Part shown: in pieces, positions 1 through 64,000 of the stretch
Numbering within the stretch: position 1 is the first letter of the stretch
How the letters are laid out: every line of letters begins with the position of its first letter
Origin: Bacteroidota bacterium
Lineage (GTDB): Bacteria > Bacteroidota > Bacteroidia > M30B66
NCBI GenBank assembly: GCA_027483445.1
Contig: JAIXUS010000069.1
Span: 1-64,000, forward strand
DNA: 64,000 nt
Reading direction: 5' to 3'
Notes under the pieces: generated by a model
Told to the model about the DNA's origin: nothing
What the model saw: only the letters and a program-made list of their open reading frames with translations
Databases searched by the model: none
Position numbers and translations under genes: made by a program

Positions 1-1269
1 ACTATTGATGTGGAGGTAAATGGCGGAACACCGCCCTACTCGATTGTATGGGCAGATACCAGCACCCTTGCCAATCCCTTTAACCGGCAAAATTTGGGAG
101 GTCGATTTTACAGCTATACAATTACAGACGCTAACCTTTGTAAAGTAAAGGGCTTTGTAGAGCTTACCGAGCCTAAGCGAAGAGGCTGGCAATTGAGCGG
201 AAACGCGGAGATTAATGCCAACGAGCAGTATTTAGGCACCAACGACAGCAGCAGCTTTGTAGTAAAGACAAATGCCACGACGGCTTTAAAAATTAATGCA
301 GAAGGCAAAGTAGGCTTGGGCACAGAGCCCAATGCTGCACGCTTAAACGTTGCGGGCGATGTAGAAGGCAGCGGCGGCTTAAAATTGCCAAACCTTAATC
401 AGTTTAACGACACGAATCTGCAAGCCATGCAAAACCTGCGGCTGTTAGCGATGCAGGATGATGGAACGATGTTGAAATTGGGTACTCAATTCCCGGTCGC
501 AGATCTCTTTCCCGGACAGGGTTGTAAACTTACTCAAGACGGGGCTTATATTTCGCAGTGGAAATACCAAGCCGGAAATCCATCTTTGGCTACCATTGGC
601 ACCACGAATTGTTGGCCACTTGTAGGCATTGGAACTGAAAATCCACTCACCCGACTGCATGTAAATGGCAGCCAGTTTATTAACGGTAGCCTGCAAGTAG
701 GTGGAGTATTCAGCCCAAGTATCTTAAACGATTACCCAATTTTCTTTACACAGCCTACGCAAATTAATACCAACAGTCAAATTGGTTTACACATCAAAAA
801 TCGGCAGGAAAACGATTTTGGTTATGCCGCAATCATCGAGGTAGACAGAAATAAAACCAAAGCCATTTCAGTACAAAACACAAGCAGTAGTGGTAATGAA
901 ACTTTTCTAGTGTATGGGGATGGGACTACGGTGATTGGGAATGATGCTGCCAATCCGGTTACGCCAGATAAAGAGACCCTACTTGCTGTTCAGGGGTCAA
1001 TCTCATCGAGAGGGGTTAGGGTTACAGAAGGAATTTTTCCAGATTATGTTTTCAGTCCTAATTATCCTAAGCCCAATATAGAATTTATCAAAGGATATGT
1101 TTCAAAATACAAACACTTACCCGGAGTCATGAGTGAAGAAGAGGTTAAGGCAATGGATGGATTTGAATTGGGTGCTCTTGCAATCCAAAGTCTTGAAAAA
1201 ATAGAGGAGTTGTACTTAATTATCTTCCAACTCAATGAGCGAATTTTAGAACTTGAAGCTAAGTACTGA
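1..1269 (+). CDS. SprB-repeat / tail-fibre-like surface protein, 5' truncated by window edge
   Basis: The reading frame is open from base 1, so the true start lies outside the window; the GTG at 10 is only an internal codon. The first visible residues (NGGTPPYSIVW, then YTITDANLC) match the SprB-type repeat found in secreted Bacteroidota adhesins and gliding-motility proteins. The middle holds short GVGTENP-like phrases (KVGLGTEPNAARLNVAGDV and VGIGTENPLTRLHVNG) seen in Bacteroidota tail-fibre-like proteins. The C-terminus (KHLPGVMSEEEV, then IQSLEKIEELYL) is the usual end of that family and is predicted to be a coiled coil. There is no T9SS sorting domain at the end. Probably cell-surface or extracellular; exact role unknown. 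It is followed after 5 nt by the next gene, suggesting one transcript. Confidence 0.7.
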   Translation, partial: TIDVEVNGGTPPYSIVWADTSTLANPFNRQNLGGRFYSYTITDANLCKVKGFVELTEPKRRGWQLSGNAEINANEQYLGTNDSSSFVVKTNATTALKINAEGKVGLGTEPNAARLNVAGDVEGSGGLKLPNLNQFNDTNLQAMQNLRLLAMQDDGTMLKLGTQFPVADLFPGQGCKLTQDGAYISQWKYQAGNPSLATIGTTNCWPLVGIGTENPLTRLHVNGSQFINGSLQVGGVFSPSILNDYPIFFTQPTQINTNSQIGLHIKNRQENDFGYAAIIEVDRNKTKAISVQNTSSSGNETFLVYGDGTTVIGNDAANPVTPDKETLLAVQGSISSRGVRVTEGIFPDYVFSPNYPKPNIEFIKGYVSKYKHLPGVMSEEEVKAMDGFELGALAIQSLEKIEELYLIIFQLNERILELEAKY

Positions 1270-1274
1270 ATCAA

Positions 1275-3137
1275 ATGAAATCTCTAAATATGAAGCCATA
1301 TTTACTCCTAGTCATTCTTGTGGCCACAATTTTAAAGTTGTCAGGTCAGAACATTATTAAAAACGGAGACTTTGAAATGATTAGACCTGGCCAAACTTTT
1401 CCCAATGGAAATGAATTTGCCCAATTTAACAAACTGCAATTTTGGGAATCAAGAACAAGTGAAGATTTAAACCCAAACCCTGACCTTTTTGAGTTCTCTC
1501 ATTCGCCGGACTGGGTTTACGAAAATAAGGGGTCTGCTCCAAATCAAGGGGTTGCGCTACCTGCAAAATTTGGCAACGGAATGATTGCCATGTATGAGCA
1601 TGAACTTATACAACAAGATATAGGAAACCAAGTTGAATTTGGTAAAAAATATCAGCTATCATTTTATTATTATATCGGAAAATCAAGTATCCTTGAGGAT
1701 TATGACTTCTCAAATACAGTTCTAAAAATTTATTTAGCAAAGCATAAATTGAAATATAAAGATGAAATTGGTGACCAAAACATGGGTGATATTTGTACAG
1801 AGGACTACACATCTTATCAATCTCCATTAAGCGAAGAGCCTGAAAAGATTCAAATTTGGGAAGATTCAAATTTTACGATTATTCAGGGAGGTACTTATGA
1901 TAACACCAAAAACTGGATAAAATACTCAGTTATTATTGATATTGATCCTCCTGAAGGATGCATTCAGGAAATAGTCCAACCAAACTGCGGCTACAATTGG
2001 TTTGTCTTTGCTTTAGAATCAAAAGAATATATTGACAATCAATCATGTCAAGATGGATATATGTTCATAGACAGGCTCTCGCTGCGGCCAGCCAACGGCT
2101 GTGAAATAGAATGCAGGGATCCGCTAAATAATATTGAGATAAATACCATTAGTCACTACATTTGTCAAGGCGGGGAACTTCATTATGAATCCTCTGGTGA
2201 TGGTGGTTTTTGGGACAACATAAACGATTTTCTTACAGAGCTATTTAATGGATCATCAACCTATCCGGAAGTAGCGTTTGGAGCGAGTATAAAGAATGCA
2301 ATGGGATTTATATTTACAGTTTATTCCGATAATAGCGAAATAATTTATCAAAGACGAGAGTATGATGTAAATGGTTTAAAAGACCCAGGCGAGGAGGATT
2401 ATTGGATTCAATGGAAAGGCGATAATCCATTTCTACAAATGATTTCATGGGAGAGTTACACATTTACAATTGAAGCTTGGAATTGCGAAGATGCTACTGT
2501 TTTTTACGACTATTTAGTATACCTTGGTGTCCCAATAAACATACCATTCAAACCACTTTTAGGTGAGATTTTCGATCATAACTGTTGTCCCAATAGAGTA
2601 TACATTCAGAATAAATTATACACAAATCCCGAAACTGTGCAGGCTGCGACTTCGATCTCCGCTGGGTTTAATGTAAATCCTGATCCTACTGTACCTCAAG
2701 GTAATGTTTCGTTTGTTACGATACCGGGTCAATCTCCAGTTGTAGAATATATAGCACCAAATATTTTTCTAGATAATGGATTCGTTTCAGGGCCAAATTT
2801 TACCGCAACTATTGGCGAATGCGCGCTATATAGTTTCCGTTATGCAGATAGCAATAGAAACGATTTTATTCGGAGTGAAACTTCAAATGAAAATTTTGAC
2901 AATTTAGGATATATCAAAAAACCATATTTTTACCCCAATCCGGTAAGGTCTGGCGATCAAATATACCTTTCTTCGGAAATCGAAAGGGTCGAGGTTTTCA
3001 ACATCAACAACAGCCTAATTGGAGTCTATATAAACACTGGATCACCGGTCACAATTGAAGCTTCCAAAGGTGTTTACTTTGTAAAGATTTATTCAAACCA
3101 AAAAACATGGTACACCCAAAAAATTTGCGTAATTTAA
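1275..3137 (+). CDS. T9SS-exported protein with type A sorting domain
   Basis: 620 aa. A Sec signal peptide is visible (MKPYLLLVILVATILKLSGQ from the internal Met at residue 6; the start at 1275 gives MKSLN upstream of it). After cleavage comes NIIKNGDFE, a common opening of carbohydrate-binding jelly-roll modules in Bacteroidota secreted proteins. The last ~75 residues hold the T9SS type A sorting signature: FYPNPVRSGD, then VEVFNINNSL and a GVYFVKIYS strand. The protein is therefore probably exported through the outer membrane and anchored or released by T9SS. The central 400 residues are not recognised. Base composition is clearly more AT-rich than in the genes beyond 5 kb. The 3' end overlaps the next gene by 31 nt. 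Confidence 0.75.
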   Translation: MKSLNMKPYLLLVILVATILKLSGQNIIKNGDFEMIRPGQTFPNGNEFAQFNKLQFWESRTSEDLNPNPDLFEFSHSPDWVYENKGSAPNQGVALPAKFGNGMIAMYEHELIQQDIGNQVEFGKKYQLSFYYYIGKSSILEDYDFSNTVLKIYLAKHKLKYKDEIGDQNMGDICTEDYTSYQSPLSEEPEKIQIWEDSNFTIIQGGTYDNTKNWIKYSVIIDIDPPEGCIQEIVQPNCGYNWFVFALESKEYIDNQSCQDGYMFIDRLSLRPANGCEIECRDPLNNIEINTISHYICQGGELHYESSGDGGFWDNINDFLTELFNGSSTYPEVAFGASIKNAMGFIFTVYSDNSEIIYQRREYDVNGLKDPGEEDYWIQWKGDNPFLQMISWESYTFTIEAWNCEDATVFYDYLVYLGVPINIPFKPLLGEIFDHNCCPNRVYIQNKLYTNPETVQAATSISAGFNVNPDPTVPQGNVSFVTIPGQSPVVEYIAPNIFLDNGFVSGPNFTATIGECALYSFRYADSNRNDFIRSETSNENFDNLGYIKKPYFYPNPVRSGDQIYLSSEIERVEVFNINNSLIGVYINTGSPVTIEASKGVYFVKIYSNQKTWYTQKICVI

Positions 3138-3820
3138 TACTTGTTTTATTATTTGCTCAACAATTCAATTCAATTGCCCAAAGTGACTCCCTAAAGAATG
3201 TTAGTAGTTTTAGGATGAATATAAATTATCTTAAAAAGTATACTGTAGAAAACAAGTATAGAGAAGTTGCTGATAGCTATCCACTGCCTAATACTAATGG
3301 GACCTTTAATGGTGACTCACTTGCGCGTATTAGACTTGACAGAGGTGTGAGAATAGGCGCCGATTTTAACCTATCTCTTCATAATATAAAATCACTTCGA
3401 AAATTCTCAGTTACCATCGGTTCATGGTATCAATACACAAATAATGAAATCCAATATTTTGCTACCTCAAAGAAAAATGCGAACGGATTTCAACGAAAAA
3501 CCGCTTTAATGAACACAAACAGTCTTTCCTCACTATTTGCCTTAAATTATCTTTATCGTAACTGCGTCAGATTTTCTTTTGGTTTTAATTTGAATTTACT
3601 TCAGAAAAATGAATCTGAGATCACTTACAAGGATGGGCAAGTGATTAAGGGCAGCGATTTTAACCATACGAGTCTTTCATTTTGGTATTCTTGCATTGAA
3701 CTCCCAATATTATTTAAAGATAAACTGTTACTTAGAGCCATAGCGTCATTTGGCCGCTACCAAACTGTTTACGCCGGCTTTGGTCTGGCATATAGAATTA
3801 AATCATTTCAACCAAAATAA
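3107..3820 (+). CDS. outer-membrane beta-barrel-like protein, unknown function
   Basis: 237 aa starting MVHPKN with a hydrophobic leader ending FNSIAQS, a plausible signal peptide. The rest has alternating hydrophobic and polar strands (for example ADFNLSLHNI, FSVTIGSWYQY, VRFSFGFNLNLL, YAGFGLAYRI), suggesting a small barrel in the outer membrane. No family was recognised. Its start lies inside the 3' end of the preceding T9SS gene, in another frame, which suggests translational coupling. It is followed by a lipoprotein gene 7 nt away. It shares the AT-rich composition of its neighbours. Confidence 0.5.
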   Translation: MVHPKNLRNLILVLLFAQQFNSIAQSDSLKNVSSFRMNINYLKKYTVENKYREVADSYPLPNTNGTFNGDSLARIRLDRGVRIGADFNLSLHNIKSLRKFSVTIGSWYQYTNNEIQYFATSKKNANGFQRKTALMNTNSLSSLFALNYLYRNCVRFSFGFNLNLLQKNESEITYKDGQVIKGSDFNHTSLSFWYSCIELPILFKDKLLLRAIASFGRYQTVYAGFGLAYRIKSFQPK

Positions 3821-3827
3821 TAAAACA

Positions 3828-4391
3828 ATGAAAACCTTATTTGGCCAATTTTTAATTACGATTATAACGGTTTTTCTTGGATCATGCTACAAGAATGAAT
3901 TAAAAGAGTATGTTCCGTCTAAAGTAGAAACAGCGCGCGATTTATTTTATAAAATTCCTGGTTTGTATCAGGTAAGCGATACGAATTTAAATTACAGCTA
4001 CACGATGCGTGTAGCATTTTTCCCAGATACATTAAGGATAAATAATGTTATTGTTGAACGTAGAGATTGCGTTGGTGTGTTTAATTTTGATAATCAATTC
4101 GATAGTGTGTTTTTTAAATATGAAAACTTGACATTGTCAAGCATATCAAAAAGACCCGTATTACTTACGGGATATTATATCGAGAATGAAGTTAAATCAG
4201 ATGGAAGTCGATGGAAGATAATTCGGGACATTCCAAATAACCTTAATGAGTCAGAGATAGATAAATTTGGTTGGAACAACGGAGAAATGTGGTTTAGCTT
4301 TCGGTTAATTAATATAAATTACTATGTGGAAGATGGGGTTCCGTTTGGTGATACGATTAAATTTCAAAGAGCAGTGAGAATTGGTGATTGA
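3828..4391 (+). CDS. lipoprotein of unknown function
   Basis: 187 aa from the ATG at 3828. An upstream in-frame ATG at 3750 exists but lies inside the previous gene. The 3828 start gives a clean lipoprotein leader, MKTLFGQFLITIITVFLGSC, with Cys at residue 20 as the lipid-modified residue. The mature part is short, with no catalytic motif or known domain seen. It probably sits in the periplasm or on the outer membrane and may work with the barrel-like protein encoded just upstream. Last gene of the AT-rich left block. Confidence 0.55.
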   Translation: MKTLFGQFLITIITVFLGSCYKNELKEYVPSKVETARDLFYKIPGLYQVSDTNLNYSYTMRVAFFPDTLRINNVIVERRDCVGVFNFDNQFDSVFFKYENLTLSSISKRPVLLTGYYIENEVKSDGSRWKIIRDIPNNLNESEIDKFGWNNGEMWFSFRLININYYVEDGVPFGDTIKFQRAVRIGD

Positions 4392-5093
4392 GTATGTAAA
4401 AGAGAAAGCCTTGAACTCTATTCGCAGCACCATAGGTAACCTATGGATTTTGCCTTGCTTGTAATTCAAACCTGCTTGGTTTAACACAATTACGTAACTT
4501 TTATTAATGAAAAACCGGCGGAAGCATCAAGATTGCATACCCTCAAAAAAGCGATTAAAGAACGATCTTCACAACTTAGTGTTGCGCGTTCCGATTGAAG
4601 TGAGGGTAAACAGGGCTTACTGGAAAACACTCAATAGTTTTATTGCTAGCTTTAGCCTCTGTTTGAATTAGACCTCGTACAAGGGTTTTTAGTCGTGCTT
4701 TTGAAAATCCATGCACGCTTAAATTCGTGGAGTTCAATTTTTCGTTAGACAGAAATACAGCATCTGCTTCGTTGCCCGCGGCTCGCATCTGCTGCATTTC
4801 TTACTTTTTCAGTGAACCCAAAATAGATGGAAATAAAAATTCCGCAAAGCATGGATTTGGGTGGAGAATAAGGCAGAAATACAATTTCCGCCTAACGAAC
4901 AACGAGCTAAATCATCAATTGAGCGGCATTTGTAAAGCTGCTCTCTAATCTCTCCGCTGGACAGAGACGATGCTGTAGTGGTAAAACGGGTATTATTGGC
5001 CAAATGGCGGAAATGCAATTTCCGCCGAACTCAGAAAATCCAATTTCCGCAGAGCTCTTGGATACTGAACGATAACTCTGAATAAATGGGTGT
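4392..5093. other. intergenic region holding short repeats, no supported gene
   Basis: About 700 bases between the left AT-rich block and the thiamine-receptor gene. It opens with a small hairpin CCATAGG-TAA-CCTATGG at 4430-4446, which might end the left operon, though its T-run is weak. It then holds a dispersed repeat (4611-4790) and several GGCGGAAAT/ATTTCCGCC palindromes. An open frame of 73 codons on the minus strand (4576-4797) lies within the dispersed repeat; I do not call it a gene. Confidence 0.6.
4611..4790 (-). repeat. dispersed repeat family R1, copy 1
   Basis: Read on the minus strand, this stretch aligns with 20109-20264 on the plus strand and, more weakly, with 31046-31111. 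Shared blocks include GCCGCGGGCAACGAAGCAGA, TAACGAAAAATTGAAC, TGGATTTTCAAAAGC and, at the far end, AGTAAGCCCT. Copy 1 keeps an open frame across the block and copy 2 does not. It looks like a decayed gene fragment or a conserved non-coding element. Confidence 0.65.
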
Positions 5094-5120
5094 AAAAAAG
5101 GCGGAAATACAATTTCCGCC
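4872..5120. repeat. cluster of three near-perfect 21-base palindromes plus a half copy
   Basis: Palindromes of the form GGCGGAAAT-N3-ATTTCCGCC lie at 4872-4892 (one mismatch), 5006-5026 and 5100-5120, with a half copy CAATTTCCGC at 5041. Two are followed by TAACGA. A related hairpin (AGCGGAATT/AATTCCGCT) lies at 25711-25733. The last copy doubles as the terminator of the gene on its right. Confidence 0.8.
5094..5120 (-). terminator. rho-independent terminator of the TonB receptor gene
   Basis: On the minus strand the stem GGCGGAAAT, loop TGT, stem ATTTCCGCC is followed directly by TTTTTT, 22 bases after the receptor stop codon. Stem and T-run are both visible. Confidence 0.75.
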
Positions 5121-5142
5121 TAACGACTTTCCGACAAACCCC

Positions 5143-7575
5143 TTAAATCTCAAAACGAAGCATTACCATGAAGTTTCTGCCGGCCTGCGGATAGAGGTAA
5201 TTGAAATTCAACCGTTGCCCGCCGCTGAGCCCTGAGAACGTGTATCCATTGGGTGCGTATAAAGCATCGAACACATTGGCCACCAGAAAAGAAAGCTGCA
5301 TACGTCGCCGGTTGCGAAGATCAAAATCGGTCGACAGGCGCATGTCGCTCACATAAAAGGCATCGAGTTTACGCTCCTCCGAGCCTGTATTGTCGAGATA
5401 CTGTTCGCCTACATACTTGTGCATCCATTGCAACAACAGCCATGAGCTTGGTTTCCAGGTGAATGAACCGGCACCCACAGCAGCCGGTGAAAAGGCGATG
5501 GGTGTATTGGTATAGTTGAACTGTACCTGACCGCCATTGTCGTAATCATCCACAAACTCGGTAAAGGCCACCACGCGGTTGTCCGACAAAGCCAGGTTTG
5601 CGGCCACATCAAAGGTTTTTGCCACATTCCACTCCATTTCCAGCTCCAATCCAGCCCGGTAGCTTTCGGGAATGTTCACACGGTTGTAGGCCCCAACATC
5701 GTTCACGGCTCCGGTTAACACCAGTGCGTCTTTGTAGGCCATGTAATAGGCGGTGGCTCCCCACTTCCAGCGCCCGCCCTGGTAGCGGTAACCCAATTCA
5801 AAATCGTTCATACGCTCAGGGCGCGGCCGGCTTTCGACCGACGACTGCGTGAAATCGTCGCGCACCGGCTCGCGCTGGGCCACACTCCAAGAGGCAAACA
5901 CGCGGTGCTTGTCGCTGATATTCCACGTGAGGCCCGCCTTGGGATTGAAAAACGAGAGTGCAACATCTTGTTGTACCGATTCAAGCAGGTTGTTAAAACC
6001 CAGGAAGCTGTAATTGATCCAACGTTGCTGCAGGTCGGCAAACAGGCTAAGCCTCGAAGTAAGATCGTAGTTCGCTTTGAGGTAAACGTTCACATCGGTT
6101 TTTACTGCGTCATTGTCGTAATAGCGCCAATTGAGCGGCAATGCGCCCCCAAACTGAGCCCAGATTACTTCGCCGAAGTGCGCCCCTTCATACCGATTGG
6201 CCCCTCCACCCAGAATTACCCGCCAACGCGAAGTGGGTGTCCAGGTTGCAGAATACACCACGCCGTAGAAGTGGTTATCGAGCCAGCGGCGGCGAATTAG
6301 GTCGCTTTGCGTGATGGTATCGGCCGGAACCATGGTAGAATCGTTTAACGGAATGGAGCCCACCGGGTAAGGACCAACGCCGTAGCTGGCCAGGTCGTCT
6401 TGCTGACGATACTGCTCAAAATAGCCACGACCGCGGGTGTAGTGCAAGGCCGCGTGCAATTGCAACTTCCGTGATGCCTGATGGGTGGCAAAGAACTGAT
6501 AGTGGTCTTGTTGGTAATTGTCGGTTTCGTTGTCGTAGAACTGCTCTTTTCCGTCGGGACTAAAATAAAGTCCGGCCGGGTTGTAGCGCGGATTGGTCGA
6601 CAATGAATCCTGAGGCACTCCGTACCAGGCTTGATAGGTGGTTTCGCGGCCTGAAAACACGTTGGCCCTCAGGGTAGTTTTTTTGCCATACCAGGCCCCG
6701 GAAACGAAGAACGATTTAAGGTCGGAGGAGGCCCGCTCAATGAATCCGTCGGAGGTAATCTTGCTCAGGCGTACGTCGAACGTAAATCCGTTCACGAGTC
6801 CCGTTCCGGCCTCAAAGGTGTTGCGTAGGGTATTAAATGAGCCCGCCGAGCCGGTATATGCGGCGTATGGAGTTCCGCGAAAGGTATTGGTTTGCATATT
6901 GAGCGTTGCGCCGAAAGCACCGGCTCCGTTGGTTGATGTACCCGCCCCGCGCTGGAGCTGAATGGAACTCACCGAAGAGGCAAAATCGGGCATATTCACC
7001 CAAAACAATCCATGCGATTCCGCATCGTTCATCGGAATTCCATTCACCGTAACATTGATGCGTGTTGGATCGGAGCCCCGAACGCGAATTCCGGTATAAC
7101 CCACGCCGGCGCCGGCATCGGAGTTCACCACCACGCCGGGCTGGTTGTTCAGCAAGAAGGGGAGATCCTGCCCGAAGTTGCGACTGCGAATTTCTTCCAG
7201 TTCCATGGTCGTGTAGGCCATCGCCGATTTGTCATCGGCCCGCGTGGCCGAAATCACCACCTCATCGGTGAGAAATGTTCTGGGCTGGAGAAAAATCACC
7301 AAACCTTTCGAAGGCGGCTCAAGGAGCGAAACCGAACTGCGGTAGCGCTGGTAACCAAGCATTTGAACAATAACCGTTACAACGGCCGGTTTGATATCGC
7401 GGATGTAAAACTGCCCGTCTGCATCGCTGATCGTTTGGTTAAACGAACCCTCAACCGAAACGGCGGCGCCGGCCACAGGTTGGTTGTTTTCATCGCGAAT
7501 GCTTCCGCGAAGGGTGTGCTGTGCCGTTAAGGCGGTGGCCATCAACAGGCCGGTGACTAAAAACAATGTACGCAT
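5143..7575 (-). CDS. TonB-dependent outer-membrane receptor, probable thiamine-compound importer
   Basis: 810 aa. Signal peptide (MRTLFLVTGLLMATALTAQ), a carboxypeptidase-regulatory-like domain at about residues 20-105 (HTLRGSIRDENNQPVAGAAV), a TonB plug at about 110-230 (GVGYTGIRVRGSDPTRINVT, VNGIPMNDAESHG, QRGAGTSTNGAGAFGA) and a long C-terminal barrel ending FMVMLRFEI with the usual terminal aromatic pattern. It belongs to the iron-complex/vitamin class of active transporters powered by TonB-ExbBD. The substrate is inferred from the TPP riboswitch in its leader (7645-7746): TPP-controlled receptors of Bacteroidota are known as candidate thiamine transporters. No inner-membrane thiamine transporter or kinase gene follows it; a terminator ends the unit right after the stop. 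Confidence 0.88.
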   Translation of the reverse strand: MRTLFLVTGLLMATALTAQHTLRGSIRDENNQPVAGAAVSVEGSFNQTISDADGQFYIRDIKPAVVTVIVQMLGYQRYRSSVSLLEPPSKGLVIFLQPRTFLTDEVVISATRADDKSAMAYTTMELEEIRSRNFGQDLPFLLNNQPGVVVNSDAGAGVGYTGIRVRGSDPTRINVTVNGIPMNDAESHGLFWVNMPDFASSVSSIQLQRGAGTSTNGAGAFGATLNMQTNTFRGTPYAAYTGSAGSFNTLRNTFEAGTGLVNGFTFDVRLSKITSDGFIERASSDLKSFFVSGAWYGKKTTLRANVFSGRETTYQAWYGVPQDSLSTNPRYNPAGLYFSPDGKEQFYDNETDNYQQDHYQFFATHQASRKLQLHAALHYTRGRGYFEQYRQQDDLASYGVGPYPVGSIPLNDSTMVPADTITQSDLIRRRWLDNHFYGVVYSATWTPTSRWRVILGGGANRYEGAHFGEVIWAQFGGALPLNWRYYDNDAVKTDVNVYLKANYDLTSRLSLFADLQQRWINYSFLGFNNLLESVQQDVALSFFNPKAGLTWNISDKHRVFASWSVAQREPVRDDFTQSSVESRPRPERMNDFELGYRYQGGRWKWGATAYYMAYKDALVLTGAVNDVGAYNRVNIPESYRAGLELEMEWNVAKTFDVAANLALSDNRVVAFTEFVDDYDNGGQVQFNYTNTPIAFSPAAVGAGSFTWKPSSWLLLQWMHKYVGEQYLDNTGSEERKLDAFYVSDMRLSTDFDLRNRRRMQLSFLVANVFDALYAPNGYTFSGLSGGQRLNFNYLYPQAGRNFMVMLRFEI

Positions 7576-7644
7576 CGCTGTAAAGTGTTTAAACCGTTAC
7601 AACGGACGTGCAGGGGCCGGCAAATCCGACAAATATGAACTTCA

Positions 7645-7746
7645 TACCTTACCTCCCTACGCCGGCATTACCCGGATCAGGTTCGCTCCGAATGTCAATT
7701 CGGAAAAGGGTATAATCTCAGTCCCGAATTACTCCGAGACACCCCT
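7645..7746 (-). promoter_or_regulatory. TPP (thiamine pyrophosphate) riboswitch
   Basis: Read on the minus strand, the conserved THI-element pieces appear in order: GGGGTGTC, then ACTGAGAT followed by ACCCTT, a variable stem, then GAACCTGATCCGGGTAATGC and CGTAGGGAGG. These are the pyrimidine-sensor and pyrophosphate-sensor cores of the TPP riboswitch. It ends about 70 bases before the receptor start codon, so control could be on translation or termination. It is expected to switch the receptor off when TPP is plentiful. Confidence 0.93.
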
Positions 7747-7757
7747 TGAAGACGGGG

Positions 7758-7790
7758 CAAATATACAAAGTGAATTGAAAGTGTCATCAA
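7758..7790 (-). promoter_or_regulatory. Bacteroidota-type promoter upstream of the TPP riboswitch
   Basis: The minus strand shows a TATATTTG box (plus-strand 7758-7765), an exact match to the TAnnTTTG -7 consensus. A TTG (plus-strand 7788-7790) lies 22 bases further upstream. Transcription would begin just before the riboswitch. Confidence 0.6.
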
Positions 7791-7842
7791 GCAGCATCAG
7801 AATGTAGCTTTTGCCGCTCCGCGGATGGCCTGCCGGGTAGCC

Positions 7843-8343
7843 TTAATCTTCTCCTTCGTCGCCGGCCGCGTCGGATTGATGTTGTTTGTCGAGTTTAAGC
7901 AAGCGCTTTCGGAAGCTCTTTTCTTTTTTCCCTAAACTCTCAAAAAAGGCCTGCTCGGTCTCATTGAAATTGGGAACCGCCGCTTTCAGCGTTTCCATGC
8001 CTTTGTTGGTGATAAACAACGAGCGCGAGCGTGTGTCGGAGTGGTGGGCATGACGTTCAACGAGCTTGCGTTCCTCGAGCGTTCGCAGCACCTTCGACAC
8101 CATCATTTTATCGCAGTCTGATTCTTTGGCCAGGCGCACCTGAGTGATGGCGCCGGCCTGCTGAGCATTCAGCCCGGCCATGGTTTGAAGCAATAAGAAC
8201 TGCACGTGCGTGATTCCGGCCTTTTCGAGCGACTCCCGCATTTTACGTTGCCAAATATTGCTCAGTTTCCACAGCAGAAAGCCGGCGCTTTCGGCCGGAT
8301 TGTCGAAGGCTAATTCAAAATCGGGGGTTAGTCGTTTTTTCAT
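7843..8343 (-). CDS. MarR-family transcriptional regulator
   Basis: 166 aa. Winged-helix MarR architecture: a helical N-terminus (AGFLLWKLSNIWQRKMRESL), then VQFLLLQTMAGL, a recognition-helix region VRLAKESDCDKMMVSKVLRT, and the wing LEERKLVERHAHHSDTRSRS with the family's typical D-x-R-x-R. A charged coiled C-terminal tail follows. It probably binds DNA as a dimer and responds to a small ligand. It is the last gene of a minus-strand run namZ-like, csaA-like, marR (2 nt from the csaA-like gene), so it may control this operon or a distant target; the ligand cannot be told. Confidence 0.85.
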   Translation of the reverse strand: MKKRLTPDFELAFDNPAESAGFLLWKLSNIWQRKMRESLEKAGITHVQFLLLQTMAGLNAQQAGAITQVRLAKESDCDKMMVSKVLRTLEERKLVERHAHHSDTRSRSLFITNKGMETLKAAVPNFNETEQAFFESLGKKEKSFRKRLLKLDKQHQSDAAGDEGED

Positions 8344-8345
8344 AC

Positions 8346-8705
8346 TCAGGCAATGCGGCTTCCAGGTTCAACGGGAACATCAGGGCGCAGTAAAACTACA
8401 TCACCTTCGTCCCGACCAAGCGCGCCCAAAACTAAGCATTCCGATACAAAGCCTGCAATGCGTTTGGGCGCGAAATTTACCACCCCAACAACTTGGGTTC
8501 CTACAAGTGTATCTACACTGTAACGAACGGTAATTTGCGCCGACGACTGTTTGATTCCCAATTCACCAAAGTCAATCCACAGCTGAATCGCCGGTTTTTT
8601 GGCCTCTTCAAAAATCCGGGCCTTCACCACAGTACCCACGCGAATGTCGAGTGCTGCGAAATGAGAAAAATCGGCTGTTAAACCCGATTGGTCATCACTC
8701 TTCAT
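8346..8705 (-). CDS. csaA: tRNA-binding domain protein, CsaA-like
   Basis: 119 aa. Whole-length match to the stand-alone OB-fold tRNA-binding protein CsaA: FAALDIRVGTVVKA opens the OB fold, followed by KPAIQLWIDFGELGIKQSSA, TLVGTQVVGVVNF, and the closing SECLVLGA. The family resembles the C-terminal dimer domain of methionyl-tRNA synthetase and has been described as a tRNA-binding or chaperone-like protein; its cell role is not settled. It overlaps the upstream muramidase gene by 11 nt. Confidence 0.85.
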   Translation of the reverse strand: MKSDDQSGLTADFSHFAALDIRVGTVVKARIFEEAKKPAIQLWIDFGELGIKQSSAQITVRYSVDTLVGTQVVGVVNFAPKRIAGFVSECLVLGALGRDEGDVVLLRPDVPVEPGSRIA

Positions 8706-9918
8706 ACAACAGATATTTCTTCCGAACCTCAGCGTATTTTAGCAAACCCGGTTGCCAGCTCGCCCGAATGTCCTCTTCCGTTTTTCCGGCCTGAATCATT
8801 TTGCGCAAACTATCGGTACCTGCCAGCTTATCGAAAAAGCTGTTGAAAAACTCCTGCTTGTTGGTCGACTGTTCATAGAGACTCATTAACCAATACAAGT
8901 ACAGCCGCTTGGAATCGCGCACAAATTCGCTCCCAAAACCCTGTAAATTAAAACCGGTGCACAGTTTATCCTGATGCAGTGGTTGTTTGCTTCCCGGGCC
9001 GCTTTTTGGGGTGAAGGTGTAGGTTCCGACCTTACTACCGGGCAAGCCAAACACCTCGAAAGGTTGAGGCGTGCCACGACCTACACTTACCGGTGTGCCT
9101 TCGAAAAAGCACAGTGAGGGGTAAAGATAAATGGTGTTCATTGTTTTCAGGTTGGGCGATGGCGGAGTGGTAATCTGGTAGTACTCGCTATGCTTCCAGC
9201 CCACACAAGGAATTACCTGCAAAGAGCATCGAACCCCGGCTTTAAGCCAGCCCTCACCATTGACCATTTGCGCGTACTCGCCCACGGTCATGCCATGAAC
9301 CACTGGCACCGGGTGCATTCCCACAAACGAGGAGAACTTGGGCTCCAATACCGGCCCATCGAAATAATGACCGTTGGGGTTTGGCCGGTCAAGCACCAAA
9401 ACCGGAATCTTTTGTTCGGCGCAGGCTTCCATAACATACGAAAGCGTAGAGATATAGGTATAAAAGCGGGCTCCAACATCCTGAATGTCGAACAGCACCA
9501 GGTCGATGCCCTGCAATTGGGTGGCGCTCGGTTTTTTATTGTCGCCGTACAACGAAACCACGGGCAAACCGGTTTGCGGATCTCTTCCGGAGGCAATCTT
9601 TTCGCCTGCGTCGCCGGCTCCTCGAAAACCATGCTCGGGGGCAAATACCTGTTTGATGTTCACGCCCCGGCTGCGAAGGGTGTCTACCAAATGGGTCTTT
9701 CCAATAAGTGAAGTATGGTTAGCCACCACGGCCACACTTTTTCCGCGCAAAAGGGGAAGATACACATCCATCCGCTCGGCGCCCAGCTGAACATCTGCAT
9801 CGCTGCGGTTAACCACCTGTACACGGGAAAAAATTTGTGTGTTAGCGGCCAGTAATCCGGCAAACCAAAGAATTGTCAGGGTGCTGCAGAGTATTTTCCT
9901 AATTTGGCGGGCTGTCAT
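8695..9918 (-). CDS. namZ: NamZ-type (DUF1343) exo-beta-N-acetylmuramidase
   Basis: About 407 aa from the ATG at 9918; a TTG at 9930 would add four residues but the ATG gives a better leader (RKILCSTLTILWFAGLLAAN). Family signatures are clear: VAVVANHTSLIGKT, FAPEHGFRGAGDAGE, LVLFDIQDVGARFYTYISTL, VLDRPNPNG, and MTVGEY. Members of this family (NamZ of Bacillus) release N-acetylmuramic acid from the non-reducing end of peptidoglycan fragments, so the product probably works in cell-wall recycling or scavenging in the periplasm. It is the first gene of the operon with csaA and marR and is divergent from the permease gene, with only 12 nt between start codons. Confidence 0.85.
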   Translation of the reverse strand: MTARQIRKILCSTLTILWFAGLLAANTQIFSRVQVVNRSDADVQLGAERMDVYLPLLRGKSVAVVANHTSLIGKTHLVDTLRSRGVNIKQVFAPEHGFRGAGDAGEKIASGRDPQTGLPVVSLYGDNKKPSATQLQGIDLVLFDIQDVGARFYTYISTLSYVMEACAEQKIPVLVLDRPNPNGHYFDGPVLEPKFSSFVGMHPVPVVHGMTVGEYAQMVNGEGWLKAGVRCSLQVIPCVGWKHSEYYQITTPPSPNLKTMNTIYLYPSLCFFEGTPVSVGRGTPQPFEVFGLPGSKVGTYTFTPKSGPGSKQPLHQDKLCTGFNLQGFGSEFVRDSKRLYLYWLMSLYEQSTNKQEFFNSFFDKLAGTDSLRKMIQAGKTEEDIRASWQPGLLKYAEVRKKYLLYEE

Positions 9919-9930
9919 AGCTGAGTTCAA

Positions 9931-11160
9931 GTGGGATTTTCCTGGTTTATCGCAAAAAGGCTGCTACAAAGCGGTAAGGGCCAAAAGCAACTGTCGACAC
10001 CCATTGTGCGCATTGCCATTGGTGGCATTGCCTTGGGCTTGTGTGTGATGATTGTTTCGGTGGCCATTGTAACCGGTTTCCAGCGGGAGATCAGGGCAAA
10101 AGTAATTGGATTCGGGGCTCATTTGCAGGTCATCAAATACGATTCCAACCGTTCGCTCGAAGCGGCACCCATCCAAACCAACGAGCCCTGGATGCAGGAG
10201 CTCAAAGCCTTGCCCGGACTCAGCGCTGTGTACTCGGTAAGCCGAAAGCCGGGCATCATAAAACAGGGCGACGCCATAGAAGGCGTGGTGTTCAAAGGAG
10301 TTTCCGATCCGGCGGCCATGGATTTCTTTGGCCGGCACCTTGAATCGGGACGATTGCCAAATGTGAATGGTCCGGAGCGCTCCAACGAAATACTCCTGTC
10401 ATCAACCCTCGCCAAACAACTGAAACTCAGCACCGACTCGAGCCTAATCATGTACTTTGTGCAAGATCCACCCAAGGCACGAAAGTTCACCATTTCGGGC
10501 ATTTACAATACAGGCCTGGGCGACAACGATTTCGACCGTGTGTATGTTGTAGGCGACGAACGTGTGGTGCAGCAGCTCAACCGTTGGGAACCGCAGCAAT
10601 CGGGCGCTTTGGAAATCATGATTCAGGATTTTCAACAGCTTAATGCCTTAAACGACGCGGTGTACAACCTCATTCCGGCCGAACTTACCAGCCAGAGCAT
10701 CGAAGAAGTATACCCGCAAATTTTTGGCTGGCTCGAGTTGATGGATACCAATGTGTACATCATTATTACGCTTATGCTTGTGGTTTCGGTCATCAACATG
10801 GTTACCTCGCTCCTCATTCTCATTTTGGAAAGGGTGCGCATGATTGGCATTTTGAAAGCGATGGGGGCCGACAACCGTCGTATTTCCGGGCTGTTTCTGC
10901 GGCAGGCTGCTGTATTGATTGCTACCGGAATGCTCATTGGCAATGTGGTCGGTTTATCGCTATGCCTCATTCAGGAAGCCACCGGTTGGATTAAGCTAAA
11001 CCGGGAAACCTATTATCTCACCGAGGTGCCTATAGCCCTTAATTTTCAGCTGATTCTTGGGCTTAACCTGCTTACGTTTGCCGTATGCATGCTGAGCATG
11101 CTGTTGCCTTCGTGGATGGTTTCGCGATTCAGGCCGGCCAAGAGTTTACGGTGGGGTTAA
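9931..11160 (+). CDS. ABC transporter permease, LolC/LolE-FtsX family
   Basis: 409 aa from a GTG start; an in-frame stop at 9922-9924 excludes any earlier start. Layout is that of LolC/E: an N-terminal membrane helix (IVRIAIGGIALGLCVMIVSV), a large periplasmic domain (about residues 50-265), and three C-terminal helices (VYIIITLMLVVSVINMVTSL, AAVLIATGMLIGNVVGLSLC, LILGLNLLTFAVCML) with LERVRMIGILKAMGA between them. Such permeases work with a LolD-type ATPase to move lipoproteins to the outer membrane; no ATPase gene is adjacent. Given the many lipoproteins here, a lipoprotein-sorting role is likely but not proven. Confidence 0.8.
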   Translation: MGFSWFIAKRLLQSGKGQKQLSTPIVRIAIGGIALGLCVMIVSVAIVTGFQREIRAKVIGFGAHLQVIKYDSNRSLEAAPIQTNEPWMQELKALPGLSAVYSVSRKPGIIKQGDAIEGVVFKGVSDPAAMDFFGRHLESGRLPNVNGPERSNEILLSSTLAKQLKLSTDSSLIMYFVQDPPKARKFTISGIYNTGLGDNDFDRVYVVGDERVVQQLNRWEPQQSGALEIMIQDFQQLNALNDAVYNLIPAELTSQSIEEVYPQIFGWLELMDTNVYIIITLMLVVSVINMVTSLLILILERVRMIGILKAMGADNRRISGLFLRQAAVLIATGMLIGNVVGLSLCLIQEATGWIKLNRETYYLTEVPIALNFQLILGLNLLTFAVCMLSMLLPSWMVSRFRPAKSLRWG

Positions 11161-11244
11161 CCTGCTCCACTGAGGTTTGTCGACTCAAACCCCGACATTC
11201 ATTCTTCCGAAAATCGCACGCACTCCATGCCAATTTGGTAATGC

Positions 11245-12027
11245 TTACTCCGACTTCTGCCTTGCCGTCTTCAGATAATTCCCTACAAACGATTTCCCGG
11301 TCAACCCAAAATCGGCGACGGCCAGAAAAACCATATCCTCTGAGCTTTCATTTACACTTTGGTGCATACACCAGCGGGGAATAAACACCACGTCGCCCGG
11401 ATTTACCGGAAACCGGTGCTCATCGATGCGCACATAGCCTGAACCCCGATAAAATACAAACACGGTTTCGTGTGCGTGTTTATGCAGCTCGTTGGTTTTC
11501 CCGGGGGCAATACGCACAATTCTCGGATCGAGCAATTCGGTATTGAAGGGCAGGCGTGTTACCTGAAAATCAATGCCGAGCTTGTCTGACTGATTCTCAT
11601 ACAGCGAGGACTGATTGTGTTGGTCGATTCTAGCATGGTACTCCGGATTTTCACCCAATCCGGTTAAACTTTTCCGGGCATTAATCGCTTCAATTAACCC
11701 TTGAACCCTCAACATCTGCAAGCTATTCCAAATGGCCGAAGCCGAAGGAAGAAGGGCCTCAACCGGTTCGAAATGGTCATCAGGCTTTGCCAAAAACTGA
11801 AGCCAGGCCCTGGCCGCAGAAACATCGGTTTGGAGGGCCCTGCTGCTCAGGGTTTTCACCGAAATGTACAGGTGCGAAAAACAGGCATCGAGCCCAACAA
11901 GGCTTCCACTCGTTTGCTGGTCTAAGGCATTTTGAACGGCCATTACACCTTGCCGAATCCATGCGAGTTCCGCATCGCTGAGCTGATGTTGCTTCAGGGC
12001 GGCAACAAACCAAGTAGAGCTTTCCAT
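11245..12027 (-). CDS. cupin-domain protein paired with a diiron oxidase
   Basis: 260 aa. Residues 1-150 are helical and unrecognised. Residues ~165-235 form a cupin: motif 1 LHKHAHETVFVFYRGSG has metal-binding His182, His184 and an acidic residue, and motif 2 PGDVVFIPRWCMHQSVN has His222. The protein therefore probably binds a metal such as Fe(II). It lies 3 nt downstream of the HDO gene and follows it in the same transcript. HDO followed by cupin is the order of the two catalytic domains in the fused N-nitrosating enzyme SznF. Its reaction here is unknown; a plain metal-binding or isomerase role is also possible. Confidence 0.75.
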   Translation of the reverse strand: MESSTWFVAALKQHQLSDAELAWIRQGVMAVQNALDQQTSGSLVGLDACFSHLYISVKTLSSRALQTDVSAARAWLQFLAKPDDHFEPVEALLPSASAIWNSLQMLRVQGLIEAINARKSLTGLGENPEYHARIDQHNQSSLYENQSDKLGIDFQVTRLPFNTELLDPRIVRIAPGKTNELHKHAHETVFVFYRGSGYVRIDEHRFPVNPGDVVFIPRWCMHQSVNESSEDMVFLAVADFGLTGKSFVGNYLKTARQKSE

Positions 12028-12030
12028 GAT

Positions 12031-12828
12031 TTAGAATTTTTCGGCCCGCAGGAGCATGTCGTCCCAATAGGCTGCACGCAGATTTAAGGCTTTTAGCATA
12101 CCTTTTCTCAGGCTTTGGGCCGAGAAATTGTCGTGTGAGGCCAACTCTTCGGCAATGTTAAGCAGAATCAACCCATGCTCGTCGTCCACCTCGGTGTGCA
12201 GGGGGAAAAACACGTATTGCTCAAGACTCAAATCGGTGTGCTTTCGAATGGCGTCGATGATATACCGGTAGATGTGTTTAACCACCGACTCTGTTCCAAT
12301 TCCAATGGCACCCACGGCTTCGGCCGCGTTGGCCTGCTGTATGAGACCAAAAAACGATTCACGCCAAATTTGCACTTCAATGCCGGGCTGTGATGATGCA
12401 TCAACGCCCATGGCATCCTGGAAACGACGAAACAATTGCGGGTGAGGAATGCCCTGAACCCAACTTTCGTCAATGCCGAGCTTTTGAATTTCAGCAATGT
12501 CATCGGCATGCAAATGCCCGGTCTCTTCGGCCAGATTGTCTAACAACAACGTTCTGTGCTCTGCACTTTCCAGTTTTGAAATTACACCGGTTAAATAACG
12601 TGGAAACCAGGCACTGTAAGCTCCATACTGAGTGGCGAAGTCCTTCAATACAGCTGGCATATTTTGAAATTTACCATTTGCAAGGAGCTGAAGATAGGGA
12701 TGATTCACCGCACGGTGATTCAACGCTTCCTCTAAAAGATGCTGCATAACTATAGATTTTTCGGCCGTGCAAGTTTCACCCTCTGGTGATAATGACAATA
12801 GCGATTGAACCTCATTTTTCGCGTTCAT
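12031..12828 (-). CDS. haem-oxygenase-like diiron oxidase (HDO superfamily)
   Basis: 265 aa from the ATG at 12828; an in-frame ATG at 12867 would add 13 residues (MHLLRFKAVKWFV) that do not look like part of the fold. Numbered from 12867, the diiron ligand set of HDO enzymes is complete: E115-x2-H118 (in NLAEETGH), E183 (in AAEAVGAIGIG), and H224-x3-D228-x2-H231 (in FPLHTEVDDEHG). The last spacing matches that of UndA-type enzymes. The protein is all-helical and of typical family length. HDOs oxidise amines, fatty acids or arginine-derived substrates; the substrate here is unknown. The downstream cupin gene suggests a two-enzyme step. Confidence 0.82.
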   Translation of the reverse strand: MNAKNEVQSLLSLSPEGETCTAEKSIVMQHLLEEALNHRAVNHPYLQLLANGKFQNMPAVLKDFATQYGAYSAWFPRYLTGVISKLESAEHRTLLLDNLAEETGHLHADDIAEIQKLGIDESWVQGIPHPQLFRRFQDAMGVDASSQPGIEVQIWRESFFGLIQQANAAEAVGAIGIGTESVVKHIYRYIIDAIRKHTDLSLEQYVFFPLHTEVDDEHGLILLNIAEELASHDNFSAQSLRKGMLKALNLRAAYWDDMLLRAEKF

Positions 12829-12967
12829 GACAAACCATTTTACGGCCTTGAAACGCAACAGATGCAAGAATGTTTGTTTACACGCTGCTTACTACTGCAC
12901 AAGCACTCTTTGCCGCCTCGTGAGACACCTCCAGCGTGTTTATCCTTTTATCTTTACCCTTTGAAAA

Positions 12968-14425
12968 GTGAAAAATTATTGCCCATTGATAGCCTCCACA
13001 AACACCCCGAAATTGCGCTTATGGCCGGCGATGATGCTTTGGCTGTGCATTACGCAATTGACCTTAGCCCAAAACTACATTGATACGCTTTATTCGATCA
13101 GTACCGAAAGCAATATCACGTATGGTGAGGCCATTAATTTCGCCGGTACAAACACAACGCTTCAGCTCGATTTATCAACGCCGTCTGATGCCCCGCTCCC
13201 GGCGTGTGGCCGCCCTTTGGTGGTGATAATCCACGGAGGAGCCTGGGTGGCCGGCAGTAAAAACGATGCAGGCATTGTGAACCTACGCGAAACCTTCGCC
13301 AAACGCGGATTTGCAGCCGCGGCCATCAATTACCGCCTGGGGTTTTTCCTCAGCGCCCAAAACCTCAACTGCAACGTGCCCAATTGGAACTGTTCGCTGG
13401 CGGCCGACTCGTCAGAATGGATCAGGGCCTGGTACCGGGGCGTGCAGGATGCCAAAGGCGCCATTCGTTATTTGGTCGCCAACCGCGAGACCTATCAAAT
13501 CGATACCAGCCAAATTTTTGTGCTTGGCGAAAGCGCCGGTGGCTTCATTGCTTTGGGAACGGCTTATCTCGACAATCTCTCAGAAAAACCGCTCGATTGC
13601 CAATTGTTGCCTCCCGTTCAGGCACCCAATGCCGCCTATTTTGCACCCTGCATCCAAAATAGTTCATGGGCGCTGGAAATCGCCACGATGAATCTCAACC
13701 GCCCTGATTTAGGCAGTATTGAAGGCGAGCTGAACCTCAATGCCGGCTCGTACCGCATAAAAGCAGTGGCCAACATGTTTGGCGGCATGCTGCAAAACCT
13801 CTTTGCGCTGAGCGATAACCAAGTGCCTGATTTGTACACCTTTCACCAGCCCAACGATTTAATAGTGCCCATCGGGAGTACCCGTCTGCTGCAAGGCTTC
13901 AGCGAGTGTGCCGCATCAACCGGATGTGTGGGCATTCCTAACCGTCCATGGTCATGGGGCTCGCAGGCCATGCTCAATTACCTCGATACCGCGCAAATTC
14001 CGCCCAGCGCGAAACCGGCCACTCAGGCTGAGATTACCACGAACAACGCCAATTGCCTGACTCAAATTCTCAATCCGGCGCAGGGCGGACACCAATACGA
14101 TGCGCCCTTTCTCCGCTCAGCGCAGGCTGCTGCCTTTTTCGCCGCCCGTATTGTTGAAAACGACTGTTTGGTTGGGCTGGCGGGGCTTTCTCAAAATCGA
14201 CCCGCTGTATGGGCGCTCAACCACGAAATTTCCATACAAACAAGCCGCTCAAGCCCGGTTCACTACCGCATTGTCGATCTCAGTGGCCGCATTGTGCAGC
14301 AAGGCCAATTGCCCGATGGCGCTGGTCGGCTGAGCCTTCATTCGAGCAGCCAACTGGTTTGGGTGTGGCTGCAAGAGGCCGATGGAAAAACGAGCTGCAC
14401 ACCGGTGTGGCTACAAAATCAATAG
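12968..14425 (+). CDS. secreted carboxylesterase-like alpha/beta hydrolase
   Basis: 485 aa from a GTG start, which gives a leader with a basic stretch (KLRLWPAMMLWLCITQLTLAQ). The oxyanion-hole motif HGGAW is near residue 83, the nucleophile elbow GESAGG near residue 185, and a candidate catalytic His in GGHQYDAPF near residue 375. This is the type-B carboxylesterase/lipase arrangement. The last ~70 residues (YRIVDLSGRIVQQGQ ... QLVWVWLQ) look like a degenerate T9SS sorting domain, so the enzyme is probably exported to the surface. A -7-like box TATCTTTA lies at 12949-12956. Substrate unknown; a short-chain ester or polysaccharide acetyl group is likely. Confidence 0.72.
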   Translation: MKNYCPLIASTNTPKLRLWPAMMLWLCITQLTLAQNYIDTLYSISTESNITYGEAINFAGTNTTLQLDLSTPSDAPLPACGRPLVVIIHGGAWVAGSKNDAGIVNLRETFAKRGFAAAAINYRLGFFLSAQNLNCNVPNWNCSLAADSSEWIRAWYRGVQDAKGAIRYLVANRETYQIDTSQIFVLGESAGGFIALGTAYLDNLSEKPLDCQLLPPVQAPNAAYFAPCIQNSSWALEIATMNLNRPDLGSIEGELNLNAGSYRIKAVANMFGGMLQNLFALSDNQVPDLYTFHQPNDLIVPIGSTRLLQGFSECAASTGCVGIPNRPWSWGSQAMLNYLDTAQIPPSAKPATQAEITTNNANCLTQILNPAQGGHQYDAPFLRSAQAAAFFAARIVENDCLVGLAGLSQNRPAVWALNHEISIQTSRSSPVHYRIVDLSGRIVQQGQLPDGAGRLSLHSSSQLVWVWLQEADGKTSCTPVWLQNQ

Positions 14426-14738
14426 ACTGAGATATAAAACCTGGTTCACATTTTTGAGCCCAATTTCCACCAGATTGCTTTTAAAGGTTTGGGCGCCAAA
14501 TCGCGCTTTCCTCGCTACACGGTAGCTTGCTCCAATCGCTGGCGTATTGCGGTGAAAGGGGGATTAAGTCTGGAGTATTGAGTCTGTAGTCTTTAGAGGC
14601 GCCAGATTAACATTTGAATGCTTGGCACTGAAACAAAAGGTACAACGTATTTCAGGGAATGACACAATACAAATACGCGACACGCTCAATAAAGAACGTT
14701 CACACAAATGTTACCATAAACTCAGTCTCAAGACACTC
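14426..14738. other. intergenic region with a dispersed repeat and an AGACT-type stretch
   Basis: 313 bases between convergent genes. At 14491-14537 lies an inverted copy of 27061-27107 (47 bases, four mismatches by eye). At about 14570-14595 is a run of GTCTGGAGTATTGAGTCTGT followed by AGTCTTTAG, the same style of repeat as at 25.6 kb and 41.6 kb. No gene or clear terminator seen. Confidence 0.7.
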
Positions 14739-16082
14739 TTACTGTATCAAAGCATTGTCGACTTGCGACTCAATTGCAGCCTGAATTTCTAAAGGCACAA
14801 GGTTGAATAAATCCAATCCGGTTTGGGCTTCAATGGCATCTATTGAGGTTCGGTAAGCCGACCAAGGCTGCGAACTGGCCGTTTGCGTGTTGGGCACATC
14901 GATCGCAATAACACGGGTTGAACTCGAAACCCGCGAAAGGTCGTTTGAGCCAATTGGAAGCACCACCACAGCCTTCCAAACCCTTGCTGGTACCGTAATC
15001 GCACCATTGGCAATGGTTTGCGTAACGCCGCCCAAACTTCCGGTTCCTCCACTTCCGTATCCTCCCGACACAATGTACAGCTCGTTACCCTGATTCATCA
15101 AGGTGCGGCAATAGGCTTCCAAAGCATTCCAGGTAATCTGGTTGTTATTGGGTGCCTGTGGAATGATGTTCGACATTAAAAAAGTTGCCGCATTGTCGGT
15201 CGAAGAGCCGTCGCGATCTTCAGATGGACACATGTGCCCGCGGTCGAAGCCCGTATTGCTGTAGCTGGTAGAGGCCGCCCGGAAGAACGACGACGGAATT
15301 TGAGTGTCGGCAGTAAAGCAATCGCAGCGCGCTGCAGGGCCCTTCCATGCATTGCTGAGGTGCCAGGCAACCCAATTGGCCGAACCTCTTGAGTTGTTAT
15401 AGCTCAACACGTACTGCGTTTTTGAAAGCAGGTAATTGCTTGGAGCGGCCAGATTACTTGTGGCATTGCTGGGGTTTCCTAGCTCGAGGTGACTGTCGCG
15501 CGTTGGCGCTTCGCCGGGCTCGTCGACCGAAATATTGTCGAAGTTCACAATACCACTACCACTCAGCTTAACAATGCGAATGCGGGTTGGCACTGTGGTA
15601 TTTAAGTTAAACGTAGCAGTATTGAGCGTAGTAGATGTGGTAGTTACATTGGAACCGACCTGAATCCAGGTTGTTCCATTATCAACCGAGTATTGGAATT
15701 GCCACGTTGAATTGGCCGTTGTGCCATGCCGGGCATGCTGCACAGTAACGAAGTTAATTCCAAACTCCAGGTTGAAATTGGTGCGGATAAACCCTGCATT
15801 CCGAACCCGGGCGCTGCGAGCCCCAGTTTTGCGGTCGGCCGAAGCGGTACCAATCAAGGCATCTGAAAAGAACCATTGCCCTGAGCCCAAACTTACATTG
15901 GCAGCGGTATAACTGGTTTTTGTGCCACTTTCAAAGCCCTCCGGAAAAAGGGCTGCCATTCGCAAGGCATAAGGCGAATACGGATTCGACAATTCATCAG
16001 TAGTGGTGACTTCTTCTTTCTTGCAGGCCTGGAGCAACAATGCGGTCGCCAGCAACATCAGGTAGATTTTCTTCATCTTCAA
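14739..16082 (-). CDS. DNA/RNA non-specific endonuclease lipoprotein
   Basis: 447 aa. Lipoprotein leader MKMKKIYLMLLATALLLQAC with the lipid-anchor Cys at residue 20. Residues ~50-190 form a jelly-roll-like accessory module (GFESGTKTSYTAANVSLGSG, then VNFDNISVDEPG). Residues ~195-445 are a NUC/NucA-type beta-beta-alpha metal nuclease: TGFDRGHMCPSEDRDG has the DRGH catalytic motif with His as general base, and SNIIPQAPNNNQITWNALE supplies the metal-ligand Asn. It probably degrades extracellular nucleic acid from the cell surface, for phosphate or nucleotide scavenging or biofilm turnover. It sits convergent with the esterase gene and codirectional with rplU-rpmA, but the terminator at 16188-16220 separates them. 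Confidence 0.85.
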   Translation of the reverse strand: MKMKKIYLMLLATALLLQACKKEEVTTTDELSNPYSPYALRMAALFPEGFESGTKTSYTAANVSLGSGQWFFSDALIGTASADRKTGARSARVRNAGFIRTNFNLEFGINFVTVQHARHGTTANSTWQFQYSVDNGTTWIQVGSNVTTTSTTLNTATFNLNTTVPTRIRIVKLSGSGIVNFDNISVDEPGEAPTRDSHLELGNPSNATSNLAAPSNYLLSKTQYVLSYNNSRGSANWVAWHLSNAWKGPAARCDCFTADTQIPSSFFRAASTSYSNTGFDRGHMCPSEDRDGSSTDNAATFLMSNIIPQAPNNNQITWNALEAYCRTLMNQGNELYIVSGGYGSGGTGSLGGVTQTIANGAITVPARVWKAVVVLPIGSNDLSRVSSSTRVIAIDVPNTQTASSQPWSAYRTSIDAIEAQTGLDLFNLVPLEIQAAIESQVDNALIQ

Positions 16083-16187
16083 TCGGAACAGAACGCTGCG
16101 AAAAACACACTTAATCAGGTATTAAGCAAGAATCTGAAAGTGAAATACTTGTTACTCTTTTTCCGATTGAACTCTACTTTACGTAAA

Positions 16188-16220
16188 GCAAAAAAGCCGC
16201 AACCTTGAAGGCTGCGGCTT
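16188..16220 (-). terminator. rho-independent terminator after rpmA
   Basis: On the minus strand AAGCCGCAGCC, loop, GGTTGCGGCTT forms a strong stem followed by a run of T, 23 bases after the rpmA stop codon. Confidence 0.9.
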
Positions 16221-16242
16221 AAATTCGAGACAATTCTGGATC

Positions 16243-16506
16243 TTACTCAGCCGAAGAGGCTACCACCGATACGAACGAACGGTTGTCGCTGCGACGCTTA
16301 AACTGAACAATACCATCGGTGAGCGCGAACAAGGTGTGGTCTTTACCAATACCTACATTCTCACCGGCATGGTGACGGGTTCCACGCTGACGAACAATAA
16401 TGTTCCCGGCTATGGCTACCTGCCCTCCGTAAATTTTTACTCCGAGACGTTTGCTGTGGGACTCACGGCCGTTCTTGGAACTACCGACCCCTTTTTTGTG
16501 TGCCAT
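16243..16506 (-). CDS. rpmA: 50S ribosomal protein L27
   Basis: 87 aa, the normal length of bacterial L27. The N-terminus [16 protein letters not shown] and the following [28 protein letters not shown] and DGIVQFKR are diagnostic. L27 sits at the peptidyl-transferase centre, where its N-terminus reaches the tRNA acceptor ends. There is no extra N-terminal extension of the kind removed by the Prp protease in Firmicutes. Co-transcribed with rplU, 15 nt apart, the universal bacterial order. Confidence 0.98.
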
Positions 16507-16521
16507 GGTTCGTAGTGTTTA

Positions 16522-16833
16522 TTAAGCGTTGATACCTTCAATGACAATTTTCGACAAGAACTGGCGATGCCCGTTGGACTTCTGATAGCCTTTTCTTCTC
16601 TTCTTCTTGAAAACGATGACCTTGTCACCCTTTAAATGGTTGAGCACCTTAGCGCTCACCGATGCACCGCTTACGGTGGGAGCTCCAACCTTAACCGATC
16701 CGTTGTTGTCGATCAACAATACATTGTCGAACTTCACTTTATCACCTTCAGCCTGCGGCAAACGGTGAACGAAAAGGGTTTGGTCTTTCTCCACTTTGAA
16801 CTGCTGACCTGCGATATCTACAATTGCGTACAT
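16522..16833 (-). CDS. rplU: 50S ribosomal protein L21
   Basis: 103 aa from the ATG at 16833, giving MYAIVDIAGQQFKVEKDQ, the standard L21 opening; an earlier in-frame start at 16872 lies at the promoter and is not used. VKFDNVLL, KGDKVIVFKKKRRKGY and KSNGHRQ are family motifs. L21 binds 23S rRNA in the large subunit. It is the first gene of the rplU-rpmA operon, read from the textbook promoter at 16870-16900. Confidence 0.98.
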   Translation of the reverse strand: MYAIVDIAGQQFKVEKDQTLFVHRLPQAEGDKVKFDNVLLIDNNGSVKVGAPTVSGASVSAKVLNHLKGDKVIVFKKKRRKGYQKSNGHRQFLSKIVIEGINA

Positions 16834-16869
16834 AGTGTAAAAGATTTGTGCCTTCTTTTTGAAGGGACG

Positions 16870-16900
16870 CAAAAGTAATCAAAGCATCCGAATCTCCAAA
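16870..16900 (-). promoter_or_regulatory. consensus Bacteroidota promoter of rplU-rpmA
   Basis: Minus strand: TTTG (plus-strand 16897-16900), exactly 19 bases, then TACTTTTG (plus-strand 16870-16877). Both boxes match TTTG-N19-TAnnTTTG perfectly. The predicted leader is about 30 nt. Confidence 0.88.
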
Positions 16901-17020
16901 GCCTATTGTTCATTTCTTGTGAAAAACCTGTTTACTCCTCCATCCGACAAGTCGCTGTTTTTGTATTGGTAAGGCTTTTCGGCGATTCCGAAATTTGTTC
17001 CAATCAAAATACGAAAAGCC

Positions 17021-17707
17021 ATGAAACGAGCCGCCCTACTCTGTATAATCTGCCTGGCCATGCTCAGCGCTCAGGCTCAACTTACCGGAACCCTAACCGG
17101 AACCCTGCGCGATTCGGTTACCATGGAACCCCTGCCCTACGCTGTTGTTCAACTTCGCTCCGGAAATCAAAGCCTGGGAGCCTTTACCGACAGCGAGGGG
17201 CGCTACACCATCAAGCCCATCAAACCCGGCATCTATACCGTAACATTCTCCTTACTCAATTATACCTCTAAAGTGAAGGAAGGCGTGCGCATCGATGGCG
17301 AAAAAGTGCTCTTTCTGCATGCCGACCTCATGCCGCGCAGCCTCACCGAAGTAGATATTGTGTACGACAAATACCGCGAAGACCTTCTGGGCGCCGGAAC
17401 ACCCTGCATCATTACCCGAATACCGGCCGAAAAACTCCTCGAAACGGCCGTCGACCGTGGTATCGACAATGCCATTGTTGGACTCGTGCCCCGGGTAGTA
17501 CAATCTGATGCCGGAAACGCACTGCACTTCTCCGGCTCGCGCTCCGACGCCTCTACCTATTTTATCGATGGCATGAAAATCATCGGCGAGGCCCATATAC
17601 CACAACTCGGCATCGGCGAAATAACCGTTATTTCAGCAGGCATACCCGCACAATACGGCGATACCACCTCGGGCGTTGTAATCGTGCAAACCAAAAGCTT
17701 TTGGTAG
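17021..17707 (+). CDS. barrel-less TonB-plug protein with carboxypeptidase-regulatory domain
   Basis: 228 aa. Signal peptide MKRAALLCIICLAMLSAQAQ; then a carboxypeptidase-regulatory-like domain at ~21-110 (GTLTGTLRDSVTMEPLPYAV, GRYTIKPIKPGIYTV); then a plug-like domain at ~120-225 (VPRVVQSDAGNALHFSGSRS, YFIDGMKI, PAQYGDTTSGVVIVQTK). It stops where a receptor's beta-barrel would begin. The following 375 bases hold no in-frame barrel remnant, so this looks like a finished stand-alone protein and not a recent truncation. Role unknown; it could bind a partner receptor, TonB or a periplasmic ligand. Confidence 0.75.
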   Translation: MKRAALLCIICLAMLSAQAQLTGTLTGTLRDSVTMEPLPYAVVQLRSGNQSLGAFTDSEGRYTIKPIKPGIYTVTFSLLNYTSKVKEGVRIDGEKVLFLHADLMPRSLTEVDIVYDKYREDLLGAGTPCIITRIPAEKLLETAVDRGIDNAIVGLVPRVVQSDAGNALHFSGSRSDASTYFIDGMKIIGEAHIPQLGIGEITVISAGIPAQYGDTTSGVVIVQTKSFW

Positions 17708-18070
17708 GTTGAGATTTTATGGGGGTGCCTGAAGGGGTGGCTTCGTGGGGAGGCCGCCCCTTAATTTTTCGGGCCATACCATTCACTCTAAAGCGTTTTT
17801 TTTAGGGCGCCTGCCCGAAAGAGAAATTTCCAACCAACCCCACACCACCGTTCGGGCATCCCGCCATTCGCCTATAGCCCCGTTCGCAGCCAAACCCCAA
17901 ACAAGCCAAACGCACAGCTGCCGGGGGCTGCCGGCTGCTGTCGGTGGCGCAGGCCTTACCCTAAAGCCCTTAGGTAGGCCCTAAAGCCATCAGCCCGATA
18001 GGGCACCCACGAAACATTGACCAACAAAGCGCGTTTACACCCTCGTGATGCACGCATCAATCGTAAACCG
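17708..18070. other. GC-rich intergenic region, repeat-like, no supported gene
   Basis: About 360 bases. Around 17806-17960 lies a GC-rich stretch opening AGGGCGCCTGCCCGAAA and ending near GGTGGCGCAGGCC, which resembles in style the repeats at 46794 and 53567 (GGGCGC-C-TGCC opening). A short open frame (17745-17984) there has no start-site signal or recognisable product and is left out. Confidence 0.5.
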
Positions 18071-18078
18071 TATCTTCG
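18071..18078 (+). promoter_or_regulatory. -7 box TATCTTCG four bases before an ATG
   Basis: TATCTTCG is one base from TAnnTTTG. Only 4 nt separate it from the ATG at 18083, so the transcript would be leaderless or nearly so. No good -33 TTTG is seen. Confidence 0.5.
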
Positions 18079-18082
18079 AAGC

Positions 18083-19936
18083 ATGAAATTTAACCTGTCT
18101 TTTCTCTTACTGCTTCTGGCCTCATCGCTACTCATTGCCCAGCCCGGCAACGAGGGTGCGCCCCAGGAGCAAAGCACCGAAGAGCAACTGGCCGGTCAGT
18201 TCTACAATGCCGGCGAATGGGACAAAGCCTCGGCTGCCTATGAGGAGCTGTACGACAAAAAGCCGGTTAACTTTTACTATACCCAGCTGCTCAATTGCTA
18301 CGTTCAGCTCAAAGATTTTAAGTCGGCCGAAAAGCTGGTGGCCAAGCACGCGCGCCGAAATCCCGGCCAGCCGGCCTATACAGTCGATCTTGCCTGGGTT
18401 TACGAGCAAGCCGGCGATGCCGACAAGGCCAAAAAACAATACAACCGGGCCCTGCGCGATATCGATTTCCAGGACCAACGCGCCGTAGCCGATTTGGCCA
18501 ATGCCCTCGAAGGCCGTAAGCAAACCGACCTGGCCGTAAAAGCCTACGAAGACGCCCGAAAAGCGAGCATCACCGGCTTCGGTTATGAAATTGAGTTGGC
18601 CCGACTGTACGCCAAACAAGACAAAACAGAGCTCGTGCTTCGCGAATACCTCAGCCTGCTCAACATTCAGGGGCCTTTGTATATGGAGCAAATTCAGCAA
18701 AGCCTCCAGGATATACTCGCCGAAGACACCAACGGACAAAAAGCCGAACTCATCCGCACCCAGCTGTTGAGAGAAATCCAAAAATCGCCCGACAACTTCA
18801 TCCTTTCCGAGCTCCTGATTTGGTACCTCGTTCAAAAGCGCGATTTTGAAGGCGCCTTGTTGCAAGCCAAAGCACTCGATAAACGGCTGAAAGAGAACGG
18901 CAGCCGTGTTTATGAATTGGGCCGCCTGGCCATGAGTAACGATCAGTTCGAGGCCGGGCGTAAGGCTTTTCAATACATCATCGACAAGGGCCCGGGCAAC
19001 GATCTGTACATTTATGCGCGGAAAGAACTCGCCGTTTCGTGGTTTAAAAAGCTCACCCGCACCGCCAACTACGAACCCGAAGAGCTCGCCGAGCTGCACA
19101 AATTACTCGACGACACCTATAAGGAGCTGGGCGTGAATGAAAATTCGGCCCATGTCGGAATTCGTAAAGCAAGGGTTGAAGCCTTTTATCAAAACCAGCC
19201 AGAGCCTGCACTTGCACTGCTCGAAGGCTTGCTAAATCCTCAAGCCGGACTCACACCCCGCACCGCAGCAGAGGTAAAACTCGAAATGGCCGACATTCAG
19301 CTTATGGCAGGCGAAGAATGGGAGGCGACTTTGCTGTATTCGCAGGTGGAGAAAGCCATGAAAACCGATACTCTCGGCCAGGAAGCCAAGTTCCGCAATG
19401 CCCGCCTGGCCTACTACAAAGGCGAATTTGATTGGGCCAAGGCTCAGCTTGATGTGCTCAAGGCTGCCACTTCTAAACTCATTGCCAACGATGCCCTCGA
19501 GCTGAGCTTATTGATTGGCGACAACCTCAACTTCGACACCACCGGCGAGGCCCTGCGCATGTTTGCCCGCGCCGACCTCGCCTACTTTCAAAACCGCTTT
19601 TCGAAGGCCTTAGAAATCCTCGATTCGCTACAAACAGGCTTTCCCGAATCAACTCTCGGCGACGATCTGTTGTATCGCCGGGCCCGCATTTTTATGCGCC
19701 AAACCCGCTTCAAAGAGGCCGCCGAACAGCTTGAAAAAATCCTGCTTAGCTACCGCAGCGACATTCTCGCCGACAACGCGCTTTTCATGTTGGCCGAACT
19801 GCAAGAGTTCGAGTTTAAAGACACCAACAAGGCCATGGAGCTTTACAAAGAGCTCCTCACCGAATTCCCGGGCTCGCTTTATGTTGTAGAAGCCCGTAAG
19901 CGTTTCCGCAACCTGCGCGGCGACGTGGTGCAGTAG
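18083..19936 (+). CDS. exported TPR-repeat protein
   Basis: 617 aa from the ATG at 18083, which opens the signal peptide MKFNLSFLLLLLASSLLIAQ; an upstream in-frame ATG at 18017 lies before the promoter box. The mature protein is almost wholly helical tetratricopeptide repeats, with recurrent A-x3-Y/W pairs such as LAGQFYNAGEWDKASAAYEE, LAWVYEQAGDADKAKKQYNR and, near the end, LYRRARIFMRQTRFKEAAEQ. TPR superhelices are scaffolds for protein complexes in the periplasm. No enzyme domain is present. It stands alone between repeat-bearing gaps, so its partner is unknown. Confidence 0.82.
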   Translation: MKFNLSFLLLLLASSLLIAQPGNEGAPQEQSTEEQLAGQFYNAGEWDKASAAYEELYDKKPVNFYYTQLLNCYVQLKDFKSAEKLVAKHARRNPGQPAYTVDLAWVYEQAGDADKAKKQYNRALRDIDFQDQRAVADLANALEGRKQTDLAVKAYEDARKASITGFGYEIELARLYAKQDKTELVLREYLSLLNIQGPLYMEQIQQSLQDILAEDTNGQKAELIRTQLLREIQKSPDNFILSELLIWYLVQKRDFEGALLQAKALDKRLKENGSRVYELGRLAMSNDQFEAGRKAFQYIIDKGPGNDLYIYARKELAVSWFKKLTRTANYEPEELAELHKLLDDTYKELGVNENSAHVGIRKARVEAFYQNQPEPALALLEGLLNPQAGLTPRTAAEVKLEMADIQLMAGEEWEATLLYSQVEKAMKTDTLGQEAKFRNARLAYYKGEFDWAKAQLDVLKAATSKLIANDALELSLLIGDNLNFDTTGEALRMFARADLAYFQNRFSKALEILDSLQTGFPESTLGDDLLYRRARIFMRQTRFKEAAEQLEKILLSYRSDILADNALFMLAELQEFEFKDTNKAMELYKELLTEFPGSLYVVEARKRFRNLRGDVVQ

Positions 19937-20503
19937 AAGAGTATCGAAGCACAGACATTGGAGGCGCTAACGCGTTCTACTTTATCGGTAGTGGTTCTAA
20001 ATTTCCTTCCCACCGAAAACTCCGTTTTTGCCTTAAGTTGGGCTTACCGAAAAAGTCAGAAATTCGGTAGATGCGAGGCGAAAGTCGAACCTGTATATTG
20101 AATACTGCAAGCCGCGGGCAACGAAGCAGATGATGTATTTCTGGCTAACGAAAAATTGAACTTCATGGATTTTCAAAAGCTCGACTAAAACCCTTGCATT
20201 AAGCAACATTCAAACAGGGAATAAAATGTTGTAAATAAACATATTGAGTGTTTTTCGGTAAGCCCTATATAACGTTATCGAAAAGGCAAAAACGCACCAA
20301 TAGGTGCATCGCTTTAACGTTACACTTTTTAGCGGGTACAAAGTAGCTGTTGTGTGACTCGGTTAAATCAAGTTATGTGGGAAGCGCCGTTTGCATTAAT
20401 CCGCCTTTCTCTTTTCGGTACCGCCAAAAGCACTATCATTGCCAGGGCTTGCTCTTTTTACTATTATTTTATTTATTAAACTATGTTAAATTTCATTTGA
20501 ACA
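19937..20503. other. intergenic region before the T9SS operon
   Basis: About 570 bases without a supported gene. It holds R1 repeat copy 2 (20109-20264) and two TAACGTTA palindromes at about 20269-20276 and 20318-20325. Composition turns AT-rich towards the operon promoter. Confidence 0.6.
20109..20264 (+). repeat. dispersed repeat family R1, copy 2
   Basis: Aligns with the minus strand of 4611-4790 over its full length, with an internal deletion and stop codons in the frame that is open in copy 1. Confidence 0.65.
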
Positions 20504-20535
20504 TTTGGAAAATCGAAAACATTGTCTAAACTTTG
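20504..20535 (+). promoter_or_regulatory. probable promoter of the T9SS cargo operon
   Basis: TTTG at 20504-20507, 19 bases, then TAAACTTTG at 20527-20535, which is TAnnTTTG with one extra base. The first start codon is at 20560. Confidence 0.5.
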
Positions 20536-20559
20536 AATTTAAATTTAAAACCTAAAGTC

Positions 20560-20808
20560 ATGAGTAGATATGTACTTTCATTATTCACGTTATTGTTTGC
20601 GTGGAATACAGTGAATGCCCAAGCTCCTGTTCAGTTTTTTGTTGAGCAATTACCCGGCGAGGCCACAATACAAATTGCAACAAGCAACGGCGAAACGCAC
20701 CAAGAAACGATTCAGCTAAGTCAACTTTCAAAAGGAATTTATTTATGTCAGGTGTATCTAGCAAATGGAGAACCTATTGGCTTCGAAAGAATTGTAATTT
20801 CCAAATGA
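20560..20808 (+). CDS. mini-protein: signal peptide joined to the end of a T9SS sorting domain
   Basis: 82 aa from the ATG at 20560 (a TTG at 20533 overlaps the promoter). Signal peptide MSRYVLSLFTLLFAWNTVNA, then a 60-residue segment ending LSKGIYLCQVYLANGEPIGF-ERIVISK, the last strands of a T9SS type A sorting domain. The YPNP motif that normally opens that domain is absent. With a leader and a sorting tail but no cargo, it may be a deletion product of a larger gene or a small exported peptide. Its stop overlaps the next start (ATGA), so it is the first gene of the operon. Confidence 0.6.
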   Translation: MSRYVLSLFTLLFAWNTVNAQAPVQFFVEQLPGEATIQIATSNGETHQETIQLSQLSKGIYLCQVYLANGEPIGFERIVISK

Positions 20809-22247
20809 AAGGATTAACCACTCTTTTATTTCTTTTTTTACTTTCTTTTTTAGAGGCTCAAATACCAACCTTTTCGCGAACGTATGCAGACACGGCTAAC
20901 TTTGCAGGTAATTCTAGGAGGGCTATAGAAATCCAAAGCGGGACATATTTTTTGGCCAGTGCTGGGCATAGTCTATTCGTAAATGAGGGTGGATTTCAGC
21001 GTTTGTCTAAGGTAGATTTAATTGGAGACATGTTTGAAGATGTCTTTTTTTATACTAACTCTCGTCGCTTCTTTTTTTTCTGCTCAGTTATTCAGGCCAG
21101 CGATAATGATTTGATTGTATTTAATACTCGTTCCACAATTGGGGCTATGGGTGGTAATCAAATCTTTGCAATGAAAATTAGCCCCGATTTATTGGATACT
21201 TCATGGATTTATTATCACAACGATTCTACTCATTTTGACACGCCTGATGATATAATTGAAACAACTGATGGGAACTTTGCTTTAATTGCTACACGATCTT
21301 ATATCGGACAAGATGATTTTGATGCGATATTTCTGGAGTTAAATAGCAACGGTCAACTCTTGCACGAAACAATAGTTGATGTGGGTATTGCCAATATGGC
21401 TCACAGTATGGTGGAGACTAGTTCCGGAAAAATTATTATTAATGGGAATACCGCAGAAACTTTAGGGGGCAATGGATTGAAGGTATATTCAGCTACACTT
21501 AATTCAGAACGTGTTGTAGAATCTACCTTTTTTTTACCACAACTATCAGAAGGTGGTATGAGCCGATTTGGGTCGGATAAATTGGTGTTTTCGGGATATG
21601 ATAATTCAAGCTTAGCTCCCAAAGCAGTAATGACCAATAACTCAGGATCAGTAATTTGGAATAAAACGTATGGAGTATCTCCATATTCAGCGGTGAATTA
21701 CATAGGACGCAAAACCATTGATGGGAGTATAGTAATGGTTGGAATAACCGACCTTACGGTGAACAGTGGCTTTATCATGAAGGCCGACTCATTAGGAAAT
21801 TTGCTGTGGAAAAGAAGTTATGACCACGGTCCGGGTTCGGATTTTTTCATGGATTTTATTGAAACAAGCGATGGAGGATTATTGGTTACAGGTGCTGCAA
21901 GCAATGCAATAAGTGGCCAAGATGTTTGGCTATTAAAACTCGATGCCGACGGTTGTTTAAACCCACAAGATTGCGAAGTGGGCATTACCGATATGCCCTT
22001 GCCTGATGTTCTAACCATTTATCCCAACCCGGCAAGCGAGTACCTGAACCTTAAAATTGAACAAGGCCAAGGCACATACATTGTTCTTTTGCACGATGCC
22101 ACCGGCCGTTTGGTGCAACACGCAACCCTTACTGGCATTGGCACCCATTTACTGGAGGTAAATCAACTCCAAACCGGTGTGTATATCTGCACGGTGCGCG
22201 CCGCTAACGGCGATTTGATGGGACATGAACGCATTGTAATTCGATAA
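20805..22247 (+). CDS. T9SS cargo, beta-propeller-like, with type A sorting domain
   Basis: 480 aa from the ATG at 20805 (ATGA overlap with the preceding stop); signal peptide MKGLTTLLFLFLLSFLEAQ. The mature protein opens FSRTYADT and has repeated propeller-like blades (for example IIETTDGNFALIATRSY, IETSDGGLLVTGAASNA, DVWLLKLDADGCL). The C-terminus has YPNPASEYLNL, HDATGRLVQ and LQTGVYICTVRAANGDLMGH, a complete T9SS type A sorting domain. Probably a surface or secreted protein; binding partner unknown. Two paralogues follow in the same operon. Confidence 0.8.
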   Translation: MKGLTTLLFLFLLSFLEAQIPTFSRTYADTANFAGNSRRAIEIQSGTYFLASAGHSLFVNEGGFQRLSKVDLIGDMFEDVFFYTNSRRFFFFCSVIQASDNDLIVFNTRSTIGAMGGNQIFAMKISPDLLDTSWIYYHNDSTHFDTPDDIIETTDGNFALIATRSYIGQDDFDAIFLELNSNGQLLHETIVDVGIANMAHSMVETSSGKIIINGNTAETLGGNGLKVYSATLNSERVVESTFFLPQLSEGGMSRFGSDKLVFSGYDNSSLAPKAVMTNNSGSVIWNKTYGVSPYSAVNYIGRKTIDGSIVMVGITDLTVNSGFIMKADSLGNLLWKRSYDHGPGSDFFMDFIETSDGGLLVTGAASNAISGQDVWLLKLDADGCLNPQDCEVGITDMPLPDVLTIYPNPASEYLNLKIEQGQGTYIVLLHDATGRLVQHATLTGIGTHLLEVNQLQTGVYICTVRAANGDLMGHERIVIR

Positions 22248-22248
22248 A

Positions 22249-23691
22249 ATGAAAGTATTTTTTTTATTTTTAGGTCTTTTTTTCTCGAAGGAAATTTTCG
22301 CCCAAAACACCTTTAGTCGCACTTATGCCGATACCTTTCGGATGACGGCAGTGAATAGTAGAGTAATTGAATTGCCAGATTCTACATACATGATTGCCGT
22401 TTCGGGAATTCAGGGCTCCGTACCTGGTTCCTATTGCAGAATCTTGAATGTGGATAAACAAGGTGAAGTAATTCGGGATAAATTTGAATATGTGGAATAT
22501 TCGCGATTTAATGGTACTGCACAATTAATTCAATCGCATGACGGTAATTTTGTTTTGGCAGATTCGCGTTTAGTTACTTGGGGCATTGCAACAACCAGAA
22601 TAACATTGTTTAAATTCGATGAAATGCTAAGCGATACCTTGTGGTGTTTTGTGAACGAAGATTCTGTTTGGTTTGATATTCCAGTGGACTTTATTGAATG
22701 TTCAAACCACGATTTGGTACTCATTTCATCTCGGGCTTCGGTAAATTCGCCCGACAGTATGAAAACTGTTTTTATTCGACTGAGCGAATCTGGTGTTTTA
22801 CTCTCAAAGAAGATTTACAGTTTCACAAAAGAAGTAATGGGTCGAGGAATTGTAGAATTAGGCGATGGGAATTTTCTCATTGGTGGCTCCAAGCAAGATG
22901 AGGGCGAACAATTACATGGTCTATTATTTATGGTAGATTCTTTAGGCAACCTCCTTTGGCAGCGCGATTACATGCAACTCATCGCCAATGGTTTGAGTTT
23001 ATATGATTCCTCCAGTGTGCTGTTAAGCGGCTATGTGCCGGCCTCAAGCAGTAGACCACGATTATTGCGCCTTAATGTGGAAAATGGCGATATTATTTTT
23101 GACAAGCAAAATAACTATACGCAGAGTGCACTACTTTACATATCGCGCAAAGTTTCTAATGGAGAAATCTTTAGTGTGGGTTTAACCTCCAACACCACCG
23201 AAAGCAATTCCGGCTTTTACATGCGCACTGATTCAATGGGTAACCCTATTTATTTGCGAAGGGTAAATTACCTGAACGAAGTAGATTTCTTTTTAGATTT
23301 TATAGAAACCAGCGATGGGGGCATTTTAATAAACGGCGCTGCAGCCGATACCCCCGAAGATGGCGGCCAAAACCTCTGGCTCGTAAAGCTCGATAGCATG
23401 GGCTGTTTAGAGCCTGATTGTTGGGTTGGCGTTGAGCAAGCCGAAGCCAACACCCTGGGCGTGGCGGTGTACCCCAACCCGGCTACCGATTGGCTGTATT
23501 TAAAATACGACAACACCCGCAAAATTACCCTCGAAATCTTCAACCTCAGCGGCCAACGCGTGCTCCAACACCAACACATGGCCCCGAAAGAAAGCATCGA
23601 AATTTCGCAGCTCCCCGCAGGGCTGTATTTGCTAAGGTTTGTAGATGAATTGGGCAATGTGGCAACGGAGAAAATAATTGTGGAAAGATGA
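22249..23691 (+). CDS. T9SS cargo paralogue, beta-propeller-like, type A sorting domain
   Basis: 480 aa, starting 1 nt after the preceding stop. Signal peptide MKVFFLFLGLFFSKEIFAQ, then FSRTYADTF as in its neighbours, propeller-like blades (FIECSNHDLVLISSRA, FIETSDGGILINGAAA, NLWLVKLDSMGCLEP) and a sorting domain (YPNPATDWLYLKYD, FNLSGQRVLQHQ, LPAGLYLLRFVDELGN). The 5' part is AT-rich, while the 3' ~324 bases are GC-rich and nearly identical to the end of the gene at 24137, which suggests exchange of this domain between paralogues. Confidence 0.8.
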   Translation: MKVFFLFLGLFFSKEIFAQNTFSRTYADTFRMTAVNSRVIELPDSTYMIAVSGIQGSVPGSYCRILNVDKQGEVIRDKFEYVEYSRFNGTAQLIQSHDGNFVLADSRLVTWGIATTRITLFKFDEMLSDTLWCFVNEDSVWFDIPVDFIECSNHDLVLISSRASVNSPDSMKTVFIRLSESGVLLSKKIYSFTKEVMGRGIVELGDGNFLIGGSKQDEGEQLHGLLFMVDSLGNLLWQRDYMQLIANGLSLYDSSSVLLSGYVPASSSRPRLLRLNVENGDIIFDKQNNYTQSALLYISRKVSNGEIFSVGLTSNTTESNSGFYMRTDSMGNPIYLRRVNYLNEVDFFLDFIETSDGGILINGAAADTPEDGGQNLWLVKLDSMGCLEPDCWVGVEQAEANTLGVAVYPNPATDWLYLKYDNTRKITLEIFNLSGQRVLQHQHMAPKESIEISQLPAGLYLLRFVDELGNVATEKIIVER

Positions 23692-24140
23692 ACAGGCTAC
23701 AACTCAACAGCTCACAGTTGGCTCAAATTCAGCAATGGGCCAATGCGGAATCCGAAATTCAACACTTAGCGCTTAATGTGTTGGCATTAAGAGGCGATAC
23801 TGTGTTGAATGAATTGCCTGAATTTTCGAATCCCCCTTTAGCAAAGTTTGCACATACTGGTTTTATTGCTCCAAATGGAATTGTCGATACTCAAACCAGT
23901 ATTTCTGTATTCCCCAACCCATCCAATGGCTTGTTTACACTGGAGTTAGAAAATGAATTAGAGAACTTACGCGTAGGTGTGTATGATGTAACAGGTCGTA
24001 ATGTGTTTGAATATCAATGGCGCAATAAAGCAAAAACACAAACCATTTCTTTGCAGCATCTTTCGCATGGTGTTTATTATTTGCAAGTGCGTTCAGGAAA
24101 TCAATTCATCGGAGTAAAACCAGTTGTAATACAGCCATGA
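23688..24140 (+). CDS. T9SS sorting-domain fragment without a signal peptide
   Basis: 150 aa, ATGA overlap with the preceding gene. The N-terminus (MNRLQLNSSQLAQIQQWANA) is polar, with no Sec leader. Residues ~75-150 are a full type A sorting domain: FPNPSNGLFTLELEN, VYDVTGRNVFEY and LSHGVYYLQVRS. The part before it resembles the tail of a larger cargo protein. Because T9SS cargo must first pass through Sec, this product should stay in the cytoplasm unless made as part of a fusion. It is most simply a remnant of a gene whose 5' end was replaced; the intact frame and overlapping start keep open that it is translated. Confidence 0.55.
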   Translation: MNRLQLNSSQLAQIQQWANAESEIQHLALNVLALRGDTVLNELPEFSNPPLAKFAHTGFIAPNGIVDTQTSISVFPNPSNGLFTLELENELENLRVGVYDVTGRNVFEYQWRNKAKTQTISLQHLSHGVYYLQVRSGNQFIGVKPVVIQP

Positions 24141-25573
24141 AGAGGCAACTATATTTTTGGGGCCTATTTCTGGTTTTGTTTACCGGATTATCCGCGGCAC
24201 AACCTATCACGTTTTCTCGCACCTATCAGGATACATTGAACTGGCCTTCTATTTCAAACGATGTTCTTGAATTGAATAGTAGTTTTTATTGCTTGAGTAT
24301 AAGTCCTTCAGCGAACGCTTCCTATTCAATGTTATTAAACGTTAATAATGAAGGAGAAATTAATCAAAGAAATTTTATTCCTAGAAATGCAAATGCTCAA
24401 TTAAGGGGAGGTGCAACGATGGAAAAGGCCTCAGATGGTAATTTTTATACCTTAGTTGCAGAGCGTCTAGTAAGCAACCCAAGTATAAATAATTTAAATC
24501 TATGCAAATATTCTACAAGTCTTGATACAATTTGGAACCTACAAAATTCAGATAGCACTTCACAAGATTTCGCTGGCAGCATGATTGTGAATTTAAATTA
24601 TGTTTATTGTTCTGGATATAGAAGAATTCCGAATACCAATCCCTCCAAGTTTAGAGGCATAATATTAATTTCGGATGAAAATGGAAACCAATCTCGATTC
24701 AATGAATACAATATAGATGATATTTCGCATGGTTTTAATACCATCGCTTCTGGGCTCAACAATACGTATTATTTAGGTGGTTTGCGTTACGACTCCTTAT
24801 ACCATGGCTTGGTTGTAAAAACCGATTCTTTGGGCAATATGCTTTGGCACCGCTGGTATCCTGAACTTTGGGGGGCCAATATCAATTCGTTGTCTGATTC
24901 AACGTACTTGCTAACCAGCTGGACTCCCGATGGATATGGTAGCATGTTGACAAAGATTAATGGTAATGGGGATGTAATATGGCAACGAACTTATTCCTAT
25001 GGGACAGCTCTTGCGCTATACACTTCCATTCAAACGTTTGATTCAGGGATAGTTTCTGTTGGAATTACAGGTGTTTCAGATGCTAATGGTGATGATGCTT
25101 ACATCCAAAAAGTAGATGCGGCGGGCAATTTACTTTGGCAAAAGTCATTCAATGGAGTGGCTTCCGGTGTAGATTTTTTCTCGAGCGTAATCGAAACCTC
25201 CGATGGGGGTTTATTAATCAATGGTTCAACAAACGAAGGCCTTGCCGGCGGCCAAAACCTCTGGCTCGTAAAGCTCGATAGCATGGGCTGTTTAGAGCCC
25301 AACTGCTGGGTGGGCGTTGAGCAAGCCGAAGCCAACACCCTGGGCGTGGCGGTGTACCCCAACCCGGCTAGCGATTGGCTGTATTTAAAATACGACAATA
25401 CCCATAAAATCACCCTCGAAATCTTCAACCTCAGCGGCCAACGCGTGCTCCACCACCAACACATGGCGCCCAAAGAAGGTATTGAAATTTCGCAGCTCCC
25501 CGCCGGGCTGTATTTGTTAAGGTTTGTAGATGAAATGGGCAATGTGGCAACGGAGAAAATAATTGTGGAATAG
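24137..25573 (+). CDS. T9SS cargo paralogue, beta-propeller-like, type A sorting domain
   Basis: 478 aa, starting inside the preceding stop (ATGA). Signal peptide MKRQLYFWGLFLVLFTGLSA, then FSRTYQDTLN. It has propeller-like blades (VIETSDGGLLINGSTNEG, NLWLVKLDSMGCLEP) and a sorting domain (YPNPASDWLYLKYD, FNLSGQRVLHHQ, LPAGLYLLRFVDEMGN). The final ~324 bases match those of the gene at 22249 with about 20 mismatches and no gaps, whereas the first 1000 bases are only distantly similar. Last gene of the operon. Confidence 0.8.
   Translation: MKRQLYFWGLFLVLFTGLSAAQPITFSRTYQDTLNWPSISNDVLELNSSFYCLSISPSANASYSMLLNVNNEGEINQRNFIPRNANAQLRGGATMEKASDGNFYTLVAERLVSNPSINNLNLCKYSTSLDTIWNLQNSDSTSQDFAGSMIVNLNYVYCSGYRRIPNTNPSKFRGIILISDENGNQSRFNEYNIDDISHGFNTIASGLNNTYYLGGLRYDSLYHGLVVKTDSLGNMLWHRWYPELWGANINSLSDSTYLLTSWTPDGYGSMLTKINGNGDVIWQRTYSYGTALALYTSIQTFDSGIVSVGITGVSDANGDDAYIQKVDAAGNLLWQKSFNGVASGVDFFSSVIETSDGGLLINGSTNEGLAGGQNLWLVKLDSMGCLEPNCWVGVEQAEANTLGVAVYPNPASDWLYLKYDNTHKITLEIFNLSGQRVLHHQHMAPKEGIEISQLPAGLYLLRFVDEMGNVATEKIIVE
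25247..25570 (+). repeat. near-identical sorting-domain cassette, second copy of 23362-23685
   Basis: Both copies are 324 bases and align without gaps, with about 20 mismatches counted by eye. The segment codes for NLWLVKLDSMGCLEP through the whole sorting domain. Flanking upstream sequence diverges abruptly. Confidence 0.85.
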
Positions 25574-25612
25574 CGCTGTGTTGAGAGAAAGGTAATTCCT
25601 AAAAGAAGTCGT

Positions 25613-26087
25613 AAGTCTTTGGTCTTTAGTACTTAGTATGCGTGCATTTGAGCTGATTCGAGTGGTGTTGAGCGTATCGTGTATACTGAACTTTGTCGTA
25701 AAGCTCAGCTAAGCGGAATTTTTAATTCCGCTTGGAACATCAGCGAATTTGTAATTCGCTTTTACATTTTTTTCGCTTTCATTCTCAAGCCCCGACGTAT
25801 TCATAGAACTCACAATCCCACCTGAACTCAGTGAAGCTGAATTTATGAATGCGTGTTTGTTTATTCTAAGAATTCATGCTTGCTATGCAGGTGTAATTCC
25901 GCTTGGAATTTCAGCGAATTTGTAATTGAAAAGGAGTCTCAAGTCTTTGGTCTTTAGTACTTAGTATGCGTGCATTTGAGCTGAATCGCTTGGTGTGGAG
26001 TGAGTCGTTTACTGTGCATTTTGTCGCAGAACACTATTTTACCGAACTAAGCGGCAGCGCCCCGACGTATTCATAGAACTCACGATC
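25613..26087. repeat. tandem repeat units X-Y-Z-X-Y (left part of cluster)
   Basis: Three blocks recur in order. X starts AAGTCTTTGGTCTTTAGTAC (25613-25680, 25941-26010). Y starts CCCCGACGTATTCATAGAAC (25789-25818, 26059-26087). Z starts CTCAGTGAAGC (25827-25930). A hairpin AGCGGAATT/AATTCCGCT lies at 25711-25733. The second unit is interrupted after Y by a gene; its Z lies at 26774. No coding potential seen in the repeats. Confidence 0.8.
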
Positions 26088-26102
26088 CTCAGTAGGTTCC
26101 GT

Positions 26103-26648
26103 TTATAGTCCTTCCTGTTGAATCAATGCCAACACTTCGTCAATGCAGCGTTTTTCGGCTTCGAGATAATGTTTTTGGAGCATTTTGCGGTATAACAGTA
26201 AGAAGCGTTTCGAATGCAAATCGCGTTGTAGAACCCGTCTCGCCAATTCGAATTGTTGTTTCATGATGGGGTCGTTGGTTTGGCTATTCGCTTCGTACCA
26301 AAGGCAAAGTGCCAGAAAACGAACGTCGTAGGCATATCGTTCCTCTTGTTCTTTTACCCGATAGTCCAGCATTTCAATGATTTGCTCCATGCGATTTCTC
26401 TTGCGCTTTAGGTGTTGAAGCTGTTTGTCGGCTAAATCGTGATGTGCCTGCGCTATATAGGGCTCGAGCATGTCGACAATTCCTTGTTGCTCGACTTGTT
26501 CGAGGGCTTCAAGCATCACGCGCAAAAGCGCCGTGTTTGCCGATTCCAAACCCGCGTGCAGGCGCCTCGCCTTGGTAGCACTAATGTTGAAAAGTAAGGT
26601 AAGCTGCTGGGGGTAAAGCCCAAAGGTTTCACAGAAATAGCGTGTCAT
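26103..26648 (-). CDS. unknown protein with helix-turn-helix-like N-terminus and coiled coil
   Basis: 181 aa from the ATG at 26648. The frame stays open to 26762, but that extension is a hydrophobic AT-rich stretch that looks like untranslated leader. Residues ~10-45 (YPQQLTLLFNISATKARRLH) could form a helix-turn-helix; the middle (LKRKRNRMEQIIEMLDYRVK) is a charged coiled coil; the rest is helical. No family was recognised. A DNA-binding regulator is one reading. The gene sits alone inside a tandem repeat unit, between two CTCAG pentamers at 26088-26092 and 26774-26778, as if inserted there. Confidence 0.5.
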   Translation of the reverse strand: MTRYFCETFGLYPQQLTLLFNISATKARRLHAGLESANTALLRVMLEALEQVEQQGIVDMLEPYIAQAHHDLADKQLQHLKRKRNRMEQIIEMLDYRVKEQEERYAYDVRFLALCLWYEANSQTNDPIMKQQFELARRVLQRDLHSKRFLLLYRKMLQKHYLEAEKRCIDEVLALIQQEGL

Positions 26649-26773
26649 GTTAGCAATGGGTCTAACGAAGAATAAAAAATACAGAACTAAAAATAACATT
26701 TCGCATAAAAAGAACAAAACAGGAATAAAATAAATTAAACACGATAAAATGTGCAGGGGCAAAAATTTTGATT

Positions 26774-26948
26774 CTCAGTGAAGCGGAATTTGTGAATGCG
26801 TGTTTGTTTATTCTAAGAATTCATGCTTGCTATGCAGGTGTATTTCCGCTTGGAACATCGGCGAATTTGTAATTGAAGTGAGGCTCAAGTCTTTGGTCCT
26901 TAGTACTTAGTGGGCGTGGATTCTGGCTGAATCGGTTTGTGTTGAGTG
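26774..26948. repeat. repeat units Z and X (right part of the interrupted cluster)
   Basis: Z at 26774-26878 matches 25827-25930, and X at 26886-26948 matches 25613 and 25941. Together with the left part they make a ~330-base tandem array split by the gene at 26103-26648. The remaining bases 26949-27060 and 27108-27201 hold nothing I can call. Confidence 0.8.
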
Positions 26949-27060
26949 TGTGCAGCACCCTGCCCTCAGTTGAGCACGTTTTTTTAATCCTTTTCGGCCA
27001 TTGGATGATGCATCATAGGCATTCCACACGGATTAAATGAGAACCGATGGCTGCGCCCGG

Positions 27061-27107
27061 GATTGGAGCAAGCTACCGTGTAGCGCGGAAAGCCCGATAA
27101 GGCGCCC
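27061..27107 (+). repeat. dispersed repeat R4, copy 2
   Basis: 47 bases beginning GATTGGAGCAAGCTACCGTG and ending GGCGCCC; the reverse complement of 14491-14537 with four mismatches by eye. Confidence 0.8.
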
Positions 27108-27201
27108 AAATCGCAACTATACTATCTGTTTTCGCAGTGGCCGAATTGTCGGGTTTGCCTACGCTTTGGAAGCGTTTACATACAGTTGTCGGCATTTGGT
27201 T

Positions 27202-27209
27202 TATCTTCG
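27202..27209 (+). promoter_or_regulatory. -7 box TATCTTCG before the histidine kinase
   Basis: One base from TAnnTTTG, 10 nt before the ATG at 27220. A TTG at 27185-27187 is too close to be a good -33 box. Confidence 0.4.
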
Positions 27210-27219
27210 TCGCACAGAT

Positions 27220-29109
27220 ATGAATGTGAAGCGTCCCCACCTTTTATTTCTGCTCGTTTTATTGCCCATCGGGTTGTTGGCCAACAAGGATTCCTTGCTC
27301 CGGGTAATTCGCAACCCGCCCAATAAGGAGGCCTTGATAACGGCCTATCCGTCGATGGCTTTCGAGTACCATTTGTCGAACCCCGAATCGTCGCTGTACT
27401 TCGCCAACAAAGGCATTCGCCTGTCAGATTCGTTGGGCAATCTGTTTCACAAGGGTTCATCGTTAAATATGAGCGGCTTGGCCTATTTTCGGAAGGGTTG
27501 GTACGCTACAGCCATTGGGGCATTTAAGCAGGCGGAGGCTCTGTTCCTCAAACTGAACGAACTCGAACAAGCGGCACGCGTGCACCAAAACATGGCCCAT
27601 GTGTATCAGGGCATGAAGGATTATCGCAATGCGCAGGAATACAACCTGAAGGCTTTAAGGTTTTACGAAAAGGCGAACGATAGTATGCGGATTGCCGCCT
27701 GTTATCAGGTTTTGGGAACCGTATTGCGCGAGTTGAAAGACTATGAGCAATCGGCCAGATACCTTGATGAGTCGATTCGCATACTGGCAGCGATGGGACG
27801 TATAGATGAACTAGCCAATGCGCATAGCATTAAAGGGAATTTGTGGGCCGCCATGGGCAAAAGAGAGGAAGCCTTGTTGGAGATGAATTTCGCCCTGCCG
27901 CTCTACGATAAAGCAGGCGACGTGGCCAACAAGGCCATTACATTCGAAAACATGGCTTCGGTATATGAGAAAAGTGGCGATTATAAACTGGCCGCGGAAT
28001 ACTACGAAAAGGCCATTGCCTTGTTTTCGAAGGTAGGAAGTGAGGTTGATGTGGCCTTTGAGCGCATGCTCAGAACGGGAACCTTGCTTAAATTAAACCG
28101 CAGTGCAGAATCGCTGGCCGATTTAGACATGGCCGAACGGGTATTTAAACGCGAAAACATTACCGACTACCTGATCGATTTGTACGAGAAGCGTAGCGAG
28201 TGGCTCGCCTTTAACAACAAGCCCGCAGAGGCTTTGCAGATGTTCAAAAAACACATCGCCTTGAAAGACAGTTTGGCGGCCCAGCGCCGGAACGATGAAA
28301 TGGTGCGCTTTCAGGCTGAATTTGATTTTGAACGCAAAGAAAAAGAGATCGCCTTGCTTAAGGCCGAAGCACTCGCCGGATCGGCCCGTTTACAAAAACG
28401 AAATGGTATTATTGCGCTTCTCTTGCTCCTCGGGGCTGTTTCGGTTGGCCTTATTTTGTTTTACCGAAAGCGCAAATTGCTGCAAGATGAGCTGCGCAAA
28501 CAACAGCTGCTCAATCAAATTGCAGCCGATTTGCACGATGATGTAGGTGCTTCGCTGAGTGCCATTCGCATGTATGGCGAAGTGATTCGAAAAAAAGCGA
28601 GCGTATCGGCGCCTGATGTGGTGCCAATAGCCGGGAAAATCAGCGACAATGCCCGTGAGCTGATTCAAAACATGAGCGATATTGTTTGGACCATCAAACC
28701 GGGGCAGGAAGAGCTGAAATCGCTCGAAGACCGCCTGCACAACCTCGGCTTGGAATTGTGCAATCCGGCAGAGATTCGCTTCGTGTTCAAAGGCTCAGGG
28801 TATTCGGGGAGCTTTGTTTTGCCAATAGATCTGCGCAACGACCTCTACCTCATCTGCAAAGAAGCCCTCAACAATGCCTTAAAGCACGCCAAAGCCACGG
28901 TAATTCAAATGAAGTTTGAATACAGCCAGGGGCATTTAAATGTTGAAGTAACCGACAACGGAAATGGTTTTACCCAGGAACGGCCCCAAGGCAACGGCCT
29001 GAAAAACATGGAGGAACGCAGCTCCCGGCACAAAGGCCGTTTTGTGGTGAATCAAAATACGCCACAAGGCACAACCGTACGGATAGAACTCCCTTGTTCG
29101 CCGCGATAA
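27220..29109 (+). CDS. TPR-containing sensor histidine kinase (HisKA_3/HPK7 type)
   Basis: 629 aa from the ATG at 27220, which begins a signal/anchor sequence (MNVKRPHLLFLLVLLPIGLL); the longer frame from 27037 runs through a repeat and is rejected. Residues ~40-340 are TPR repeats in the periplasm, a membrane helix lies at ~397-415 (IIALLLLLGAVSVGLILFY), the phosphorylated His is His439 in DLHDDVGASLSAIRM, and an ATPase domain follows (ICKEALNNALKHAKA N-box, VTDNGNGF G1, GNGLKNMEER G2). It probably phosphorylates the NarL-type regulator at 30294. The TPR part suggests it senses a peptide or protein partner in the periplasm. Confidence 0.88.
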   Translation: MNVKRPHLLFLLVLLPIGLLANKDSLLRVIRNPPNKEALITAYPSMAFEYHLSNPESSLYFANKGIRLSDSLGNLFHKGSSLNMSGLAYFRKGWYATAIGAFKQAEALFLKLNELEQAARVHQNMAHVYQGMKDYRNAQEYNLKALRFYEKANDSMRIAACYQVLGTVLRELKDYEQSARYLDESIRILAAMGRIDELANAHSIKGNLWAAMGKREEALLEMNFALPLYDKAGDVANKAITFENMASVYEKSGDYKLAAEYYEKAIALFSKVGSEVDVAFERMLRTGTLLKLNRSAESLADLDMAERVFKRENITDYLIDLYEKRSEWLAFNNKPAEALQMFKKHIALKDSLAAQRRNDEMVRFQAEFDFERKEKEIALLKAEALAGSARLQKRNGIIALLLLLGAVSVGLILFYRKRKLLQDELRKQQLLNQIAADLHDDVGASLSAIRMYGEVIRKKASVSAPDVVPIAGKISDNARELIQNMSDIVWTIKPGQEELKSLEDRLHNLGLELCNPAEIRFVFKGSGYSGSFVLPIDLRNDLYLICKEALNNALKHAKATVIQMKFEYSQGHLNVEVTDNGNGFTQERPQGNGLKNMEERSSRHKGRFVVNQNTPQGTTVRIELPCSPR

Positions 29110-29171
29110 GCCTTGGTTTTTGTTGTTGAAACTTCGGGCGTTCTGCTCGAACTTTATCAAAAACCAAAGCC

Positions 29172-30218
29172 ATGAAACCCGCACTTTGGATTGCCGGATT
29201 GCTCTGTATCGGATTGTGGAGCACTGCAAAGGCACAACAAAACCTGCTTCAGGGAACCCTGAACGCCTTCGAGGTAGAAGCCACCCTGAAGCCCGACACC
29301 GTGCTGAGCTCGCCCCATTGGATGATTCACGATTTTGAGTTTATCGACTCCTTAATCGTCGCGCTTACCTACGACCGGCGACCCGACCGCTGTTTTCTTC
29401 GGCTTTTCGACGACAACAACCGCGAGCATGAAGCCATCGAACTTCGGGAAAAGCCGTTGGGGCTATTTCGCGATGTGTTTAATCACGTGTACCTCATCGA
29501 TGAGCAAGGAGTGTATTTAATCGGCACTTCGCCCTTAGCTCTCCATGCCGTGAGCGAAAAGGAGTTTTTCGGGCGCATTTATCCATTGGTGGCCCGTGGC
29601 GATTCTGCCTGGTTTTACTCTACATTTTTACGCAACCGACCCGAGTTTGCTTATTTGAAAATCCGTGGCGACACCTTGCATACGGTGCGCGACCGGCATC
29701 TGTACGATCTCTACCATGCCGAATACACGTTCCTGCCGATGCATCAAAAGTGCGCTCTGAAAAGGCGCTGCGCACAAACCGGAGAAGACCGCTATGCCCT
29801 GGCTGCCGAAATGAGCGGCTTTACCCAATCGCTTTGGTGGCGCGCCCCTTACTCGCCTTTGTTTATGGTGGGCGACACGGTATGGATTGCCGACCATTAC
29901 CGCGACAGTGTTTTTATTTACCACCAAAACGGCGGGCGAATTACTGCCGCGCCTATGGACTTTCATCACGACAAAGCCTACAAGCGAGAGATTTTGTTCG
30001 ACCCTGAAAGCCGAATCCGATACGCCCGCTACGAGCACCACGGCCGGATTAAACTCGTTCCGCTCGACGATTGGGCAAACACCCGGCAGCCGGGGCGTTC
30101 TTTGCAACATCGCTACGTCGAAAAACTTAAGGTTTACAAAGGTAAAGCCTGGTATTTGTACCGCCCTTTCGAATCGAGCCAGAATACATTTTTGTATGCA
30201 GAGTTTTTGGGGAAATGA
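29172..30218 (+). CDS. exported protein of unknown function between kinase and regulator
   Basis: 348 aa with signal peptide MKPALWIAGLLCIGLWSTAKA. The rest is beta-rich with repeated short strands (FEFIDSLIVALTYD, FNHVYLIDEQGVYLIG, LFMVGDTVWIADHY), suggesting a propeller-like fold. No family was recognised and no catalytic motif stands out. Its position between a two-component kinase and its regulator, all on one strand, suggests that it could be an accessory sensor or the system's target. An inverted repeat TTGGTTTTT / AAAAACCAA lies just before its start (29114-29168). Confidence 0.6.
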   Translation: MKPALWIAGLLCIGLWSTAKAQQNLLQGTLNAFEVEATLKPDTVLSSPHWMIHDFEFIDSLIVALTYDRRPDRCFLRLFDDNNREHEAIELREKPLGLFRDVFNHVYLIDEQGVYLIGTSPLALHAVSEKEFFGRIYPLVARGDSAWFYSTFLRNRPEFAYLKIRGDTLHTVRDRHLYDLYHAEYTFLPMHQKCALKRRCAQTGEDRYALAAEMSGFTQSLWWRAPYSPLFMVGDTVWIADHYRDSVFIYHQNGGRITAAPMDFHHDKAYKREILFDPESRIRYARYEHHGRIKLVPLDDWANTRQPGRSLQHRYVEKLKVYKGKAWYLYRPFESSQNTFLYAEFLGK

Positions 30219-30281
30219 TAAGCACGGTTCCATCACCCTTTTGTGGGATGCCTCTTCGTCCGATTGCTGCGTCGCATTTGC

Positions 30282-30289
30282 TACTTTTG
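30282..30289 (+). promoter_or_regulatory. -7 box TACTTTTG four bases before the regulator ATG
   Basis: Exact TAnnTTTG match, 4 nt from the ATG at 30294, implying a leaderless transcript. A TTG at 30264-30266 gives a short 15-base spacer. Confidence 0.55.
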
Positions 30290-30293
30290 AGCA

Positions 30294-30935
30294 ATGAGTT
30301 CCATTCGTGTAGTGCTTTTTGAGGACAACTTCCATCTACGGGAAAGCTTGTATTTTTTAATTGGAGCTGAGCCTGATATGGAGTGCGTAGGCGCCTTTGC
30401 CGATTGCAGTGGTTTGGAAGCGCAAATTACGGCGGCCAAGCCTGATGTCATTCTCATGGACATTGAAATGCCCGGTATGAATGGGATTGAAGCGGTGGGG
30501 CAAATCAAACGGGTATTCCCGGATATACCGGTATTGATGCAAACCATTTTTCAGGACGACGAGCACATTTTTAATGCCTTGTGTGCAGGGGCTTCCGGCT
30601 ATTTGCTCAAAAGTGCGGATGCACATCATTACCTGCAGGCCATTCGCGATGTTCGCCAGGGCGGAGCCCCGATGAGCGGACCGGTAGCCCGACGGGTACT
30701 TGAGCTATTCCAGAAGAATGTAAAACCGGAATTGCGCAACGACTACGAGCTCACCCAAAAAGAAAAGGAAGTGTTGGCCGAACTGATTGAAGGGAAAAGC
30801 TTCAAGATGATTGCCGATTCTTTGGGTATTTCGTACGAAACAGTACGCTCACACATGAAAAGCATTTATGCCAAGCTGCATGTGCACAGCAATACCGAAG
30901 CGGTGATCAAAGCGCTTAAGGAGCGAATCGTGTAA
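30294..30935 (+). CDS. NarL/LuxR-family response regulator
   Basis: 213 aa. Receiver domain at 1-120: acidic pair ED at 10-11, phospho-acceptor Asp56 in VILMDIEMPGMNG, and Lys in YLLKSADA. A LuxR-type helix-turn-helix is at ~145-210 (LTQKEKEVLAELIEGKSFKM, ISYETVRSHMKSIYAKLHVH). It is the expected partner of the HisKA_3 kinase at 27220, a class nearly always paired with NarL-type regulators. Target genes are unknown. It has its own near-leaderless promoter, so it may also be made without the kinase. Confidence 0.92.
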   Translation: MSSIRVVLFEDNFHLRESLYFLIGAEPDMECVGAFADCSGLEAQITAAKPDVILMDIEMPGMNGIEAVGQIKRVFPDIPVLMQTIFQDDEHIFNALCAGASGYLLKSADAHHYLQAIRDVRQGGAPMSGPVARRVLELFQKNVKPELRNDYELTQKEKEVLAELIEGKSFKMIADSLGISYETVRSHMKSIYAKLHVHSNTEAVIKALKERIV

Positions 30936-31228
30936 ACCGGGCTTGTTGGCCTTTTCGGCGCAGTTCGGGGCGCAGCCAAATGGCTGAAGAAATTCCACTG
31001 CGATGGAGGGTATCGAAAAATGCCCGCTGAAGTCTCAGAACATCATCTGATGCGAGCCGCGGACAAAACGCAGAGCCTGTGTTTTCGGCGCTTTCAGTAA
31101 ACCCTAATCATTATATCAGCCCCAAAACATACTGAAAAGCGGTGCAGCCGGCATTGTTCAACCGCGCGTTGAAGCGCCTTCGTTAGAGCTATGGCGTTTT
31201 TGCGAGTAAGCCGATTTTCAACCCCATC
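30936..31228. other. intergenic region with a third R1 repeat remnant
   Basis: About 290 bases between convergent genes. 31046-31111 matches the ends of repeat family R1 (ATGCGAGCCGCGGACAA, then CAGTAAACCCT), with the middle missing. Nothing else recognised. Confidence 0.5.
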
Positions 31229-31263
31229 AAAAAAGGCCGTGATGTTTCCACCACGGCCTTTTC
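31228..31263 (-). terminator. terminator of the collagen-like gene
   Basis: AAAAGGCCGTG, loop, ACCACGGCCTTTT. On the minus strand the stem is followed by TTTTTT 17 bases after the stop codon. A-run and T-run on both sides would let it act in both directions. Confidence 0.85.
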
Positions 31264-31279
31264 CAGATTAGGTTAGGGT

Positions 31280-33706
31280 TTATTGTTTTGCTCCGCTTAA
31301 GGTCTTGCTTCCCTCTTGCTGGGTTTTAGCTCCACGCATTTTGATCACGTCTTCCATCATAGGTGAGTTGCCAATCATACGCTTAGAGGCCGGCTGTCCA
31401 TACAATTCAGGCGCGAGGTATTTTCCACGGCGATTCTCAGGTTTCATCTGCTCTGCCTCACCACGCTCAGGGTAGGTCTGCAGGTACAAGTCGTTACGCT
31501 GAGCAGTTACTTGCCAAGAGATTTTCTGTCCGGCATTACCCCCTGCAATTTCAAAACGACCGTTTTCCAGCTCCTTGCTCACATAAATGCTTGGGGCAGG
31601 AGCACCAATGGCTGTGAGAATGTAGCTAAAGTCTTTGTTGATGGCATCAAAATAAGAAGGCATTTCAATAACCGCCTTACCACTGGCGTCGAGCACAATG
31701 TTTCCACGGTAAATATTCAACACCTCGTTTGATTCCACCGCGAAATGCTTAAGGAATTTGTTCTCCGGATCTTGCGGGTGATCAATTGTGAAAGGCTTCA
31801 CACCCAGGGCTGTCATATCGCCTAACGAGAGAATGCCGGTTAATGAGGCCACGCCAAATCCCCCCACGTCGGAGTTCCCTAACACACCCACAAATCCGCC
31901 ATTACCGGTTACCCCGGCAGCATCATCAACACCATTGTCAGGAGCTACGTTCAGACCAAACACACCAGTCCCGGCTGGTTGTTGCGTTTGTCCAAGTACC
32001 CCAAAATAACCCAAGCCGGTAACACCAGGGTTGGCAATGGGTGGGTTTGCGGTAAGATTAATGCCCAATGTTGGGTTTTGATGCAATCCAAAAACGCCTG
32101 AGCCACCGGCCACAAACGATTGCCCTGAGGTCCCCTGAAATCCGTTTCCATCCACACCTGAGCCGCCTGTAGTCCGTAAATTATTTCCGAACACCCCGGC
32201 AAAACCGGTTGCGTTGGCGGCCACTTCACCGGTAACGCCCGACCCGGCAGCAGCCGAGAAACCTAAGATGGCAGAGTTGTTCGCCTGGTTGGTATTGGTG
32301 GAAGCTTCGATGGCCGCAAATTGATTGGCCGGAGCAGTACTTTCCGCAAGGATGGCAGCACCGTTGCCACCTGAAATTCCGGCACGAATAGCTACTGCGT
32401 TGATTGTTCCATTTCCGCTTGGAAGTGTGGCCTGCACAGGCCCTGCATCAGCGGTTATCTGACGGCCGGCACCGGCTCCTCCGAAGTCATAGGCCGCGTC
32501 AAGTGTTCCTCCACCTGTTCCGGCCGGACCTTGTGGACCTGCCGGGCCTGCCGGACCTTGAGCCCCGGCCGGACCAACCAACGAGATACCGGCTCCCCAG
32601 CTACCCGCAGTCTTAGGTCCAAACAATGTGTTATTCGCTATATTGATGTAAAAATCTCCATTCGCACCCAAACCTGCCGCTGGTGCTCCCGAGCCACTCA
32701 AGATCGTGCGGCCATCGGTTCCAGCCGGACCTTGAGTACCTTGTGGACCTGCTGCACCCGCCGGGCCCGCAGGACCTGCCGGGCCTGCAACACCCTGAGC
32801 CCCTGCTGCACCTGCCGGACCAGCCGGGCCTGCAACACCTGCTGGGCCCTGTGCACCCGCAGGACCTGCCGGGCCTGCCGGACCTTGAACTCCTGCCGGG
32901 CCTGCTGCACCCGCTGGGCCTGTTGCACCAATGGCTCCTGCTGCACCTGCCGGACCTTGTGGACCTACCGAGCCTGCCGGGCCTTGTGGACCCGCCGCGC
33001 CTGTAGCGCCTCTACAATCTAGAGCATCCCAAAAACCGTCGTTGTTCACATCTTCTGCAGGGTCGGTATTCCCATTCCCGTTGGTGTCCCAACAATTTAG
33101 TCCACCACCCGGACCTGCCGGACCTTGTGGGCCTTGTGCACCCGCCGGACCCGCTGGGCCTGTGGCTCCGGTAGCTCCTGCCGGGCCTTGTGGACCTGCC
33201 GGGCCTGCTGGGCCTGTTGCACCAGCCGGACCGGCCGGACCGGGAGGACCTTGAGGACCTTGAGGACCTACGCTACCGCCGCCGCCATTGCCCGACGTTT
33301 CAGCATAAAATGCGTAAGGCACGGAAAGAAGCTCACTGGCTCCTAAATCGGTGTAGTTGGTGCCACCCGCCGGGTCTACCTCTACTTTTACATATTGGTT
33401 GGCCGTATTCCAGGTAACATCACCAAATGTTCCGGTAAGCGGTGTTCCTGCACCAATCTTTAAATTAAAAAGTCCGAAACTATTGGTGTTTGCCGTATGA
33501 CGCTCAGCATATTGCACCGTTCCGGTTGCAGAACCTTGCAAAATTGAAATACGGACTGCTATTGACTGATTGACGAGGACACTTCCGGAGGCGTTTCGGG
33601 CAATGGCCTGATAATTAATTCCGTTGGGTACCGCTGTTTGTGCTTGCAGGGTTTGGCTCAACAACAGGAGCGCAAATGCTGCCAAGGCAAGTAATCGTTT
33701 TCTCAT
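31280..33706 (-). CDS. secreted collagen-like (Gly-X-Y) protein with calcium-loop insert
   Basis: 808 aa. Signal peptide [22 protein letters not shown], an N-terminal domain (~25-140; [20 protein letters not shown] and [12 protein letters not shown], shared by many Bacteroidota exported proteins), then Gly-X-Y triplets rich in GPA, GPQ and GAA from ~145. The triplets are broken at ~198-229 by a Cys-flanked insert containing [13 protein letters not shown] and [12 protein letters not shown], two EF-hand/dockerin-like calcium loops. A second triplet block, a beta-rich region with tail-fibre-like GVTGN repeats, and a C-terminal domain follow. The protein probably forms a trimeric surface fibre. 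High GC follows from Gly/Pro/Ala codons. A T9SS gene lies directly upstream. Confidence 0.85.
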
Positions 33707-33720
33707 GATATTGGAGTTTA

Positions 33721-34239
33721 TTAACTGTGTGACTTGTTGATTCTAAGTGTGTTTTGACGAAGGCCATCAGTACTGCTCAAACGAAGCAAATACACGCCTG
33801 AGGCGAGATGACTCAGCGCTATGTCGAACTGTTGCTGACCGGGAATTAGTTGAATGATTCGGCTTTCACTTACCCGTCGACCAGAGGCATCGAGCAGCTC
33901 TAACACCAAAGATTCGGCATCGGTGCTGTTCAGGCTCAAGGTTACTAACTGATCGGCCGGATTGGGAAACACGCCGGCGTTCCAAGCATACTCCGGGCTA
34001 AACACGGAGGCAATGATAAACTTATCGGGTTGGTGAAAACCCTGGGTAAGCGTTGAATTGCCCGCGGTAACTGTGCTCACTGCAGCCAACTCACCAATGG
34101 TGTAGGAAAGCTCAAACTGGGCGTTTTGAAAATGCTGGCCCTGAGAGGCAAACACCTGAGGCGACAGCTGTACTGTTTGGGCATGCAAACCCAAACCCGA
34201 CAAAGCCATCGCCATCAAAGCAATGATGTATCTTTTCAT
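33721..34239 (-). CDS. small T9SS-exported protein with sorting domain
   Basis: 172 aa from the ATG at 34239, giving the signal peptide [20 protein letters not shown]; a longer frame from 34326 lacks a leader. Residues ~20-90 ([31 protein letters not shown]) are a motif common before the sorting domain in Bacteroidota exported proteins. Residues ~95-172 are a T9SS type A sorting domain ([39 protein letters not shown]). It is 14 nt upstream of the collagen-like gene and probably co-transcribed, so the two may be assembled together at the surface. Confidence 0.8.
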
Positions 34240-34347
34240 GTGTCTGTGGATTAAACGAAAGATGAGTGAAACAACAAATATAGAAGCGTGGTAATCTTTC
34301 ACCAATAAAAAAACCTTGTCGTTCAAAGGCGAAAATCAGATAAGACC

Positions 34348-35838
34348 CTAAGGCTTCCAATGGCGCAAAACCCTCAGTGCAGCATTTCGACCGCTCAAAG
34401 CAACACCCGGAATACCTTGCCCAGGATACACCGAATCGCCGCACAAATACAGGTTCTTCAAGGGGTTTGCACCCATCATCTGCCAGGGCTTAATGTGCCG
34501 GAATTGCGGATAACCACCTACAAAACCCCATGCCCGGCCCGTCCATGCAGCCCAGTCGGACGGCTCGGAAACGTGAGAATAAATAAGATGAGCGGAGTTC
34601 AACAAACCGCGTTTTTCTAAAAGTGCAATCGACTGCTCGGCCCATTTCTGTTTGTTAACGTCCGACAATCCCAAGGTGCGTGCATGTGTGCTAACCGATC
34701 CCACCCTGTAGCCTTCGGGGGCCCGCAAATGGTCGTTTGGAGCACTCTCACTGAAAAATATACTGCCTGAGGTGGACTGGTGCACCTGGTGGTGCAGCGC
34801 CTCATTGGCCGCCCCTTCTGATTTATACACCAAACCCAACTGAAGCGCGGAGTTGAGTTGCTCGGCGCGCATCTGGCCGGGCATCAGCGACCGCTGCATA
34901 GAGTCATCCTCCAGCAATTCTACCAAATTGTTTAGCGGCAATCCCGAAACCAGGCGTTTCGCTCGAAATTCGCCGGTATCCGTCTGCACAACCCAGGTAT
35001 TGTCACGATATGCTATTCCGGTAATACCCGATTTCAAGGCCAGCGACCCTCCATCACGCAACAAGGCGTCGGTAAAGGCTTTCACCATCGAGATCATCCC
35101 ACCGGGAACATAATAGTTCGGAAAATTTGTGTAGCACAAGGCTGTAGCCCCAAAAAGCATATTCACCTCGCTGCGGGTATTCTGGGCGGTTATGAGCAAT
35201 TGTTGGTCGACAAAGCGGCAAAACGCCTCATTGCGGTGGAGGCCGAATTCCTGCAAGGCCTCCTGTACCGTGCTGAAGGCAAAGCGCAGCATGGGCGCAT
35301 CGCTCAGTCGAAACTGGGGCAGCAAGGACGGTAAATCGCGCCACTGCTGAATCGGGAAAAATGGATAACGCCCCGAACTGCTCCATACAAAACGGCTTAC
35401 CTTCATGCACAAGTCCCAAAACCCGGCTTGCCTTCGATCTCCGAAAACCGAGGAAGCCTCTTCTTTCCAGCGCTCAAAATGGGCGTGGCGAGTAATCTTC
35501 TGCCCATCGGGAAGGAATACATCCATTGGCACTTCGAGCATGCGCGCATCAAACCGTATGTCGGCCTCATCCATCACCCTTTGCAAAGGCATACCATCGC
35601 CCAGACCCACCAGTGTTGTAGCGCCACTTTCGAAAACGTAACCCTTACGCCAATACGATGAAGCGCATCCACCCGGCAAATAATTGCGCTCCAATACAAG
35701 CACCTTAAGCCCCTTTCGGGCCAACAAAACCGCAGCGCTGAGTGAGGCCATCCCGCCACCGGCGACAATTACCTCGTATACCTCTTCGGAAGGTGCGGCC
35801 AAAGAACTGTAATGCTGAACTGGATTGGGCACTTGCAT
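34348..35838 (-). CDS. FAD-dependent phytoene desaturase/carotenoid isomerase-like oxidoreductase
   Basis: 496 aa. An N-terminal dinucleotide-binding fold (YEVIVAGGGMASLSAAVLLA, then VLERNYLPGGCASSYWRKGY) and a C-terminal FAD motif (LYLCGDSVYPGQGIPGVALS) define the CrtI/CrtISO/retinol-saturase superfamily. The first motif reads GGGMAS, a mild variant of GxGxxG. Such enzymes desaturate, isomerise or reduce polyene substrates. No other carotenoid gene is nearby. It is divergent from the pterin/photolyase operon with a ~100-base shared upstream region, so a light-linked pigment role is possible but unproven. Confidence 0.82.
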   Translation of the reverse strand: MQVPNPVQHYSSLAAPSEEVYEVIVAGGGMASLSAAVLLARKGLKVLVLERNYLPGGCASSYWRKGYVFESGATTLVGLGDGMPLQRVMDEADIRFDARMLEVPMDVFLPDGQKITRHAHFERWKEEASSVFGDRRQAGFWDLCMKVSRFVWSSSGRYPFFPIQQWRDLPSLLPQFRLSDAPMLRFAFSTVQEALQEFGLHRNEAFCRFVDQQLLITAQNTRSEVNMLFGATALCYTNFPNYYVPGGMISMVKAFTDALLRDGGSLALKSGITGIAYRDNTWVVQTDTGEFRAKRLVSGLPLNNLVELLEDDSMQRSLMPGQMRAEQLNSALQLGLVYKSEGAANEALHHQVHQSTSGSIFFSESAPNDHLRAPEGYRVGSVSTHARTLGLSDVNKQKWAEQSIALLEKRGLLNSAHLIYSHVSEPSDWAAWTGRAWGFVGGYPQFRHIKPWQMMGANPLKNLYLCGDSVYPGQGIPGVALSGRNAALRVLRHWKP

Positions 35839-35929
35839 GGTGGAAAAACAGCCGGAAGCACAGAGTGTTTCGCCGGGGAAACAAAATCTTGTTGGGTGGC
35901 TTTATGAACAATCTTTCAACAGGCTCGTT

Positions 35930-35937
35930 TACCTCTG
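35930..35937 (+). promoter_or_regulatory. -7-like box TACCTCTG four bases before the PTPS start
   Basis: One base from TAnnTTTG; 4 nt to the ATG at 35942, the same spacing as at 18071, 30282 and 41918. It would serve the whole pterin/photolyase operon. No good -33 box. Confidence 0.4.
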
Positions 35938-35941
35938 ACTT

Positions 35942-36352
35942 ATGAAAGTTTCGGTATTCAGAAAAGAGCGCTTCAACGCCGCACACCGATTACACAATCC
36001 ACTTTGGGATGATGCCAAAAATGCCCTGATTTTCGGCAAGTGTAATAACCCCAATTACCACGGACACAACTATGAGCTTATTGTAGAAGTGCGTGGAGAA
36101 ATCGACCCGGAAACAGGGTATGTAATCGATATGAAGGTGCTAAGCGGCCTAATCTCCGAAGAAATTACCGAGCGATACGACCACAAAAACCTCAACCTCG
36201 ATGTTGAGGAGTTCAAACAACTAAACCCCACCGCCGAAAATATCGCAGTTGTGATATGGCAAAGGCTGCGCAGTCGCCTCGATGCGCGTTTTGAATTACG
36301 CATTAGACTTTATGAAACAGAACGAAATTTTGTTGAATTCAGTGGAAACTGA
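35942..36352 (+). CDS. 6-pyruvoyl-tetrahydropterin synthase family protein (PTPS/QueD)
   Basis: 136 aa. Zinc ligands His15 (FNAAHRL), His40 and His42 (NYHGHNY), catalytic Cys34 (FGKCNNPN), Asp80-His81 (RYDHKNLN) and Glu125 (LYETERN) are all present. The C-x5-HGH spacing and FGKCNNPN resemble PTPS of tetrahydrobiopterin synthesis more than E. coli QueD, which has C-x3-HGH. It should convert dihydroneopterin triphosphate, the FolE product, to 6-pyruvoyl-tetrahydropterin; a queuosine role (6-carboxy-tetrahydropterin) remains possible. It is the first gene of a run with folE, SDR, flavin-reductase-like, photolyase, DUF2256 and perhaps cryptochrome genes. Confidence 0.88.
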   Translation: MKVSVFRKERFNAAHRLHNPLWDDAKNALIFGKCNNPNYHGHNYELIVEVRGEIDPETGYVIDMKVLSGLISEEITERYDHKNLNLDVEEFKQLNPTAENIAVVIWQRLRSRLDARFELRIRLYETERNFVEFSGN

Positions 36353-36359
36353 TTTGAAT

Positions 36360-37007
36360 ATGATCGACCTGATTGGCGATGAGCACATCAGCACCTCTGT
36401 AGACACTCCGCTACGCGAGGATGCATTCGCGTTAAGCGACAAAGAAAAAATGGCCAAGATTGAGCTCCATTTCCGCGAAATCATGGAAACCTTAGGCCTC
36501 GATCTGAACGACGACAGCCTGCGTGGAACCCCAAAGCGAGTGGCCAAAATGTACGTTCAGGAAATTTTCTCAGGGCTCAACCCGGCCAATAAGCCCAGCG
36601 TTGCGCTCTTTGAGAATAAATACCAGTACAACGAAATGTTGGTGGAGAAAGACATCACCTTCTTCTCCAACTGCGAGCATCACTTTGTGCCCATCATGGG
36701 CAAGGCGCACGTTGCCTACATTTCGAATGGCTATGTAATCGGGCTTTCAAAAATCAACCGGATTGTCCAGTATTTCGCCAAACGCCCACAGGTGCAAGAG
36801 CGCCTCACCGTGCAAATTGCTGAAGAGCTCAAGCGTGTGCTGAAAACCGACGATGTGGCCGTGGTAATTGATGCCGCCCACCTCTGCGTTTCCTCACGAG
36901 GCATTCAGGATGTGAACTCCGCAACGGTAACCTCACATTTCTCCGGCAAATTCCGCGAGGAAAACACCCGCCGCGAATTTTTCAACTACCTCAGCCTCGA
37001 AAAGTAA
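36360..37007 (+). CDS. folE: GTP cyclohydrolase I
   Basis: 215 aa from the ATG at 36360, 7 nt after the PTPS stop; in-frame starts upstream at 36282 and 36312 overlap PTPS and extend beyond the normal N-terminus. Motifs of the zinc enzyme are intact: SNCEHHFVPIMGKAHVAY (Cys and His ligands), GLSKINRIVQYFAKRPQVQE, and HLCVSSRGIQD (second Cys). It converts GTP to dihydroneopterin triphosphate, the entry step to folate, biopterin and queuosine. Its place between PTPS and an SDR points to a reduced-pterin cofactor and not only folate. Confidence 0.96.
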   Translation: MIDLIGDEHISTSVDTPLREDAFALSDKEKMAKIELHFREIMETLGLDLNDDSLRGTPKRVAKMYVQEIFSGLNPANKPSVALFENKYQYNEMLVEKDITFFSNCEHHFVPIMGKAHVAYISNGYVIGLSKINRIVQYFAKRPQVQERLTVQIAEELKRVLKTDDVAVVIDAAHLCVSSRGIQDVNSATVTSHFSGKFREENTRREFFNYLSLEK

Positions 37008-37723
37008 TGCCCACACCCCTCAACATTGCCATTGTTGGCGCCAGTTCGGGCATTGGTCTGGCGCTTTGCACCCAACTGCTGGAAGATGGCCATCATGTTT
37101 GGGCCTTTTCGCGCAGCACTGGAGCGCTGCCCACACACCCGAATTTGCATTACACTGCTTTCGATGCACTCGGTACTGATAGCCTGCAGGCATCGCTTCC
37201 GGCTCAGTTGCACGGACTTGCCTATTGCCCGGGAACCATCAACCTGATGCCTTTCCACCGCATCAAACCCGAGCAATTTCAGGAAGAATTTGAACTCAAT
37301 GTGATGGGCGCCATCCGCAGCATTCAATCGGCACTGCCCGCCCTGAAAGCAGCAGGCTCAGCCTCGGTGGTCCTGTTCAGCACGGTGGCCGTACAAACCG
37401 GAATGCCCTTCCACGCCTCCATTGCCGCTGCTAAAGGCGCCATCGAAGGCCTTACGCGTTCGCTGGCTGCGGAATACGCAGCTCAACGCATCCGTTTCAA
37501 TGCCATCGCACCTTCGCTTACCGATACGCCTTTGGCTGCACGACTCACCGCAACACCGGAGAAAAGGGAAGCCTCCGACAAACGTCACCCCATCGGTCGC
37601 ATGGGAACACCCGAAGATTTAGCCAACCTGAGCGCATTCCTGCTCTCCAACAAAAGCAGTTGGATTACCGGACAGGTGCTTCACGCCGATGGCGGCATGG
37701 GAAGCCTTAAACTGATTGGCTAA
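37007..37723 (+). CDS. short-chain dehydrogenase/reductase lacking the catalytic tyrosine
   Basis: 238 aa; start overlaps the folE stop by 1 nt (TAATG). Rossmann motif IAIVGASSGIGLAL at 8-20 and LAYCPGT at 71-77 in place of the NNAG motif. In the active-site region VVLFSTVAVQTGMPFHASIA-AAKG, the position 13 after the usual Ser (here Thr126) is Ile139, where SDRs have Tyr, while Lys143 is kept. Two of the three core catalytic residues are thus replaced. The position after FolE and PTPS suggests a sepiapterin-reductase-like step, but the missing Tyr argues for an altered reaction or a non-catalytic role. C-terminal motif SSWITGQVLHADGGMG is normal. Confidence 0.88.
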   Translation: MPTPLNIAIVGASSGIGLALCTQLLEDGHHVWAFSRSTGALPTHPNLHYTAFDALGTDSLQASLPAQLHGLAYCPGTINLMPFHRIKPEQFQEEFELNVMGAIRSIQSALPALKAAGSASVVLFSTVAVQTGMPFHASIAAAKGAIEGLTRSLAAEYAAQRIRFNAIAPSLTDTPLAARLTATPEKREASDKRHPIGRMGTPEDLANLSAFLLSNKSSWITGQVLHADGGMGSLKLIG

Positions 37724-38362
37724 ATGCGCAAGTACACCTTCAGCGACATTGGCGCGCTCCCCGACCGCTTTCGCCGCACTTTCATCAATTCGCTTCACGG
37801 GCTTAGGCCTGCGCTTTTGCTGGGTAGCCGTTCGGCGGATGGCCTTGAGAATCTCGCCATTTTTAGCCAGATTCTTCACATTGGTGCCAATCCGCCCCTC
37901 ACGGGAGTGCTGTTTCGTCCCGACACTGTTGAGCGGCACAGCCTGCAAAACATTCGGGAAACCGGCTTCTTTACCCTCAACAATGTGACGGAGCCGATGG
38001 CTGAATCTGCCCACCAAACCTCAGCACGGTACCCGCAAGAACACAGTGAATTTGAGGCCGTTGGGCTGAATGCGCAGTACAGAGAGGGCTTTGTTGCACC
38101 CTTTGTGGAATCCTCAACCTTACAAATCGGGTTGAAGCTGCATGCCGAACTCCCCATTGATGCGAACGGAACCATTTTGGTGATTGGCCAAATTGAGGTG
38201 ATTTATCTTCCCGAAGCGGCACAGCTTGAAGACGGCTTGGTTCGGCATCAGGTGGCCGGAAGTCTCGCAGTAGCCGGTTTGGATATGTATTTTCGTCCGG
38301 AGCCACTCGTACGTTTCAGCTACGCCAAGCCTGATTTACCCCTGCAAAACCTCGAATTCTAA
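37724..38362 (+). CDS. flavin reductase-like FMN-binding split-barrel protein
   Basis: 212 aa, starting directly after the SDR stop. The split-barrel flavin-reductase pattern is visible: ALLLGSRSADGLENLAIFSQ, PPLTGVLFRPDTVERHSLQN, ETGFFTLNNV, then EFEAVGLNAQYREGFVAPFV. These proteins bind FMN and, in some cases, supply reduced flavin. In a photolyase/cryptochrome operon it might reduce or deliver flavin, or act on a pterin. It is 5 nt from the photolyase gene. Confidence 0.8.
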   Translation: MRKYTFSDIGALPDRFRRTFINSLHGLRPALLLGSRSADGLENLAIFSQILHIGANPPLTGVLFRPDTVERHSLQNIRETGFFTLNNVTEPMAESAHQTSARYPQEHSEFEAVGLNAQYREGFVAPFVESSTLQIGLKLHAELPIDANGTILVIGQIEVIYLPEAAQLEDGLVRHQVAGSLAVAGLDMYFRPEPLVRFSYAKPDLPLQNLEF

Positions 38363-38367
38363 ATCCG

Positions 38368-39678
38368 ATGGAAAATGTGGTTGTTTTTTGGTTCCGCCGC
38401 GACCTACGCCTAGACGACAATGCCGGATTTTATCACGCCCTGCGCAGTGGCCAAAAGGTGCTTCCCCTCTTCGTGTTTGATGGGAATATTCTCGACCGGC
38501 TGGAGGACAATGATGATGCACGGGTGACCTTCATTCACGATGAAATTCAGCGGCTGCAAAGGGAGCTTAAAGCCTTGGGCTCCGACCTCTTCACCCAGTA
38601 TGGAACGCCCGATGAGGCTTTCGACAAGCTAAGCTCCCAATACTTGCTCAAGGCCGTGTACACCAACCACGATTATGAGCCCTATGCCAGGCACCGCGAC
38701 GACAACATAAGGGTCAAATTGCAGGCGAAAAACACCGCTTTTCACACCTTCAAAGACCAAGTGATTTTTGAAAAAGATGAGGTGTTGAAAGATGACGGCA
38801 AGCCGTACACCGTGTTTACGCCATACTCAAGGAAGTGGAAGGCTAAAATGAAGCCTTACTATCTGAAGCCCTACCCGACAGAAAAGTATTTCAAGGCTTT
38901 GTTGGCATTTACGGCTCCTGAGATTCCCACCCTCGAATCGATGGGCTTTACCCGAAGTAACATCACGGTGCCTTCGCGTGAACTCAACATTGAGATTTTG
39001 AAAGTGTACAAAGACAAACGCGATTTGCCAGCCGTAAAAGGAACAACGCGCCTAAGTGTACACTTGCGCTTTGGCACCATTTCCATCCGCCAGCTGGCTG
39101 CAGAGGCCTCGAACTATAGCGAGGCCTGGCTTAACGAGCTCATCTGGCGCGATTTCTACCAGATGATACTTTGGCATTTCCCGCATGTTGTGGGAGGCGC
39201 CTTTAAACCCGCTTACGACCGCATTGAATGGCAGCAAGACACTAAGCTGTTTCAACGCTGGTGTGAGGGTAAAACCGGTTACCCCATTGTAGATGCCGGC
39301 ATGCGGGAGTTGCTCAATACCGGCTTTATGCACAACCGTGTGCGGATGATTGTGGCCAGCTTTCTCACCAAACATTTGCTCATCGACTGGCGTTGGGGTG
39401 AGGCCTGGTTTGCGCGAAAATTGTTGGATTTCGACCTTGCCTCCAACAACGGCGGCTGGCAGTGGGCTTCCGGTTCAGGCTGTGATGCCGCGCCTTATTT
39501 CAGGGTCTTTAATCCGGCCCTGCAAACCGAAAAGTTCGACCCCAAAGCCGAATACATCCGCAAATGGGTTCCGGAGTTTAACGACCCCTGGAAATACGGA
39601 AAACCCATTGTTGAACACAGCTTTGCCAGAAACAGGGCCATCGAAACCTACAAGAAAGCACTCGGGCCAACCGAATGA
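38368..39678 (+). CDS. phrB: class I deoxyribodipyrimidine photolyase/cryptochrome
   Basis: 436 aa, full length for the family. N-terminal antenna domain opens [20 protein letters not shown]. The FAD-binding domain has [59 protein letters not shown] and the closing [20 protein letters not shown] with FNP. It probably repairs cyclobutane pyrimidine dimers with blue light. Asn-Asn-Gly-Gly-Trp-Gln-Trp and the Trp residues of the electron-transfer chain are present. It overlaps the tiny DUF2256 gene (ATGA). Whether it binds a pterin antenna made by this operon cannot be told from sequence alone. Confidence 0.92.
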
Positions 39679-39812
39679 AAGGCGTAAAAAAACAACACCT
39701 GCCTACGAAAACCTGCGCCACCTGCGGCCGACCATTCACCTGGAGAAAGAAATGGGAGAAGGTGTGGGAAGAGGTGAAATATTGCAGCGACACTTGCCGG
39801 AAAAAGCGGTAA
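39675..39812 (+). CDS. DUF2256 small zinc-ribbon protein
   Basis: 45 aa: [20 protein letters not shown], then [25 protein letters not shown]. Cys14, Cys17, Cys37 and Cys41 (C-x2-C, C-x3-C) form a zinc-ribbon-like site, flanked by Trp and Lys/Arg residues. This matches the DUF2256 family, whose members are often found next to photolyase genes in bacteria. The start codon overlaps the photolyase stop (ATGA), so the two are translationally coupled. Function unknown; a basic zinc ribbon suggests a nucleic-acid or photolyase contact. Confidence 0.85.
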
Positions 39813-40058
39813 GCTGAAATAAACATTTACGAGCATAAAGAATTATCCAATCTGGAGCAAATCCAAACCCCTGTTGACAGTATAGCGCTGAAAACATCAA
39901 GACTAATTGTGATTAACTCCGGCTTATCTCCATTATTTGTTAGAAAAAGCATGTAAGATAGAATCTGAGCCAACACGGATTCCTCGCCCAATCATCAACC
40001 ACCATCCTCATTTTTTCAAGCCCACCGAACCAAAGCAAAGTCCCGGGGTTTTTTGGGT

Positions 40059-41324
40059 ATGAATTCAACTGCTCTGGTGTGGTTCCGCAACGACCTGCGC
40101 CTCCACGACCATCAAGCCCTTAGCGACGCCACTCAACACCACAGCCATTGTTTGGCCATTTACAGCTTTAACCATAAAACCCTAAAGCATACAGGGCTTG
40201 CTTCTCGAGGGCCTTTCCGTAAACAATTCATCAACGAGGCACTCATCGATCTCAGCCAAAGCCTCGCAGCACTTAACATTCCCCTGCTGGTGACTGATGA
40301 ATCGGCCACAGAGGCCATCCCCAAACTGGTCAACGAACATACAATCAATGCTGTTTATGCCCACCGCGAACAGGCATTTGAGGAGCAGAACGATGAGCAA
40401 AGTCTTCTCAACTCGCTCCGCATTCCACTCAAACTCTACGATGGCGGCTACCTTGTCATGCCCGCAGACCTGCCTTTCGACGACGATAAAATCCCCGACA
40501 TATTCACTCAGTTCCGGAAGAAGGTTGAATCCCTGAGCACCTTCCGTACACCACTTCCCGCCCCAACGAAGGTGATGCTGCCACTGGAGCTGAAATCAAC
40601 AAACCTCAATCCGACCAACACCTCCATCGATCCTCGCACAGCATTTCCCTTTCGCGGGGGCGAAAAAGCTGCACTTCAACACCTGAAAACCTATATCTGG
40701 GAAAACCAATACATCGCCACCTACAAGGAAACGCGAAACGGCTTACTTGGTAGTGCATACTCCTCCAAAATGAGTCCATGGCTGGCTTGTGGTTGCCTCT
40801 CGCCCCGAAAAATCTATGATGAGGTGAAACGCTTTGAGCGGGAAGTGATCGCCAACGATTCAACCTATTGGCTCATCTTTGAATTGCTGTGGCGTGACTA
40901 TTTCCGCCACGTTTACCGCAAATTTGGCTCACGTTTCTTCTTTCGAAACGGTCTGGCCCTTCGACCAAGTCCGAAGAAAATGCGCAAGAACACCGACATT
41001 TTTCACCGCTGGACTGAAGGCCAAACTTCCGAACCCTTCGTTGATGCCAACATGCGCGAACTGAAACTTACCGGTTTTATGAGCAACCGCGGTCGGCAAA
41101 ATGTGGCCTCGTTTCTCGTCAACGACCTCGGCATCGACTGGCGCTGGGGCGCGGAATATTTTCAGCACCAACTGATCGACTACGACGTTTACTCCAACTG
41201 GGGCAACTGGGCCTACGTTTCGGGCGTGGGCAACGATCCGCGCGAAGACCGCTACTTCAACGTGCGCAAACAGGCTCAGATGTACGACCCAGAGGGCTTG
41301 TTTGTAAAAACGTGGCTTTTTTGA
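40059..41324 (+). CDS. DASH-type cryptochrome
   Basis: 421 aa from the ATG at 40059 (a TTG at 40053 is less likely). It opens ALVWFRNDLRLHDHQAL and has the DASH-specific region TRNGLLGSAYSSKMSPWLAC-GCLSPRKIYDE, LLWRDYFRHVYRKFGSRFF, and the end SNWGNWAYVSGVGNDPRED followed by RYFNVRKQ. Cry-DASH proteins bind FAD and commonly 5,10-methenyl-tetrahydrofolate, repair dimers in single-stranded DNA, and may act in signalling. It is separated from the DUF2256 gene by 246 bases that hold no gene, so it may have its own promoter while belonging to the same cluster. Confidence 0.93.
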   Translation: MNSTALVWFRNDLRLHDHQALSDATQHHSHCLAIYSFNHKTLKHTGLASRGPFRKQFINEALIDLSQSLAALNIPLLVTDESATEAIPKLVNEHTINAVYAHREQAFEEQNDEQSLLNSLRIPLKLYDGGYLVMPADLPFDDDKIPDIFTQFRKKVESLSTFRTPLPAPTKVMLPLELKSTNLNPTNTSIDPRTAFPFRGGEKAALQHLKTYIWENQYIATYKETRNGLLGSAYSSKMSPWLACGCLSPRKIYDEVKRFEREVIANDSTYWLIFELLWRDYFRHVYRKFGSRFFFRNGLALRPSPKKMRKNTDIFHRWTEGQTSEPFVDANMRELKLTGFMSNRGRQNVASFLVNDLGIDWRWGAEYFQHQLIDYDVYSNWGNWAYVSGVGNDPREDRYFNVRKQAQMYDPEGLFVKTWLF

Positions 41325-41917
41325 GTCTTTAGACTGAGTTGGGGGGACGTTTTTTATGGGGGCGTACAACGTATTGCGTATTACGTACTGCGTTTTTACG
41401 CGTAAGGCTTGAGGTAAACGTTTCCAAATGTTATCGAGAGCTCCGCCGGAGCGGGACTTTGTTCAGGACAAAACTTGGGCAATGTAAATTACTATAAGCC
41501 ATGAAAACACAACTCTTATAACTTAAACTACCTTTAAACCAAAGCTTCGGGGTTATTTGAGCACTCAAATGTTACCCCACTTTATACTTTATACTTTGCA
41601 ACTCAACTACACCCAAATGGTTTCCCCAAAACCCTCTAAAGACTAAAGACCAAAGACTTAAGACTCTATATCTAGTCTTGAGTCCTGAGTCTGGAGTCTT
41701 TAGACTTTGTTCACAAAAACATTCGGGTTTATAATATTATTGTGAGCCCCAAAACATCAAGCTTATAACTTAAACTCCCTTTAAACCTGAACTTCGGGGT
41801 TATTTAAGCACTCAAATGTTACCCTGCTTTATACTTTATACTTTATACTTTGCAACTCAACTACACCCAAATGTTAATTAAAGTCCATCTAAAGACTCAA
41901 GACCCAAGACTACAGAC
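41325..41917. repeat. intergenic repeats: tandem ~105-base copies flanking a long palindrome
   Basis: Copy a (41515-41619) and copy b (41762-41874) share CTTATAACTTAAACT, TTCGGGGTTATTT, GCACTCAAATGTTACCC, TTTATACTTTATACTTTG and CAACTCAACTACACCCAAAT. Between them, 41636-41708 is an imperfect palindrome built from AAGACT/AGTCTT units around CTATATCT. More AGACT units lie at 41888-41916, next to the pnuC promoter. No gene is seen in the 600 bases. Confidence 0.8.
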
Positions 41918-41925
41918 TATCTTCG
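41918..41925 (+). promoter_or_regulatory. -7 box TATCTTCG four bases before the pnuC ATG
   Basis: One base from TAnnTTTG; 4 nt to the ATG at 41930, implying a leaderless transcript. No -33 TTTG; AGACT repeats occupy that place. Confidence 0.5.
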
Positions 41926-41929
41926 CCCC

Positions 41930-42499
41930 ATGAGCACAGCGCAAATCGCCGAAGCTTTTGCGGCAATCATTGGCTTGATGGGTGTTTGGCTTACCATCAA
42001 ACAGCGCCCTCTTGGCTGGTTTTTAGGCACGCTCGGCTCAGCTTTGTATGTGCTCATCTTTTTCCACGCCCGCTTTTATGCCGAATCCGTGCTCCAGCTT
42101 TTCTACGTGGGCATGGGTTTGTATGGCTGGCTCCGCTGGCGCGGTGATGACCAACAGCCTTTCCATATTTCACGGTTGAAGGCTTTACACTGGTTCCTGT
42201 TCGCCACCGCCTTAACGGCACTCACCTTTGGGATTGGAACGCTGCTCGATCGCTTTTCCAATACTGATGTGCCGTATATGGATGCCTTTTTGGCCTCTTC
42301 GGGATTGCTAATCACACTGTTGATGGCCGGAAAATACCTCGAGAACTGGATTCTCTGGGTGCTTATCGACCTTCTCTCTTCGGGCTGGTACTGGCATCGC
42401 GAACTGCATTTCACCGCAGTGCTCTACCTGGCCTTCGCCATTTTGGCCATTCAAGGAAATATACGTTGGCTCAAACAATGGAAAACACAATCTGCATAG
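41930..42499 (+). CDS. pnuC: PnuC-family vitamin precursor transporter
   Basis: 189 aa with seven predicted membrane helices and the Trp/Tyr-rich PnuC signature: KQRPLGWFLGTLGSALYVLI, FYVGMGLYGWLRWRGDDQQ, and KYLENWILWVLIDLLSSGWY. PnuC proteins take up nicotinamide riboside by facilitated diffusion; close relatives (PnuT, PnuX) carry thiamine or riboflavin. The downstream kinase would trap the substrate by phosphorylation. The NadR-like partner favours nicotinamide riboside here, although the genome also has a TPP-controlled receptor elsewhere in the window. The 3' end overlaps the kinase gene by 22 nt. Confidence 0.9.
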   Translation: MSTAQIAEAFAAIIGLMGVWLTIKQRPLGWFLGTLGSALYVLIFFHARFYAESVLQLFYVGMGLYGWLRWRGDDQQPFHISRLKALHWFLFATALTALTFGIGTLLDRFSNTDVPYMDAFLASSGLLITLLMAGKYLENWILWVLIDLLSSGWYWHRELHFTAVLYLAFAILAIQGNIRWLKQWKTQSA

Positions 42500-43041
42500 C
42501 CATCACCGGACCGGAAAGCACCGGAAAATCGGCCTTGAGTCAACAACTCGCCCAAAGCACCCAGGGCCTGGTGGTGCCCGAGTTTGCCCGAACTTACCTG
42601 AGTACCCTTAACCGGAAATACACCGCTGCCGATGTGGAATACATTGCACGACGACAGCTTGCCCTTGAGCGCCTGTTGCGTTCGGCAAAGCCTGATGTGT
42701 TGTTTTGCGATACCGACTTGTTGGTTATCCGGGTGTGGATGGAGTTCGTCTTCGGCCACTGCCCGCGTTGGATCGTCAAGGCATCCGCCGGCAGGCAATA
42801 CCACCTGAGCCTGCTCACCGACATCGACCTGCCTTGGGAAGACGACCCGCTTCGCGAGCACCCCGGACAGCGAAAAGCCCTGTTCGAGATTTACCAACAC
42901 CACCTGATTGCCCTGGGCCGGAATTTTAAAGTCATCCGCGGAAGCGGCCAAAACAGACTACAAAACGCGCTGCAGGCAATGCATGATGCCGGACGGCTTT
43001 CGAGCCTCAACACAATTTCCCCTACTTTTGCCGTTTCTTAA
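42478..43041 (+). CDS. NadR-like ribosylnicotinamide kinase (P-loop ATPase)
   Basis: 187 aa from the ATG at 42478. The P-loop ITGPESTGKSALS is near the N-terminus, followed by VPEFARTYLSTL, VEYIARRQLALERLL, and the Walker-B-like DVLFCDTDLLVIRVWMEF. These match the kinase domain of NadR, without its nucleotidyl-transferase half. It should phosphorylate nicotinamide riboside brought in by PnuC, feeding NAD synthesis; an analogous vitamin kinase role is the alternative. Overlap with pnuC shows translational coupling. Confidence 0.85.
   Translation: MENTICIAITGPESTGKSALSQQLAQSTQGLVVPEFARTYLSTLNRKYTAADVEYIARRQLALERLLRSAKPDVLFCDTDLLVIRVWMEFVFGHCPRWIVKASAGRQYHLSLLTDIDLPWEDDPLREHPGQRKALFEIYQHHLIALGRNFKVIRGSGQNRLQNALQAMHDAGRLSSLNTISPTFAVS
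43023..43030 (+). promoter_or_regulatory. -7 box TACTTTTG inside the kinase 3' end
   Basis: Exact TAnnTTTG match 12 nt before the GTG start at 43043; could drive the lipoprotein gene separately from pnuC. Confidence 0.45.
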
Positions 43042-43042
43042 C

Positions 43043-44521
43043 GTGGTGAATCGAATACCCTACTTTATTGTTTCTGCTGTTCTGGCCCTGTTGATGCTGT
43101 GGATGAGCGCATGCCGCAAAGATGTGCTCAATACCGACCCATCGGCCAAGCTGAGCTTTAGCAACGACTCGGTGTATTTCGATACTGTTTTTGTAACCTT
43201 CGGCTCGGTTACCAAGCGCTTTAAGGTTTACAATCCGCACTCCGAGCGAATCCGCATTTCGAACATCCGACTCTCTGGAGGAAACAACTCTTTTTTTCGA
43301 CTCAACATCGACGGCTTACCGGCCAACGAAGCCAGCAATGTTGAAATTGAAGGCGGCGATAGCATCTTCGTGTTCTGCGAAGTAACCATCGACCCCAACA
43401 ACGAGCTCAACCCTTTTGTGGTGAGCGATAGCGTAATGTTCGAAACCAACGGAAATACCCAACAGGTGAAACTGGTGGCTTATGGGCGCAACGCCGATTT
43501 CTTTCGCCCCACCAACTTTCCCACCAACGGGTTTCCGGCCTATTCGGTATTGGATGGCAGCACCACCTGGACCAATGTCAAACCCAAAGTGATTATCGGT
43601 TACCTTGTGGTTGACTCGGCCCAAACCCTCACCATTGAAGCCGGAACCCAGGTTTTTCTCTACAACAACTCCGGACTTTGGGTGTATAAACAGGGAACCC
43701 TCAAGGTAATGGGCACCGCCACCGATTCGGTGGTTTTTCAAGGGGTGCGCAAAGAACCCGAATACCGCGAAGAACCCGGCCAATGGGACCGCATTTGGAT
43801 TAACCAGGGCAGCACCGGCAACGAGATCCACTATGCCGTTATCAAAAATGGCAACATCGGCCTCCAACTCGAAGATGTGATTGAATTGGGCGTCGCTCCG
43901 CAAGGCGCCCTCACCTTGAGCAACACCCGAATCAGAAACATGCGGGCTTTTGGCATTTACGGCGTAGGCTACCGCCTCGATGCCTGGAATACGGTAGTGG
44001 GCAATTGCGGAGCCTATGGATTGGCCTTCATTCGCGGCGGGAACTACCGCCTCCGTCATTGCACTTTCGCCAATTATTGGGGCAAAAGCGTACGCTCAGA
44101 ACCCAATGTGTTCTTAAGCAATGCTCAAAACCGGGGAGGGCAAACAATTATTTCCGACCTCAACTTCGAATTCGCCAACGGCATTGTGTACGGCAACCTC
44201 CAAAATGGCAACGAACTCGTGGTAGAAGGCGAAAGTGGAGCCGCCTTGAACTGGCAGTTTAAAAACAGCCTGCTGCGCATCGATAATGCCGACATCAACA
44301 CCTCCGACCCTACGCATTTTGTAAACATCAGGCTCAACGAAGACCCGGCTTTTATTGATGTTCAGCAACAAAACTACCGCATTGGTTCAGGCTCACCGGC
44401 CAGAAACTGGGGCTCGCCCGAAGTAGTGAATGCTTCGCCCGCCATACCTACAGACCTGCTCGGAAACAGCCGTATGGCCGACGATGGCCCTGATGCAGGT
44501 GCCATTGAGTATGTACCGTAA
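43043..44521 (+). CDS. beta-helix surface lipoprotein (choice-of-anchor Q-like)
   Basis: 492 aa from GTG at 43043 (GTG at 43046 equally possible), giving a lipoprotein leader IPYFIVSAVLALLMLWMSAC. Residues ~30-160 are an immunoglobulin-like domain (SNDSVYFDTVFVTFGSVTKR). Residues ~180-450 form a right-handed parallel beta-helix with short repeated strands (LTIEAGTQVFLYNNSGLWVY, GALTLSNTRIRNMRAFGIYG, YRLRHCTFANYWG). It ends SPARNWGSP ... DDGPDAGAIEY, the signature of choice-of-anchor Q domain proteins. Probably outer-membrane anchored; such helices often bind or cut polysaccharide, but no catalytic residues are recognised. Confidence 0.78.
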   Translation: MVNRIPYFIVSAVLALLMLWMSACRKDVLNTDPSAKLSFSNDSVYFDTVFVTFGSVTKRFKVYNPHSERIRISNIRLSGGNNSFFRLNIDGLPANEASNVEIEGGDSIFVFCEVTIDPNNELNPFVVSDSVMFETNGNTQQVKLVAYGRNADFFRPTNFPTNGFPAYSVLDGSTTWTNVKPKVIIGYLVVDSAQTLTIEAGTQVFLYNNSGLWVYKQGTLKVMGTATDSVVFQGVRKEPEYREEPGQWDRIWINQGSTGNEIHYAVIKNGNIGLQLEDVIELGVAPQGALTLSNTRIRNMRAFGIYGVGYRLDAWNTVVGNCGAYGLAFIRGGNYRLRHCTFANYWGKSVRSEPNVFLSNAQNRGGQTIISDLNFEFANGIVYGNLQNGNELVVEGESGAALNWQFKNSLLRIDNADINTSDPTHFVNIRLNEDPAFIDVQQQNYRIGSGSPARNWGSPEVVNASPAIPTDLLGNSRMADDGPDAGAIEYVP

Positions 44522-44533
44522 GGGATTTTCGCT

Positions 44534-44541
44534 TAGCTTTG
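44534..44541 (+). promoter_or_regulatory. -7 box TAGCTTTG before pfkA
   Basis: Exact TAnnTTTG match 20 nt before the pfkA ATG. The nearest TTG upstream (44505) gives a long 26-base spacer. Confidence 0.5.
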
Positions 44542-44561
44542 TGTCGAATTAACACTTAATC

Positions 44562-45536
44562 ATGCAACATATTGCGGTTTTAACTTCGGGTGGCGATGCG
44601 CCGGGCATGAATGCCGCCATTCGCGCTGTGGTGAGAACAGGGCTATACCACAACATGCAGGTTTCCGGCTCGGTAGCGGGCTACGAAGGGCTCATCAACA
44701 ATGAGTTTCGCGATATGAATTCGGCCTCCGTGGGCAACATCATTCAACGTGGAGGAACCATTCTTAAAACGGCGCGCAGCAAACGATTCATGACGCCCGA
44801 AGGCCGCAAGCAAGCCTACGAAAACCTCAAGGCTCGCGGCATCGAAGGGCTGGTGGTGATTGGTGGCGATGGCTCCTTCCGTGGGGCCGAAGTGTTGGCC
44901 ACCGAATACCCCGACATCCGCGTGATTGGCATTCCGGGAACCATCGACAACGACCTCTTCGGCACCGATTTTACCATTGGGTACGATACGGCCATCAACA
45001 CCGTGGTAGAAGCCGTCGACAACATCCGCGACACCGCCTCTTCGCACAACCGCTTGTTCTTCGTAGAAGTGATGGGCCGCGACGCCGGACTGATCGCCCT
45101 ACGCTCAGGCATTGCCGTGGGCGCCGAAGCCATCCTCATTCCCGAAACCCAAACCCACGTCGACAAGCTCATTGCTCAGCTCGAACGCGGCTGGAAACGC
45201 CAAAAATCCGGACACGTAATCATCGTTGCCGAAGGCGATGACGCCGGCGGGGCCTTCAAAATCGCCGAGCTCGTGCAGCAAAAGTTCGATAAACTCGAAA
45301 CCAAGGTAGCCATCCTCGGTCACATCCAGCGGGGCGGAAATCCAACCTGCATGGACCGTGTTTTGGCCACTCGACTCGGTTACGAATCTGTTGAAGCACT
45401 GCTCGCCGGGAAAAACCGTGTAATGGTGGGGCAGAAAGCCGGAAAAGTAGAATTTACGCCACTTTCCCAAGCCGTAAAGCACATTATGGATGTAAACGAC
45501 ACCATTCTGAAAATGGCCGAAATCATGTCGTTGTAA
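44562..45536 (+). CDS. pfkA: ATP-dependent 6-phosphofructokinase
   Basis: 324 aa, the usual bacterial PFK-A length. Motifs: IAVLTSGGDAPGMNAAIRAV (ATP site), IIQRGGTILKTARS, LVVIGGDGSFRGA (GGDGS, the ATP-type form), GIPGTIDNDLFGTDFTIGYD with the catalytic Asp, VEVMGRDAGLIAL, and LGHIQRGGNPTCMDRVLATR. It phosphorylates fructose 6-phosphate in glycolysis, probably as an allosteric tetramer. It stands alone on its own promoter. Confidence 0.96.
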   Translation: MQHIAVLTSGGDAPGMNAAIRAVVRTGLYHNMQVSGSVAGYEGLINNEFRDMNSASVGNIIQRGGTILKTARSKRFMTPEGRKQAYENLKARGIEGLVVIGGDGSFRGAEVLATEYPDIRVIGIPGTIDNDLFGTDFTIGYDTAINTVVEAVDNIRDTASSHNRLFFVEVMGRDAGLIALRSGIAVGAEAILIPETQTHVDKLIAQLERGWKRQKSGHVIIVAEGDDAGGAFKIAELVQQKFDKLETKVAILGHIQRGGNPTCMDRVLATRLGYESVEALLAGKNRVMVGQKAGKVEFTPLSQAVKHIMDVNDTILKMAEIMSL

Positions 45537-45608
45537 AATTTTGAGTCCAACCGCTTGTTGAATTCGATTCTACCCTATCTTCACCCAACAACATAATACA
45601 ATCGTTTT

Positions 45609-46718
45609 TTGAAAAAAGTCAGTTTTAGCAACGGAGACAATTCCTTCTCCGAAGCACTCCACCGCGAAGTGAGGAAGTATTTTGAGGAGACGCGGCAATC
45701 ACAAACGGGCGACTATCGCCTGTATCTGAAAACGGCCTTCTTAATTCCCGCAAGTTTAGGCATTTACCTCAGCCTATTGTTCATTTCAATGCCTACAACG
45801 CTGGCCGTTTTATTGTGCTTAATCATGGGCTTCTTCTGGGCCTGTATCGGCTTCAACATCATGCACGATGCCTGCCACGGAAGCTATTCCAACAACAAAA
45901 CCCTCAACTACATCATGGGTCTTACCATGAATGGCCTGGGTTCCAATGCTTTTATCTGGAAACAAAAGCACAACATCATCCACCACACCTACACCAATGT
46001 GGATGGGGTCGACGACGACATCGCCAAATCGCCCGTGTTGCGCCATTGCTTCTCGCAACCCTGGAAACCGGCACACAAGTACCAGCACATTTACATGGTG
46101 CCGCTTTACGCCATCTCGTCGGTACTTTGGGCCCTGCTCACCGATTTTCAGAAATACTTCAAAAAAGACATCAATGGCACGCCCATGCAGCATTTCCCCA
46201 TGAAGGAACATGTTATTTTTTGGGCCACCAAAGTGCTCTACATCGTGTTTTACCTCGCTATTCCCATTTACGTGGTTGGTGTTGGTCCAGCGCTGGCCGG
46301 CTATTTCATCGCCAATGCCGCAATGGGCCTCACTATGGCGTTGGTGTTTCAGTTGGCACACGTGGTCGATAACACCCAGTTTATAGACGCCACACATGTC
46401 GACGGAAAAATGAAAATCGAAGACGCCTGGGCCATCCACCAGCTGCGCACCACCTCTAACTTTGCCATGAACAGCAAATTGGTAAGCTGGTTTGTTGGCG
46501 GCCTCAATTTCCAGGTCGAGCATCACCTGTTTCCCAAAGTGAGCCACGTGCATTACCCGGCCATCAGCAAAATTGTGCAGCGCGTTTGCCAGGAGTATGG
46601 CGTGGAATACAAATACATACCCTCGCTGGGCAGCGCTATCGCAAGCCACTTCCGCACCATGAAACGCTTCGGAAGCCGCGAGAAGGAGTTCAGCCTGACC
46701 ACCGCCGCCATCGCCTGA
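45609..46718 (+). CDS. membrane fatty acid desaturase (acyl-lipid type)
   Basis: 369 aa from a TTG start (TTGAAAAAAGTC); no ATG upstream in frame. Three histidine boxes are complete: HDACH (near residue 86), HNIIHH (near 121) and QVEHH (near 299, in GGLNFQVEHHLFPKVSHVHY). Four or more membrane helices surround them. The QxxHH third box is typical of front-end (delta-5/6) and related acyl-lipid desaturases. It probably introduces double bonds into membrane lipids, for instance in the cold, with electrons from ferredoxin or cytochrome b5-like donors not encoded here. A possible -7 box TATCTTCA is at 45576-45583 with a TTG 18 bases upstream. Confidence 0.9.
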   Translation: MKKVSFSNGDNSFSEALHREVRKYFEETRQSQTGDYRLYLKTAFLIPASLGIYLSLLFISMPTTLAVLLCLIMGFFWACIGFNIMHDACHGSYSNNKTLNYIMGLTMNGLGSNAFIWKQKHNIIHHTYTNVDGVDDDIAKSPVLRHCFSQPWKPAHKYQHIYMVPLYAISSVLWALLTDFQKYFKKDINGTPMQHFPMKEHVIFWATKVLYIVFYLAIPIYVVGVGPALAGYFIANAAMGLTMALVFQLAHVVDNTQFIDATHVDGKMKIEDAWAIHQLRTTSNFAMNSKLVSWFVGGLNFQVEHHLFPKVSHVHYPAISKIVQRVCQEYGVEYKYIPSLGSAIASHFRTMKRFGSREKEFSLTTAAIA

Positions 46719-46764
46719 AAAATCCCGAACAAGACCACCTGTTCGTCCAATACTCAAAGCCTGG

Positions 46765-46794
46765 AGCCCATCAACGCTTCGGGCTTTTTCTTTT
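46765..46794 (+). terminator. probable terminator after the desaturase gene
   Basis: AGCCC, 10-base loop, GGGCT followed by TTTTTCTTTT, 47 bases after the stop codon. The stem is short. The T-rich end runs into repeat R5. Confidence 0.55.
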
Positions 46795-46971
46795 GGGCGC
46801 ATGCCTCGCTGAGCAGCACGGTTCGCTGAAGCTGCATCGCCGGGCACCGCGTGTTTCGCTGCTACTCCTCAGCCAGAGGCCCACTCACACTCGCTCCCGC
46901 GCTTCCCTCTCGCTCTTACTCCCACACCCACTCTGTCTTGCGGGGTATCCGCTGCACCCGCTTGCGCGACG
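46794..46971 (+). repeat. GC-rich dispersed repeat R5, copy 1
   Basis: Reverse complement of 53567-53717. Shared blocks: TGCCTCGCTGAGCA, GCTGCATCGCCGGGCACCGC, GTGTTTCGCTGCTACTCCTC, CTCTGTCTTGCGGGGTA and GCTGCACCCG. This copy is longer by about 25 bases of CGCTCTTACTCCCACAC-like sequence. The rest of the 46719-47045 gap holds no gene. Confidence 0.85.
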
Positions 46972-47045
46972 CTCCACGAGTTGAAAGGTTAAAGTTAAAA
47001 GTTGAAAGGGCCCCAATGGCCTAATTTACGTTTCAATCGTGTAAT

Positions 47046-47360
47046 TTAATATCCAAGCGGTTCTCTACTCGTATGGCGGATTCTAAGAATTCTGATTTCT
47101 CTTGCGTCAAATTTAATTTGATACGTAATTCTATAACTGAATACTATAAAGGCTCTAAAATCCTTATCGGAAGGAGACTTCAGTTTATCTAACTCAAACG
47201 ATAAGGGATTAACTTTTATTTGTTCAATACGGTCAAGAACAGCATTCTTAACAATCTTAGGGGCATGGATACTTTGCTCTTCTAAAAAGATCAATATTTC
47301 TTTGAACTGGCCTAATGCCTCTATATCCCAAACCACTTTTAAAGGTTTGGCTTTTACCAT
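47046..47360 (-). CDS. RelE/ParE-family toxin
   Basis: 104 aa. Typical RelE/ParE fold pattern: KVVWDIEALGQFKEILIFLE at the N-terminus, IVKNAVLDRIEQIKVNPLSF, then the paired strands DFRAFIVFSYRITYQIKFDA and EIRILRIRHTSREP. RelE-type toxins cut mRNA on the ribosome and ParE types inhibit gyrase; the class cannot be fixed by eye. It overlaps the antitoxin gene by 7 nt and is downstream of it. The module sits between repeat R5 and the glycosylasparaginase operon. Confidence 0.82.
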   Translation of the reverse strand: MVKAKPLKVVWDIEALGQFKEILIFLEEQSIHAPKIVKNAVLDRIEQIKVNPLSFELDKLKSPSDKDFRAFIVFSYRITYQIKFDAREIRILRIRHTSREPLGY

Positions 47361-47584
47361 TTTTCAATTTCTTTTAAGGCTTCCTTATGAGAAACCGACT
47401 CGCCTCTCTCAACTCTCTCAACAGCCTCATTAAGTTCTTTATTATACTGTTTTCTGCTTGTTCGCTTGCCATCACTGTCAACGTGTAAAAGTCCCTTAAT
47501 CATTTCAAGAACAAGAGATTGCTGCTTCAATGAAAGCATGGGTAAATATTCTTCTACTTGTTTCCTTATGGCACTTGCTGTCAT
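47354..47584 (-). CDS. antitoxin of the RelE/ParE module
   Basis: 76 aa, acidic and helical: MTASAIRKQVEEYLPMLSLK, then SLVLEMIKGLLHVD, then a charged C-terminal helix (SRKQYNKELNEAVERVERGE, VSHKEALKEIEKW) that would wrap the toxin. This shape is common for short antitoxins of Bacteroidota RelE modules; the DNA-binding part is not a recognised fold. It is the first gene, as usual for such operons, and would repress the pair. Confidence 0.72.
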   Translation of the reverse strand: MTASAIRKQVEEYLPMLSLKQQSLVLEMIKGLLHVDSDGKRTSRKQYNKELNEAVERVERGESVSHKEALKEIEKW

Positions 47585-47708
47585 TACTGGGTTATTAGGA
47601 ACTCTAACAAATTTACAAAATCCATCTCAAGCCTTAACAGGATTATAAACCGTAATGTGTAAACTATTCTTTGGTCGAAACAAAACCAATCTAAACATTT
47701 TCAATTCA

Positions 47709-48662
47709 TTAAAGAACCCTCGATCCAGCAGCCTTCAACACATTGCCCTGCCCCGAATGCACCGCATAGGTAAACCCGCTTTGCAAGGCAAAGGCCCCGT
47801 GGTTGCCATCCCGCCGTATGGCGATAAAACCCACCTGAATTTCTTTTAAACGGTGCTTCTGGCGCTTGTAAACACGCTCCACGGCCTCTTCGCAGGCCTC
47901 TTGGGCTGTTCTGCCCTGACGCATCAACTCCACCACCAAATGGCAGCCAGCAATGCGAATCACCTCCTCGCCGTGACCGGTCGCGGTAGCTGCACCAATC
48001 TCGCCATCGACATACAAACCGGCCCCAATGATGGGCGAATCTCCCACCCGGCCGTGCATCTTAAAGGCCATACCCGACGTTGTGCAAGCCCCCGAAAGCC
48101 GACCTGCCGCGTCTATCGCAATAATGCCAATGGTATCGTGGTTCTCGATGTTTACCTTGGGCTTGTATTCCGACTTTTTCAGCCACTCCTTCCACTCGGC
48201 TTCCGACTCAGGCGTGAGGAGATTCTCCTTCTGAAAGCCGCGGCTTAAGGCAAACTGCAAAGCGCCATCACCCACCAGCATTACATGGGGCGTGTGCTCC
48301 ATAACCGCCCGGGCTACCGAAACCGGGTGCTTGATAAACTCCAGCGCCGCCACAGAGCCAATCCCGAGGTTTTCGTTCATTACGCAGGCATCTAAAGTAA
48401 CACGCCCATCGCGGTCGGGACGGCCACCGTAACCCACAGAGCGCTCATTGGGGTCGGCTTCTACCAATCGAGCCCCGGCCTCTACCGCATCTAACGCATA
48501 GCCCCCTTTTGAAAGCAGCTTCCAGGCCTCAGCGTTGGCCTGTAACCCAAAATTCCAGGTAGAAAGCACCAGCGGACCGAGCTCGCCGGCCATGAGTGAA
48601 CCCGCCAGAGGAAGCACACCCGCCGAAAAGGCACTCTTTTGAAGGAAGATTCTTCTGTTCAT
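47709..48662 (-). CDS. N4-(beta-N-acetylglucosaminyl)-L-asparaginase (glycosylasparaginase)
   Basis: 317 aa with a Tat-like/Sec leader (MNRRIFLQKSAFSAGVLPLA). Ntn-hydrolase of the asparaginase-2 family: the autocatalytic cleavage site is NHDTIGIIAID with nucleophile Thr177, followed by SGACTTSGMAFKMHGRVGDS and GLYVDGEIGAATATGHGEEV, all typical of glycosylasparaginases. WNFGLQANAEAW is the N-terminal substrate region. It hydrolyses the bond between GlcNAc and Asn after proteolysis of N-glycoproteins. Last gene of a run with the ROK kinase and GH20, which supports GlcNAc salvage from glycoproteins. Confidence 0.9.
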   Translation of the reverse strand: MNRRIFLQKSAFSAGVLPLAGSLMAGELGPLVLSTWNFGLQANAEAWKLLSKGGYALDAVEAGARLVEADPNERSVGYGGRPDRDGRVTLDACVMNENLGIGSVAALEFIKHPVSVARAVMEHTPHVMLVGDGALQFALSRGFQKENLLTPESEAEWKEWLKKSEYKPKVNIENHDTIGIIAIDAAGRLSGACTTSGMAFKMHGRVGDSPIIGAGLYVDGEIGAATATGHGEEVIRIAGCHLVVELMRQGRTAQEACEEAVERVYKRQKHRLKEIQVGFIAIRRDGNHGAFALQSGFTYAVHSGQGNVLKAAGSRVL

Positions 48663-48667
48663 GCGAA

Positions 48668-50920
48668 TCAGTAAACTGCAATTTCATCCAAAAATAACCA
48701 CGACTTCTTGCCAGCACCCGGCGCTCCCTGAGGGATTAACCCTGCATTCTTTATATCAAATCGAATGTAGCGCATCGGTTGTGCACTTTCCGCTTCATAA
48801 ATCCAACAACGTTTACCTTTCCACACCTTCTGAGGCAACCATGGCCGCCAGGTTTTCCCGTCAAACGATGTGCTGATAACTGCAGTATCCGGCGCATAAA
48901 TCCAGTTCAGTGGATCGTGCAGCGAACCAAGGTTTACCCGACTTATTTCCTTCGTTATACCAAAATCGATTTCAACCATTACATCTTCGCCACTCCAGGC
49001 CAGCCATTCATTATTAACTCTGGGTAAAACGCCCTCCAATCCATCCACCAGCGTAAACCCGCCCTTACCGGGATAATGCTCCGATGGGGGAACGCTGAGC
49101 TTTACTGGCTTACCCGAAGCCTCATGAACCAGAACCCTCATTTCGGCAACGGCTGATTCTCCACTATGCTGCGGCCAAACCTTCAGTAAGCGCTCTCCCA
49201 AACGCTCGGTGGAAATGGGAATGAACCCCAGTTTCACTGGTCGGCTTTCGCCTCTGTCCCATGCGAAAACACAAGGCTGCTGTGCCTTCACCCGAAAACC
49301 CGCAATGCCGTTCAGTGTGTCGGGACTTATTTCTGGACGCAGATAGCTTCTTGAATAGTTCAGCTCCATGCGATCCCAATGGTTTCGTAAACTGTTGAGC
49401 CGACCGAGAAACTCGCTGTAATCGGTTTCTCCGGGGCCGGTCCATAGCACCTCTGCCAATGCGCTCAACCGGGGCAAAGCCATACGTTCCAAATCGGCCG
49501 GAGTGTTGATGTACTCCGTCCACACATTGCCTTGTGCACCCAGAATGAACGCCTCTGCCGACTTGCCTTTCAGGGTTTCAGGAACCGGGTCGAACTGCAG
49601 AACCTTCTCCAGCGTGGTTAAACCACCAATGGCCACCGGCTCCTGACGTGGGTCGGCCTGGTAATGGTCGAAATAACAATGCGAACCGGGGCTCATCACC
49701 ACCGGGTGATTTTGTGAGGCGGCGGCAATGCCCCCCTCGGTGCCCCGCCAACTCATTACTGCTGCATTGGGTGCCAGTCCGCCTTCGAGAATCTCATCCC
49801 AACCAATAATCTGCCGGCCACGGCTGTTCACAAAGCGCTCGATGCGCTGTATGAAGTAACTCTGCAGTTCATGTCCATCCTTAAGGCCTTCATCGCGCAT
49901 GCATTTCTTGCACTTTTCGCAGGACTCCCAGCGGGTTTTCGGACATTCATCGCCGCCAATGTGGATGTACTTGCCCGGAAAGAGGAGCATAACCTCATCG
50001 AGCACCTGTTGCAAAAAACCGAAGGTATTCTCGGTCGGACAAAACACATCGTCGAAAACACCCCAGCCGCGCTCCACTTCAAACGGGCCTCCGGTGCATG
50101 AAAATTCCGGATATGCGGCAAGTGCGGCCTTGGCATGACCGGGCATTTCAATTTCCGGAACAATGGTCACATGGCGCTCGCGGGCATAGGCAACCACCTG
50201 CTTAACGTCTTCCTGGGTGTAAAATCCACCATAGCGGAGGCTGTCGAAACGTTGCTCGCTGTAATGTCCTACCATACTTCCTTTTCGCCACGCGCCCACT
50301 TCGGTGAGTTTGGGGAAAGATTTAATCTCAATTCTCCAGCCCTGATCATCGGTCAAATGCCAATGAAAGGTGTTCATCTTGTGCATGGCCAGCAGGTCGA
50401 TGTAGCGCTTGATGAACTCAACCGGAAAGAAGTGGCGGCTCACATCGAGGTGCATGCCTCGCCACTGAAACCGGGGGTAATCCTCATCAATCGAAAAGGC
50501 ATGCAGTACAATACTTTGGTTGGGGCCGGGCTTGAGTTGCTGCATCATCGACTGTACGCCATAAAATGCCCCTTTTGGATCGATCGCTTGAATAATGGAA
50601 CCCGAAGCCGAGGTGCGAATGCTATACCAGCCCTCTGGCAGCAACGTGTCGGCTTTTATCCGGCTAAGCCTGATGGCAGGAGTCTTTTGCGGAGCGCGAC
50701 CGGCCTCAACCGGAGCACTGGCGCTGAGGCTAGCGAGATACGCGCGCAGCATTCGGGCTTCCGATTTAAACATGGGGTCGTCGAAAGTAACTGTGGCCAG
50801 GGTATAATCGAACCGTTCGGAATCGTAGCTAACCTGTTGAGGCTGAGGAATAATAAAGCCTTGCTGAGCCTTTACTTGCAGCCACAGCAGCACAAATGCG
50901 GCAATCAATGAGGTTTTCAT
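48668..50920 (-). CDS. GH20 beta-N-acetylhexosaminidase
   Basis: 750 aa. Signal peptide MKTSLIAAFVLLWLQVKAQ; GH20b domain at ~25-145; TIM barrel at ~150-510 with RGMHLDVSRHFFPVEFIKRY, KMNTFHWHLTDDQGWRIEIK, and the catalytic pair Asp324-Glu325 in HIGGDECPKTRWE (substrate-assisted mechanism). A C-terminal ~200-residue region carries a discoidin-like module (ISRVNLGSLHDPLNWIYAP). It removes terminal GlcNAc or GalNAc from glycans or chitin oligomers in the periplasm or at the surface. Start overlaps the ROK gene stop (4 nt), so the two are coupled. Confidence 0.93.
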   Translation of the reverse strand: MKTSLIAAFVLLWLQVKAQQGFIIPQPQQVSYDSERFDYTLATVTFDDPMFKSEARMLRAYLASLSASAPVEAGRAPQKTPAIRLSRIKADTLLPEGWYSIRTSASGSIIQAIDPKGAFYGVQSMMQQLKPGPNQSIVLHAFSIDEDYPRFQWRGMHLDVSRHFFPVEFIKRYIDLLAMHKMNTFHWHLTDDQGWRIEIKSFPKLTEVGAWRKGSMVGHYSEQRFDSLRYGGFYTQEDVKQVVAYARERHVTIVPEIEMPGHAKAALAAYPEFSCTGGPFEVERGWGVFDDVFCPTENTFGFLQQVLDEVMLLFPGKYIHIGGDECPKTRWESCEKCKKCMRDEGLKDGHELQSYFIQRIERFVNSRGRQIIGWDEILEGGLAPNAAVMSWRGTEGGIAAASQNHPVVMSPGSHCYFDHYQADPRQEPVAIGGLTTLEKVLQFDPVPETLKGKSAEAFILGAQGNVWTEYINTPADLERMALPRLSALAEVLWTGPGETDYSEFLGRLNSLRNHWDRMELNYSRSYLRPEISPDTLNGIAGFRVKAQQPCVFAWDRGESRPVKLGFIPISTERLGERLLKVWPQHSGESAVAEMRVLVHEASGKPVKLSVPPSEHYPGKGGFTLVDGLEGVLPRVNNEWLAWSGEDVMVEIDFGITKEISRVNLGSLHDPLNWIYAPDTAVISTSFDGKTWRPWLPQKVWKGKRCWIYEAESAQPMRYIRFDIKNAGLIPQGAPGAGKKSWLFLDEIAVY

Positions 50921-51861
50921 GGAGCAGCTTCACGGTTAAACACCAGCGAGGCCGAACCGAGTAAGGCGGCGTCGCTTTCGTGGAGCGAAGAAACCTCAAT
51001 TTTAATCTTGTTTCGGTAAATGTTGAGCAGATTGGCTTCAAATGAGGCTTTCACCGGATTGAGCAATAGGTCGCCGGCTTTTACCAAGCCACCAAAGAGT
51101 ATGATTTTCTCGGGTTGGGTAACGGCTACAAAGTTGGCCAGCGCATAACCGAGCATCTCGCCAGTAAAACGATAGGCCTCACGGGCTTCGGCTTCACCTT
51201 CAAGCGCTAAACGGGTAATTTCTCGAGCATCTGCTGTTTCCGAGGCATTCGGCTTAAGCTCGCGATAAGTTCGTACAATGCCGGTGGCCGAGCAATAGGT
51301 CTCGAGACAGCCATGACGGCCGCATCCACACAGGCGGCCATCACGCTCTATGAGCACATGTCCGAGTTCACCGGCAAAACCTTCATGGCCGTAAATCATG
51401 CGACCGTTGGCCACAATTCCGCTTCCCAAACCTGTGCCGAGGGTTATCACAATAAAGTTTCGACATCCGCGGGCAGCGCCAAAAAACTGCTCACCCAAAG
51501 CAGCAGCCTTGGCATCGTTGGTAAGCTCGGTATGCACGCCGAGGGCCGTTGAGAAAAGGTCGCGAAGCGGAACTACACCCTGCCAATTCAAATTGGGGGC
51601 ATACTCTACTGTGCCGCGGTATGGATTGGCATTGGGCGCACCCACACCGGCTCCGCTTAATTTCAGGCCCGGGTAGCTTTTCGAAAGTTCGCGCACCTGC
51701 GCGTGGATGGCTTCACTCACGGTCTCAACCAGCGACTTCGCGTCGGGAAAACTGCGTGTAGGCTGGGTACCTTTTACGAGGACCTTTCCCGATTCACTCA
51801 CCAATCCAAATGCGGTATTGGTTCCGCCAATATCAATTCCTGCTGCAACGTGGTTCATCAA
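50917..51861 (-). CDS. ROK-family sugar kinase, probable N-acetylglucosamine kinase
   Basis: 314 aa (second Met at 51858 equally possible). ATP-binding GIDIGGTNTAFGLV, catalytic Asp116 in LTNDAKAAALGE, ATPase loop VITLGTGLGSGIV, and the ROK zinc motif GHVLIERDGRLCGCGRHGCL with Cys178, Cys180 and Cys185. E-G-HEGFAGELGH (~159-168) carries the Glu and His that contact the sugar in NagK and glucokinase relatives. Its place upstream of GH20 and glycosylasparaginase favours GlcNAc as substrate; glucose or N-acetylmannosamine cannot be excluded. Confidence 0.9.
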   Translation of the reverse strand: MMNHVAAGIDIGGTNTAFGLVSESGKVLVKGTQPTRSFPDAKSLVETVSEAIHAQVRELSKSYPGLKLSGAGVGAPNANPYRGTVEYAPNLNWQGVVPLRDLFSTALGVHTELTNDAKAAALGEQFFGAARGCRNFIVITLGTGLGSGIVANGRMIYGHEGFAGELGHVLIERDGRLCGCGRHGCLETYCSATGIVRTYRELKPNASETADAREITRLALEGEAEAREAYRFTGEMLGYALANFVAVTQPEKIILFGGLVKAGDLLLNPVKASFEANLLNIYRNKIKIEVSSLHESDAALLGSASLVFNREAAP

Positions 51862-51992
51862 TGCGCGCCTGTGGTAGATTTAGGTTTCGCAAGGTGTCAT
51901 TTATACGCATTGCGAATGGGCAGCAAGATACAAAATACACCTTGAGGTTAGGTAAACAGTCTACCCGTTCGTGCAAGTGCGCCCGCAGGGCC

Positions 51993-53081
51993 TTAGAAGG
52001 CGTCGTTAATCCGAATATACACCCCTGTTCCTCCTTCGTTGTTGAAGGCAAAATCGAGGCGGGCAAAAATGTACTCTTTAGGGTTTAGGAGGATGCGCAA
52101 GCCCGCACCGCCGGTAACTTTGATTCGCTCCAAACCCAATTGCCGAATACTGGGGGCCACTTCGCCGGCGGCCAGAAATGCGGAGGCGTGAAGCCATTTC
52201 CAAAGCGGTTGTCGCCATTCGGCCTGAGCAGCTACATATTGAAAATCGCGGAAACGGCCTTCGAAGTAGCCACGCATCAAAAACGCACTGCCTAAGCGCG
52301 GTAGCTCTCTGAAAGGAATATCGCCTTGGGTGAAATTGGCAAAAGCCTGCAGGGCCAACACCTGATGCTTTCTCCGGGTAGGAATATAGCCTCTAAGGTC
52401 GATCTGCCATTCGTCGAACACATACTGGCCACGGAGAAATTTCCCGAAATACGAATAATAAACGTCGGCATACCAGCCTTTTTGCGGACTGAAGGGATTG
52501 TCGCGGAAGTCGGCTTGAAGGTTTGGCCCTAAACCAGCCACAACGCTGCCATCGGCTCCCGAAACGCCGGGCTTTTGCTGGGCCCAACGTATATCGTGAA
52601 TATCGGAATACCGCATATTAAGGCCGGCGAACCAATTGCCGCGAAGCCGCCTAAGGATTTTGTTCTGCAGGTAGATGCGGTTGTAGCTTAGGTCGGTTTT
52701 GTTGAATTCGTTCGCCAATGGCCCGATTCCCCAATAGTGATCCGTAAAGTCGAGATAGCCGGCGCGGCCGCGCAAGATGTATTTCTCGCCCGGAGTAAAG
52801 ATGTTCCAAATGGGTTCGAGGATAAACTGGTTCTTGGTTGTGTAGGCAATTTGCAGGTAAATGTTGGAAGACCGGGTGAGGGTATCGCGGCCCGCTTTGA
52901 AGAAATAATTGGCGGCCACACCCAACTTCAGGCCTGTTTCCGGACTGTTTTGGATGATGGGATTGGCGATTAAGCGCAGGTTTTTGGAGAACAACCGCTC
53001 CGGATTGAGTTTCTGCAGGAGGGTTTGAGCGCGCAGCGAACCGATGCTCAACAACAAAATACAGAATACAAAACGGAACAT
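51993..53081 (-). CDS. Omp85/BamA-type surface antigen (D15-like) barrel protein
   Basis: 362 aa from the ATG at 53081, giving the signal peptide MFRFVFCILLLSIGSLRAQ; a frame from 53162 adds 27 polar residues and is rejected. The C-terminal half has the Omp85 pattern: LQADFRDNPFSPQKGWYADV, LPRLGSAFLMRGYFEGRFRD (the RGY/F element of the barrel loop) and a last strand ending VYIRINDAF. POTRA domains are missing, so it is a barrel-only form common in Bacteroidota and not BamA itself. Function unknown; possibly lipid or protein insertion. It may be cotranscribed upstream of the ROK operon (131 nt apart). Confidence 0.75.
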   Translation of the reverse strand: MFRFVFCILLLSIGSLRAQTLLQKLNPERLFSKNLRLIANPIIQNSPETGLKLGVAANYFFKAGRDTLTRSSNIYLQIAYTTKNQFILEPIWNIFTPGEKYILRGRAGYLDFTDHYWGIGPLANEFNKTDLSYNRIYLQNKILRRLRGNWFAGLNMRYSDIHDIRWAQQKPGVSGADGSVVAGLGPNLQADFRDNPFSPQKGWYADVYYSYFGKFLRGQYVFDEWQIDLRGYIPTRRKHQVLALQAFANFTQGDIPFRELPRLGSAFLMRGYFEGRFRDFQYVAAQAEWRQPLWKWLHASAFLAAGEVAPSIRQLGLERIKVTGGAGLRILLNPKEYIFARLDFAFNNEGGTGVYIRINDAF

Positions 53082-53172
53082 GGAGCAGTTTAGCGGAGCG
53101 AATGTAGGGCTTATAATGCCAATGGGTGAGGGATTGTTTAGTCTGCGACCGTTTTTGAGCACTGTTTTTCAA

Positions 53173-53203
53173 CTTGCAGGATCGTGAGATATTCCTACTT
53201 TTG
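53173..53203 (+). promoter_or_regulatory. consensus promoter of tRNA-Ser
   Basis: CTTG at 53173-53176, exactly 19 bases, then TACTTTTG at 53196-53203, a full TAnnTTTG match. The tRNA begins 47 bases downstream. Confidence 0.8.
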
Positions 53204-53249
53204 CCTCCCCAAATCAGTGGCCATTTGCTGCTGAAAGATTAGTCAACCT

Positions 53250-53340
53250 GGAGAGTTGTCCGAGTGGTTGAAGGAGCACGCCTGGAAAGTGTGTATACCT
53301 CAAAAGGGTATCGAGGGTTCGAATCCCTCACTCTCCGCCA
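53250..53340 (+). tRNA. tRNA-Ser (anticodon GGA)
   Basis: 91 bases including an encoded CCA end. The acceptor stem GGAGAGT pairs with ACTCTCC before discriminator G and CCA. The anticodon loop reads CTGGAAA with anticodon GGA, decoding UCU and UCC. A long variable arm is present, as expected for serine. The T arm GAGGGTTCGAATCCCTC is perfect. Confidence 0.97.
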
Positions 53341-53349
53341 AAGAATTTT

Positions 53350-53417
53350 AACCGGGCCTTAGCCCGGTTTTCTTTTTTACAAAAAGCCCCTTCAGGCTTG
53401 CCTGAAAAGGGGGTTTT
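53350..53417 (+). terminator. double terminator after tRNA-Ser
   Basis: First hairpin AACCGGGC-CTTA-GCCCGGTT with TTCTTTTTT (53350-53378). Second hairpin AAAAAGCCCCTTCAGGC / GCCTGAAAAGGGGGTTTTT (53381-53417), which has T-runs in both directions and could also stop minus-strand reading. Confidence 0.88.
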
Positions 53418-53566
53418 TGCAAAAAAGAAAAATCGCTGTCTGATAAGACGGTGATAAAATCCGTTGAACCGCACTTAACTGGGTGTCCGGTCAAATAAAG
53501 GTGCTCTGTTTTTAGGAAGAGCCCTCTTTCACCATTTCCCGTTCCCCACTTAAGCCGTGAAGCCTA

Positions 53567-53717
53567 TGCGCCACGCGGGTGCAGCGCCTACCCCGCAAGA
53601 CAGAGCGAGTGTGGGAGCGAGTGCGAGTGGGCGACTGGCTGAGGAGTAGCAGCGAAACACGCGGTGCCCGGCGATGCAGCCGCAGTGTACCGCGATGCTC
53701 AGCGAGGCAGGCGCCCA
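53567..53717 (-). repeat. GC-rich dispersed repeat R5, copy 2
   Basis: Inverted relative to 46794-46971, so the pair brackets a 6.6-kb block. On the minus strand it also opens with a T-rich stretch then GGGCGCCTGCCTCG. The rest of the 53418-53753 gap shows nothing I can call. Confidence 0.85.
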
Positions 53718-53753
53718 AAGAAAGAACCCGCAATAATTGAGGTTTGGCTTCGA

Positions 53754-54581
53754 CTAGAGTGGCAGGTACTCGAATTTACGAATCACAATTTCGTGCTCGC
53801 GGCCGTCGCTGGGGCCCTGAGCAATGCTGGTGAGGGTCCAGAAGTTGATGCGCGCATTGGTGGTGGCGCCTGGTGCCGGAATAACGATGGGTTGCGATTG
53901 AAGCCCGTTTTCATACTTGATGCGTGGCGGGTGGTCGAGATCGAACTGCCAGGTGCTGAATGGGGTGGCATTGCGCCAATCTTCCCCGCGAAAGCTCTTC
54001 CAGGTAATCAGGGTGTCGGTCCAGGTAAAAAGATGTGTAGATACGCCCTGAATGAGCGTTGAATCAACTACATGCTGGAAGCTACGCTCGGGGTAATGCT
54101 GGCCAAACCAAACGGGCTGAACTGAGGTGGTGAGGGGGTTGCGATCGGTTTCGACTCCCCACTTGGAAAACTCAATATCGACCTCGCTGTTGGCCTGCTC
54201 AAAGAAGGTTTTATTGTCCCAGGTGAACAATCCCAACACCACATTGCTGGCAAAATCGAGTGGGTTACCCTGCACGGTAAACACGTAGGTTCCGTAACCG
54301 AGGTTGTCTTGTGAAACCACTTCCGACGAATACCAATTGCCATCGTCGTGCTTGCGGATGGCCATGTGGAGATAGCCTTTTTCGTCGACCCACACATTGT
54401 CGTAATGGTTCGAAAAAGTATTGGGGCCGGGACCGTTAAACCCTGTTTTGATGTCCCATTTCCGCCCCGAAAAGGTCACCACATCTTTGGTGCGCCCTAA
54501 TACATCTTCGGGATCGGATTGTTTGCAGCCGGCCAACACGCCAAGCAGCAGTACAGCAAAAATTCCAGCACAAATTTTCAT
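53754..54581 (-). CDS. GH16-family glucanase lipoprotein
   Basis: 275 aa. Lipoprotein leader MKICAGIFAVLLLGVLAGC (Cys19). One GH16 jelly-roll domain: the catalytic E-x-D-x-E motif is Glu133-Val-Asp135-Ile-Glu137 (in NSEVDIEFSKWG), the lichenase-like form; aromatic cleft residues lie in FDLDHPPRIKYENG and INFWTL. GH16 enzymes cut beta-1,3/1,4-glucans or galactans. The partner GH3 (overlap of 4 nt) suggests beta-glucan. Anchoring by lipid would place it at the outer membrane. Last gene of the glycan operon. Confidence 0.82.
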   Translation of the reverse strand: MKICAGIFAVLLLGVLAGCKQSDPEDVLGRTKDVVTFSGRKWDIKTGFNGPGPNTFSNHYDNVWVDEKGYLHMAIRKHDDGNWYSSEVVSQDNLGYGTYVFTVQGNPLDFASNVVLGLFTWDNKTFFEQANSEVDIEFSKWGVETDRNPLTTSVQPVWFGQHYPERSFQHVVDSTLIQGVSTHLFTWTDTLITWKSFRGEDWRNATPFSTWQFDLDHPPRIKYENGLQSQPIVIPAPGATTNARINFWTLTSIAQGPSDGREHEIVIRKFEYLPL

Positions 54582-56824
54582 TTCAGCACGTATTTGAAGG
54601 TGGTGGTTAATGGCCCAATCTGAATATCAAAATCGCCGGGCTCGGTTACAAACATTCCGTTGGCATCTACAAAGCTCAAATCTTCGGCTTTGAGGCTAAA
54701 GCGAACGGTTTTGGTTTCGCCAGGTTTCAAGGTGATTTTGCTAAAGTTGCGCAGCTTCTTCACCGATGGCGTAATCGACGCGTAATGGTCGCGGGTGAAC
54801 AACAGGACACTTTCTTTCGCCTCACGGTCGGAGGGGTTGCTGAGGCTGAGCGTTACCGTTAAGCTGTCACCTTTGATTAGCGTTGGGGCGCTAAGTTTGA
54901 GGTCGGTATAGCGAATCTCGCTGTACGACAAGCCATGGCCAAACTCCCACTGCGGATTGAAGGCTTTGTTCCCAAACTGGGTATCGAAGGTTTCAGTGTA
55001 CTTGTGGTCGTACCACATTAAACTGTGGTTGTAACGCGGATAGGTCAAAGGGAGCTTGCCGCTCGGATTTACTTTGCCTATAAGTATGTCGGCCAACACG
55101 TCGCCACCCGTATCGCCGGGTTGATAAGCCATGACCACCGCCGCGCATTGGTCGGCAATTTCGTTCACCAGGCGTGGGCGGTTTTCCACCAATACCAATA
55201 CAACAGGTTTCCCGGTTTTGAGGAGGGCTTTCACATAGTCGAGTTGCGCACGGGGCAATGATAAATCGTCAATATCGCCCGGTTTTTCGGTCGATGGCTT
55301 TTCGCCCATACACGCCACAATTACGTCGCTTTGGTTCGCCAGGTTTAAGGCATTTGTGAGGTTCAAAAGCGTGTCGATGCCGCAGCCTGGCGCATACGTT
55401 ACGTTCGGAGAAACCGCGAGCATCGCTTCTAAAATGGTATTGTTCGATTGGTCGTCCCAAATCGTATCTACACCTTGCCAGGTGCGCGTCCAAGCCCCAT
55501 TGAGCAGGCTTAGTGAGTTGGCGGCAGGCCCGGTAACGAATATTTTCTGATTCGCCTTGAGCGGCAGGGTTTGATTGCGGTTTTCGAGCAGTGTAATGGC
55601 TTCTTCGGCCGTTTTTCTGGCTATAGCGCGGTGCGCTGATGACCCAAACTTAGGGTATTGCTGTTCGTTAGGAATGGACACATTCTTCAAAATGCCCAGT
55701 TTTTTCTTGAGCGTTAGGATTCGGCGAACCGAGACATCGAGACGCGATTCGCTGATGCGCCCTTCCTTAACAAGTTCGATGAGCAGCTTCGTAAAATCGT
55801 AATCGTTGGGCACCATACACATGTCGATGCCGGCATCAACGGCCATGAAGGTAGCTTCTTTTAAATTGGGTGCCACTTTGTGATTAAGGTGTAGTTTGAT
55901 GACATCTTCCCAATCGGTCACAGCCACGCCTTCGAATTTCAGCTCTTCACGCAAGAGTCGGGTAAGGATGTTTTTGTCGGCATGCACCGGAACACCGTTG
56001 ATTTCGCCGGAGTTAATCATCACGGTTAAGGCTCCCGTTTCGATGGCTGCTTTAAATGGTGGAAGATACAGTTCGCGCAGTTGAATCTCCGAAAGATAAG
56101 TGGGTGTGCGGTCTTTGCCGGTTCGGTTTCCGCCATAGGCCAGAAAATGCTTCATACAAGCGGCCAGGTGCGTGTTGTCGATAGGCGTGCTTGCGCCTTG
56201 ATATCCGCGAATAGCGGCCTCGCCGAAACGGGAGCACACCAGAGCATCTTCACCAAAGGTCTCAAAAACCCTCGACCACAATGGATTTCGAGCCACATCA
56301 AGCACCGGTGAGAAATTCCAGGTCATGCCGGCCGCACGGGTTTCATAGGCGGTCACCTCTGCAGCCTGAAAAGCCAAATCGGGGTTGAAGGTTGCCGCCT
56401 GTGCGAGCTGTTGGGGAAAGAGGGTCGACTTGCTCACATAATTGGCACCATGGATGGCATCGATGCCATAAATCACCGGAATTTTCAGCCGGGTTTCTTT
56501 GGTGGCAACCTCCTGAATGCCTCCTATGAGTTCATGCCATTGCTTGAGCGGATAGGCATGACCACCACAATTGAGTATGGAACCCACATGGTATTTCAAC
56601 AGGGCTTCGCGCAATTTCGTCGGGTCGAGGTGATGCGGCTCCACCAATTTGTAAATGCCGCCTTCGCAAACCACGTCGAGGTTGAGCTGGGTCATTTGCC
56701 CCACTTTTTCCTCGATGCTCATCTGCCTGATTAGCGCTTCCACATCGGCATCGGCCTTTTGCGCGCGCACAATAGCACTGAGCTGCAGCAATAGAACAAG
56801 AAAAACAAGGCTACACTTCCTCAT
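54578..56824 (-). CDS. GH3 beta-glucosidase (BglX-like)
   Basis: 748 aa from the ATG at 56824, giving the signal peptide MRKCSLVFLVLLLQLSAIVRA; the frame from 56869 adds residues without a leader. The N-terminal (alpha/beta)8 domain has GIDAIHGANYV, KHFLAYG and the nucleophile Asp304 in FEGVAVTDWED. The C-terminal sandwich has RKTAEEAITLLENRNQTLPL, and a fibronectin-III-like end (SNPSDREAKESVLLFTRDHY) follows. It releases glucose from the ends of beta-gluco-oligosaccharides, probably in the periplasm, after the GH16 has cut the chain. Confidence 0.93.
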   Translation of the reverse strand: MRKCSLVFLVLLLQLSAIVRAQKADADVEALIRQMSIEEKVGQMTQLNLDVVCEGGIYKLVEPHHLDPTKLREALLKYHVGSILNCGGHAYPLKQWHELIGGIQEVATKETRLKIPVIYGIDAIHGANYVSKSTLFPQQLAQAATFNPDLAFQAAEVTAYETRAAGMTWNFSPVLDVARNPLWSRVFETFGEDALVCSRFGEAAIRGYQGASTPIDNTHLAACMKHFLAYGGNRTGKDRTPTYLSEIQLRELYLPPFKAAIETGALTVMINSGEINGVPVHADKNILTRLLREELKFEGVAVTDWEDVIKLHLNHKVAPNLKEATFMAVDAGIDMCMVPNDYDFTKLLIELVKEGRISESRLDVSVRRILTLKKKLGILKNVSIPNEQQYPKFGSSAHRAIARKTAEEAITLLENRNQTLPLKANQKIFVTGPAANSLSLLNGAWTRTWQGVDTIWDDQSNNTILEAMLAVSPNVTYAPGCGIDTLLNLTNALNLANQSDVIVACMGEKPSTEKPGDIDDLSLPRAQLDYVKALLKTGKPVVLVLVENRPRLVNEIADQCAAVVMAYQPGDTGGDVLADILIGKVNPSGKLPLTYPRYNHSLMWYDHKYTETFDTQFGNKAFNPQWEFGHGLSYSEIRYTDLKLSAPTLIKGDSLTVTLSLSNPSDREAKESVLLFTRDHYASITPSVKKLRNFSKITLKPGETKTVRFSLKAEDLSFVDANGMFVTEPGDFDIQIGPLTTTFKYVLK

Positions 56825-56835
56825 AAACAATACAC

Positions 56836-58059
56836 TCACTTTTGAATTCGGTAAATGATTTGCCCCCAAAGCGAAGGGTCGGTATGAAACCCTTCCTGCT
56901 CAGGCGATTTCCAACGGGTTTGCAGGGTTCTCACTGAAGCCTCATTGGCGATATCAACGGCCACTTCGCAACCGTAGGCTTGGTTGGGCTCGAAGGGTGT
57001 GGTTCCCAGCGATTTCCAGGGGATGGCCGCTTCGGCTGTATATCCGGTGACTGTTTTGCGGGTAAGCACCTTCGCCCCTTCAATGACTTTCTTCTTATTC
57101 CATTCGAATACTACCGGGGCTTCCGCCATAGAAATACCCAGGTGTAGATCGGTTGGATAGAATACCTTTCTCTGAGAATTGGTTCCTGAAACGGTCGAAA
57201 GGGCCAACTCGAGGGCGTCGCCGTTCCAGATGTCTTTGTCGCTTCGGGTGTTGATGAGCGGACTGGCATCTTCGACCTGCGCGGCGAGGTAGAGGTGAGT
57301 GTCATCCCAACTAAGCCAAACCTTGGCAAAGGTCATTTCGAAGGGCTGCACGAACCACTCCCTTTCGGTTGGCTGACCATCAATCACTATGTTTTCTCCG
57401 GGAGAAACAGGGTGTGTTTGGCGGCCTTTCGACTGATACGGCACAAGGCGAATATTGTCGATCCACACTTTTCCACTGGCCTCAAATTGGACGATAAGCT
57501 GCTTGATGATGGTTACATCTACATCGCGGGCTTCAAAAGGGAAAACGCTCAAGGGGATTTTCACCTCCGTCCATTCATTTTTCACCAGACCTCCTTGAAT
57601 AAACCCACTCGTTACGCCGGTCCAGGCCTGAGCACCGTTAAAATCCTCAAAACCAACAGCCCAGGGCAATCCGGCCGATTGACCTTCTTTAGATTTTACC
57701 CAAAACGACAAGGCCGCTTGCTGGGTGATGGCTTCAAAATTCTTTCCCGTCCAGCCGTTCCAGCCAAAACCAAGTCCCAGCCATGTTTGGGGGTCGGCCT
57801 GTTTATTCCACTCGATGCTGATGCTTTGCGAGCCTTCTGCCTTCTGAGCGGATTCGGCTTGAACCTTCAAGGCCTTAGGCGAGGGTGTGTACCAAACCTC
57901 GTCGCTCATCTGGTCGCGATACACCTGAAGCGCATAAAACCCGGCAATATTGGGCGTTTTGGCATCGTCGGCTTCCTGCTCATACAAAGCAGCCTCACGA
58001 AACACGTTACAAGCACTCAACAAGGCCGTCAATCCCAAAACGGTAAACAGGGCTTTCAT
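56836..58059 (-). CDS. sugar-binding lipoprotein with CBM9-like C-terminal domain
   Basis: 407 aa; leader MKALFTVLGLTALLSAC (Cys17). Residues ~60-205 form a jelly-roll (LGLGFGWNGWTGKNFEAITQ, VKSKEGQSAGLPWAVGFEDF, GKVWIDNIRLVPY). Residues ~220-405 resemble CBM9/DOMON sugar-binding domains: IDGQPTEREWFVQPFEMTFA, DTHLYLAAQVEDASPL, DIWNGDALELALS and YTAEAAIPWKSLG. No catalytic residues are seen. It probably binds the target glycan at the surface, in place of SusE/F-type proteins. 12 nt upstream of the GH3 gene in the same operon. Confidence 0.75.
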   Translation of the reverse strand: MKALFTVLGLTALLSACNVFREAALYEQEADDAKTPNIAGFYALQVYRDQMSDEVWYTPSPKALKVQAESAQKAEGSQSISIEWNKQADPQTWLGLGFGWNGWTGKNFEAITQQAALSFWVKSKEGQSAGLPWAVGFEDFNGAQAWTGVTSGFIQGGLVKNEWTEVKIPLSVFPFEARDVDVTIIKQLIVQFEASGKVWIDNIRLVPYQSKGRQTHPVSPGENIVIDGQPTEREWFVQPFEMTFAKVWLSWDDTHLYLAAQVEDASPLINTRSDKDIWNGDALELALSTVSGTNSQRKVFYPTDLHLGISMAEAPVVFEWNKKKVIEGAKVLTRKTVTGYTAEAAIPWKSLGTTPFEPNQAYGCEVAVDIANEASVRTLQTRWKSPEQEGFHTDPSLWGQIIYRIQK

Positions 58060-58068
58060 GCGTATGAT

Positions 58069-59070
58069 TTAGGGTTCTAAGGCTGCTCCTTCGGTGAAAA
58101 TCATGTAGTCGAGGCGCGCATTGGCATAACCCGACGCCGGGTTTGCTAAGAACAGGATGTTCACCTGATTAAGCTTGTGGGGCTCGCGAACGCCGTTTCC
58201 GTTGGGTGAGGCCGGTTGCCCGTTCACCAGGGTTTGCAAGTCGCTGTACTTCACCGACAACTGGCTCCAGTTGTTTTGGTTCATCTGTACCTCAACGGCG
58301 TACATGTCTTCGCTGGCCGGCGTAAAAGTGCCATCCTGGTTGTCGTCTTCCTGAAATTGAAATAGCATGATGCCATTGTTCAGGTTTTCGGGCTTGTACA
58401 ACATGGTGTTGAAGTATACGAGTTCGGGGTTCGACGATAAATTGAATGTTGGGGCACCGTAGGCTGTGGCCGGCATGAAAAGGTAAGCGATGAGGAAATC
58501 CCAATTGACGGCCCCGCCAATATCGAAATATCCGTTACCCTGGGCCGCAGTGCCATTGGTTTGAATCCCGAACGACATATCGGCCCCCGACTGCACGAAG
58601 GATGTCCAACCGGGATTAGCAACGCCTTCAAAATCGCTCAACAGCAAGCCCGGGTAGTTGCGTGTTCCGCTCACAAAAATCGTGTCGAGCAAGGTGTCGG
58701 ATTCAGCCTCGAAACGCAGCATTACGGCGCAGGGCTCCGATTTAAAGAAGGGCAGTCGGGTGGTGGTGCCGTTCCATACCGAGTTTACCGCATCGAGCTG
58801 TTTGCTAAATCCGGAAATTTCTTTCACCGCTCCCGATTCCAAGCCTTTCACTTCGAGAATCCAGCTTACGTTTTTGGAAAACTCCGCTGTGAAGTGCACG
58901 GTAGAGCCGGAGCTGAAGTCGACCGTATCGGCCGAACTCTGAAAAGGGCTCAGGATGGCGAAGGCTCCATACAAGTCGTTCAGCGAAGGCCCGTCGAACT
59001 CATCATCAGTCTCACAACCGGCAAACACCGGCAACAGGGCCAAACACAGCCATTGAAAAGGTCGTTTCAT
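58069..59070 (-). CDS. glycan-binding-like surface lipoprotein
   Basis: 333 aa; leader MKRPFQWLCLALLPVFAGC (Cys19). Residues ~35-130 look like an Ig-like domain (VHFTAEFSKNVSWILEVKGL). Residues ~140-330 form a jelly-roll (LLLSDFEGVANPGWTSFVQS, GNGYFDIGGAVNWDFLIAYL, YANARLDYMIFTEG). This is the shape of surface glycan-binding proteins in utilisation loci. No family name can be given by eye. It is 2 nt downstream of the barrel-like gene and 9 nt upstream of the CBM9-like lipoprotein gene. Confidence 0.65.
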   Translation of the reverse strand: MKRPFQWLCLALLPVFAGCETDDEFDGPSLNDLYGAFAILSPFQSSADTVDFSSGSTVHFTAEFSKNVSWILEVKGLESGAVKEISGFSKQLDAVNSVWNGTTTRLPFFKSEPCAVMLRFEAESDTLLDTIFVSGTRNYPGLLLSDFEGVANPGWTSFVQSGADMSFGIQTNGTAAQGNGYFDIGGAVNWDFLIAYLFMPATAYGAPTFNLSSNPELVYFNTMLYKPENLNNGIMLFQFQEDDNQDGTFTPASEDMYAVEVQMNQNNWSQLSVKYSDLQTLVNGQPASPNGNGVREPHKLNQVNILFLANPASGYANARLDYMIFTEGAALEP

Positions 59071-59072
59071 GG

Positions 59073-60797
59073 TTAAAACTTCAATTGGAATAACATCATA
59101 AACTGGTTGAGCGAATAATCGGGTAAGGTTCCAAGTGCATTCGCGTTTTGAAAACGATTCATCTGAGCGCTGAGGAATGTTTTGTCGCTAAAGCGATAAC
59201 GAAGTCCATACCCCAGCATCTGCTCATTGCCATCGACTTCAAACTCGTTGAAGTTGAAAATCTCCGAGAAATTATTGCGAACCGCCGTAAAATCGAAGCC
59301 TTTGTATTGCAGCGTCTGGATGCCGAACAGCACATCGAGCGATGGTAAAACCTCCAGTTCGATGCCTGCAGAGAGGGCCTCGGTTTGCAAGTCGACTCCA
59401 CGGACAAGGTCATCCGCCTCGCGCGAAGTTTTATCGGAACGATAGTGGAATGAGATGTTCAGGCGCTTCTTCCAATTCTTAAAATACTCGTTCACACGAG
59501 CCTCCACCATGAGTTGGTTGCGGCTAAACATGCGGGGCTTTAAGGTTCCTTCGCCGCGCATCTCCTGCAAGGCATAATGGGCAAACTCCGCTTTCAATGG
59601 CTGCCCTTTCTTTTCGTAACCAAGTCGAATGATGGCACCCTGGCGGTTGGGCGTGGCATCGCCAAAAGGCGTGATGTTATCGTACTGCGGGGCAAACTCC
59701 ATCAGGAACGGGCGAAGCTGCATCACATAAAAAGAGGATTCCCGCATCAAATCGAGCATATTGTAAGGACGAAGCTCTTGGTTGTTGGTGATCCTCGAAA
59801 AGGCAAGGGCTTGCTGGCCAAAGTCGATTCGTTTGGTTTGCGCACCGGGGCTTCGGAATGCCGATCCAACTTGCAGGGCATTTCCGCTTAAATACAGGCC
59901 CCACTTGGGCTGGGAGAGCTTCAGGTTGAAGTCGGTAAAACGTCCGTTCCAATCAGGAGCCTCGGTAGAGTTCACGTAAAAGGTTCGGGAACGGCCGAAT
60001 TCGCCATCAAGCGATAGCGTAAAATGGCTATTTCCATATAAGGCATTGATTGTTCCGGTGAGAACAGGGTTGCGCAAACCCACAGTGTTATTAGAGGTTT
60101 CGGCTACATCATACAGGTTGGCATAATTGAAACCCAGGTTGAGATACTTGCTTTGAACAAGCTGAAGATTCAAGCCGGAGAACAAGCGGTCGTTCACCTG
60201 GTTAAAATCCGAAGGGCGAACACGTGTGGTTACGGCATTCACCTGCAACTCCTTCAAAAACTTCTTAAACACGAGGGCAAACGACAATGAAGCGCCTTGT
60301 TGCCGCCAGGAGTTGTCGTTCTCGTAAAAGTGTTCGTAGTTGAGTACGTCGGTTTGCTGTTGAAAGATGGCAGGCATGCGGCCAATCACTTCCTGGTTGT
60401 AATTCCACAACGTATAACGGCTCATGCGGTAGTTAAAATCGCCCAACTGATACTTCACGATTCCGCCTATCACACCTTTCACAAACAGTTGACGCACATC
60501 GAAGGTAACGCCGGAGCCCCAAAATCCGCCGTAGTCGTTGCGCACACGCACCATACCCAGGATTTCAGTGTTCTTATTGGGGCGAATGTTCACACCAAGG
60601 TCAACCATCACGTGTCCACTGTTTAAACGCGGAGGCGTAACCGTGTCGGGCGTTGCGCCTTCCTGGTTAAGCCTGTCGCCGAAATACAAGCCCCGGGCTA
60701 AGCCTGTAAAGTTGACTTTCCGGTCTTCCTGAGCTTGTGTGCCAAGCCCCAGACAAACCAAAATCAACAGCAATAAATGAGTATGTAGTTTCTGCAT
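59073..60797 (-). CDS. outer-membrane beta-barrel-like protein of the glycan locus, A
   Basis: 574 aa; signal peptide MQKLHTHLLLLILVCLGLGT. Many amphipathic strands run the whole length (LNLGFNYANLYDV, HFTLSLDGEFGRS, RLNISFHYRSD, LGYGLRYRFSDKTFLSAQMN) and the last residues are MMLFQLKF, a typical outer-membrane barrel end with terminal Phe. It lacks a TonB plug and any catalytic motif. The start codon overlaps the stop of the larger barrel gene by 1 nt (TAATG), so the two are tightly coupled and may form a complex. Confidence 0.7.
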   Translation of the reverse strand: MQKLHTHLLLLILVCLGLGTQAQEDRKVNFTGLARGLYFGDRLNQEGATPDTVTPPRLNSGHVMVDLGVNIRPNKNTEILGMVRVRNDYGGFWGSGVTFDVRQLFVKGVIGGIVKYQLGDFNYRMSRYTLWNYNQEVIGRMPAIFQQQTDVLNYEHFYENDNSWRQQGASLSFALVFKKFLKELQVNAVTTRVRPSDFNQVNDRLFSGLNLQLVQSKYLNLGFNYANLYDVAETSNNTVGLRNPVLTGTINALYGNSHFTLSLDGEFGRSRTFYVNSTEAPDWNGRFTDFNLKLSQPKWGLYLSGNALQVGSAFRSPGAQTKRIDFGQQALAFSRITNNQELRPYNMLDLMRESSFYVMQLRPFLMEFAPQYDNITPFGDATPNRQGAIIRLGYEKKGQPLKAEFAHYALQEMRGEGTLKPRMFSRNQLMVEARVNEYFKNWKKRLNISFHYRSDKTSREADDLVRGVDLQTEALSAGIELEVLPSLDVLFGIQTLQYKGFDFTAVRNNFSEIFNFNEFEVDGNEQMLGYGLRYRFSDKTFLSAQMNRFQNANALGTLPDYSLNQFMMLFQLKF

Positions 60798-62755
60798 TAG
60801 AAGAAGGCCTTAAGTTCTACAGTAATTTCTCGTCCTTTGAAATGGTCCAGCTCGAAGCTCCGATCCTGGAAATAATACCAGCGATGCCTGAAATAGAGTC
60901 GCGTGTTTTTTCCCATGTCAATGTCGAAGCCAAGCCCAGTACCTCTGCCGGTTTGGTTGCGGGGACGAAAGGAGTCGTTGTCGATGTCGGTGAGGTAGTT
61001 TCCAAGGGTTCGCTCAAAGCCATAGTAGGCGTTCAGCAAAAAACCCGGCCGAATAGCCCAATAGGCCTCAAATTCAGAAACATATTGCCGTATATAGGCT
61101 TCTTCGTTAAACACGGTGATGGGCGACCAGGCTCGCGAGGCGCTGTTGGCTTGTAAAAGGGAAAACACGAACAGGTCTTTGCCGAAGAGCTTGCCTTTGT
61201 ACTTGATCTGAGCCTCCATCATGTTAAAATGCTTTTCAAACACCACCACGTTCGAGCTGTCGTCGCTGAGATTCACCGCCTGATACACATCGCGGTAAAT
61301 GGAGTTGTATCGTTGGTAAGGCCCCACTCCGCTTGGGAAAGTCCAGCGCCAGAAACGCGAGCGGGTCACATTGTTCACGGGGTTGGTATACGTAATGGTG
61401 GCTGCCGCCGGAGTTAATTCGGACGCAAAACCAAGTCCGCCGCTAAAAGAGAAGTGCTTAGATGATTGCTGTACGTTCAGGTTCAAACCCTGGCGGTTGT
61501 TGGTCATTTGTCCCAACCTCACCATAGATGCCCCTGTAGGTATCAGGATGGCCGAACTGCCAATACTTCCCGCCGGAATGTTATTTACCCGGTATTCAGA
61601 AATGGAGGTGTTCCAGTAAATCGCGTTGTTGTTTACAACGTTTGGACTAATGCGGTAATAATGCAGCTCGAGCTGTGGTTTTCGCCCCTTGAGTGGAGTA
61701 GAGAACTTGAATTGCATGAGTTCGCCCCAGCCTGCATTGTGTTCCGGACTGTAGTAATTTCCGCCTCCGACTTCACCTTTGAAGGCAAATCCGCGGTGCT
61801 CAAGATGAAATTCTGTGGTGATGACATTAAAGCCAAAAAAGGTGGTCGACAGGCTATCGGTGGCCGCTCGGGAGTTCACCGAATTGATGCTGACGAAATT
61901 CTTGGAACCCCAGCTTTTCTTCAGCTTTCCGCCATAGGTATAGTTTGGATAAGGATCAAAGCCGCCATTGAGTTCTGTTTTGCCGGCCATCAATAAAAAC
62001 GAGGTACGGCCTGGCATGTCATCACCCTGCACCACCAAACCAAAAAAGGCGCGGTTTCCCCAACGGGTGTCCTGATCAATGGAGCCTTGCTTAAAATACT
62101 GGTCGTAACGCGACACCAAATCCAAACCTGTCGGATCCCAGGGGTTGCGCTCATAAAGCATGAATCGGTTGTAGCCGCGGAACGAAGCCATGGTCATGTC
62201 GGAAATTGAGAGCCATTGGATACCTCCGGCATTTACCGACAATTTGCCATACCGCGTTTGAAACTTACCATTGAGATTCATCCCAAGATTCAAACCCATG
62301 CTCCGCCCCATGCGCGCACCCAACAAAGGGTTTTGAACCGATGGCCGAAGAGAATCGGGAATTTGTGTACCATAACTGCTGCCGATTACTCCGGTAAGAA
62401 ACTGGAACATCATAATGTCGAAACCCCAGGAGGTTTTTTCCGAAGGCTTACCGCTTACATTAATCAAAAGATTGGGCAGCTGACTGTCGTCGCCAATAAA
62501 GAGGTTCCTTCCACGAATGGTGTCCTGAATAATGGGATTGAGCAGATAAGGCTGGTTTTGCCGCTGGTATGTGCCGAAAAACCGATAGAAACCGGAAATC
62601 TGAAGGTTCTTCAGTCCGCCGGGATCTTTCTTGGGCATCATCCCGATTTCGACCGGGGGCAAAGCCACCTTCGATGTATCGAGCTGAGCCTGAGCGCTAA
62701 ACGAAGACAACAATAGCCACGCCGCACAAACCAATCTGGGTATTCGTTTGCTCAT
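60797..62755 (-). CDS. outer-membrane beta-barrel-like protein of the glycan locus, B
   Basis: 652 aa; signal peptide MSKRIPRLVCAAWLLLSSFS. After a short linker (LKNLQISGFYRFFGTYQRQN) it is made of long antiparallel strand pairs (YGKLSVNAGGIQWLSISDMT, LYFRHRWYYFQDRSFELDHF) and ends ITVELKAFF. No plug domain, so it is not a SusC-type receptor. Co-encoded with barrel A and two lipoproteins; a passive channel or secretion role is a guess. Function unknown. Confidence 0.7.
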   Translation of the reverse strand: MSKRIPRLVCAAWLLLSSFSAQAQLDTSKVALPPVEIGMMPKKDPGGLKNLQISGFYRFFGTYQRQNQPYLLNPIIQDTIRGRNLFIGDDSQLPNLLINVSGKPSEKTSWGFDIMMFQFLTGVIGSSYGTQIPDSLRPSVQNPLLGARMGRSMGLNLGMNLNGKFQTRYGKLSVNAGGIQWLSISDMTMASFRGYNRFMLYERNPWDPTGLDLVSRYDQYFKQGSIDQDTRWGNRAFFGLVVQGDDMPGRTSFLLMAGKTELNGGFDPYPNYTYGGKLKKSWGSKNFVSINSVNSRAATDSLSTTFFGFNVITTEFHLEHRGFAFKGEVGGGNYYSPEHNAGWGELMQFKFSTPLKGRKPQLELHYYRISPNVVNNNAIYWNTSISEYRVNNIPAGSIGSSAILIPTGASMVRLGQMTNNRQGLNLNVQQSSKHFSFSGGLGFASELTPAAATITYTNPVNNVTRSRFWRWTFPSGVGPYQRYNSIYRDVYQAVNLSDDSSNVVVFEKHFNMMEAQIKYKGKLFGKDLFVFSLLQANSASRAWSPITVFNEEAYIRQYVSEFEAYWAIRPGFLLNAYYGFERTLGNYLTDIDNDSFRPRNQTGRGTGLGFDIDMGKNTRLYFRHRWYYFQDRSFELDHFKGREITVELKAFF

Positions 62756-62819
62756 GTGATTTTGGGATGAGTAAAACTACCACTTTTTGTTACATTTACA
62801 ATAAGTCATCAATTTTTTC

Positions 62820-64000
62820 TCAGAGGCTCATCTTTTTGAAGGAAACCGCCCGCGCCGGCTCTGCATTTTTGTCGCGCGGAACCACATAAACAGGCGCATT
62901 TCCGTAGGCATAATGGCCTTTTCCGTCGGTAATGGTTACAAAAACCCGATAGGCGCCCTCGGCACGTGGTGCGCGAAAACGGGCTTGCTCGCCTTTGTTT
63001 TTAAGCAATGATCCTGGAATAGCCTGGGGTGCTGTTTCGGCATCACCGCCTGCGCGGATGTCGGTACTTTCAGGGATGAGCTGCCAGCTTACCTTGAGTT
63101 TATCTCCATCAGGGTCGTTAATCGCAACGCTGGTTTCGAAAACCGACTCTGCCACAAGATAAATCGGGCTTCCCCGCTCCTGCCCTTCTACCTTCAATGA
63201 ATCGATTCCGGGAGCGCTGTTCGCGGATGGCTTACCGGTCCAAATGCGTTCAATGCGATCTAAGGCTTCACAGGCTTCACCGCGCTCTGAGAATAAGCCA
63301 TACCAGGTTGAGGTGGTCTCCTGTTTTTGCCCCCATAGAAACACGTACGACCCGATACACATCTCCTTGTCGCCGGCAATAAATTGGGTATACCGCTCTT
63401 CGTAGGAGTTTGCTTTTTCAGTGCTGGTTTGCTCAACAGGAGCTCCCCACGCTGTTTTCGAAACCTCCCAATGCCCATTCGGGCCCCACTCAGATATAAT
63501 GTATGGCCCTTGCCATCCCGCTTTGCGGATACCCTCTTTTACCTTTCCCAAATCGCCGTAGGTATTAATGCCGTAAATATCGATGTGAGGCGCCTTGGCC
63601 TGAATCAAGCGCACCTCTTCAGGGTCGAGACCTGCTGTTACTGTGCAGGTTGGATGGTTGGGGTCTACTTCATGAATCATTTTGGCAATGTCGTTCACTG
63701 CATCCCAAACACTGGTGTTTTTGTAGAAGAGATCGACTTCGTTTCCAACGCCCCAAAGCAGTAACGCAGGGTGGTCTTTCAGCTCCTTCACCACCTGGGT
63801 AAACGCTTCAAGCTGGAGCCGCACTTTTTCTTTGTCGTTGTAATCGAAACCATGTCGCTCATGCTGAACCCAGAGCCCCATCATTACGGTTAGGCCTTTG
63901 GCATGCGCGGCATCCAGTACTTCACGCGCATTGTCGGTACTCCATGTACGAATAGAATTGCCGCCTATCGATACCAGCTTGTCGAGCTGAGTGCTCCCGC
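62820..64000 (-). CDS. GH2-like glycoside hydrolase, 5' truncated by window edge
   Basis: At least 393 residues; the frame stays open through base 64000. The visible part starts inside a TIM barrel (VSIGGNSIRTWSTDNAREVL, LTVMMGLWVQHERHG). It has the acid/base motif LLWGVGNEVD (Asn-Glu) and the probable nucleophile in YIISEWGPNGHWEV (Glu), the clan GH-A pattern of GH2 and relatives. After ~residue 265 follow two beta-sandwich domains (DKLKVSWQLIPES, EGAYRVFVTITDGKGHYAYG), which may bind glycan. First visible gene of the glycan operon and probably a beta-glycosidase; substrate cannot be fixed without the N-terminus. Confidence 0.8.
   Translation of the reverse strand, partial: GSTQLDKLVSIGGNSIRTWSTDNAREVLDAAHAKGLTVMMGLWVQHERHGFDYNDKEKVRLQLEAFTQVVKELKDHPALLLWGVGNEVDLFYKNTSVWDAVNDIAKMIHEVDPNHPTCTVTAGLDPEEVRLIQAKAPHIDIYGINTYGDLGKVKEGIRKAGWQGPYIISEWGPNGHWEVSKTAWGAPVEQTSTEKANSYEERYTQFIAGDKEMCIGSYVFLWGQKQETTSTWYGLFSERGEACEALDRIERIWTGKPSANSAPGIDSLKVEGQERGSPIYLVAESVFETSVAINDPDGDKLKVSWQLIPESTDIRAGGDAETAPQAIPGSLLKNKGEQARFRAPRAEGAYRVFVTITDGKGHYAYGNAPVYVVPRDKNAEPARAVSFKKMSL

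What the first reader, a model, noticed from the sequence alone, without database searches (positions are those of the whole stretch)
11245..12867. Split SznF-like pair: haem-oxygenase-like diiron oxidase followed by a cupin protein
The HDO protein keeps the full diiron ligand pattern (E-x2-H, E, H-x3-D-x2-H). The next gene, 3 nt downstream, encodes a cupin with intact HxH and distal His. The N-nitrosating enzyme SznF carries exactly these two domain types in this order in one chain. Two separate genes could be an ancestral or alternative two-protein form, possibly for N-oxidation of an amino-acid-derived compound. No other biosynthetic gene is nearby, so the chemistry is open.
Basis: partly seen in the sequence, partly recalled or inferred. 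Interest (0 to 1): 0.7.

Follow-up and report, generated by a model that had tools for sequence, protein, structure and literature searches.

The report
Paired iron oxidase and cupin genes
Two neighbouring genes in a Bacteroidota genome encode a diiron-type oxidase and a cupin that relatives keep side by side and that cyanobacteria carry fused into one protein, so they probably work as a two-step oxidation unit for an unknown small molecule, resembling the streptozotocin enzyme SznF in layout but not in close ancestry.

Summary
The two genes are real, intact, on the minus strand and under purifying selection. The HDO starts at 12747, not 12867. The HDO-cupin link holds: the genes are adjacent in about 16 Bacteroidota loci, fused in one 503-aa protein in four Microcystis genomes, and the same cupin family is fused to a second, distant HDO clade in other cyanobacteria. 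SznF membership fails: the HDO is a CADD/BesC-type 3-His/3-carboxylate enzyme with Phe where SznF has its extra Glu, and SznF is not recovered by sequence or among the top 50 folds. Relatives add a SAM methyltransferase, a TauD-family Fe/2OG oxygenase and sometimes a flavin/2Fe-2S reductase; this genome lacks the first two. In several cyanobacteria and one Saprospiraceae genome, related HDO genes lie beside H-NOX nitric-oxide-sensor genes, a lead toward N-oxide chemistry. Best reading: a split, two-site, two-step oxidase. New variant of a known kind; substrate unknown.

The parts
12031..12747 (-). HDO gene (238 aa), 3-His/3-carboxylate dimetal oxidase; ORF formally open to TTG 12867 but true start most likely ATG 12747
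12523..12525 (-). HDO ligand E75 (core helix 1)
   Evidence: invariant 35/35
12442..12444 (-). HDO ligand H102, after an interrupted core helix 1; aligns with the motif His of CADD and BesC
   Evidence: invariant 35/35; profile alignment; model helix restarts at 102
12514..12516 (-).
   Evidence: His in 16/35
12289..12291 (-). HDO ligand E153 (core helix 2)
   Evidence: invariant 35/35
12175..12198 (-). HDO motif HTEVDDEH: ligands H184, D188, H191 (core helix 3)
   Evidence: H184/H191 35/35; D 32 and E 3 of 35 at 188
12028..12030 (-). 3-nt gap between HDO stop and cupin start; in relatives from an overlap of about 11 nt to a gap of 12 nt, or fused
11245..12027 (-). Cupin gene (260 aa): five-helix N-terminal region (residues 3-117) plus C-terminal 3-His cupin barrel
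11476..11484 (-). Cupin metal ligands H182 and H184 (H-K-H); the canonical cupin Glu position is T188
   Evidence: invariant in 18 sequences
11362..11364 (-). Cupin distal metal ligand H222
   Evidence: invariant in 18 sequences

Best explanation
The pair is a split two-site oxidase. The HDO binds a diiron (or Fe/Mn) cofactor with three His and three carboxylates and uses O2 to oxidise an amine- or amino-acid-type substrate. The product is passed to the adjacent cupin, whose single three-His metal site carries out a second oxidation or rearrangement. In other members the two parts are one polypeptide, and a SAM methyltransferase and a TauD-family Fe/2OG oxygenase, with a flavin/2Fe-2S reductase as a likely electron donor, complete a small pathway. 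Shown: conserved ligand sets, adjacency, natural fusions, linked pathway genes. Inferred: metal identity, sequential order, substrate. N-oxygenation is the likeliest first chemistry among several; desaturation or C-C cleavage are also open.
For: Adjacent HDO-cupin in the window, G001, G003, G004, G007, G021, G100, G215 and L037, L039, L041-L046. 503-aa natural HDO-cupin fusion in four Microcystis genomes, C-terminal half 41-50% identical to the split cupins. A second fusion lineage in cyanobacteria, L087-L090: cupin part about 45% identical, HDO part only 20-27%, so the same cupin family is joined to two distant HDO clades. HDO and cupin distances are correlated in 13 pairs, r 0.78, 0 of 5000 permutations. 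Where an HDO of the main clade lacked an adjacent cupin (L036, L038, L059), the genome had the cupin elsewhere. Six HDO ligands conserved. HDO model pLDDT 94, best folds CADD and BesC. Methyltransferase and TauD next to the pair in Microcystis, L035 and L052; L052 is one run HDO-cupin-reductase-MT-TauD. A flavin/2Fe-2S reductase is the required partner of the HDO MboA (PMC13185094).
Against: No substrate is known. The window genome has no match to the methyltransferase or TauD families, so the full pathway is not present here. A branch of the same HDO family works beside MT and TauD with no cupin found in the genome (L032, L057, L058, L060, L061), so the cupin is not obligatory for the HDO. 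No complex could be modelled. Order of action is inferred from SznF only.
Confidence: 0.55

Rival explanations
1. True SznF family: N-hydroxylation of a guanidine by the HDO, then rearrangement to an N-nitroso product by the cupin.
For: Same two domain types in the same order, fused in Microcystis; cupin has the three His and no canonical Glu, as in SznF (H407, H409, H448); H-NOX NO-sensor genes beside related HDO genes.
Against: SznF not found by profile search at E up to 5 for the HDO or 0.5 for the cupin, nor in the top 50 folds. The E189 ligand is absent, F48 invariant (PMC11611611). Methyltransferase plus TauD is not the streptozotocin gene set.
Confidence: 0.12
2. HamA/HamB-like pair: separate HDO and cupin genes acting in a diazeniumdiolate pathway.
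For: hamA (haem-oxygenase-like) and hamB (cupin) are adjacent separate genes in the fragin cluster (PMC5878181, PMC11659414). The window HDO passes the DUF3050 cut-off; the solved HamA 9vwb is a DUF3050 protein.
Against: HamA is a much weaker fold match than CADD/BesC (TM 0.66) and E 0.077 by sequence. No AurF-like or NRPS gene accompanies the pair. hamB is dispensable for the valdiazen signal.
Confidence: 0.1
3. Desaturase-lyase or C-C cleaving HDO (BesC/UndA/FlcD type) followed by a gentisate-dioxygenase-like cupin that opens or oxidises the product.
For: BesC and UndA among the best folds; the cupin's best sequence matches are gentisate 1,2-dioxygenases.
Against: Cupin similarity covers only the barrel core; no residues of a known substrate pocket were tested.
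Confidence: 0.25
4. CADD-like self-sacrificing p-aminobenzoate synthase with an unrelated cupin.
For: CADD is the best fold and sequence match.
Against: The sacrificial residues are missing: CADD Y27 aligns with L19 and K152 with I163, read by hand from the alignments (residues named in PMC11965152); TIGR04305 score 63 against a cut-off of 200.
Confidence: 0.04

Closest known systems
SznF/StzF (streptozotocin N-nitrosating enzyme)
   Same: HDO domain followed by a three-His cupin; six core HDO ligands
   Different: No sequence relation detected; no E189-type seventh ligand; no N-terminal SznF domain; HDO and cupin split here, with a five-helix region preceding the cupin; different partner genes
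CADD (CT610) and BesC, 3H/3C HDO enzymes
   Same: Best fold and sequence matches for the HDO; same six-ligand set; core helix 1 interrupted by a loop as in CADD
   Different: About 20% identity; CADD sacrificial Tyr/Lys absent; extra insertion between E75 and H102; paired with a cupin
HamA-HamB of the fragin/valdiazen cluster
   Same: Adjacent, separate HDO-type and cupin genes
   Different: No NRPS or AurF-like gene; HDO only remotely related; cupin relation not tested
MboA-MboB (mangotoxin HDO and its reductase)
   Same: In L052, L037 and L043 a flavin/2Fe-2S reductase gene follows the HDO-cupin pair
   Different: Reductase is not adjacent in the window; only a 36% identical homologue on another contig

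Membership tests
HDO superfamily (3H/3C) | Glu and His from core helix 1, Glu from core helix 2, H-x3-D/E-x2-H from core helix 3 | tested here: met
   E75, H102, E153, H184, D/E188, H191 conserved in 35 sequences; fold match to CADD, BesC, UndA
HDO superfamily (3H/3C) | Binds two metals and reacts with O2 | not testable with these tools
   needs protein
SznF family | HDO and cupin in one chain, in that order | tested here: inconclusive
   split in the window, fused in Microcystis and L087-L090
SznF family | Detectable sequence relation to SznF | tested here: not met
   no SznF among matches; presence of SznF in the copy was not separately checked
SznF family | Seventh ligand E189 on the auxiliary helix (3H/4C) | tested here: not met
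   F48 invariant, no carboxylate at 44-52 in the window protein; position assigned by spacing and CADD alignment, without coordinates
SznF family | Cupin with three-His site | tested here: met
   H182, H184, H222 invariant; SznF H407, H409, H448
SznF family | N-nitrosation activity | not testable with these tools
   needs an assay
CADD pABA synthase | Sacrificial Tyr27 and Lys152 | tested here: not met
   L19 and I163 at the aligned positions (residues)
HamA/HamB | Cupin homologous to HamB | not tested
   HamB sequence not fetched

The most novel reading that the evidence does not exclude
A previously undescribed family of oxidase systems, split in Bacteroidota and fused in Microcystis and other cyanobacteria, in which an HDO and a cupin convert an amine into an N-oxide, N-nitroso or NO-releasing metabolite that is methylated and hydroxylated by neighbours and is tied to nitric-oxide sensing through adjacent H-NOX kinases in related loci.
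Probability: 0.22. Interest if true: 0.85.

Novelty: new variant of a known kind. Interest (0 to 1): 0.6.

Why it matters
HDO-cupin coupling was known mainly from SznF and, loosely, HamA/HamB. Here the coupling is made with a different HDO clade and joined to a methyltransferase, a Fe/2OG oxygenase and a reductase. Split and fused forms in Bacteroidota (many from lake or pond metagenomes by record title) and in bloom-forming Microcystis point to an unrecognised small-molecule pathway. The H-NOX neighbours of related HDO genes would make a link between such pathways and NO signalling testable.

Tried and rejected
E-x2-H as the ligand motif: rejected by conservation. A carboxylate at position 82 replacing the ligand His: considered from an early alignment, dropped once H102 was seen to align with the CADD and BesC motif His. 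Joint alignment of fusion and single proteins for structure prediction (A7): not used because cupin rows aligned to the HDO half. Viral contigs: no relatives of the cupin. Plasmids: one HDO-MT pair without cupin, Indioceanicola. The sigma-70 promoter scan found no more than shuffles. Papers: none found in the library ties H-NOX to HDO clusters.

Full report
The observation. Two ORFs lie on the minus strand: an HDO (stop 12031) and a cupin (11245-12027), 3 nt apart. Convergent and divergent genes flank them: an FtsX-type permease ending at 11160 and an esterase-like gene starting at about 12968. They therefore form an isolated two-gene unit. The ORF list starts the HDO at TTG 12867, but all homologues align from residue 40-41 on, and the 90%-identical copy of G004 has unrelated sequence upstream, so ATG 12747 is the likely start. 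Both genes are under purifying selection.

Metal sites. In 35 homologues E75, H102, E153, H184 and H191 never vary and position 188 is Asp or Glu. A profile search aligns the H102 segment with the motif His of CADD and of BesC, and the lineage-2 proteins, which lack the insertion, place their His directly there. The model (pLDDT 94) ends one helix at residue 75 and starts another at 102, as in CADD and SznF, where core helix 1 is interrupted by a loop (PMC11611611). At the position where SznF and RohS carry an extra Glu and AetD has Phe, this family has an invariant Phe (F48). By that reading it is a 3H/3C enzyme like UndA, BesC and AetD. The cupin barrel has H182, H184 and H222 invariant; the canonical motif Glu position is Thr. 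The N-terminal 117 residues of the cupin protein are predicted helical; that model is moderate overall (pLDDT 77).

The link between the two. The pair is adjacent in the window and in about fifteen other Bacteroidota loci. Four Microcystis genomes encode a 503-aa HDO-cupin fusion. Other cyanobacteria hold a second fusion, 385-463 aa, whose cupin part is about 45% identical to the window's but whose HDO is only 20-27% identical. HDO and cupin distances correlate (r 0.78). In the genomes of L036, L038 and L059 the cupin lies elsewhere or on another contig. A divergent HDO branch beside MT and TauD has no cupin detected in its genomes. In the tree the Microcystis fusions sit among split forms, but many forks are weak and the root is by midpoint.

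Pathway genes. A class I SAM methyltransferase and a TauD-family oxygenase accompany the HDO in Microcystis, L035, L036, L052, the cupin-less branch and a Planctomycetota genome. In L038, L039, L042, L044 and G001 they occur elsewhere in the genome. They were not detected in the window genome, estimated complete, nor in G003, G004, G021 or G100. The TauD proteins keep H-x-D and the distal His and resemble FrbJ, gamma-butyrobetaine dioxygenase and TmpA. In L052 a flavin/2Fe-2S reductase sits between cupin and MT; the HDO MboA needs such a partner (PMC13185094).

H-NOX lead. Haem-NO-binding genes with histidine-kinase partners lie beside HDO-MT pairs in G750, G849, G893, G926 and G927, beside the HDO-cupin fusion of G866, and about 3 kb from the HDO-MT-TauD cluster of G742. 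Of seven sampled cyanobacteria with H-NOX, six have it there; five of the seven were chosen because they carry HDO, and several are related, so no exact probability is claimed. Bacteroidota controls G011, G013 and G017 have H-NOX without HDO nearby. The window genome has no H-NOX. This is a lead, not evidence about the window pair itself.

Comparison. The layout works like SznF, but membership fails on sequence, on the seventh ligand and on the N-terminal domain. HamA/HamB is a precedent for separate HDO and cupin genes. No description of this family was found in the literature searched.

Verdict. A split two-site oxidase, mechanism inferred, substrate unknown; new variant of a known kind.

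Noticed in passing
L101, L104, L105, L133, L135, L136, L137: H-NOX and HNOBA histidine-kinase genes lie beside HDO-MT or HDO-cupin genes in several cyanobacteria and one Saprospiraceae genome.
   Followed up: partly
L054:8001-8744: HDO with an in-frame stop at codon 40 next to intact MT and TauD genes; the L062 HDO also looks broken.
   Followed up: no
L104, L105, L133, L135, L136: Cyanobacterial HDO-methyltransferase pairs without cupin or TauD next door: the methyltransferase family may be the most widely shared partner of these HDOs.
   Followed up: partly
L085:7908-9463: HDO-methyltransferase pair on an Indioceanicola profundi (Alphaproteobacteria) megaplasmid, unannotated in PLSDB.
   Followed up: no
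window 47709-51861: ROK-kinase, GH20-like and glycosylasparaginase-like block that in G007 lies directly beside the TauD-MT-HDO-cupin cluster (L016:2043-5524), 35 kb away here; names are from reading the sequences, not from a family search.
   Followed up: no
L052:2143-2739, L037:4988-5569, L036:8736-9338: GNAT acetyltransferase genes repeatedly close to the HDO gene.
   Followed up: no
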